34,724 bases of DNA from Planctomycetia bacterium. Lineage in GTDB: Bacteria; Planctomycetota; Planctomycetia; Pirellulales; JALHLM01. The DNA lies in contig JAWXBP010000447.1 in assembly GCA_034440135.1 (NCBI GenBank), positions 1 to 34,724 of the forward strand, in the 5' to 3' direction. Every line of letters begins with the position of its first letter. Within the stretch, counting starts at the first letter, position 1. Made by a program: the position numbers and the translations under genes. Positions 1 to 34,724 of the stretch are shown here, one piece after another. The notes under the pieces are model-generated. The model was not told where the DNA came from, made no database searches, and saw nothing but the letters and a program-made list of their open reading frames with translations.

Positions 1-99
1 CCGCACGAATTCCCGCACGGCGGATTGGTGGATAGCGCCGGTGCGGCCAAAGCGTCGCTCAAGGCGCTGTCGGCGATTCGCAAGGCGAATTTGCGCTAG
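1..99 (+). CDS. C-terminal end of an unidentified protein (partial)
   Basis: Reading from base 1, the frame is open for 32 codons and ends at TAG 97-99. The residues visible are rich in Ala, Lys and Gly (ending KANLR). I do not recognise the family from so short a piece. The stop codon overlaps the stop codon of the convergent gene on the other strand: the four bases CTAG at 96-99 serve both. That this is a real gene end is inferred from the open frame and the tight convergent arrangement. Confidence 0.55.
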   Translation, partial: PHEFPHGGLVDSAGAAKASLKALSAIRKANLR

Positions 100-575
100 C
101 CCGGCTCATGCAACTTGGCGTGCTCAGTCTCATCCTGCGGGCGGTTATCGAAGCCGCGCTCGCGCGTCAGCTCGATGCGGTCAACGAATTTGACGTTCGC
201 GCATTCGTCGATCTCGGCCGTGCGGCAGGCGGCGTGATCGGGAATAAAGAACCGGAATGGCCCGCCCGCCGCCGCGGGCAGCGGCGCGCCGTCCTGCTGA
301 TAGATGAGGACCGCCTTGTCGCTCACCGAACTGAGCGGAACGCTGGCGTGAAAATCATCCGCCCCGGCGTGCAAGGTAATGTACTGAGCCTCGCTCGATG
401 CGCCAGCGAGCCGCAGAATGGTCGCTAACCCCACGGCGTCGCCGCCACGTTTGGCGCCTAGCCGACGTACGTCGCGTACCTGATCCGCCTCCGGCAAAGC
501 GCGAAGGTCGTCGAAGTTCAACGCCAATGCGCGCTCGACCAGGCCGTCGACGCGCAACGAATTGTTTGCATTCAT
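96..575 (-). CDS. Small sulfite-oxidase-fold (molybdopterin-binding domain) protein lacking the Mo-ligand cysteine
   Basis: The 159-residue protein resembles the oxidoreductase molybdopterin-binding domain (SUOX fold, PF00174). It has an opening VDGLVERALALNFDDLRALP, then GLATILRLAG, then YITLHAGADDFHASVPLSSV, then a GGPFRFFIPD-like segment and a final VKFVDRIELT strand. Family members usually bind molybdopterin through a cysteine in a C-x-G-W type segment just before the GVxLxxLL helix. Here that stretch reads RRLGAKRGGDAVGLATIL and contains no Cys, so ordinary sulfite-oxidase chemistry is doubtful. No signal peptide is visible, so it is probably cytoplasmic. I chose the ATG at 575 because GAGGTG lies six bases upstream; a longer frame reaches 623 without a better ribosome site. 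It could be a degenerate or purely structural member. Confidence 0.75.
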   Translation of the reverse strand: MNANNSLRVDGLVERALALNFDDLRALPEADQVRDVRRLGAKRGGDAVGLATILRLAGASSEAQYITLHAGADDFHASVPLSSVSDKAVLIYQQDGAPLPAAAGGPFRFFIPDHAACRTAEIDECANVKFVDRIELTRERGFDNRPQDETEHAKLHEPG

Positions 576-709
576 GGAACACCTCGCGGTCGAATGATCG
601 TTGTCCGCAATCCTAATCTCCACTGTACCCGGGCGGGAGTGGACTCGGTCCGTGCTTTCGCGGCGGCCGGACGGTGGTTACAGTAGGACCCATCAACCTG
701 GAGCGAACT

Positions 710-1831
710 ATGATGAAGCGATGGCTGATTGTTGGGCTGGCACTTTTTCTGTTGACGTTGCCGTTCCAGAACACGCAGGCCGCCGGGGCAGAGGAACTGC
801 GCACCCGCAACGTGCTGCTGGTCACCATCGACGGACTGCGCTGGCAAGAGGTTTTTCGTGGAGCCGAGGAACGACTCGTTTCGAAAGAAGCCGGCAACGT
901 CAAAGACATACCGGCGACGCGCGCCGCGTATCTCCGCGACAATCCGGCGGACGCCCGCGCGACGTTGATGCCGTTTGTCTGGAACGTCATCGCCAAGGAA
1001 GGGCAACTGTTCGGCAATCGCGACGCAGGGAGCGAAGCGAAGGTGCTCAACAATCGCCATTTTTCTTATCCAGGCTACAACGAGATCCTGTGCGGTTTCC
1101 CGGACGAACGCATTGGTTCGAATGACAAGATCGCCAACCAGAACATCACGGTGCTGGAATGGCTCTCGCGGCGGCCCTCCGTCGGCGGGCGCGTGGCGGC
1201 GTTCTGCTCTTGGGACGTCTTCCCTTACATCATCAACAGCGAACGCTCCGGCATTCCGGTCAACGCCGGCTGGACGCCGTTGGAAGTCGCGGAACACGAC
1301 GACGAACTGGCGGCATTCAACCGCGTCAACGCCGAACTCCCGCGGATGTGGGCCGGTGTGCGCTACGACACCATCACGGCGTTCGGGGCGCGGGAATACC
1401 TGCGACTGAAAAAACCGCGACTACTTTACGTTTCGCTGGGCGAACCGGACGATTGGGCCCATGAAGGGCGCTACGACTTGTATCTGGATTCCACGAAAAC
1501 GTGCGATCGGCTGATCGCGGAGTTATGGGCGCTCGCGCAAAGTCTGCCCGAATATGCCGGCAAGACGACGCTGGTACTCACCGTCGATCACGGCCGGGGG
1601 CGCGACGGCGACGGCTGGAAGAACCACAGCGTCGATATTCCCGGCTCCGACGAAATCTGGATGGCCGTCCTCGGCCCCGATACGCCGGCCCTCGGCGAGC
1701 GTACCGGCAACGATTTCACGCAAAGCCAGATCGCGGCCACGGTGGCGCAGTTTTTCGGCGAAGACTATGCCGGCGCGATCCCGACGGCCGGCAAGCCGCT
1801 TCCCGGAGTCCTAGGCTCGGCGGCCAAGTAA
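710..1831 (+). CDS. Secreted alkaline phosphatase-superfamily (type I phosphodiesterase/sulfatase-like) enzyme
   Basis: The 373-residue protein starts with a hydrophobic signal peptide (MMKRWLIVGLALFLLTLPF, cleavage likely after the Ala-rich stretch near residue 25). The mature part carries alkaline phosphatase-superfamily marks: VLLVTIDGLRWQEVFRG with a metal-binding Asp near residue 41, SYPGYNEILCG around the expected nucleophile region, and DHGRG with Asp293-His294 as a metal pair, followed by a late NHS motif. It should hydrolyse a phosphate or sulfate ester outside the cytoplasm; the substrate cannot be told. The ATG at 710 is preceded by GGAG with six bases between, whereas an in-frame upstream start at 674 has no such site and would bury the signal peptide. 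Its last 21 bases overlap the end of the convergent PEP-CTERM gene. Confidence 0.8.
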   Translation: MMKRWLIVGLALFLLTLPFQNTQAAGAEELRTRNVLLVTIDGLRWQEVFRGAEERLVSKEAGNVKDIPATRAAYLRDNPADARATLMPFVWNVIAKEGQLFGNRDAGSEAKVLNNRHFSYPGYNEILCGFPDERIGSNDKIANQNITVLEWLSRRPSVGGRVAAFCSWDVFPYIINSERSGIPVNAGWTPLEVAEHDDELAAFNRVNAELPRMWAGVRYDTITAFGAREYLRLKKPRLLYVSLGEPDDWAHEGRYDLYLDSTKTCDRLIAELWALAQSLPEYAGKTTLVLTVDHGRGRDGDGWKNHSVDIPGSDEIWMAVLGPDTPALGERTGNDFTQSQIAATVAQFFGEDYAGAIPTAGKPLPGVLGSAAK

Positions 1832-2815
1832 TCCACGGCGACGCAGCGACCAGGAAGCGCCCAAGGCACAGAGCGCGCCCAAGCTCAGGGTCCCCGGCTC
1901 GGGTACGACGGGCGTAATCGTCAACGGATTGCCCGCCGCATCTTCCACCAGTAATTCCACGACGAGGTCGCCCGACGACGAGGCGAGAATGCCTCCAGTA
2001 TCGACGAGCGGCGGTTCGAAGGGAAAACCGTCGATCACGTATTGTGACATGATCAAGTCGAGATCGACCGTAAATGGCACGTTGGTCAGGACCGTCGCCG
2101 TGCCCGGCGATAACACGAGATTCGGCGTCAGCGCTCCGAGTCGCTGCTGGCCAGGATTGCCTTGGAATTGAGTCGGCTCGAAGACGCTCAGCAAGGCGAA
2201 ATCGCCGGTCATGGAAAGGCCCGGATTGACGCTTTGCGGTCCGGCAAGCGAGGCTTGGCCGTGGAACAAATCGAATTTCTGTCCTTCCTGCGTGATCGCG
2301 GCGTCGAGCTGCAAATTCACGGTGAAGTCATACTCCGCGAACATTGCCTGCGACGGATAGTCGCCGATCTCGGGCGGCGCATCGACCGGCTGGACCGGAT
2401 CGATGACTTCGCCCGAACGCTGAATCAATAGCCGCACGCGGGCTGAGTTAATGCCCGGCTCCCCGTTGACGATGAATTCGCCGGTCCCAGCGTTGGCATA
2501 CCAGTATTGGTGTTTGGCGGAGTTTCCGTTGATGACCCAGCCTTCCCCCCCGGCGGCCTTTTTCAGACTGCCACCGGAAATGAACGCGGCGCCCCATGAT
2601 CGAGCGTGGGCGCCGGGCTTGTTGACGTTGCCCGTGTCGGCATAGGCGGTCGTGGGATGACTGGCGCTCTTCGTGATGTGCAATTCGCCAGTTGAGTCAT
2701 GCGCGTGGGCCGTCAACTGCACGGTCCCGGCATTTGCGAACGAGCCAACAGCCAACACCAGAGATGCGGCAAGCAAAGCCGTAAAACTCCGAGCTCGCGA
2801 AATCCAGATGGTCAT
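1811..2815 (-). CDS. PEP-CTERM sorting-domain secreted protein
   Basis: The protein has a signal peptide (MTIWISRARSFTALLAASL, cleavage likely after FANA) and a typical PEP-CTERM tail: VPEPGTLSLGALCALGASW followed by an Arg-rich end. In known systems such tails are recognised by an exosortase and the protein is delivered to the envelope or extracellular polymer. The middle (about 290 residues) is rich in Gly, Thr and Asp and looks like a beta-sandwich; I do not recognise a named domain. The ATG at 2815 has GAGAGA four bases upstream; in-frame ATGs at 2827 and 2854 are possible. A good promoter lies at 2871-2899. No exosortase gene is in the window. The end overlaps the convergent phosphatase gene by 21 bases. 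Confidence 0.8.
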   Translation of the reverse strand: MTIWISRARSFTALLAASLVLAVGSFANAGTVQLTAHAHDSTGELHITKSASHPTTAYADTGNVNKPGAHARSWGAAFISGGSLKKAAGGEGWVINGNSAKHQYWYANAGTGEFIVNGEPGINSARVRLLIQRSGEVIDPVQPVDAPPEIGDYPSQAMFAEYDFTVNLQLDAAITQEGQKFDLFHGQASLAGPQSVNPGLSMTGDFALLSVFEPTQFQGNPGQQRLGALTPNLVLSPGTATVLTNVPFTVDLDLIMSQYVIDGFPFEPPLVDTGGILASSSGDLVVELLVEDAAGNPLTITPVVPEPGTLSLGALCALGASWSLRRRGLLGRRA

Positions 2816-2870
2816 GGGGTCTCTCATTGATGTGAAACGGCCAAAAAGGCGCATTCACTAGCCAAACTTG

Positions 2871-2899
2871 ATGCTAACCGGCGATTCCCGAACTGACAA
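2871..2899 (-). promoter_or_regulatory. Sigma70-type promoter of the PEP-CTERM gene
   Basis: On the minus strand TTGTCA (2894-2899) and TAGCAT (2871-2876) are separated by 17 bases. They match the -35 consensus at five of six positions and the -10 at four of six. The predicted start of transcription is about 40-50 bases upstream of the chosen ATG. Found by eye only. Confidence 0.5.
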
Positions 2900-2941
2900 C
2901 GAAAAACGCCTTAGCTCATTGTGGGGGGGGCGGCGTGCATT

Positions 2942-3553
2942 TTAGTCCGCTGCCGGCCCGGTGGGCGGTAAGATGTCCTGCATGCCCTGGCTGGCCCAAC
3001 GCTCACGGGCAGCGGCGGCAAACCCCATCAGCTGGCCCTTGCGCAGCATGCCGGCCTGCTCAAAGCGGCGTGCGGCGGACGTCGAAAACGCCTTGGCGAG
3101 CCCGCCCGGCGCATCGGACTTGGCGGCAAAGACCCCGTTTTGCAGTCCCTGCATGTTCTTCAGGCTCCGAATCTCACCTTCGAGGTAGTGCTCGCGCTGA
3201 TATGGGTCGGGCAACTCAGCGTATTCAGTCATCTTCTCATCGAGCCAGCGCTCGGCGAGCGAGACCAGGTTTTCCACCAGGATCCGCTTTTGCTTGCGCT
3301 GCATTTGCTTATAGTCCGCTTCCCAATCGACGCCGCGGCGCAATTCGCGCTCCAATTGACGCAACATCTGGTTCTGATACTCCGCGGGCAAGTCAACCAC
3401 GGGGCCCAGCGTGAGGGTACGCACGAACTCGTCGTGATGATCGACCACGGCCACCGGCAATCCGGTCCGCACCGCTTGAACAGCGGCCGCCGCCGAGATG
3501 CCCGCCAGAACAAAGAACAACAGCAGCGTAAGTTGATCGCGGAGAAAACGCAT
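2942..3553 (-). CDS. Unknown single-pass membrane protein with charged helical domain
   Basis: The 203-residue protein opens with one membrane segment (about residues 7-27, LTLLLFFVLAGISAAAAVQA). A strongly charged, probably helical region follows (about 60-145, rich in Glu, Arg, Lys and Gln, including QMQRKQKRILVENLVSL), and the tail is Pro/Ala-rich. I do not recognise a family. The start at 3553 has AGGA five bases upstream; a longer frame to 3628 lacks a ribosome site and would run into the preceding gene. It lies 31 bases downstream of the cytochrome c-WD40 gene on the same strand and is probably the last gene of that transcription unit. It may be a small membrane partner of that protein, but this is only inferred from position. 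Confidence 0.7.
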   Translation of the reverse strand: MRFLRDQLTLLLFFVLAGISAAAAVQAVRTGLPVAVVDHHDEFVRTLTLGPVVDLPAEYQNQMLRQLERELRRGVDWEADYKQMQRKQKRILVENLVSLAERWLDEKMTEYAELPDPYQREHYLEGEIRSLKNMQGLQNGVFAAKSDAPGGLAKAFSTSAARRFEQAGMLRKGQLMGFAAAARERWASQGMQDILPPTGPAAD

Positions 3554-3584
3554 GAAATCCTGAAGGGGTGAACCGCGCGACGAA

Positions 3585-6500
3585 CTAGTTGCCACCGTTG
3601 CCGGCGAGTTCTGTTGCACGTTTGACATGCAAGATCAGCGGCCGGGAGACCTGGTTACCTTCCACTTCGGCAATCGCGTGGAACGGCCGGCTGGTTTCCG
3701 GCACCCAACTCTCGGCCGTCAAAAAGATCTGCCGCTCCGTCTGGCCCGCCGGAATCAGTACGCCGTTGAGGCCGATATTGTCCACGATCACGCCATGAGG
3801 CAGGTTTCGCAAGTTGAACTGGATGCGGTCATCGAAGCCATTGCGTTCCACGCGCAACCTGGCAGAGACAGTCGTGCCGGGCGCGATTGTCACGCCATCG
3901 CCGGGGCTGGCCGAGGGATCGTCCGGCAGCAGATGCACAATCACTTTCGGCCGCTCGGTGAGTTGAACCTTGCCGAGCGACGCTAATTCCTTGACGACCG
4001 GGCTGCCCGCGATCATGGCCCGCGCGACGACCTTGGTTTGCTGCGCGCTTTCCTCGTTCGGCGCCGGAGCGTCCGGCGCCGCGTTGAGGACCGCCTGCGC
4101 GGACGTGTGTCCGGCTTGGATCACCAACGGCTGCGAGACGGTGAATCCGGGCGGCAGGCCCGTGATTTCCACTTCGACGTCGTCGTCGAAGCCGTCGATG
4201 CGATCTAGATTCACGTCAAAGGCCTGCCCGCTTCCGGCGGCAATCGTCGGGTTGCTGACGCCCAGCGAGACGTTAAAGTCCGGCTTCGGTTCGCGCACGG
4301 TGAGGCGATACGCGTAACGATCGCCGTTGAGTCCCCGCACGTCAGTTACGCGCACGAGATACGATCCGGCGGCTGGCGCGGTGAAGTAAATCTTCGAATC
4401 GGTCCCGAGGCGGCGCTCCCCGTCGTCGTCGTTCTCGTAGTTCAGCGCGAAGACTGGCAGACCGTTCGGCACTAGATTCGCGCCGATCGGCTGAGGTTCC
4501 ACGATGTAACAGGGATCGTAAATGGCGTGCGAAGTCGGCGTCGTGTCGAAATAGCCGCGCCGGTTTCCTTGCGCGGTGTAATAAATCATGTCGGAGTCCG
4601 GCCCCTGCGGCATGCGGAACAGTTGGCAGACCTCGCCCCCGACGTACAGATACTGGTTGAGATGCATCTCCTCCCAGTTCTTGACGCGGAAGCCGGACGC
4701 GTTCGAGTCCGTGGGACGGAATTCGATGTTGGAATCGCGCACCGCTTGCAACAGCACGCGCGGCACGGGTCGCCCGTCCGGAAGCAGCAATTCGATTTTC
4801 GTATCAATCGGCGAACCACGCCCGGCGGCATTCGTCTCGATGATCCATTGCTTTCCGGCCGGCGAGTCGAAGCGGAACACATCCACGTCGTGCCCGCCAT
4901 CGTCCGCGAGAATTCGTCCGCCGACCGTTGCCGGCGCGGCAATCGACGTCGCTCGCTCGGGCGCATCGTTCGGCTCTGCTTCCAGCGATTCCGGCAATGA
5001 GCCAACGGCGACCGTCAAATGCCGCCGGAAACGATATTGATTGGCGTCCACCGTCACGCCCGCGTCACCGGATGCGCCAGCGGTGACTTCCGCCGTGGCG
5101 TCTGCCGGCAGGTTGTACCCCAGTAGATTGACGCGCGTCTTCGCATCGGGCGGTACGCTGAGCGGGTAGCAACCGGTCACGTACGGCAACTTGCCAATCG
5201 AGAGTTGGTAGAAATGTTTGTTCGATCCCGACGCCGCGAGATCCTTGACGCTGGCGCGGTAACGCCCTGACTTGGGAATCTCGAGGGCCACGAGCGGATC
5301 CGGCTCGCCGTCAAAGTCGTTGCTGCTGGCCAGCAGCGTGCCGGCTTCGTCGAAGACCGTCAGCACGGCATTCAGTTCGGAACCAAATTGCTTGGCCGAG
5401 AGATCGAAAACGATCGTGTCGCCTGCCTCCGCGTCGAACGAAAACGCGTCTTCATCTCCTGGCGTGGCAATCTCGCCCCACACGCCCAACGGCAGCGCGG
5501 CGAGTTGTTCGACGGATCTCGGGGCGTCAGCCGACGCTTCGACTTGCTGCGGAATGAAGTCCACATGCAGCACGACGGGCTGGCTCTCAGCCGCGGTGCC
5601 TTGCGCTTTGAGCCGCACCGGTCCGCGGAACATGGTGGCGTCCGGCGTCACGTCGATCGTCAACGAGTTGTCATCGCGTGGCGCACCTTCGGCGATCGCC
5701 ACTTTCACCAGCGGCTCGAAGCTCTCGACGTGCCTGACGGCCGCGAGATGTGCGCCGTGCAGCGTCACGCGCGTAGTCTTGCCTCGCTCCACGCCGCGCG
5801 GCGAAACGCTGGCCAATTCCGGTGCTGGCGGCGGAGCGGGCGGCTGAATCTGCCCGGACTCGATTTGAAAGCGCGAGAAGCCGCCATCCAGAAGCGCCAC
5901 GATAAACGACTGACTATCCGGCGCGACGGCCAACGCCACTGGCCAATCCGTTTGCTGATCCAGCAAATGCCGCTCTACCATTTCTTCGGCGTTCCATACT
6001 TTGACGGAGCGATTCTCCGCGGTGCTGACGAGCGACTTGCCGTCCGGCGTGTAGGCCAATCGCAAGATCGCCCCTTCGTGTGCATAGCGCGCATGCAGGA
6101 TCGGGTTCGTTCCTTCCTTGGCGCCGGCGCCGATTTCCCAGATGCGAATTCGATTGTCCACGCCGCCGGCAGCGACGCGTTTTCCATCCGGGCTGAACGC
6201 CACGGCGTAGAGTTCCAACAACGATTGTCCGAGCGTATCAAGCCGCTCGCCGGTCGCCACATTCCAAAGTTTCACTGTGCGATCGCCGCTCGCGCTGGCC
6301 AGGATCTGTCCGTCCGGACTGAACTCTAAGTCATAGACGCTGGCGTTGTGACCGTGTAGGGTGCGCGTCGGCTCGCCCGTCTCGAAGTTCCACAGGACGA
6401 TCTGATAATCGTAGCCGGCGGTGGCCAACGTCTTGCCGTCAGGACTTAGCACGGCGTCGTAGAGGCAGTCCTTGTGACCGCGCAAACTTCGCAGCAACGC

Positions 6501-7151
6501 GCCGTCGGCGACGTTCCGCACCTGCACTTCGCCGAACAAACCGGGCTCGCCGCCAGCGACGAGTAGTTGCTCGCCATTGGCGATAAACTGCAGGTTGTTC
6601 ACATTGCCGGGAATGCCGGGCAACTCGCGCAACACGGTTTGCGTGGCGGCGTCCAGAATCTTCACGATGCGATATCCGCCCAGCGCCAGCAACTTGCCGT
6701 CGGGCGAAAGCGTCGCGGATTGCAACGTCTGTCGCGCCGGCTTCAGCAGTTCGACTTTGGGCGTGACCAGATTTGCCGGATCCGGCGGCGCGCCGGACGG
6801 CCCGCGCGCACCGGCGGCCACCCAAGCGACGATGGCCTGAATCTCTTCCTGCGACGGCGCTTCGCTCCCCTCGGGCGGCATTGCGGGCTCCGCCTTGCCA
6901 GTGATCACGCGCACCATGCGACTCAGATCGGGCTGCTCAGCCGTGACCACGGCGCCATGTTCGCCGCCGGCCAGCAGGCCGTCGTACGACTCCAGCGTGA
7001 GCTTCCCCTCGCGATCGCCGTCATTGTGGCAACCGACGCAGTACTTGGTGAAGATCGGCGCGACGGCGTTGAAATCGGGCGCCTCGGCACGAACACTTGT
7101 TGCGCCGACGAACGTAAGGAACAGAGACAGCAGACGGTACGGCTTCATCAT
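3585..7151 (-). CDS. Exported planctomycete cytochrome c / WD40 beta-propeller / PPC-domain protein
   Basis: The protein has 1188 residues. After a signal peptide (MMKPYRLLSLFLTFVGA) comes a planctomycete cytochrome c domain with CVGCH (residues 38-42) and a downstream MPPEGS segment that may supply the Met ligand. From about residue 135 to 420 there are repeated WD40 blades such as LSPDGKTLATAGYDYQIVLWN and FSPDGQILASASGDRTVKLWN. A beta-rich stretch and two pre-peptidase C-terminal (PPC)-like domains follow (for example EIATPGDEDAFSFDAEAGD), then further Ig-like segments. This architecture is common in planctomycetes beside DUF1549/DUF1553 and DUF1501 genes; the biochemical role of the family is not established, though redox or polymer-degradation roles have been suggested. 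ATG codons at 7151 and 7148 both precede the signal peptide. The start lies 20 bases after the PIN toxin gene. Confidence 0.85.
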   Translation of the reverse strand: MMKPYRLLSLFLTFVGATSVRAEAPDFNAVAPIFTKYCVGCHNDGDREGKLTLESYDGLLAGGEHGAVVTAEQPDLSRMVRVITGKAEPAMPPEGSEAPSQEEIQAIVAWVAAGARGPSGAPPDPANLVTPKVELLKPARQTLQSATLSPDGKLLALGGYRIVKILDAATQTVLRELPGIPGNVNNLQFIANGEQLLVAGGEPGLFGEVQVRNVADGALLRSLRGHKDCLYDAVLSPDGKTLATAGYDYQIVLWNFETGEPTRTLHGHNASVYDLEFSPDGQILASASGDRTVKLWNVATGERLDTLGQSLLELYAVAFSPDGKRVAAGGVDNRIRIWEIGAGAKEGTNPILHARYAHEGAILRLAYTPDGKSLVSTAENRSVKVWNAEEMVERHLLDQQTDWPVALAVAPDSQSFIVALLDGGFSRFQIESGQIQPPAPPPAPELASVSPRGVERGKTTRVTLHGAHLAAVRHVESFEPLVKVAIAEGAPRDDNSLTIDVTPDATMFRGPVRLKAQGTAAESQPVVLHVDFIPQQVEASADAPRSVEQLAALPLGVWGEIATPGDEDAFSFDAEAGDTIVFDLSAKQFGSELNAVLTVFDEAGTLLASSNDFDGEPDPLVALEIPKSGRYRASVKDLAASGSNKHFYQLSIGKLPYVTGCYPLSVPPDAKTRVNLLGYNLPADATAEVTAGASGDAGVTVDANQYRFRRHLTVAVGSLPESLEAEPNDAPERATSIAAPATVGGRILADDGGHDVDVFRFDSPAGKQWIIETNAAGRGSPIDTKIELLLPDGRPVPRVLLQAVRDSNIEFRPTDSNASGFRVKNWEEMHLNQYLYVGGEVCQLFRMPQGPDSDMIYYTAQGNRRGYFDTTPTSHAIYDPCYIVEPQPIGANLVPNGLPVFALNYENDDDGERRLGTDSKIYFTAPAAGSYLVRVTDVRGLNGDRYAYRLTVREPKPDFNVSLGVSNPTIAAGSGQAFDVNLDRIDGFDDDVEVEITGLPPGFTVSQPLVIQAGHTSAQAVLNAAPDAPAPNEESAQQTKVVARAMIAGSPVVKELASLGKVQLTERPKVIVHLLPDDPSASPGDGVTIAPGTTVSARLRVERNGFDDRIQFNLRNLPHGVIVDNIGLNGVLIPAGQTERQIFLTAESWVPETSRPFHAIAEVEGNQVSRPLILHVKRATELAGNGGN

Positions 7152-7170
7152 TCGATCGCCAATGTGTGTT

Positions 7171-7599
7171 TCAACTGTCCGACTCACGCCAATTCGCTAG
7201 CTGCAATGGAAAACCTATTTGTCGAATTCGTTCGTAGTGCTTCGTGTTACCGGTGACTAGGACTAAGCCGTGTTCGATCGCCGCGGCGGCGATCATGGGA
7301 TCATTTGGGCCGATTGGGGCGCCAAGTTTGTCCAACTCCGCTCCAATCTTGCCGGCCAACTCCGCAGTTGTTGCCGTGAACGGCAGAACCTGTTGGTTGC
7401 CAATTGCGGCCATAAATCGGGATAAAAGCCTGGCATTGCCGCTCCACCAGTGGCCATGAACAATTTCCATTACGGTCACAGCAGAAATTGTCAGCAAACC
7501 CCACTCAGCACGATATTCACGCTCACGAAACAGAACAATTCTGTTTCTACCTCGTTCCACTTCGGACAATATGTCTGTGTCAAGTAGGGCCTTATTCAC
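7171..7599 (-). CDS. PIN-domain ribonuclease toxin, VapC-like
   Basis: The 142-residue protein carries the PIN-domain acidic set: Asp7/Asp9 in LLDTDILSE, Glu45 in VTVMEIVHG, Asp100 in GPNDPMIAAAA, and the late VTGNTKHYERI motif with Asn118. These residues bind Mg2+ in VapC toxins, which cleave tRNA or rRNA. The length is normal for VapC. The start is GTG at 7599, which overlaps the end of the antitoxin gene by eight bases (GGTGAATAA is read in two frames), so translation is probably coupled. The longer frame reaching 7767 is a shadow of the antitoxin gene. The pair stands between two exported-protein genes on the same strand. Confidence 0.88.
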   Translation of the reverse strand: MNKALLDTDILSEVERGRNRIVLFREREYRAEWGLLTISAVTVMEIVHGHWWSGNARLLSRFMAAIGNQQVLPFTATTAELAGKIGAELDKLGAPIGPNDPMIAAAAIEHGLVLVTGNTKHYERIRQIGFPLQLANWRESDS

Positions 7600-7858
7600 C
7601 GAAGCGTCTCGCGTTTCTTGCTTGCCGCGCCTCCATCGCCAGACGGAGAACCTCGTCCACCACCTCGGGTTCGTCGTAGAACAGTCCGAGCATCGGATTC
7701 TCAGGGTCATAGACAAACGGCTCGTCCATCGGAACGGATACTTCCGATTTCGGCGACGCAGGCTCAAGATCCTTGACCAGAATCTCCAGCAACTCCTGCT
7801 TCGCGTCGGTCGGCAGGGCGTGAATGATGGGCAAAATACTTGTCAGTTCAGGCAACAT
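7592..7858 (-). CDS. Antitoxin partner of the VapC-like toxin
   Basis: The 88-residue acidic protein has an N-terminal helical segment of the type LPTDAKQELLEILVKDL, as in many small antitoxins paired with PIN toxins in cyanobacteria and planctomycetes. Its C-terminal half (DEPFVYDPENPMLGLFYDEPEVVDEV) is acidic and probably wraps the toxin. The ATG at 7858 has GAGG about six bases upstream. No clear ribbon-helix-helix or AbrB DNA-binding motif can be identified, so autoregulation is not certain. The gene begins 42 bases after the DUF1549/DUF1553 gene. The assignment rests mainly on size, the helix motif and the overlap with the toxin. Confidence 0.75.
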   Translation of the reverse strand: MLPELTSILPIIHALPTDAKQELLEILVKDLEPASPKSEVSVPMDEPFVYDPENPMLGLFYDEPEVVDEVLRLAMEARQARNARRFGE

Positions 7859-7900
7859 CGCGACCTCGCTATTGATTGGGTCAACATTGCTTTCGGCGAA

Positions 7901-10339
7901 CTAGTGATTAAACAAAAACTCCTTACTACTCAGCACGCCCCAGTACACGTCTTCGATCGCCAGTCGGCGTTCCTCCGCAGGAGTTTCGGTTAGCACCGAG
8001 AGGATCGAATTCCGCTCACTTTCCGTCGGCTCGCGGCAGAGGGTGCTCAAGTACGCTTCCTGGACGATTTGCTCGTCGCTGGCATTCGCTGCGAGAAGTT
8101 GATCGATCCGGTTGCCGGCCTGCGCCAGTTTTTCGTTGATCCCCTTGCCGTTCGAGATATGCAGCACCTGCACCATGCTCGGTTCTTCGGTGCGCTCGCA
8201 TTCGCAGGTAATGACGCGATCCGGGCGTCCAAAGGTCTTCAGGAAGTACGAGTCCACGTTTGAGTCGGGCAGTTGCATCGCCCGCCAACCGCTCGGGTAA
8301 CCGGGGAAATTCGTCGGCGCTCCGCTGACTTGCGAGAGCACGTCGAGCATGATTTCGGCCATCAGCCGGCGCGGGTAATAGCGCGAGTAGAACCGCATCT
8401 CGGCCTTGTTCTCCGCCAGCGGCTCGCTGCTGCGTTGATAAGCATGCGATTGCAGGATCGTCCGCATCAAGGCCTTGAGATCGTAGCGATTGTCGATCAA
8501 GTGCTTCGCCACGGCGTCGAGCAATGCAGGGTTGCTGGACGGATTGGTGAGCCGCATGTCGTCGACGCTCTCCACGAGCCCCACGCCAAAAAAGTTCGCC
8601 CAGACGCGATTGCTGATTGACCTCGCGAAGTACGGGTTCTCGGGCGAAGTGAGCCATTTCGCCAGATGTTCGCGGCGCTCGATGTCCGATTCGAACTCAA
8701 TCGCCTCGCCGTCTAGCGGCTGCGGCTTCTGCGGCTTGCCGGTGAGCGGTTGCACCAGTTCGCCGGCGCTGGCGTTGAAGACCGTGCTGCTGCCGCCGGC
8801 CTGACCGTCTTTCACGCGAACGCGGGCCAGCAGGTTGGCCATCGCGAAGTATTGACCGTTCGTCCACTTTTCCATCGGATGGTTGTGGCACTTGGCGCAG
8901 GCGATCGACATCCCCAGGAACGCCTGAGAGACCGTTTCCGACAAGTCGGGCGGATCCTTGTGCAGCACAAAGAAGTTCGTAGCGCCGTTTTCCAGCGTGC
9001 TCCCGCTGGCAGTAACGAGACGACGGGCGAATTCATCCCAGGGCGTGTTCGCCGCCACGTTGTCGCGGACCCAATTGTAGTACGACCACATTGAGGCCGG
9101 TTGCAAGCTCGTCGTGTTCACCAATAGCAGGTCGGCCCACTTGTAGGTCCAATAGTCGACGAACTCCGGCCGCGCCAGCAACGATTCGATCAGCCGATCG
9201 CGCTTGTCCGGCGACGGGTCAGCCAAGAATGCTTTGGTTTCGTCGAGCGTCGGCAGCACGCCGATCGTGTCGAGGTACGCGCGGCGGATGAACTCGCCGT
9301 CGTTGCATTCCGGCGATGGCGGAATGTTGAGCGCCTGGAGCTTGTCCAGGACCAACTCGTCGATAAAGTTTCGTCGCGGCGCCTCGGCAAACGTTGCCGC
9401 CGGCACGTCTTGCTCGAACGGCACGCTCACCGTGGCGATGGCGACCTGACTCAAGTACCAGGCCGTGACGGCGCCTTCGCCATTCCCGACCACTTGCACG
9501 TTGCCGCGCTCATCGGCGTTGGCGACTGTCTGATTCGTCGACGTGAATAAGCACCAACGCGTGACGTCTTCAATGCGGCCGTCGTTGAAGTGACCTTGCA
9601 CGATCAACTGCTGCGAGACGCCCGGCTTGAGCACGGTGTTCTTGGGCAGGATTTCCAAATGATCGAGCCGCGCGTCGTCTTCGCTCGGCGGCGGCGTGCC
9701 CGCGGCGATCCATTCGGCGATCACGCGATACTCCGGCGAACCGACGTCGAACCGCACGCCTCCCTTATGCGGCACCGCGCCGGTCGGCTTCGTCAGAAAC
9801 AAGCTGCGGCCCGGGTCGCTAGGCACGATCCGCCGTCCGCGCGCTTGGCGCGAGAGCGTGCGGCAATCGCCGTCCGGGTCGTAACCGCGCAACGAGAGCT
9901 TGAAGCCATTCTTGCCAGCGAGCGCTCCGTGGCACGCGCCCGTACTGCAACCGGTCTTGGCGAGCACCGATTCGACATGATTCCGAAAGCTCCACTCGTG
10001 CGGTTGCTCGAAGTCTACGACCGTGACCTCGGCCAGCGCGGTGCGCTCGCCCACGGCTGCCGTCACGGTCGCCGTGCCATTGCCGCGCGGGACCGCCATT
10101 TGATCGACGATCTCCACCACCTTGGGATCGCTCGATGTGAACTTCACGTCTTCGACATGCTGCCCGCGATACTTGTCGTCGGAAAGTTCCTCGACCAACA
10201 TTCGATGCGCGAACTCTGGCCCAGAGAGCTTGATCGACGCGGGCAGAACCGCCAACTCCCCGGCGCGCGATGTGCCGGTCGCCAGACAAATTGCCAGGCT
10301 GACTACCAACGGCGCGATCGAAAACAAGCGGGAGATCAT
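7901..10339 (-). CDS. Exported DUF1549/DUF1553 planctomycete cytochrome-type protein
   Basis: The protein has 812 residues. A signal peptide (MISRLFSIAPLVVSLAICLA) is followed by an Ig-like/BIG2-type beta domain (about 30-110). Then comes a heme-like C-x4-CH motif (CSTGACHGA, Cys131, Cys136, His137), a second Ig-like region, the DUF1549 domain (FIDELVLDKLQALNI onward) with CAKCHNHP near residue 481, and a C-terminal DUF1553 domain (EHLAKWLTSPENPYFARSI onward). Such proteins are abundant in planctomycetes and nearly always neighbour a DUF1501 gene, as here; their substrate is unknown. The ATG at 10339 has GGAG six bases upstream and begins the signal peptide directly, so the longer open frame to 10471 is not used. 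Confidence 0.88.
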   Translation of the reverse strand: MISRLFSIAPLVVSLAICLATGTSRAGELAVLPASIKLSGPEFAHRMLVEELSDDKYRGQHVEDVKFTSSDPKVVEIVDQMAVPRGNGTATVTAAVGERTALAEVTVVDFEQPHEWSFRNHVESVLAKTGCSTGACHGALAGKNGFKLSLRGYDPDGDCRTLSRQARGRRIVPSDPGRSLFLTKPTGAVPHKGGVRFDVGSPEYRVIAEWIAAGTPPPSEDDARLDHLEILPKNTVLKPGVSQQLIVQGHFNDGRIEDVTRWCLFTSTNQTVANADERGNVQVVGNGEGAVTAWYLSQVAIATVSVPFEQDVPAATFAEAPRRNFIDELVLDKLQALNIPPSPECNDGEFIRRAYLDTIGVLPTLDETKAFLADPSPDKRDRLIESLLARPEFVDYWTYKWADLLLVNTTSLQPASMWSYYNWVRDNVAANTPWDEFARRLVTASGSTLENGATNFFVLHKDPPDLSETVSQAFLGMSIACAKCHNHPMEKWTNGQYFAMANLLARVRVKDGQAGGSSTVFNASAGELVQPLTGKPQKPQPLDGEAIEFESDIERREHLAKWLTSPENPYFARSISNRVWANFFGVGLVESVDDMRLTNPSSNPALLDAVAKHLIDNRYDLKALMRTILQSHAYQRSSEPLAENKAEMRFYSRYYPRRLMAEIMLDVLSQVSGAPTNFPGYPSGWRAMQLPDSNVDSYFLKTFGRPDRVITCECERTEEPSMVQVLHISNGKGINEKLAQAGNRIDQLLAANASDEQIVQEAYLSTLCREPTESERNSILSVLTETPAEERRLAIEDVYWGVLSSKEFLFNH

Positions 10340-10455
10340 CAAACGCTCCGCCATGAAAAGCAGCAAAGAAAATGAATCGGCCGGCGGGAAGCTATCCATG
10401 TTGGCCAAAGATGGACGGCAAGTCTTCCGCGTGAGCGGCGATTCGTCCGCAGCCC

Positions 10456-10490
10456 ACTGAAGACTGAACACTGAAAACTTCCAACTCGCT
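10456..10490 (-). repeat. Copy 1 of a 35-bp dispersed repeat (TTCAGT-rich)
   Basis: This stretch straddles the end of the DUF1501 gene and the spacer before the DUF1549/DUF1553 gene. Read on the minus strand it begins AGCGAGTTGGAAG and continues with three TTCAGT units. It matches 32 of 35 bases of the sequence at 32734-32768 on the plus strand. The last three bases of the DUF1501 gene (10489-10491) partly lie within it. Confidence 0.7.
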
Positions 10491-11865
10491 AGAACAACTC
10501 CCGAATCTCATGCTTGCCAAAATCGACCAACGGGAACGGCCGACCATTCGGGCCGGGCAGCGTGGTTTCCAGATCGAGGCCGAGCGAGCGATAGATGGTC
10601 GCTACGACTTCCGGCGGATCGACCGGACGTTCGGCCGGGACGCCGCCGATGCCGTCGCTGCGACCCACGACGCGGCCTCCTTGGACGCCGCCGCCGGCAA
10701 AGTACACCGTCCAGCATTGCGGCCAGTGATCGCGTCCGCCGGCCGGATTAATCCGCGGCGTGCGGCCGAACTCGGCCAGGTTGCACACCATGGTGTTGTC
10801 CAACATGCCGCGCTGCACCAGATCTTCGATCAACGCGCTGTAGGCCTGATCGTACATCGGCGCGACGATATCTCGCATGCCCTCGATCGACGTGAACGGC
10901 TGCGAGCCGTGGATGTCCCAGGTGATCTCGTCGAACACGGTCAGGAACGTGTTCACCGTGACAAAGCGCACGCCGGCTTCGATCAACCTTCTGGCCAACA
11001 AGCAACTCTGGCCGAAGCGCGTCATGCCGTAGCGATCGCGGACCGATTGCGGTTCCTTCGAGAGATCAAACGCCTCGCGGGCCTGCGTGCTGGTCATCAG
11101 CCGGTAGGCGGCCTCGAAGTTACTGTCCATCAACTGAGCGCTGTCGGTCGCTTCGAAGTTTTTCACCGTTTGATCGACGATCGAACGCAACTTGCGCCGG
11201 CGATCAAGCCGCGCCTGACCGATCTCCGGCGGCGGCAGCATGTCCGGCACTTGGAAATTCGGCTTCGAAGGATCCGCCATCAATGCGAAGGGATCGTAGG
11301 CCTTGCCTAGAAAACCGGCGTCCTGCCCGTGCGGCATGTTGCCGCCGGTGCGCCCCATGGGTTCCGGCAGAATCACGTGTGCCGGCAAGTCCGTCTTCCG
11401 CCCGCGCAGGTACGTCAACGCGCAGCCGGCATGCGGCGTGTTGACGCCGCCATTGAACAGCCGGCCGGTTTGCAGCATCTGGTGGCCAGTGTCATGCACG
11501 GCCGCCGCGGTGTGATAACAGGTGCGGACCAGCGAGAACTTGTCGGCGACCTTGGCGTGCAGCGGAAAGATTTCCGAGATGTCGAACTCGGACGACGCCG
11601 TTTTGATCGGCTTGAACGGCCCGCGGATCTCCGCCGACGCTTCCGGCTTCATGTCCCAGGTATCAAGCTGGCTCGGCGCACCGAGGTTGAAGATCATGAT
11701 CACCGACCGCTCGTCGTGATCTTGCTGCACCGCGCCGCGGGCTTTCAGGTCCATCAACATCGGCAGCGACATGCCGATGGCGCTCAGCGCCCCGGCCTGC
11801 AGAAAATCGCGCCGCGTGACGCCATCGCAGGTCTGAGCGCGTCCGCGCCCGGTGAGTTGCAGCAT
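10489..11865 (-). CDS. DUF1501 family Tat-exported protein
   Basis: The 458-residue protein has a twin-arginine signal near its N-terminus (TRRDFLQAGALSAIG, residues 17-31). A DUF1501 body follows: SVIMIFNLGAPSQLDTWDMKP, a DTGHQMLQTGR segment, NLAEFGRTPRIN and GRDHWPQCW. The fold is related to the alkaline phosphatase/sulfatase superfamily, and these proteins are exported folded. The function is not established. It is the first gene of the minus-strand run and is followed by DUF1549/DUF1553, the standard planctomycete pairing. The ATG at 11865 has GGAGGAA seven to eight bases upstream. Confidence 0.9.
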   Translation of the reverse strand: MLQLTGRGRAQTCDGVTRRDFLQAGALSAIGMSLPMLMDLKARGAVQQDHDERSVIMIFNLGAPSQLDTWDMKPEASAEIRGPFKPIKTASSEFDISEIFPLHAKVADKFSLVRTCYHTAAAVHDTGHQMLQTGRLFNGGVNTPHAGCALTYLRGRKTDLPAHVILPEPMGRTGGNMPHGQDAGFLGKAYDPFALMADPSKPNFQVPDMLPPPEIGQARLDRRRKLRSIVDQTVKNFEATDSAQLMDSNFEAAYRLMTSTQAREAFDLSKEPQSVRDRYGMTRFGQSCLLARRLIEAGVRFVTVNTFLTVFDEITWDIHGSQPFTSIEGMRDIVAPMYDQAYSALIEDLVQRGMLDNTMVCNLAEFGRTPRINPAGGRDHWPQCWTVYFAGGGVQGGRVVGRSDGIGGVPAERPVDPPEVVATIYRSLGLDLETTLPGPNGRPFPLVDFGKHEIRELF

Positions 11866-12261
11866 TGGCCGGTTCCTCCGCCTTCAGCAAAGAGCATCAC
11901 CCAGGGCGTCTCGAAAGCCGCCCGCACCACACTCCCCGATGCTATCGCCCCGGGGAGCTAAGATCAAGCATTTCAGCCGGTTACGCGAGCGGTCCGGGGG
12001 CGGTTTTGCGGTGCGGGGTACGTCTTGTCCACGACGATTTCTCCAAGCCCAGGGAAGGCCCCCGTAGACATTGCCATTGGTAAAGTCTCCGAGGGCCTTC
12101 CCGGGGCTTAGCGTCGAACAGCGGTGCGGATCAAAAAAACCGTGGCGCAGCAGCTTCCGGCGCGGGCCGGGGGGGTCTAGAATGCCGGCTTCGCTCGCCG
12201 ATCGGCGGTTGATCCGGCGGCGTTTCCCTGTCGAACTCTCGACGTCCAAGGAGTACACATC
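11866..12261. other. Intergenic region between divergent DUF1501 and MFS genes
   Basis: These 396 bases separate two divergent genes. The main visible structure is the palindromic element at 12045-12109. The last bases carry the AAGGAG ribosome site of the MFS gene (12248-12253). I see no convincing open frame with a ribosome site and no clear consensus promoter, although both flanking genes should start here. Confidence 0.5.
12045..12109. repeat. Palindromic element, copy 1 (GCCCAGGGAAGGCC family)
   Basis: The left arm AAGCCCAGGGAAGGCCC (12045-12061) and the right arm GGGCCTTCCCGGGGCTT (12093-12109) pair over 17 bases with one mismatch, around a 31-base loop. The same arms occur again at 30844-30906 around a different inner sequence. 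No T-run follows, so a simple terminator is unlikely. It looks like a REP-type dispersed palindrome. Confidence 0.75.
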
Positions 12262-13527
12262 GTGGCATCGGCTGGCGCACCATCGGTCCCGGAAGCGAAC
12301 GTCCCATTGAAAATGGGGACCCGCCTGCAGTTGTCGACGATGATGTTCCTCCAGTATCTAACCTGGGGAACCTGGTTCGTCAGCCTGAGCGCCTACCTCT
12401 CCGCGAACACAGGAGAAGCCGGGAAGCAGATTTTCCCGGAGGGCTTCGTCGGCCGGGCCTACGGTACGGCCGCCATCGCGGCGATGATCGCGCCGTTCTT
12501 CGTCGGCATGATCGCCGACCGCTTCTTCGCCACGCAACACGTACTCGCCGTGCTGCACATCGTGGGCGCCGGCATTCTCTACTATCTTTCGACGGTTGAA
12601 ACGCCCGGGCTATTCTATGGCGTGATGCTGGCGTATTTCCTTTGCTTCATGCCGACGTTGGCGCTTACCAATTCAATCTCCTTCCATCATTTGCCGAACC
12701 CGGGGCGCCAGTTCCCCGGCATTCGCGTGTTGGGAACCATTTCCTGGATTTGCGCCGGGCAGTTGACCGGCGCGATGGGTTGGGGCACGTCCAATACCGC
12801 GATGCAGGTCGCGTCGGGTTTCTCGCTGCTACTTGGCATCTATTGCTTCTTCCTGCCGCATACGCCGCCGAAGAATGTCGGCCACGCGGTAACAGCTCGC
12901 GACGTGCTCGGACTTGACGCCTTGGCATTGATGAAGCGCGTACCTTTCGCGATTTTCGTGCTCGGCTCGTTCTTGGTCGCCATTCCCTTGCAGTTCTACT
13001 ACAACTACACGAACGGCTTCTTGACCAATATCGGCGTCGAGAACGCCACCGGCAAAATGACCTATGGTCAGATGTCGGAAATCTTCTTCATGCTGTTGAT
13101 GCCCGTCTTTTTCGCGCGGCTGGGTGTTAAGTGGATGCTGCTCGTCGGCATGCTTTGTTGGGCGCTGCGTTACGTGCTGTTCGCGTTCGGAAACTCGACG
13201 GACGGGATGTGGATGCTTTACATCGGCATCCTGCTGCACGGCATCTGTTACGACTTCTTCTTCGTCACCGGCCAGATTTACGTCGACAACGAAGCCGACG
13301 AACGTATCCGCGGCGCCGCGCAAGGCTTCATCGCCTTCATCACGCTCGGCATCGGCGGCTTCATCGGCGCGGAACTCTCGTCCTATGTCGACCGCATGAC
13401 GGTGACCACGGGCGCGATCACCCACGACTGGAAAACCTTCTGGCTCATCCCAGCCGCGTTGGCCGCCGGCGTGATGGTGCTGTTTGCGGTGGCGTTCCAC
13501 GATTCGAAATCGAAGGCTGGGACGTAA
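12262..13527 (+). CDS. MFS permease, nucleoside:H+ symporter-like
   Basis: The 421-residue protein has about twelve hydrophobic segments. Features of the nucleoside:H+ symporter group (NupG/XapB-like, PF03825) include LQYLTWGTWFVSLSAYL near the N-terminus, FFVGMIADRFFATQ, and FPGIRVLGTISWICAG. In planctomycetes this family is common near catabolic genes. It probably imports a nucleoside or a sugar-like solute with protons; the substrate is not settled. Translation starts at GTG 12262, supported by AAGGAG eight bases upstream. It is divergent from the DUF1501 unit and appears to be transcribed alone, with a repeat element after its end. Confidence 0.85.
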   Translation: MASAGAPSVPEANVPLKMGTRLQLSTMMFLQYLTWGTWFVSLSAYLSANTGEAGKQIFPEGFVGRAYGTAAIAAMIAPFFVGMIADRFFATQHVLAVLHIVGAGILYYLSTVETPGLFYGVMLAYFLCFMPTLALTNSISFHHLPNPGRQFPGIRVLGTISWICAGQLTGAMGWGTSNTAMQVASGFSLLLGIYCFFLPHTPPKNVGHAVTARDVLGLDALALMKRVPFAIFVLGSFLVAIPLQFYYNYTNGFLTNIGVENATGKMTYGQMSEIFFMLLMPVFFARLGVKWMLLVGMLCWALRYVLFAFGNSTDGMWMLYIGILLHGICYDFFFVTGQIYVDNEADERIRGAAQGFIAFITLGIGGFIGAELSSYVDRMTVTTGAITHDWKTFWLIPAALAAGVMVLFAVAFHDSKSKAGT

Positions 13528-13580
13528 GCCATCGCACGAATCCGATTGTCGTGAATTGAGCCCCACAGAGGGCGTTAGAT

Positions 13581-13734
13581 AATAGCCAGGGGTGCGAACC
13601 CCTGGAAAAATCGCAATCAAATGATTTGAACCCTATCGGGGCGACACGATTTCCGCGCCGGCGGTGTGTCGCCCCGGTGGGGCTCATTCATGTTTTGTCG
13701 GTCCTTCGACCAGGGGGTGGCACCCCTGGCTATT
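13581..13734. repeat. 154-bp nested-hairpin element
   Basis: The outer arms AATAGCCAGGGGTGC (13581-13595) and GCACCCCTGGCTATT (13720-13734) are perfectly complementary over 15 bases. Each outer end can also fold on itself: CCAGGGGT/ACCCCTGG at 13586-13605, and CCAGGGG/CCCCTGG at 13710-13729. Inside lies a third exact pair, CGGGGCGACAC (13637-13647) with GTGTCGCCCCG (13666-13676). It sits between two convergent genes. It may stop transcription from both sides, but its structure is more like a mobile palindromic repeat. Confidence 0.75.
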
Positions 13735-13771
13735 GTCTGTCGCCCCGATCGGGGCTTGAACTGGCGCGAGA

Positions 13772-15007
13772 CTATCTCCCCAACGGCAACCAGCGCGGAT
13801 GATCCGCCCCATGATCATCGATGCCGCGCGTGATCAGGCGCGCGTTGCTGCCGTCGCGGTTCATGACCCAAATCGCCGGTGCTTCACCCACGGCGGCACG
13901 GCAGAAGACGATCTCCTTCCCGTCCGGCGATTCGCCCGCTCGGAAATCCCATACTGAAGGCTCGCTGGGCGTGAGGCTTTCGACCTTGCCGGATACGGGG
14001 TCGAGAAGGCAAATCTCCGTGCCGCCCTGTGCCGACTCCGGCTTATAGTCGCGGTTGAAATGATCGGTATCAGGGCGATCCGGCTGGTATTCCCAAGCCA
14101 CTCTCGCGCCAGGTGTGCGGCGCGGGAAGAGGATTTTGCCGTCGTGCGTCCAGGACGGGACGTTCGAGCCGCCGCCGCGGGTTTCCGGGCTTCCGTAGGT
14201 GGCGGCGAACCACATCGCCTGGTCGGAAGTCAGCACGCGATGTTCCGAGCCATCGGCGCGGCCGATGCAGACGTCGGCCCAATCGTGGCCCGGGTCCTGT
14301 TGGTAGTGGCAATCGACATAGAGAATCCATTGCCCGTCCGGCGACCAACAGGTGCCGAAGTAAAGATGCGCCGGCGACGCTGCCACCTTGATACGGTCAC
14401 CGCCTTCGACGTCGCTGTTCCAAACTTGATAGCCTTCCGGACTCGCCAGGTGATAGGCGACGCGCTGGCCGTCCGGGCTGAGGCTGAGTCCATACGGGAG
14501 CCCTTCGCCCGCCTTGGTGAACTCGCGCGGATCGCTGCCGTCGAGCCGCACACTGTAAGTCTGACCGACCGTTCCGCGCACGACTTGGACGAGCATTCGC
14601 TCCTCGTCTTTCAGCAGCAATTGCGGGGTGACAAAGGTGGCCAGCCGATGCTCCGCGCCGATTTCCTGGAGATCGCCGCTGATCAAGTCATATGTCCAGA
14701 GATGCGTTGGCGTCTGCGTGTAATAAACCTCAAACGGCTTGCCCGGCCCGTCGCGGCGTTGTTCCATGCTGAGGACTACGATGCGCCGCCCATCCTTGAA
14801 CATCCCGCCGGGCTGCCAGGTCACTTGGTCGGGCGCTTGAAAATCGAGATAGCGGACTTGGTCCGCTTCAACGTGGCCGGTTTTGCCTTGCGACGTGAAG
14901 AGAAACCGGGACGTAGTCGCAGGCGTTTCCGCCGCGAAGCATCGCGACACGGCGGCTGGCGCAAAAGCAATGGCGGCGACGAAAGCGAACATCAAGACGC
15001 GTGGCAT
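13772..15007 (-). CDS. Exported TolB/PD40-type beta-propeller protein
   Basis: The 411-residue protein has a signal peptide (MPRVLMFAFVAAIAFAPAAV, cleavage near SRCFAAE). Repeated propeller blades follow, of the PD40 type: LSLSPDGQRVAYHLASPEG, CWSPDGQWILYVD, SWTHDGKILFPRR, and a last ESPDGKEIVFCRA blade. Such propellers bind partners or, in the oligogalacturonate-lyase-like group, sugars; I cannot confirm catalytic residues. The ATG at 15007 begins the signal peptide, with GTGGGG about nine bases upstream, so the longer frame to 15085 is less likely. It is divergent from the esterase gene, and 120 bases separate the two starts. Confidence 0.75.
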   Translation of the reverse strand: MPRVLMFAFVAAIAFAPAAVSRCFAAETPATTSRFLFTSQGKTGHVEADQVRYLDFQAPDQVTWQPGGMFKDGRRIVVLSMEQRRDGPGKPFEVYYTQTPTHLWTYDLISGDLQEIGAEHRLATFVTPQLLLKDEERMLVQVVRGTVGQTYSVRLDGSDPREFTKAGEGLPYGLSLSPDGQRVAYHLASPEGYQVWNSDVEGGDRIKVAASPAHLYFGTCWSPDGQWILYVDCHYQQDPGHDWADVCIGRADGSEHRVLTSDQAMWFAATYGSPETRGGGSNVPSWTHDGKILFPRRTPGARVAWEYQPDRPDTDHFNRDYKPESAQGGTEICLLDPVSGKVESLTPSEPSVWDFRAGESPDGKEIVFCRAAVGEAPAIWVMNRDGSNARLITRGIDDHGADHPRWLPLGR

Positions 15008-15046
15008 GGCGATCGCCCCACGGAGAACTTTGTGGAATTCCAGGAT

Positions 15047-15076
15047 TTGCACAGCGTAACGTCGCCAGCATAGAAT
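15047..15076 (+). promoter_or_regulatory. Possible promoter of the esterase gene
   Basis: TTGCAC (15047-15052) and TAGAAT (15071-15076) are 18 bases apart. The -10 matches the consensus at five of six positions, while the -35 is weak (three of six). It stands about 50 bases before the esterase start. Found by eye. Confidence 0.4.
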
Positions 15077-15127
15077 CGCGACCACATTTCCGCGCTCGCC
15101 CGCCCCGAATCTGCCGGAGTTCCCGCT

Positions 15128-16147
15128 ATGCGTTCATCGCGACTTGCCTTTTTGGCGTTACTTGTTGCCTTCGCAGCGCCGCTCGGAGCCGTTGCCGGCC
15201 CGCTCGATGACCTGTACCAGCTTGGCCCCGATTCCGCGCCGCATGAAGGCGTGCCGCAAGGCAAGGTGGTCGGGCCTTTGACGTTGGCCAGCGCGATCGC
15301 CTATCCGGACACCACGCGCAATTACTGGGTCTACGTCCCCGCGCAGTACGATCCGACCAAACCGGCGTCGCTGATGGTGTTTCAGGACGGGCACGCGTTC
15401 GTCAATCTGGAAGGCGATTACCGCATCCCGTTTGTGTTCGACAATTTGATCTATCGCCGCGAGATGCCGGTCACGATCGCGGTGTTCATCAATCCGGGCC
15501 GCACGGCGGACCAGAAGGAAGCCTCCGGCGAGGAATGGGGCGACCGGACCAACAACCGCCGCGTCGAATACAACGCGCTCGACGACAAGTACGCGACGTT
15601 GATCGTCGACGAGTTGCTGCCCACGCTGGCGAAGGATTATAACCTCTCGACGGATCCGAACGATCGCGCCATCTCCGGTGCGAGTTCCGGGGCGATCTGT
15701 GCCTTTACGGTCGCCTGGCAGCGGCCGGATCAGTTCCGTAAGGTGATCAGCACCATCGGCAGTTTCACTAACATCATGAGCGGGCACGTTTATCCCGACC
15801 TGATCCGCGAAAGTGACCCCAAGCCGATTCGCGTCTTTTTGCAGGACGGCCTGAACGACAACCGCGGCCAGCGGCGGGGCAATTACGACCCCAACTGGGA
15901 CTGGTTCGCCCAGAACGTGAAGATGGTCGAAGCCCTGAAGGAGAAGGGATACGACTTCAACCACGTGTTCGGTATCGGCACCCATTCTAACAAGCAGGGC
16001 GGGGCGATCATGCCGGACATGCTGCGCTGGCTGTGGCGCGACACTCCCCGTTCGGTCGACCCTGATGACGAAACAGGACGACAGCCGTTGCCCGGAAGCA
16101 ACGTCAGCGAGCCGAAGCCGCCAACGGAAGTCGGTTCAGGGCGATAA
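15128..16147 (+). CDS. Secreted esterase-like alpha/beta hydrolase
   Basis: The 339-residue protein has a signal peptide ([20 protein letters not shown], cleavage near AVAG) and the body of a putative esterase of the Fes/esterase D type. The nucleophile elbow GASSG puts Ser186 at its centre. An Asp in the FLQDGLND segment (about 240) and His286 in GIGTHSNKQ complete a likely triad. Before them [12 protein letters not shown] and [10 protein letters not shown] are typical family strands. Planctomycete relatives are often annotated as enterochelin esterase-like or feruloyl/acetyl-xylan-type enzymes, so the substrate is open. ATG 15128 is the first start that gives the signal peptide. The C-terminus beyond about residue 310 is Pro/Gly-rich and probably disordered. 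Confidence 0.8.
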
Positions 16148-16454
16148 TCACCCGGGTTGGGGGATTTGGACGCCCGCAAAACCGGATTACTGGGAACGCT
16201 GGGACATCCAGTCGAGTTTCGGCCCAGTTTCTGCAAACTAGCGACGTCGTGGAAGGATGGGTCGAATAGTCAAAAGAAATGCTGGGTAATTTGCAGGAAA
16301 TACATGAACATTTGCACCTCGGAACCAACTGCAAATGTAATTTTTTCGGAAAAGTAACCCCCAGATTGTGGAGTTTCTGGCCGCTGACGGTTAGTCTATG
16401 CGAATCGGCAACCAGAGTGACAGCTATGAGTAGACACCCCTGAGGACCAACACG
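16148..16454 (+). other. Intergenic region before the sugar transferase gene
   Basis: These 307 bases are noticeably more AT-rich in the middle (about 16260-16360) than the neighbouring genes. They hold the hairpin with T-run at 16308-16346 and, at the end, the GAGGA ribosome site of the next gene. I see no convincing open frame or consensus promoter. Confidence 0.5.
16308..16346 (+). terminator. Intrinsic terminator-like hairpin after the esterase gene
   Basis: ACATTTGCA (16308-16316) pairs exactly with TGCAAATGT (16330-16338) around a 13-base loop, then AA and six T (16341-16346). The stem is AT-rich, so strength is uncertain. It lies 160 bases past the esterase stop and before the sugar transferase gene, where it could separate the two units. 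Confidence 0.5.
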
Positions 16455-17231
16455 ATGTCTGTGATGACGCCGGGCAGCTCCGTCATCGAACGCTTCGTCA
16501 ATGAGACCCCCGTCCAGGTGACGCGGGCCGCCAAGAAGACCAGCGCGACTCCCTACTTCGAGTGGAAGGGGGGCTTCGACCGTACGGTCGCGGCGATCAT
16601 GTTGATCCCCGCGATGCCCCTCATGCTGGTTTTGTTTGCACTCGTGCGACTCACCTCGCGAGGTCCTGCGCTGTTCAAGCAGGAACGAGTCGGACTGAAC
16701 GGCAAGCCGTTTACGATGTACAAGATTCGCAGCATGTACCTGAATGCTGAGTCGCTCAGCGGCCCGGTTTGGGCGAGCGCACGCGATCCTCGGGCGACGC
16801 CGTTGGGACGGGTGCTGCGTAAGCTGCATCTCGATGAGTTGCCGCAGTTGTTGAATGTGCTGTTCGGCGAGATGTCGCTCGTCGGCCCACGACCCGAGCG
16901 ACCGGAATTCACGAACTGCTTGGAGAAGGACGTCCCGCACTACTCCGAGCGGTTTTTGGTTCGTCCCGGCGTGACGGGTTTGGCGCAAGTCAATCTTCCG
17001 CCGGACACGGATCTGGAAGGCGTGCGTCGCAAGTTAGCGCTTGATCTGGAGTACATCCGCACCGGCGGGCTATGGTTGGACGCGCGCATCTTGGTCTGCA
17101 CGTGCTTCCGATTGACAGGGCTGTCGTCCGCGCACCTGGTACGGCTGATGGGTTTGCGGCGCTTGCCTAAGACGGTTGTCGCGCGTGAGCACGTCAACGG
17201 TCACGCGAGCCTGCCGGTGAAGCCCCGCTAA
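16455..17231 (+). CDS. Short (monotopic) undecaprenyl-phosphate sugar-1-phosphate transferase
   Basis: The 258-residue protein belongs to the bacterial sugar transferase family (PF02397, WcaJ/PglC type). One hydrophobic segment (about residues 47-70, AAIMLIPAMPLMLVLFALV) precedes the catalytic part. That part has KQERVGLNGKPFTMYKIRSM, then LHLDELPQLLNVLFGEMSLVGPRPERPEF with the conserved Asp-Glu pair of DELPQL and the GPRPE motif. It should move a sugar phosphate from a UDP-sugar to the lipid carrier, the first step of exopolysaccharide or glycan synthesis at the inner membrane. The extra N-terminal multi-helix part of long WcaJ/WbaP forms is absent. ATG 16455 has GAGGA about eight bases upstream. 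The YdcF gene follows after 46 bases. Confidence 0.9.
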   Translation: MSVMTPGSSVIERFVNETPVQVTRAAKKTSATPYFEWKGGFDRTVAAIMLIPAMPLMLVLFALVRLTSRGPALFKQERVGLNGKPFTMYKIRSMYLNAESLSGPVWASARDPRATPLGRVLRKLHLDELPQLLNVLFGEMSLVGPRPERPEFTNCLEKDVPHYSERFLVRPGVTGLAQVNLPPDTDLEGVRRKLALDLEYIRTGGLWLDARILVCTCFRLTGLSSAHLVRLMGLRRLPKTVVAREHVNGHASLPVKPR

Positions 17232-17277
17232 GCTTTCGCCCAACTTGAATTCGATCACCACCTAGACTGGCTGCGCT

Positions 17278-18096
17278 ATGCGCAGCCAGTCTTTTCATTT
17301 CCCCGCACGCTCTTTGGATCGCGCCGTGTACGATCTGCTGAGTTGGTTCGTGCAGCCATATCCGTTGCTGCTCATGGCGCTCGGCGTGGCGATTCTGCGT
17401 CTACGGAGGCCGTGTCAGGAACATCGAAACCGTTGGCGCATCGCCCTCGGCGCTTACGTCGCACTTTGCATCAGCAGCACGCCCGCGGTATCGCACGTCG
17501 CGATGCGCTTCGTGGAGAGCGGTTATCCTCAGCGAGTCGTGACGCCAACGAATGGCGACGTCATCATTGTCTTGACCGGCAACTTCCTGCGGGCCGATGC
17601 GCGCCGTCCCTACGACGAACCGGGCGATAGTTCACTCTTTCGCTGCTATCACGTTGCGCGCATCTACCGCCTGAGGCGTTGCCCGATCATCGTTACCGGC
17701 GGTACGCCCGATCCGTCGGTCCCTGGTCCCAGCAATGCCGCTATTATGCGCGATTGCCTGCTGGAGGTGGGCATTCGCGCCGAGGATGTCCAAATCGAGG
17801 AACGCTCGAGAAATACCGCGGAAAGCGGTCGCGAGTGCACCTTGATGCTGAAGGAACTGGCCGCGAAACGGGTGATTCTCGTCACCGAGGCGTTCCACAT
17901 GCGACGCACGATGTTGTCGTTTGCCAACATTGGAGTTCCGCTGGAACCGGCGTCCTGCGCGATGCGTTCTGGGGAATTCCGCTGGACCGTGCGCAATTTC
18001 CTCCCCTCGGCGAGCGCTTTGAGCTCCCTGCAATTGAGTTCGCACGAAATCGTCGGGCTGATTTGGTATCGGTTGCGAGGAAGCGGCCAGCGGTAA
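17278..18096 (+). CDS. YdcF/ElyC-type DUF218 membrane protein
   Basis: The 272-residue protein has two hydrophobic N-terminal segments (about 24-42 and 57-73) and then a DUF218 domain. The domain shows DVIIVLTGN, a Tyr/Arg-rich YHVARIYRL helix, PIIVTGGTPD, ERSRNTAESG and LVTEAFHMRRTMLSF, all characteristic of the family. E. coli members (ElyC, SanA, YdcF) act in envelope or polysaccharide maintenance, but their chemistry is not firmly known. The gene follows the sugar transferase on the same strand at 46 bases and precedes a sulfotransferase, suggesting a role in surface-polymer assembly. ATG 17278 is the earliest start after the previous gene; no strong ribosome site is evident. Confidence 0.85.
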   Translation: MRSQSFHFPARSLDRAVYDLLSWFVQPYPLLLMALGVAILRLRRPCQEHRNRWRIALGAYVALCISSTPAVSHVAMRFVESGYPQRVVTPTNGDVIIVLTGNFLRADARRPYDEPGDSSLFRCYHVARIYRLRRCPIIVTGGTPDPSVPGPSNAAIMRDCLLEVGIRAEDVQIEERSRNTAESGRECTLMLKELAAKRVILVTEAFHMRRTMLSFANIGVPLEPASCAMRSGEFRWTVRNFLPSASALSSLQLSSHEIVGLIWYRLRGSGQR

Positions 18097-18136
18097 CGGA
18101 CGATCCGCCGATCCAATCTGTTTCTTCGGTACGGAA

Positions 18137-18331
18137 TTGCGGGTTCGCCACGGCACAACTAGACTATTTGAGGGGCGGCAAATCTCACGGATTGACGCCG
18201 GAAGGATTCACCTCGGCCGTAAGCGTTCGCCGCTTCAAGGTCCGCTCGTTCGAGACGGAGCCTTGCTTGGCCGTGCTTTCCGGAATTACGCCCCCTTGTT
18301 GCAATACGGCGACACGGTGCGCCTCGTCTGA
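18137..18331 (+). CDS. Possible small ORF before the sulfotransferase
   Basis: A TTG-started frame of 64 codons ends at TGA 18329-18331, four bases before an alternative GTG start of the sulfotransferase. The predicted protein is basic (ending YAPLLQYGDTVRLV) and resembles nothing I know. Its start has no good ribosome site. It may be only an open frame in the spacer. I list it because it fills most of the 277-base gap and because its end looks protein-like. Confidence 0.2.
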   Translation: MRVRHGTTRLFEGRQISRIDAGRIHLGRKRSPLQGPLVRDGALLGRAFRNYAPLLQYGDTVRLV

Positions 18332-18373
18332 GTCGTGAGCTTTTTGGAGTGCGAATCGTTGGAAATCGCTTCG

Positions 18374-19237
18374 ATGTTACCGCTTGTCATTGTGGTCGGC
18401 ACGGGCCGCTCGGGAACTTCAACGCTTTGGCGCATCTTTCTCAATACATTCAACTACGCGATGGCTTACGAACCCCGGTTCGTCATTCCCTATTCGCGTG
18501 AGCAACACGGCGATTTGAAACAGTTGGCGAATCAGCGCCGCTTGCTGGAGCGCATCGCGCCCGAGTTGAATCACGAGATTGATTGGGATTTCGACGCGGC
18601 CTTGCGCGAGGTGGTGTCGCCCGACTACGGCAGCGTGGTGCTCGCCGGGCTGCGGTTCATCGCCGGCGTGCAATCGAAGAGCGGGATCGGCTGGAAGGAT
18701 CCGTCGGATTCCTACCACATGCGCGATTTGGCCAAGCTTTTTCCCTCGGCCAAGTTCGTCCACATCATGCGGAACGCGCATGACGTCGCTGCGTCGCTCG
18801 TTTCGCGCACTTGGGGACCCACGAATCTGTACACCGGCGGCCTTTATTGGTCGCGCACCATCGAAGAGATCTGGCGGGCCAAAGAATCGCTGCCGGGGCG
18901 CTTTCACGAAGTTCGCTTCGAGGACTTGTTCGAGCGGCCGGAGCCGACCGCCGAGGCGTTGGCCACGTTCATTGATTCGCCGATGGCTCCGAAGTTGGTG
19001 AACTATATTCAGCGTCGGCGCGAAGCGGATCGCATCCTGGCGTGGAAGCGCAACATGTCGCGCGACGGCCGCCGGTTGGTCGAGGCGGCCGCACAACAGA
19101 CGCTCATCACTGCCGGCTACGATACGGAATTCCACGGCCAAGCGAAGATCTCATCCGCAGAGGCCGGTTGGCTGGTCGCCACTGATTTTTGCCGTCGCGG
19201 CGCCCGTCGGGCGCGTAGGCAACTAGCCCAGAAGTAA
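18374..19237 (+). CDS. Sulfotransferase
   Basis: The 287-residue protein (from ATG 18374) begins with the 5'-phosphosulfate-binding loop VVGTGRSGTSTLW (about residues 8-19). It also has the second PAPS-binding element KFVHIMRNAHDVAASLVSR, as in bacterial Sulfotransfer_3 proteins. It should transfer sulfate from PAPS to a hydroxyl or amine of a carbohydrate or small molecule in the cytoplasm. An in-frame GTG at 18335 would add 13 residues but has no ribosome site, and the ATG places the P-loop at the usual distance from the start. Following a sugar transferase and a YdcF protein, it may sulfate the same polysaccharide. This last point is inference. Confidence 0.85.
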   Translation: MLPLVIVVGTGRSGTSTLWRIFLNTFNYAMAYEPRFVIPYSREQHGDLKQLANQRRLLERIAPELNHEIDWDFDAALREVVSPDYGSVVLAGLRFIAGVQSKSGIGWKDPSDSYHMRDLAKLFPSAKFVHIMRNAHDVAASLVSRTWGPTNLYTGGLYWSRTIEEIWRAKESLPGRFHEVRFEDLFERPEPTAEALATFIDSPMAPKLVNYIQRRREADRILAWKRNMSRDGRRLVEAAAQQTLITAGYDTEFHGQAKISSAEAGWLVATDFCRRGARRARRQLAQK

Positions 19238-19467
19238 GCGTGACGATCCGCCGCTTGCGTGACGTCGCGTTCCCCAGGGAAATACGGATTCGCAGCGTGT
19301 TCTGGCGACCGCGGAAATGGCTGAGCAGAATAGTCCCACAGCGGAGGCTCCCGCTTTCGTAGATACCGGCGCTCTCTGGTCCGGGTTGTAGCCGCTGGGT
19401 AAGGTAGCAGGTTGTGCCTGACGGCATCCGCGCGCCCACCCGCTTCGCCTGAATCAAGTTGTGCAGC

Positions 19468-22400
19468 ATGAGTAAACCTCCACGCCTTCGCCGTTCCCGT
19501 TCCGTGCGCGCGAGCAAGTTCCGTTTCGAGCACCTCGAAGATCGCCGGCTGTTGGCCGAGACGCCCGTCCTGGTGGCGGATCTCAATTCGACTTTTCAAC
19601 CCTCAAATCCGCGCGACTTCACGCGCGTGGGGGATACCACGTACTACGTGGTCTCGTCCGGAACGGAGGACGGCGGTTCCAATACCCTCAATACGGAGCT
19701 CTGGAAAGAAGTCGACGGCATCCGCTCGATGGTCCGCGATATCGCGGAAGGAGATGCAAGTTCGGATCCGCAGTTGCTTACGCCCGTTGGCGACCTGCTT
19801 TATTTCTCCGCAGATGACGGACGGGGACGAAATCTGTGGCGGACCGATGGAACGTTCGACGGGACGGTTTTTGTGCCTGCATTTGGTAGTTTCACCAGCA
19901 ACATTCAGGCGATCACGTCGTTTCGCGACAGGGCGTATTTCATTGCGAACGAATTCTTGTGTCTCGTTGGCGAGTTTGGCGTGTCCATCCTGTTGGAAAA
20001 CTCCGCTTTCGGCCAATACGGCCTGGGAACGGAACTCGTTGGGTTGGGGGATCAGGCGCTGTTGTTCAGTGCGACAGCGCGGCCAAACCTAGGCGTTGAA
20101 CCCTTCACAATCGACGTTACGGGGGAGGGAACGAAGCTCTTGAAAGACATTCGGTCGCTGGGGGGCAGTTCGTTTCCGCTTGGCTTCTATGAATGGCAAG
20201 GCCACCTTTACTTCAGCGCTCGCTCGGTTGCCGGCTCCGATGGCGTGTTATGGCGGACGGACGGTACTGAGGCCGGAACCGAATTGGTGAGCCTGACCGT
20301 CGTCCGCGACAATCCGCCGATGGCGAATACGTCGGACAAGCTCGTGGTGTTGGCTGAAGGGGGTCTGTACTTCAGCGACGGCACCAGCGCCGGCACGATC
20401 AACGTGCCACTCCCAGCTGGCTTGGTCTTTGGTTTCGATTCCCGACAGCCCGGTCGGTTCGTCGGCGCAGGCGACAACGTGTACTTCTATCCCCGCAGCG
20501 CCGACGGCTTCGAAGTCTGGACGTCCGACGGCACAGCAGAGGGGGCGCGACAATTGCGCGACATCGCACCCGGCGGCGCCAACAGCAATGCGCGCGACTT
20601 CACTTCATTCGGCGGCAAGATGTATTTTGTCGCGGACAGTCCCTTAGATGGCACGGAGTTGTGGGTTACCGACGGCACGACGCAGGGAACGATTTCGCTG
20701 ACCGATTTCAGCACGACGGCCGTTAACGTACCCATCGCCGAACTGTTCGTCGACGAAGGCGAGGTGCATTTCGTCGTCGGCGGAAGCGCGTTGTGGCGCA
20801 CCGACGGAACGGTCCAGGGCACAAGGAAAGAAGCCGATCTCGGTTTCATCCGCGCCGGCGTCGGCACGGATGACTTCTTCGCCGTCGGTTCGACGTTGCT
20901 CTTCATCCAGCGGGATTCCACATCCGGCGACCTCTGGAAATCCGACGGTACGCCCGCCGGCACGTCGATCCTGTTTCCCGACATCGAAGACATTGCCAAC
21001 ACGAAAGACGTTTACGCGTGGAACGGCGCCACGTATTTCGCGGCCCGCACGGACGCTGCCGGCATGGAACTCTGGAAGACAGATGGCACGGCCGACGGGA
21101 CCGTACCGGTACGCGACATCTTCCTTGGCGCAAGTGATTCCAACCCTGCGAACTTCTACGAGTTCGGCGGACAACTCTATTTCTCCGCCGGCGACGCCGT
21201 GCATGGCGTGGAACTCTGGCGCACCGACGGCACGTTCGAAGGCACGGTGCTCGTGCAAGACGTTCGTGTCGGCGCCGGCGACTCGTCCCCCAGCGATTTC
21301 GTGGAACTGAATGGAATCCTCTACTTTGCCGCCTCCGGCAGCATTCACGGCAACGAACTCTGGCGCACCGATGGCTCAAACGCCGGCGCGGTGATGGTCC
21401 GCGACATCAATCCGGGGAGCGCGCCCTCGGATCCGCGACAACTGACGGTCGTCGGCAATCAGATCTTCATGCAAACCGCACACGCGCCGGGACTCTGGAA
21501 GAGCGACGGCACGCTGGCAGGCACGCGGCCCGTGCTCTATGGCGGTCCTGCCCCGGACAACCTGACCGCATTCGAAGGTGAGTTGTTCTACACCGACGGC
21601 GCCGGCGGCCTTTGGAAAACGGACGGCACCGAATTCGGCAGCTCGTTCATTCAAACCACGTTTGGCATCGATCGCGCCGAGGGGATCACGATCTTCGACG
21701 GCGCCATGTACTTCGCGGCCCGCGAGGCCTATGAAAACTCCAGCTACCAGTTGTGGCGCAGCGACGGCGCCACGGCGGGAACGAACGTCGTGGCCAAAAT
21801 CACTCCCGATGGTTCCAGCGCGCGCTTGCAGAGCTTGACGGCCGTCGGAGATCAACTCTTTTTCGTCGCCGATGACGGCATCGCTGGGCCGGAACTCTGG
21901 CAAACCGACGGAACGGAGATTAGCACGGGACTGGCGTTCGATTTGCGTCCCGGTCCCCTCGGCGCCGAGTTGACCTATCTGACCGACGTCGCCGGCGCCT
22001 TGTTCTTTGCTGGCAACGACGGCCTTGTCGGCAATGGCTTGTGGACGCTGGCCGATTCCGACGACGTCGAGCCGCCCACCGTGGCGGGCATGTACATCGG
22101 AGCGGCGCCACTCGAAGGCGACGACACGCTCTTGGAACGCCCGCTGGTGATGACGTTTTCTTTCTCCGAGACATTGTCGGAGATCGGCGGGGCTGGCGGC
22201 GTGCGTAGTGCCATCAATCGCGTCAACTACCGGCTGCTGGACGGCGGCGCCGATGTCTCATCGCTGATTGATTTCGCCGCCGCCCAGTTCAACGAAGTCC
22301 GCGATGCGTACGAAGTCACGTTGGGATTCACTCACCCGCTGACGAACGGCCATTACACCTTGGTGGCTACCGCGGCATTGCGCGACTTGGCTGGCAACGA

Positions 22401-23958
22401 TCTCGACGGCGACCACGACGGTTCGGAAGGGGGCGATTTCGAGATCGAATTCGAGGTGCGCACGCCAGTCGAGATCGGCGAGGAATTTCGGATCAATCAG
22501 ACCACGACGGCCGATCAACGCACGCACGGCACGACGCCGCAAGCGGTCGCGGTCGACGCAGACGGCGATTTCGTCGCCACCTGGACCAGTTACAACCAGG
22601 ACGGCGACGCTGGAGGAATTTATGCTCGCCGCTATCAGAGCGACGGCCTGCCGCTCAGTGATGAATTCCGCGTGAACACCACGACGGCGGGTACGCAGCG
22701 CAACGCCACGATCGCCATGGACGCAGACGGCGATTTCGTCATCACCTGGAGCAGCGACGGGCAAGATGGCGACGGTTATGGCGTGTACGCCCAACGCTTT
22801 GCCGCTGACGGCACGCTGCAAGGCTCGGAATTCTGCGTCAATCAGGCCACTGCCGGTCATCAACGATTCTCGCTCGTGGCGATGGACGACGACGGTAATT
22901 TCGCCGTCACCTGGACGGGCAACGACGCGGAGACGCTCGGCGTGTATCTGCGGCGCTTCGACGCCGATGGCATTGCACTGGGCGATGAGTCGCTCGTCAA
23001 CGAAACGCAAACCGGCGCGCAGCGATTTTCCAACATTGCCATGGCGCCCGACGGCCGTATCGCCGTCGTATGGAGCAGTCCCAGCGAACTCGCTCAGGGC
23101 GATGAAGCCTTTGGGAGACTTTACGCCGGTGACGGTACGCTGACGACGGGCGAATTTCGCGTCAACGACCTGACGTCCGGCACGCAGCAGGCTGGAGTCG
23201 TCGCAATGGACGACGCGGCGAACTTCGTCGTGGCGTGGCAGTCGACGACCGGAGCGGACGCCGGCGACATTTACGTCCGGCGTTTCGATGCAGCGGGCGC
23301 GCCGCTTAGCGGCGACTTACTGGTTCCGTCCGTCAACGTCGGCACGCAGCGCTCACCGAGCGTCGCAGTCGACAATGACGGCGATTTTGCGATTGCCTGG
23401 AGCAGCGGCGATCAGGACGGCAGCGGCTACGGCACGTATGTCCGCCGGTTCGCCGCCAATGGCTTGAGCGTCACGGCCGCGTTGCCGGTCAACGTGGAAA
23501 CGCAGGATCAGCAGATTCACCCCACGGTCGCCCTCGACGACGACGGCGAGATGCTGGTCGTTTGGAGCAGCCTCGGCCAGGACGGCGATGGCTATGGCGT
23601 CTACGGGCGGCGTTTCGCGCCGGCGAATCCCTTGGTCGGCGACACGAACGGCGATCTCAAGGTCGACGTCGTGGATCTCAACAACGTCCGCAACACCTTT
23701 GGTCAGAGCGGTCCCGACGTGGCCGGCGATACGAATGGCGACGATACGGTCAACGTGGAAGACCTCAACGCCGTGCGCAACAATTTTGGCGCCTCGGTCG
23801 TGCCTACCAGCGCCTCAAGGCAAACGAGCCGCACGACTGCGCCGCGGTCAGCGGTTCGCCAAATCGACCTTCCGCGCATCAAACATGCAGCGGCCGTCTG
23901 GGATCAGGCGATTCTGGAATTCCTCGACGTAAAGCCATTCAAGCCTCGCGTTCGTTAG
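19468..23958 (+). CDS. Giant LEDRRLLA-signal surface protein with ELWxxDGT repeats and C-terminal dockerin
   Basis: The protein has 1496 residues. Its basic N-terminus ends in FEHLEDRRLLA (residues 20-30), the planctomycete extracellular signal (PF07595), with no classical hydrophobic signal peptide. About thirteen hyalin-type units of the form ELWRTDGT / LWKSDGTxAGT follow to about residue 860. Next come an Ig-like segment (about 870-1005) and roughly seven beta units such as AMDADGDFVITWSSDGQDGDGY (about 1010-1390). The end holds a dockerin type I pair of Ca2+ loops, GDTNGDLKVDVVDLN and GDTNGDDTVNVEDLN, each with the NxxRNxFG helix. ATG 19468 is chosen; an in-frame TTG lies nine bases earlier. 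No cohesin is in the window, so the dockerin partner is elsewhere. It probably acts as an adhesin or envelope structural protein. Confidence 0.85.
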   Translation: MSKPPRLRRSRSVRASKFRFEHLEDRRLLAETPVLVADLNSTFQPSNPRDFTRVGDTTYYVVSSGTEDGGSNTLNTELWKEVDGIRSMVRDIAEGDASSDPQLLTPVGDLLYFSADDGRGRNLWRTDGTFDGTVFVPAFGSFTSNIQAITSFRDRAYFIANEFLCLVGEFGVSILLENSAFGQYGLGTELVGLGDQALLFSATARPNLGVEPFTIDVTGEGTKLLKDIRSLGGSSFPLGFYEWQGHLYFSARSVAGSDGVLWRTDGTEAGTELVSLTVVRDNPPMANTSDKLVVLAEGGLYFSDGTSAGTINVPLPAGLVFGFDSRQPGRFVGAGDNVYFYPRSADGFEVWTSDGTAEGARQLRDIAPGGANSNARDFTSFGGKMYFVADSPLDGTELWVTDGTTQGTISLTDFSTTAVNVPIAELFVDEGEVHFVVGGSALWRTDGTVQGTRKEADLGFIRAGVGTDDFFAVGSTLLFIQRDSTSGDLWKSDGTPAGTSILFPDIEDIANTKDVYAWNGATYFAARTDAAGMELWKTDGTADGTVPVRDIFLGASDSNPANFYEFGGQLYFSAGDAVHGVELWRTDGTFEGTVLVQDVRVGAGDSSPSDFVELNGILYFAASGSIHGNELWRTDGSNAGAVMVRDINPGSAPSDPRQLTVVGNQIFMQTAHAPGLWKSDGTLAGTRPVLYGGPAPDNLTAFEGELFYTDGAGGLWKTDGTEFGSSFIQTTFGIDRAEGITIFDGAMYFAAREAYENSSYQLWRSDGATAGTNVVAKITPDGSSARLQSLTAVGDQLFFVADDGIAGPELWQTDGTEISTGLAFDLRPGPLGAELTYLTDVAGALFFAGNDGLVGNGLWTLADSDDVEPPTVAGMYIGAAPLEGDDTLLERPLVMTFSFSETLSEIGGAGGVRSAINRVNYRLLDGGADVSSLIDFAAAQFNEVRDAYEVTLGFTHPLTNGHYTLVATAALRDLAGNDLDGDHDGSEGGDFEIEFEVRTPVEIGEEFRINQTTTADQRTHGTTPQAVAVDADGDFVATWTSYNQDGDAGGIYARRYQSDGLPLSDEFRVNTTTAGTQRNATIAMDADGDFVITWSSDGQDGDGYGVYAQRFAADGTLQGSEFCVNQATAGHQRFSLVAMDDDGNFAVTWTGNDAETLGVYLRRFDADGIALGDESLVNETQTGAQRFSNIAMAPDGRIAVVWSSPSELAQGDEAFGRLYAGDGTLTTGEFRVNDLTSGTQQAGVVAMDDAANFVVAWQSTTGADAGDIYVRRFDAAGAPLSGDLLVPSVNVGTQRSPSVAVDNDGDFAIAWSSGDQDGSGYGTYVRRFAANGLSVTAALPVNVETQDQQIHPTVALDDDGEMLVVWSSLGQDGDGYGVYGRRFAPANPLVGDTNGDLKVDVVDLNNVRNTFGQSGPDVAGDTNGDDTVNVEDLNAVRNNFGASVVPTSASRQTSRTTAPRSAVRQIDLPRIKHAAAVWDQAILEFLDVKPFKPRVR

Positions 23959-23959
23959 A

Positions 23960-24084
23960 CGTAGTGACTCGACACGGGCCCCGCGCGCGAATCTCTCAAA
24001 TCTCACTTTTGACACTCGACGCGGCGTGTGCCACATTAGCGACTCCTGCAAACACGATTTCACGTCGCGTCTGGAGTCACTACG
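23960..24084. repeat. 11-bp inverted repeat flanking the phoD leader
   Basis: CGTAGTGACTC (23960-23970), directly after the stop of the giant surface-protein gene, is the exact complement of GAGTCACTACG (24074-24084), directly before the phoD ATG. The right arm includes part of the ribosome site GGAG at 24073-24076. Pairing would cover this site in any transcript that reads through from upstream. Confidence 0.6.
24009..24037 (+). promoter_or_regulatory. Possible phoD promoter
   Basis: A perfect -35 TTGACA (24009-24014) is followed after 17 bases by CACATT (24032-24037), a weak -10 (three of six). A transcript begun here would start near 24044 and lack the left arm of the surrounding inverted repeat. 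Found by eye. Confidence 0.4.
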
Positions 24085-24085
24085 C

Positions 24086-25663
<1,578 letters not shown>

Positions 25664-25709
25664 CCGAATCTGCCTGCCACTTCAAATCGCCTGCAAGCAC
25701 GCTACGGAC

Positions 25710-25853
25710 GGGTGCCTGGGGCTGGGGCAGCGGTTCTCTTGTTGCAGGCTCGCAACGGCTGGGGCATCGCAACGTTACTATCGAGAATAGAACGAAGCCC
25801 CAGCGCGCTCGACATTGCCATGGTTGTTGCTCGTGCCCCTGCCCCAGGCACCC
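25710..25853. repeat. 144-bp nested inverted repeat (GGGTGCCTGGGGC family)
   Basis: GGGTGCCTGGGGC (25710-25722) is exactly complementary to GCCCCAGGCACCC (25841-25853). Inside, GCTGGGGC (25757-25764) pairs with GCCCCAGC (25797-25804). It lies between the convergent phoD and SYLF genes. The style is the same as the element at 13581-13734, but the sequence is different. Confidence 0.7.
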
Positions 25854-25883
25854 ATCGCACATATCGAGTCGCGTCAACCGCAA

Positions 25884-26867
25884 CTAATCCTTCGGAGGCG
25901 GCGGGGGCAGGGACACGGCGCTGGCTTCTTGCACTTCCATCAGCAAGCGTCCTAACAGCGTGTGCGTGGATTGAAAATCCGCGCTGGACGTCAGCGCTTC
26001 GTAGCGAGCATCGGCGGCGACCTTGTCGTAACGCTTGAGCACCGTTTCCACGACGTCCACGGGCGGACCGTTTTCGGCAGGCATCGGAATCGCCAGGTAG
26101 TCGCGCCATTCCGCCGGAAGACGCGTCTGCAGTTTGTCGTGCGCACTGCGCAATTCCTCCTGCGTCGCGCGCAGCGCCGTGGTCGGGCCAAAAACGAAAC
26201 TCACCTCGCTGGGTGCGGATGCGGGCGGTTTATCGAGCGCCGCGATCAATCGTGCCACGTCGGACGCCGCGGCCTCGCCTCCTTGTTGGAACGAAGCGGT
26301 GGCCGCAGGGTCAATCGACAGCATCGCGCCATCGAGCGAAACACCGGCGAACAGCCCGCGCGAGCGCGAATAGGAATACACTGCGGCCTTGAGTTGTTCG
26401 TCCGTGGCGGCGCTGGCCTGCCGTCCCACGGGTCCGGCCGCCACCGCGGCGTCGGCGCCGAGGGTGAACTTGCTCCCGCTCAGCAGGTTATCGATGCCCT
26501 GCTTGTTCTTGAACACCAGCACCACGTCGGTACTCTGCACGCCGATCTGCCAGCCCAGACTGCCGCCGGTGAGCTCGATAAACGTCGGCGCGGTCCAGGC
26601 CCCATCCTTGTCGCGCGAGACCACAATGCCGCGGCCGTGTCGCCCGCCGATAATTACGCCGACCTTGACGACGCCCGGAATCACGGCCACGGCCTGCGCG
26701 TCGGCCAACAGCGCATCCGGGATCGACTTCACCTTGAGCGCCCGCGTCTCCTCCAGCACCTGCGCCGCCGACTGCAAGGTCTGCTGGGGCGTCGGCGCAG
26801 CCACAGCGGCATGGACCATCCCGGCGACCAGCAACATCCCAACGAAGCAATGCCTGAACTCTCGCAT
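25884..26867 (-). CDS. Exported SYLF-domain (YSC84-like, DUF500) protein
   Basis: The 327-residue protein has a signal peptide (MREFRHCFVGMLLVAGMVHA, cleavage near AVAA). A SYLF/Ysc84 domain follows at about residues 30-215: SIPDALLADAQAVAVIPGVVK, GGRHGRGIVVSR, FIELTGGSLGWQIGVQSTDVVLVF, LGADAAVAAGPVGR and YSYSRSRGLFAGVSLDG. SYLF domains bind phosphoinositides in eukaryotes; in bacteria the exported forms probably contact lipids. A charged helical C-terminal region (to about 310) and a Pro-rich end (SLPPPPPKD) follow. ATG 26867 has AGGAGG five to six bases upstream, an excellent ribosome site. The gene is convergent with phoD. Confidence 0.88.
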   Translation of the reverse strand: MREFRHCFVGMLLVAGMVHAAVAAPTPQQTLQSAAQVLEETRALKVKSIPDALLADAQAVAVIPGVVKVGVIIGGRHGRGIVVSRDKDGAWTAPTFIELTGGSLGWQIGVQSTDVVLVFKNKQGIDNLLSGSKFTLGADAAVAAGPVGRQASAATDEQLKAAVYSYSRSRGLFAGVSLDGAMLSIDPAATASFQQGGEAAASDVARLIAALDKPPASAPSEVSFVFGPTTALRATQEELRSAHDKLQTRLPAEWRDYLAIPMPAENGPPVDVVETVLKRYDKVAADARYEALTSSADFQSTHTLLGRLLMEVQEASAVSLPPPPPKD

Positions 26868-27110
26868 ACCGCCCTCCTGGCACGAACGAACCGATGACCC
26901 TGGGAATCCCAGCCCTAGCATAAGCCGGGGGGTTCCGGGGCGGGAAGGTCAATCCGGGGAGCGTCTTTCATGCCCGGCTCGTCGCATTTGCTGTGTCCAG
27001 CATCGCAGGGGGCCTGCGGCGAAGATTGGCCCCAATAGAGACGCACGAGAGACGAAGACTATAGCGCCAATTGTCGCGCCATCATTGCGAACCGTTCCAA
27101 GGAACATCGA

Positions 27111-27713
27111 ATGCCCCGACACAACCGCCTCTTATTAAGCGCCGGTCTGATCCCGCTCCCTTGGTTCTTAGCCTGGTCACTCGCCGCCGCGGCATTGGCG
27201 ACCGGGTATAGTTCGGTTTCTCAGCACGCTAGCGAGCTACTCCAATTTGAAGGACTGCCCAGCACTTTCCTAAGGATCGCGGCGATCGGATCCGGCGCGG
27301 CGTTCGTGGCATTCGCTATCGGGCTTTGGTGGCAGTCCGGCGTCTATTTCGCGGTGGGCGCGTGTGGATGGCTCGTGTTCGGCTTGGCCATGGCGTCTAA
27401 CGGCATCTGGCCCATGGGAGATCCGAAACACGGCTTGTACGCGGCGGGAGTTATTAACCTTATTGCGCCGGCAGTATCCCACCTGGAGTCGCGCGTCCTG
27501 GTGAAAAGCGGTCGATTCTACGCTCTGACCGCGTTTGTTAGCGTCGCGGGCGTGATCTACCTGTGGCTCAATCTGGTTGGCGCCGACCCTCCCGCCTATC
27601 GCGGATTGACGCAACGAGTTTTCTCTTCCATTTGCTCGCTGTGGCCGTTTGTCACTGCGCTGTGGCTGCTACGAAGCGATTCTTTGCCAGCCGAAGTTGA
27701 CCGCGAAAAATGA
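27111..27713 (+). CDS. DUF998-like multi-pass membrane protein
   Basis: The 200-residue protein has about six hydrophobic segments (for instance LLLSAGLIPLPWFLAWSLAAA, IAAIGSGAAFVAFAIGLWW and FYALTAFVSVAGVIYLWLNLV). The SSVSQHASELLQFEG element between the first two segments and the short loops recall the DUF998 family, whose function is unknown. ATG 27111 has AAGGAA six bases upstream. The next gene's longest frame overlaps its stop by four bases, but the more likely start of that gene is 71 bases downstream, so co-transcription is plausible. Confidence 0.65.
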   Translation: MPRHNRLLLSAGLIPLPWFLAWSLAAAALATGYSSVSQHASELLQFEGLPSTFLRIAAIGSGAAFVAFAIGLWWQSGVYFAVGACGWLVFGLAMASNGIWPMGDPKHGLYAAGVINLIAPAVSHLESRVLVKSGRFYALTAFVSVAGVIYLWLNLVGADPPAYRGLTQRVFSSICSLWPFVTALWLLRSDSLPAEVDREK

Positions 27714-27784
27714 AGTCCAAGGAGCGCGTCTCACGTGGTAAAATTCGGCGAACCCTTGCCGACGTTGTCCCGGGAACACTGCCC

Positions 27785-29107
27785 ATGCGTTGTGTCGACT
27801 CGCTCCTCGCCGTCGTCTTGTCCTGTTTCGCTTCCGCCGTCCGCGCCGAAGATTGGCCTCAGTGGATGGGCCCGAACCGGGACGATCAGTGGACCGAGTC
27901 CGGCATCATCGACGCGTTTCCGGCGGAGGGTCCGACGGTGTTGTGGCGCGCCCCGATCGCCGGCGGGTATTCCGGGCCCGCGGTCGCTGGCGGCAAGGTG
28001 TTCGTCACCGACTTCGCGCTGGAGAACGGCGAAGTCAAGAACGACCCGGGCGGGCGTGTCGAGTTGAAGGGACAAGAACGCGTCCTGAGTTTCGACGCCG
28101 AAACGGGCCAGCCGCTTTGGCAGTACGCCTATCTGTGCGAATACAAGATTTCCTATCCGGCCGGCCCGCGCGCGACCCCAACTGTGGCCGACGGCAAGGT
28201 TTACACGCTCGGGGCCGAAGGGCACCTGGCCTGCCTCGACGCGCAGACCGGCGAGCTCGCCTGGTCCAAGGAGTTGAAGCAGGAATATAAAATCGAATCC
28301 CCGATCTGGGGCTTCTGCGGACATCCGCTCGTCGATGGCCAGAAGCTCATCTGCCTGGTCGGCGGCGAAGGCTCGGTGGCGGTGGCGTTCGATAAGGACA
28401 CCGGCCGGGAACTGTGGCGAGCCCTCTCCGCCTCGGAGCCAGGCTATTGCCCGCCGACGATCATCGAAGCCGGCGGCGTGCGACAACTGCTGATCTGGCA
28501 TGCCCAGAGCCTCAACAGCCTGAACCCGGCGACCGGCGAAGTCTATTGGTCGCTCCCCTTGGAGCCCGGCTACGGGATGGCCATCGCCCGGCCAATGCAA
28601 GCCGGCGACTACCTGTTCGCCTCAGGCATCGGCGAAGTCTGCGCGGTGTTCAAGCTCGATCGCGAGAAGCCGGCCGCCGAGGAAGTCTGGCGCGGGACCA
28701 AGGAGAATTCCCTCTATTGCTCAAATAGCACGCCGCTGATCACCGATGGCATTATTTACGGCAGCGATTGCGGCAAGGGCACCTTCCGCGCGGTCCGCCT
28801 GGAAGACGGCGAACGGCTCTGGGAGACCTTCGCCCCGACCACCGGCGGCGAACGCCGCGCCGGGCATGGTACGGCCTTTGTGACGCAAAATGGCGACCGG
28901 TACTTCCTGTTCAGCGAAACCGGCGACCTGATCATCGCCCGGCTGACCCCGGAAAAGTACGAGGAGGTCAGCCGCACGCATCTGATCGACCCAACTAACG
29001 AGGCCTTCGGCCGCACGGTCGTTTGGACCCATCCAGCCTTTGCGAATCGCTGTGTTTACGCCCGGAACGACAAAGAACTGGTCTGCGTTTCCCTCGCCAA
29101 GGAGTGA
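27785..29107 (+). CDS. Exported PQQ-type beta-propeller repeat protein
   Basis: The 440-residue protein has a signal peptide (MRCVDSLLAVVLSCFASAVRA). The body is a propeller of the PQQ-like/outer-membrane-BamB kind: WPQWMGPNRDDQWTESGI, GGKVFVTDFALENG, VLSFDAETGQPLWQYAY, ADGKVYTLGAEGHLACLDAQ, VAFDKDTGRELWRA and further blades. Planctomycetes carry many such secreted propellers (WPQWxGPxRDG signature). No quinone-dehydrogenase catalytic set can be identified, so binding or scaffolding is as likely as catalysis. ATG 27785 gives the signal peptide and has GGGAA about nine bases upstream. An in-frame ATG at 27710 would overlap the previous gene and precede the signal by 25 residues. Confidence 0.85.
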   Translation: MRCVDSLLAVVLSCFASAVRAEDWPQWMGPNRDDQWTESGIIDAFPAEGPTVLWRAPIAGGYSGPAVAGGKVFVTDFALENGEVKNDPGGRVELKGQERVLSFDAETGQPLWQYAYLCEYKISYPAGPRATPTVADGKVYTLGAEGHLACLDAQTGELAWSKELKQEYKIESPIWGFCGHPLVDGQKLICLVGGEGSVAVAFDKDTGRELWRALSASEPGYCPPTIIEAGGVRQLLIWHAQSLNSLNPATGEVYWSLPLEPGYGMAIARPMQAGDYLFASGIGEVCAVFKLDREKPAAEEVWRGTKENSLYCSNSTPLITDGIIYGSDCGKGTFRAVRLEDGERLWETFAPTTGGERRAGHGTAFVTQNGDRYFLFSETGDLIIARLTPEKYEEVSRTHLIDPTNEAFGRTVVWTHPAFANRCVYARNDKELVCVSLAKE

Positions 29108-29255
29108 AATCGCCAGGATTTGTGGTCAGAATGGAGGTTCGTCGCCTTCGCGGGACTGACTCGGCGGTCAGGCCGGCAAGAATCCGACATCGGCGACGAA
29201 CTAACCCTTATCGACTGGTCCGTTCGCACAGTATCCCGCCGGGGAGAGTTCATCT

Positions 29256-29897
29256 ATGTGGTTGCGTCTTGCCGTTTTGACGGGCATGTTTTTCGGCGTA
29301 AGCCGGATCTGGATGAACGAGGCGCCGGTCTTTCGCGGCACCAGCATCGTCTATCACAACCCCGTTAACGGGCACTACTACCAGTGGATTCAGGCCTCGG
29401 GCATCGATTGGCACGACGCCTTCGAGGACGCGGCCCGCACGCGCTTTGCCGGCGCGCACGGCCACCTCGCCACGGTGGCGACCGACCAGGAGAGCCAGTT
29501 CCTCAAGCACCAACTGCATATCGGGGACGCGCTCTGGATGGCCGCCAGCGACGAGGAGCAGGAAGGCACGTGGAAATGGGTCGCCGGCGAAGAAGCCGGA
29601 CAGACCTTTTTCGTCGTCGGAGAAGAGCCGTCGGAAGGCCAGTTCTCGAACTGGGGCGACGGCGAACCAAACAATCAAGACAACGAGGACTTCGCAACGA
29701 TCGGCTGGATGGGAGAGCCGAAATGGAATGACCTAGGTGACAGGGCCGGCTCCGCGCGCGGTTACCTGGTTGAGTTCACGGGTTTGCCAAAGCCCGAAAA
29801 GCTGATCGTCACGACCGGCAACACTTACTCGCCGCAATTCCGCTCAGAGCGCCCAACGATCGTCGGCGAAAAAGAAGGCCGCGTCCATCGCTGGTAG
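29256..29897 (+). CDS. C-type-lectin-fold protein
   Basis: The 213-residue protein has a short hydrophobic N-terminus (MWLRLAVLTGMFFGVSRIW) that may export or anchor it. A C-type lectin-like domain follows: HYYQWIQASGIDWHDAFEDAA, GHLATVATDQESQFLK, LWMAASDEEQEGTWKWVAGE, FSNWGDGEPNNQDNEDFATIG and the final KWNDLGDRAGSARGYLVEF. The EPN and WND motifs are the usual Ca2+/sugar ligands of carbohydrate-binding members. It may bind glycans of the cell surface or environment. ATG 29256 has GGAGAG about eight bases upstream. It lies 148 bases after the propeller gene on the same strand. No reverse transcriptase is nearby, so a diversity-generating target is not suggested. Confidence 0.85.
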   Translation: MWLRLAVLTGMFFGVSRIWMNEAPVFRGTSIVYHNPVNGHYYQWIQASGIDWHDAFEDAARTRFAGAHGHLATVATDQESQFLKHQLHIGDALWMAASDEEQEGTWKWVAGEEAGQTFFVVGEEPSEGQFSNWGDGEPNNQDNEDFATIGWMGEPKWNDLGDRAGSARGYLVEFTGLPKPEKLIVTTGNTYSPQFRSERPTIVGEKEGRVHRW

Positions 29898-29953
29898 TCG
29901 CGAGCACTCTCTTACTTTCGGCAGTGAAATGCGGCTTTTTGGCAGCGGGGGGC

Positions 29954-30023
29954 GCCACTGGCGGCTCGACCGCCAGTGTGATGCGGCGTCAACTCCGGCA
30001 CTGGCGGACAAGCCGCCAGTGGC
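29954..30023. repeat. Double-hairpin element (CACTGGCGG family)
   Basis: Two hairpins stand side by side: CACTGGCGG/CCGCCAGTG with a 5-base loop at 29956-29978, and the same nine-base arms with a different 5-base loop at 29999-30021. The outermost GCCACTGGCGG (29954-29964) and CCGCCAGTGGC (30013-30023) are also complementary over 11 bases, so the element can fold as two small hairpins or as one long one. It lies between the convergent lectin and lipoprotein genes. Confidence 0.75.
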
Positions 30024-30055
30024 ACCCAGCGCTCGCGGCTCGTGCTCACAAAGCG

Positions 30056-30238
30056 TTAGCGCGCCGGCGCATTCGCCGCCGGGAAATCGTCCTTTTCCGC
30101 CGCGGCGATGATTTCATCTTCGTCGACGGCATTTAACGCCGCTTTATGACTGCGCGGCGCGCCGGCGCAGCCAGCGATGAAGAAGATCGCGCTGGCGAAC
30201 CAAGAAAGCATCGCAAGATTTTGCCGCATGGCCGTCAT
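30056..30238 (-). CDS. Small predicted lipoprotein
   Basis: The 60-residue protein has a hydrophobic segment ending in a lipobox (WFASAIFFIAGC, Cys at residue 24). The short acidic tail (AVDEDEIIAAAEKDDFPAAN) has no family that I know. It should be lipid-anchored after export. The ATG at 30238 or the in-frame ATG at 30229 could be the start; neither has a strong ribosome site. It follows the upstream gene on the same strand by only 21 bases and is probably in the same transcript. Confidence 0.65.
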   Translation of the reverse strand: MTAMRQNLAMLSWFASAIFFIAGCAGAPRSHKAALNAVDEDEIIAAAEKDDFPAANAPAR

Positions 30239-30259
30239 CTCAATCGGGGACGCGGATGG

Positions 30260-30676
30260 CTACTCGGGACGCTTCTGCCGGAGAAAATCGTTGGGCGTCT
30301 TGGGCTTTTCTTCTTTCGCCGTGAACAGCGAGCCGAGCCACGATTCCTTTTCTTCCGACTTCCGCTTGTACGGTTTCGCGCCGCCGCCCCAAGCGTTCTT
30401 GGACGGCTCTTGCTCGTTATCCCAGAACGTCAGCGTATCCCAGGTCTTTGACGCCATTCGCGTCGTGCTTTGATTCACCTTCTGAATCGGCGCCGGCGTC
30501 CGCAGCTTCGGCAGCTTCCAGCTGGTCAGACCGGACGACTTCTTTTTCTTGCTGCTCGCGCTCGACTTCGCGAACGGATTCAACTTCTTGAGCGACCAGC
30601 CCTCGCCCTGCGCGGCGGGAGCCGCCAGGCTCAGCGCCATCAGGCACACCAGCGTCCAGCATACGGCCTTCTTCAC
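30260..30676 (-). CDS. Exported basic planctomycete protein of unknown function
   Basis: The 138-residue protein has a signal peptide (VKKAVCWTLVCLMALSLAAP, cleavage near AAQG). A Lys/Ser-rich mature part follows, with WSLKKLNPFAKSS, a run of Lys, TWDTLTFWDNEQEPSKNAWGGG, and SWLGSLFTAKEEKPKTPNDFLRQ. I recall similar short exported proteins in planctomycete genomes but know no function. GTG 30676 is chosen because GGAGG lies eight bases upstream and the frame then opens with the signal peptide; an ATG at 30691 would contain that ribosome site within the coding region. The lipoprotein gene follows at 21 bases. Confidence 0.7.
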   Translation of the reverse strand: MKKAVCWTLVCLMALSLAAPAAQGEGWSLKKLNPFAKSSASSKKKKSSGLTSWKLPKLRTPAPIQKVNQSTTRMASKTWDTLTFWDNEQEPSKNAWGGGAKPYKRKSEEKESWLGSLFTAKEEKPKTPNDFLRQKRPE

Positions 30677-31041
30677 GGCTTCTGCCTCCATGCAAATTGT
30701 CGATACGTTAGCGAGGACTCCGCCACGCGCGCCCAAAAGACCACGCGCGGGGCGGGAGTGTTGCAGAACGGGCGAACAACGTCCAGAGCGAAATTGGAGT
30801 TGCTTTTTGGGCCCGACGCTGGCTGCATCGCTAACGGTGGAAAAGCCCAGGGAAGGCCTCTCAAAGACGAACCATCATCGAGAGTCTTTGGGGGCCTTCC
30901 CTGGGCCTGGTGCTGTGCGCGGTTGGAATAACCGCGCGCAGTTGTTGCGACGGCGGTTGTTCCATCGGCGTCGGAGACGCCTCTCACAGACAACAGACAG
31001 TAGAGGTGCAGGCGTCCGCGAAACATGGCGCGCTGATTCCG
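30677..31041. other. Intergenic region after leuA
   Basis: These 365 bases lie between the end of leuA and the next minus-strand gene. They hold the palindromic element at 30844-30906 and a small GGCGTC/GACGCC hairpin near 30968-30982 that has no T-run. A minus-strand terminator for leuA is not evident, unless the large palindrome acts as one. No consensus promoter was seen. Confidence 0.5.
30844..30906. repeat. Palindromic element, copy 2 (GCCCAGGGAAGGCC family)
   Basis: GCCCAGGGAAGGCC (30845-30858) pairs exactly with GGCCTTCCCTGGGC (30893-30906). An inner pair, CAAAGAC (30862-30868) with GTCTTTG (30884-30890), extends the stem. The outer arms are those of the element at 12045-12109, in the same orientation, while the inner bases differ, so the arms are the conserved part. 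Confidence 0.75.
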
Positions 31042-32592
31042 CTATTCCACCGTGTACTGCGGGTGCAGCGGCGTACCTTGCGTGGCCAACATGCGGTTGA
31101 TGGCCGTTAACAGGGCTCGCGCGCTGGCTTCGATGCTATCCGTCGAGGCGCCGCGACCGCGGAACATGGCGCCGTTTTTTTCCAGCTCGACGTTCACTTC
31201 GGCTTGCGCGTCTTTGCCCATCGAGACGCTATGGACGCGGAACTCGCGGCATTTGACGTCGGTGCCGGTGATCTTCTCGATGGCGAGGAAGACGGCGTCG
31301 ACCGGGCCGTCGCCGGCCTGCACGGTTTCGGTAACTTGCTCGGCGCCGCGGGCGAGCGTCAGCGCCACCTGCGGGATACCGCCGGTGCCGCATTGCATCT
31401 GGTACGACACGAGCGCCCAGCTTTCCGGGATCTCGTTCATCTGGTTTTCCACCAGCGAGGCGATGTCGCTGTCGTAGACTTCCTTCTTCTTGTCGGCGAG
31501 CGTTTTGAATTGCTCGAATACGGCTTGCAGTTGCTCGCCGGCGAGATGGTAACCGAGGTGCTTGATGCGATCGGCCAGCGCGGCGCGCCCGCTGTGCTTG
31601 CCGAGCACGAGGTCGGTCTTCGTGAAGCCCACGTCCTCGGGGCGCATGATCTCGTAGGTCGAACGCTCCTTGAGCATGCCGTCCTGGTGAATGCCGGCCT
31701 CATGGGCAAAGGCGTTGCGGCCGACGATCGCCTTGTTGCGCTGCACGAGCATGCCGGTGACGTTCGAGACCAGACGGCTGGTCGGCACCAGCCGCTCGGA
31801 GACGATGTTCGTCGAGCATTTGTAGTAGTCGTGGCGCGTGCGCATCGCCATCACGACTTCCTCCAACGAGCAATTCCCGGCGCGCTCGCCGATGCCGTTG
31901 ATGGTGCATTCGATCTGACCAGCGCCGGCCTCGACCGCGGCCAGGCTGTTCGCCACGGCCATTCCCAGGTCGTCGTGACAATGCACGCTGATTACGGCCT
32001 TGTCGATGTTCGGCACGCGCTCGCGCAGCGTGCGAATGACGTTCGCGTAGTGCGCCGGCGTGGCATAGCCGACAGTGTCGGGAATGTTGACCGTCGTGGC
32101 GCCGGCCTTGATCGCCGCTTCCACGACGGCGCAGAGGAAGTCTGGTTCGGTTCGCGCCGCGTCTTCGGGGGAGAATTCCACGTCGTCCAGATAGCCTGCG
32201 GCGCGTTCGACGCTGGCGATCGTTCGCGCGAGGATCTCGTTCTTATCCATCTTCAGCTTGAATTCGCGATGGATAGCGCTCGTGGCCAGGAAGACGTGAA
32301 TCCGCGGGCGCTCGGCGCTTTTCAGCGCTTCCCAGGCGCGGTCGATGTCCTTGTCGTTGCAGCGGGCCAGCCCGCAGATGACCGGGCCGCGGACTTGCCG
32401 GGCGACTTCGCGGACGGCTTCAAAATCGCCGGGGGAAGAAATCGGAAAGCCGGCCTCGATGATGTCGACTTTCAGGTCGGCCAACGCCTGCGCGACTTCC
32501 AGCTTCTCGGCCAGGTTCATGCTGGCTCCGGGCGATTGCTCCCCGTCGCGGAGCGTGGTGTCGAAAATGATGATCTTTCGGTCGTCACTCAT
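31042..32592 (-). CDS. leuA: 2-isopropylmalate synthase
   Basis: The 516-residue protein condenses acetyl-CoA with 2-ketoisovalerate to 2-isopropylmalate, the committed step of leucine synthesis. The N-terminal TIM barrel begins with FDTTLRDGEQSPG (Arg and Asp of the active site at about 11-16). It carries HCHDDLG (His204 and His206, the divalent metal site) and NGIGERAGN (232-240). The last 120 or so residues form the LeuA allosteric domain that binds leucine in known enzymes. The length agrees with the usual form (about 510-520). ATG 32592 has only a weak ribosome site. Upstream lies a leucine attenuator (32824-33018), so expression is probably controlled by leucyl-tRNA supply as well as by feedback. 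No other leu genes are in the window. Confidence 0.95.
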   Translation of the reverse strand: MSDDRKIIIFDTTLRDGEQSPGASMNLAEKLEVAQALADLKVDIIEAGFPISSPGDFEAVREVARQVRGPVICGLARCNDKDIDRAWEALKSAERPRIHVFLATSAIHREFKLKMDKNEILARTIASVERAAGYLDDVEFSPEDAARTEPDFLCAVVEAAIKAGATTVNIPDTVGYATPAHYANVIRTLRERVPNIDKAVISVHCHDDLGMAVANSLAAVEAGAGQIECTINGIGERAGNCSLEEVVMAMRTRHDYYKCSTNIVSERLVPTSRLVSNVTGMLVQRNKAIVGRNAFAHEAGIHQDGMLKERSTYEIMRPEDVGFTKTDLVLGKHSGRAALADRIKHLGYHLAGEQLQAVFEQFKTLADKKKEVYDSDIASLVENQMNEIPESWALVSYQMQCGTGGIPQVALTLARGAEQVTETVQAGDGPVDAVFLAIEKITGTDVKCREFRVHSVSMGKDAQAEVNVELEKNGAMFRGRGASTDSIEASARALLTAINRMLATQGTPLHPQYTVE

Positions 32593-32733
32593 GGGACTGA
32601 TATCCGTGATTCAATTTGGTTGTTGTGCAAAGAATGGTACACCCGCGCGGATTGCCGACCCCTGGCCGGCGCCGGCAACAACAACCAGGAACGGGATGGG
32701 AGCAGGGCTTTGGGGAGGGGCATGGTGGTAGCA

Positions 32734-32768
32734 AGTGAGTTGGAAGTGTTCAGTTTTCAGTCTTCAGT
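32734..32768 (+). repeat. Copy 2 of the 35-bp dispersed repeat (TTCAGT-rich)
   Basis: The sequence starts AGTGAGTTGGAAG and runs through three TTCAGT units. It matches the minus strand of 10456-10490 at 32 of 35 positions. A shorter related piece (ACTGAAAACTGAACC) follows at about 32809-32823 on the plus strand. It lies in the leuA leader between the attenuator and the ATG. Confidence 0.7.
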
Positions 32769-32823
32769 GTTTCGGTTCCGCGTTCAGTAAGTGGCGCAGG
32801 TCCTCCCCACTGAAAACTGAACC

Positions 32824-32856
32824 AAAAAAAACCCCCGGGCTTTGAGGCCCAGGGGT
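32824..32856 (-). terminator. Leu attenuator: intrinsic terminator
   Basis: On the minus strand CCCCTGGGC and GCCCGGGGG form nine consecutive pairs (one G-U) around a six-base loop. Eight T follow directly (A-run at 32824-32831 on the plus strand). It has the form of a strong intrinsic terminator. It stands about 230 bases before the leuA ATG and 36 bases after the leader-peptide stop. Confidence 0.85.
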
Positions 32857-32898
32857 CGTTGGCAATCGCTTTTTCTAGCAGCGTGCGAACCCTAAGCC
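32846..32898 (-). promoter_or_regulatory. Leu attenuator: antiterminator pairing segments
   Basis: GGCTTAGGG (minus strand, 32890-32898) overlaps the end and stop codon of the leader ORF. It can form nine consecutive pairs, two of them G-U, with CCCTGGGCC (32846-32854), which is the 5' arm of the terminator. The two structures exclude each other. A further small hairpin, GCGCT/AGCGC (32901-32915), lies in the leader coding sequence just before and could be the pause structure. Confidence 0.75.
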
Positions 32899-32954
32899 TT
32901 GCGCTCCGTAAGCGCCAAAAGCAACAAGGGCAGCAGGTTCAGCACGCGGTTCAT
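32892..32954 (-). CDS. leuL: Leucine-rich leader peptide of the leuA attenuator
   Basis: A 20-codon frame reads MNRVLNLLPLLLLALTERKA and ends in TAG. Eight of the 20 residues are Leu, six of them in residues 7-13, coded by CTG, TTG and CTT. GAGA lies eight bases before the ATG. It is too short for ordinary gene finders. Like leuL of enteric bacteria, it should measure leucyl-tRNA: stalling at the Leu codons leaves the segment at 32890-32898 free to pair with the terminator arm, while a ribosome at the stop codon covers it. The peptide itself need not have a function. The symbol is given by analogy in position and content, not by sequence homology. Confidence 0.85.
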   Translation of the reverse strand: MNRVLNLLPLLLLALTERKA

Positions 32955-32989
32955 GTCAAGATTCTCGGCAAAAACAGTCCACTTTCAAG

Positions 32990-33018
32990 AGTCTAGCTGG
33001 CAAAAAAGGTTCGGTCAA
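32990..33018 (-). promoter_or_regulatory. Sigma70-type promoter of the leu leader and leuA
   Basis: TTGACC (33013-33018) and TAGACT (32990-32995) on the minus strand are separated by exactly 17 bases, matching the consensus at five and four of six positions. Transcription would begin near 32983, about 30 bases before the leader ATG, a suitable start for an attenuator RNA. Confidence 0.65.
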
Positions 33019-33085
33019 GCTGGGGGAGGGGGCGTCAGGTGAGTCAGCATTCGACTGGGGAGAGGCGGGCAAGCCCTCGTCCCCA

Positions 33086-33114
33086 TTGACGATTCGTTCC
33101 TACGCGGACATAAA
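33086..33114 (+). promoter_or_regulatory. Promoter of the cyclo-ligase and fhcD genes
   Basis: TTGACG (33086-33091) and CATAAA (33109-33114) are 17 bases apart, matching the consensus at five and four of six positions. It lies about 30 bases before the TTG start of the cyclo-ligase gene and points away from the leu promoter, 67 bases distant. Confidence 0.55.
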
Positions 33115-33146
33115 GAATCGACGATTTTCGACGGGGGAGCAACGCT

Positions 33147-33761
33147 TTGAGTGAATCGCCGACAATGGAGTTGAACGCCAAGGGCGCCATGCGCCGCGCG
33201 GCGTATGACGCCCGGAATGCTCAGCAGAATAAGGATGAGCTCAGCAATGCCGCGGTGGAAGCGCTCCTGCGGCTGCCGGAGTATCAGGCTTCGCGCACCG
33301 TGCTGTGGTATCTCGATTGCCGCTCGGAATTGCGCACGCGGCAGGTGCTGCCCGCTGTCTTGGCCGGCGATCAACGGATCGTCGTGCCGTACTGCACGAT
33401 GGACAACGCCGGCGCCAACAAGCTCGGCCTATGGTGGTTGCAATCGCTGGACGAGCTGGTTGTCGGCAAGTGGAAGATTCTTGAGCCGCCGTCCGACCGC
33501 TGGGGCGAGCCGGGCAAGGAAATCGAGCCGCAGGAACTCGACCTCGTGATCGTTCCCGGCGTGGCATTCAGCCGGCAGGGAGGCCGCATGGGCAACGGCC
33601 AGGGCTACTACGATCGCCTGCTGGATCGCGTTCGACAGGATTGTGCTCTGATCGGGCTGGGCTATGAAAGCCAATTGTTCGATGATTTGATCGTCAGCGC
33701 CCATGACGTCTTTATGAACAAGGTCGTCACGGAACGGGCGGTTTACGAAGGCCGACGTTAA
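33147..33761 (+). CDS. 5-formyltetrahydrofolate cyclo-ligase
   Basis: The 204-residue protein converts 5-formyl-THF to 5,10-methenyl-THF with ATP. Family marks are the basic N-terminal helix (KGAMRRAAYDARNAQ), TVLWYLDCRSELRT, IVVPYC, DLVIVPGVAFSRQGGRMGNGQGYYDRLLD (residues about 131-160, with the phosphate-binding GRMGNGQGYYDR), and the late IGLGYESQL. The length is usual. The start is TTG 33147, supported by GGGGGAG six bases upstream; an ATG at 33165 is less well placed. fhcD begins 43 bases later, so the two are probably co-transcribed, placing a folate enzyme beside a tetrahydromethanopterin enzyme. Confidence 0.9.
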   Translation: MSESPTMELNAKGAMRRAAYDARNAQQNKDELSNAAVEALLRLPEYQASRTVLWYLDCRSELRTRQVLPAVLAGDQRIVVPYCTMDNAGANKLGLWWLQSLDELVVGKWKILEPPSDRWGEPGKEIEPQELDLVIVPGVAFSRQGGRMGNGQGYYDRLLDRVRQDCALIGLGYESQLFDDLIVSAHDVFMNKVVTERAVYEGRR

Positions 33762-33804
33762 CGGCGCCGCGACGGGACATTTGCGTTGCAGGTAGAGTCT
33801 CCCC

Positions 33805-34724
33805 ATGTCGGCAGTCATCGACGACACGTACGCCGAGGCGTTTCGCAGCGTCTACGTGGAATTCCTGATTACCGCGTGCGATCGGCGCTGGGTGGAGCAT
33901 GCCGTGAATGCCGCCACGGGGAATGCGTCCAGCACGATTTTGTGCGATTGCGAAGCGGGACTTGATCGATTCGTGGGACCGGGCTGTGACGAACCAACCC
34001 CGGATGGTCGTCCCGGTGCGATCGTGCAATTGCATGTGCCGCGATTTCGTAAGGATCGACTCGCCGGTTTGGAAAAGGCGGCGCTCGTGCGCATCAGCCA
34101 GAACGTGCTGACCTGCCCCACGGCCGCGTGCTTCAATCGGATCGAATCGGACGACTATTTCAAGATCGGCCGCAAGGTCGCCTTCTTCGGCGATGGATTT
34201 CAACGGCGGATCGAGCGGCACGGTCGCAAGTTGTGGTGGGTGCCGACGCTCGGCGGCGAGTTCATCCTTGATCGCCGGTTGGGCTACGCCGACGGAGTCA
34301 TGGGGGGCAATCTCTGGTACTTCGGCGCGGACGAGGCCTCCGCCCTCGCGGCCGCCGAGGCCGGCGTCCGGGCCGTTCACGATTGCCCCGGCGTGATCAT
34401 GCCTTTTCCGGGCGGCATCGCCGGCAGCGGCTCCAAGGCGGGCAGCAAGTATTCGTTTATGTTCGCCAGCACGTACGAGAAGTACTGTCCGCTGCTCGTG
34501 GACAATCCAATGGCGGATACGCGGCTGACGCGCGACGTCGGCTCGGTAATGGAGATCATCATCAACGGACGCAACCTGCCAGCGATCGTGAACGCCACGC
34601 AAGCGGCCATTCAGGCCTCGCGCAATACGCCTGGGCTATTGCGCATCTCGGCCGGCAATTACGGGGGTCGCTTGGGCAAGTCGTTTATCTACTTGCATCC
34701 GGAAAAGCAGCCGCCGGCGGCTGC
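33805..34724 (+). CDS. fhcD: Formylmethanofuran:tetrahydromethanopterin formyltransferase (3' end outside window)
   Basis: At least 306 codons are open, from ATG 33805 to the window edge. The protein moves a formyl group between methanofuran and H4MPT (Ftr in methanogens; FhcD of the FhcABCD formyltransferase/hydrolase complex in methylotrophs and planctomycetes). Family signatures are dense: ITACDRRWVEHAVNAATG, ASSTILCDCEAGLDRF, VLTCPTAACFNRI, YADGVMGGNLWYFG, CPGVIMPFPGGIAGSGSKAG, SKYSFMFASTYEKYCPLLVD and ISAGNYGGRLGKSFIYL. Archaeal and bacterial forms are about 300 residues, so almost the whole gene is present. In bacteria the pathway oxidises or detoxifies formaldehyde. The other fhc genes should lie beyond 34724. 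The gene has no stop in the window. Confidence 0.95.
   Translation, partial: MSAVIDDTYAEAFRSVYVEFLITACDRRWVEHAVNAATGNASSTILCDCEAGLDRFVGPGCDEPTPDGRPGAIVQLHVPRFRKDRLAGLEKAALVRISQNVLTCPTAACFNRIESDDYFKIGRKVAFFGDGFQRRIERHGRKLWWVPTLGGEFILDRRLGYADGVMGGNLWYFGADEASALAAAEAGVRAVHDCPGVIMPFPGGIAGSGSKAGSKYSFMFASTYEKYCPLLVDNPMADTRLTRDVGSVMEIIINGRNLPAIVNATQAAIQASRNTPGLLRISAGNYGGRLGKSFIYLHPEKQPPAA

Follow-up and report, generated by a model that had tools for sequence, protein, structure and literature searches.

A predicted leucine-responsive transcription attenuator precedes leuA in Planctomycetota

The leuA gene carried by the 34,724-nt stretch of planctomycete DNA analysed here (the window) is very probably controlled by ribosome-mediated transcription attenuation in response to charged tRNA-Leu. 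The parts of the attenuator, which we call element A, follow each other on the minus strand in the order promoter, Leu leader ORF, terminator and leuA (Table 1). An attenuator had been proposed in an earlier note made from the sequence alone. The promoter that it described, with a 17-base spacing, is present base for base (TTGACC-17-TAGACT), and the 20-codon ORF with eight Leu codons that it placed before leuA was verified; these codons (5, 7, 8, 10-13 and 15) are of three Leu codon types. No clear Shine-Dalgarno sequence was found before the leader. The naming of the downstream gene as leuA, likewise taken from the note, is backed by two curated models, and about 300 nt separate the leader stop codon from the leuA start in the window genome. 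The neighbouring gene on the upstream side (33147-33761, plus strand) is divergent from leuA; the terminator can therefore not serve this gene and was assigned to the leuA leader.

Table 1. Positions of the features of the leuA leader region and of related leaders in the window genome
Feature	Position	Strand	Details
-35 box TTGACC	33018-33013	(-)	
-10 box TAGACT	32995-32990	(-)	spacer to -35 box, 17 nt
Leu leader peptide ORF MNRVLNLLPLLLLALTERKA	32954-32892	(-)	ATG at 32954; stop TAG at 32894-32892
Run of four Leu codons, TTG TTG CTT TTG (codons 10-13)	32916-32927	(-)	predicted stalling site
Antiterminator 5′ segment, AGGCTTAGGG+TTCG	32899-32886	(-)	over and just 3′ of the leader stop codon
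Antiterminator 3′ partner, CGACCCCTGGGCCT	32858-32845	(-)	overlaps the terminator 5′ arm
Intrinsic terminator hairpin	32857-32830	(-)	11 pairs, 6-nt loop; fold and covariation
U8 tract of terminator	32831-32824	(-)	
Element B ORF MPLPKALLPSRSWLLLPAPARGRQSARVYHSLHNNQIESRISVP	32723-32589	(-)	stop overlaps leuA start (ATGA)
Element B conserved core	32693-32667	(-)	codons for R-S-W-L-L-L-P-A-P
Element B hairpin (TTGCCGG...GGTCGGCAA)	32678-32652	(-)	
leuA, 2-isopropylmalate synthase	32592-31042	(-)	TIGR00973, 744 bits; NF002086, 784 bits (curated models)
Ile-rich leader (VIRIAIRIT) and terminator before citramalate synthase	G000:C293, about 37105-36910	(-)	L122
Leader MNAARGYRFWFHFTASRAGLEPVCS and terminator before DAHP synthase	G000:C223, about 7970-7828	(-)	L113, L121

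The terminator and its T8 tract proved to be as the earlier note had described them, except that the stem has 11 pairs when folded, not nine (-22.6 kcal/mol, z -3.7; 0/200 shuffles as good). The segment over the stop codon, given as nine bases, does pair with the 5′ arm of the terminator, but over a greater length: AGGCUUAGGG (32899-32890) pairs with CCCUGGGCCU over 10 bp, and UCG/CGA gives three further pairs. The competing fold formed by AGGCUUAGGG and UCG with CGACCCCUGGGCCU was computed at -26.4 kcal/mol, in agreement with the proposal of two exclusive folds. Taken in the window alone, the antiterminator fold has a z of only -1.7, which is not significant against shuffles; proof of this pairing thus has to be comparative.

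From this anatomy, we infer how stalling, termination and a response to leucine would be connected. Transcription would start near 32984. When leucine is plentiful, the leader would be translated to its stop codon, placing the ribosome over 32899-32886; with this segment covered, the terminator (32857-32824) would form and transcription would end. When leucine is short, the ribosome would stall at Leu codons 10-15, with its front edge at or before the start of 32899-32886. This segment would then be free to pair with the terminator 5′ arm (10 + 3 pairs), no terminator would form and leuA would be transcribed. The front edge of a ribosome lies 13 nt ahead of the first base of the A-site codon. 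On this geometry, a ribosome with codons 10-13 of the window leader in its A site would leave the whole antiterminator segment accessible, and a ribosome that has reached the stop codon would cover it, as the earlier note had supposed.

The comparison of leuA upstream regions from relatives, the test set in advance for this proposal, showed the Leu leader, promoter, terminator and exclusive pairing to be conserved across Pirellulales, with the Leu leader and terminator also kept in some other planctomycete orders. We searched for LeuA in 58 relatives and in public genome contigs, from which 30 and 80 loci were fetched, and called the element by a fixed procedure (a terminator plus an ORF with at least five Leu in nine codons). 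This combination was found upstream of leuA at 47/71 planctomycete loci and in none of 908 control stretches (0/355 dinucleotide shuffles, 0/71 antisense, 0/482 other chunks); 24/71 loci had no detected element at the main threshold. A covariance model of element A, built from 33 loci and applied at a cut-off of E <= 1e-8, matches 80/118 genomes of the order Pirellulales and misses 38/118, and its top matches adjoin leuA. It also matches genomes of other planctomycete orders, with Leu leaders before leuA there (e.g. MQIHNLLSLSLLLNLLTQARS). Five weaker matches in the window genome (C92, C233, C352, C235 and C214) were rejected as ordinary terminators that lack a Leu leader; one stands behind a tRNA-like sequence.

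In the sister genome, the sole genome of the same genus (97% identical LeuA), element A is kept from its -35 box through its U-run, with the leader MNRVLDLLPLLLLALSERKA, while the sequence upstream of the -35 box is unrelated. A promoter of the form TTGAC-N16to18-TANNNT stands upstream of the leader at 29/42 loci, nearly always with a spacer of 17, compared to 0.24% in shuffles. All six Leu codons occur among the homologous leaders, which indicates that it is leucine, and not a DNA repeat, that is under selection; the conserved feature is the content of Leu codons at a fixed spacing, rather than the sequence of the peptide.

Leu-rich ORFs were also seen 70-100 nt before leuA in Gemmataceae, Isosphaera and related genomes (L072, L074 and L109), without an obvious U-run terminator, and possibly reflect a different mode of control. 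In a Verrucomicrobia genome (UBA6053, L106), a leader MIRSGLLRRLLLLLLLEG and a terminator-like hairpin precede leuA, which suggests a wider spread in the PVC group.

Coevolution was observed in both helices. In the terminator, 7/12 pairs change on both sides, giving 29 double-change (compensating) cells compared to 8.5 in shuffles. The antiterminator core, GGG/CCC, is invariant and column-wise covariation is uninformative there; we therefore swapped pairing partners between species instead, with each cluster of similar sequences represented by a single locus, a choice that reduces kinship without fully removing it. The duplex between stop region and terminator arm had a native mean of -18.4 kcal/mol vs. 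-15.6 +/- 0.4 for swapped partners (0/5000 swaps as good), and the same held within Pirellulales alone (-19.8 vs. -17.3, respectively; 0/5000). L061 and L062 are among the few loci with a displaced leader stop codon and weak pairing. Both the terminator and the antiterminator helix are under selection.

Conservation extends to the distance between the last Leu codon of the run and the antiterminator GGG, which in most loci amounts to 17 nt (mean 17.0, sd 3.0) and suits the mechanics of a stalling ribosome. The GGG normally begins at the final base of the leader stop codon. Four loci (L007, L012, L031 and L032) have their stop codon 5-7 nt earlier, and the distance from Leu codon to GGG is still 16-17 nt.

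A second Leu-codon ORF, element B, which was absent from the earlier note, lies between the terminator and leuA (Table 1). Its core has the form R-[A/S]-x-L-x-L-x-x-P, and R, both L and P are invariant in 23 distinct cores, chosen, it should be noted, by peptide pattern, a choice that favours the motif. The stronger evidence is provided by synonymous codon changes and by members found later with the RNA model: at the invariant sites, R is encoded by AGG or CGT (AGA and CGG in further members) and Leu by TTG, CTG, CTA or CTT. The core is followed by the element B hairpin, the arms of which coevolve (0/5000 swaps as good), although the fold is not unusual in the window alone (z -0.4). The model matches 30/118 genomes of the order, nearly always beside leuA, the exception being weak matches in G076. 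On the basis of these comparisons, element B is a genuine coding and structural element.

Element B has no U-run. Its Leu codons pair well with the leuA start in some loci, including the window, with p<0.05 against shuffles in 4/25. A base stem of the LEU type (see below) was not consistent across 25 loci; when 120 nt around the element were folded, the local hairpin was the sole common feature. We propose, tentatively and at somewhat less than even chances, that leuA of many Pirellulales is under two Leu-codon leaders in series on one mRNA, the attenuator and then element B. In such a tandem, element B would act in another way (through translation, Rho or arrest by the nascent peptide), and the control of one gene by two leaders for the same amino acid would, if true, be a new arrangement. 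The spacer between terminator and element B (32823-32738), which differs in the sister genome, contains a sequence resembling an inverted repeat, TTCAGTTTTCAGT ... ACTGAAAACTGAA, copies of which are scattered through the window genome (12 sites including the window, with <=1 mismatch).

How far could leuA be governed in some other way? The promoter and terminator of element A would by themselves yield an RNA of roughly 160 nt, and the long distance between leader stop codon and leuA in the window would also suit an independent gene for a small RNA or small protein, with leuA left unregulated by the element and served by a separate promoter further downstream. We consider this very unlikely: a promoter-like site was sought between the terminator and leuA and none was found, the element adjoins leuA in dozens of genomes even where the upstream sequence is unrelated, and at L010 and L015 leuA starts just past the terminator. 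Moreover, conservation lies in the Leu codons and their fixed spacing, and not in the peptide sequence.

Nor is it plausible that leuA is set mainly by element B, through translation or Rho-dependent termination, with element A minor or constitutive, a reading that we rate as highly improbable. Element B is specific to leuA, and both its peptide (R, L, L and P do not vary although their codons do) and its hairpin are conserved; however, it is absent from most of the genomes that have element A (30/118 vs. 80/118), it lacks a U-run, and a search for pairing with the leuA start region gave no consistent result. A chance Leu-rich ORF beside an ordinary terminator might be invoked in GC-rich genomes, which hold many chance ORFs, and there are ordinary terminators elsewhere in the window genome. 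However, the combination was absent from the 908 control stretches, the pairing coevolves and the spacing is fixed; the probability left to this explanation is negligible, and conservation already refutes it. The attenuator remains our preferred reading.

The recurrence of the attenuator architecture at other genes, also absent from the earlier note, came to light when secondary matches of the covariance model pointed to the genes for citramalate synthase and DAHP synthase. The leaders before citramalate synthase are Ile-rich (e.g. MTRRVIIIPIPHARRS and MPLGIAIIVIIVAGIVPCGRP); that of the window genome reads MAVVG...VIRIAIRITGMTPRP, and similar Ile leaders are found in relatives (L154, L158 and L165). 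The leaders before DAHP synthase are aromatic (Phe/Tyr/Trp, e.g. MQLLRDWFWFGYYFTPLGRGAGSAV and MATAFTYFWFTYFSPGSGAGGSL) and occur in eight relatives; that of the window genome has an antiterminator that is close to perfect, CTCGCGCGGGTCTGG / CCAGACCCCGCGAG. In the window genome, the ilvB, trpE and hisG homologues were also inspected, and none proved to be preceded by a leader with a terminator. The products of leuA and of the citramalate synthase and DAHP synthase genes all catalyze committed steps, and their leaders form a predicted regulon. On C223 and C293 (L121 and L122), long palindromic spacers of the CCACGGAGACACGGAGG and GAATGACGAATG type lie between attenuator and gene.

Conserved, coevolving examples of leader peptides are thus now at hand in Planctomycetota at leuA, citramalate synthase and DAHP synthase. 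Attenuators of this kind would give a direct readout of amino-acid starvation in a phylum whose regulation is little known, and the covariance model is usable for annotation. They would also imply that transcription and translation are coupled in planctomycetes, a point of interest because these bacteria were long regarded as unusually compartmentalised.

The best known counterparts are leuL-leuABCD of E. coli and Salmonella and the other leader-peptide attenuators of Proteobacteria, the Leu leader being Rfam family RF00512. Element A shares with leuL the Leu-codon leader peptide, the exclusive antiterminator and terminator helices, the U-run and a leucine pathway gene. In contrast to leuL, the antiterminator strand of the planctomycete element lies over the leader stop codon, so that a separate 1:2 protector hairpin seems unneeded; the leader peptide is unrelated, the phylum is different and there is no Rfam match. 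Neither element A nor element B is matched by an Rfam family: none of the Rfam 15 covariance models reached the gathering score in the window, and no leader family was matched at E<=1 in 11 loci.

The LEU element of Actinobacteria likewise places a uORF with Leu codons before leuA, but it is described as a pseudoknot whose base stem is formed by the Leu codons and the Shine-Dalgarno box of leuA (PMC1262725); element A has a terminator instead, and it is element B that resembles the LEU element more. The leuS attenuators of Streptomyces are described as classical, with the same parts as element A (leader ORF, antiterminator and terminator), in a different phylum and before the gene for leucyl-tRNA synthetase (PMC1262725). 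Outside Proteobacteria, a leucine-rich attenuator peptide is reported to control branched-chain amino acid synthesis in Staphylococcus aureus (PMC5794164), there in Firmicutes and in another regulatory setting (with CodY). For the aromatic leaders, the closest likeness is AroR of Corynebacterium glutamicum, a leader before aroF (Neshat 2014, cited in PMC11802643); AroR has Phe-Tyr-Phe, whereas the planctomycete leaders before DAHP synthase mix Phe, Tyr and often Trp.

The earlier note knew of no planctomycete case, and we likewise found no report of a leader-peptide attenuator in Planctomycetota in the open-access literature, though an earlier prediction (e.g. in Lopatovskaya 2010) is possible. 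A genome-wide survey of attenuation in 2010 described regular leader peptides as known in Proteobacteria and Actinobacteria only, to which it then added Firmicutes (PMC2965389). Judged by its sequence features, the leuA element would belong to this known class of mechanism, the leader-peptide attenuator, and add to it the phylum Planctomycetota.
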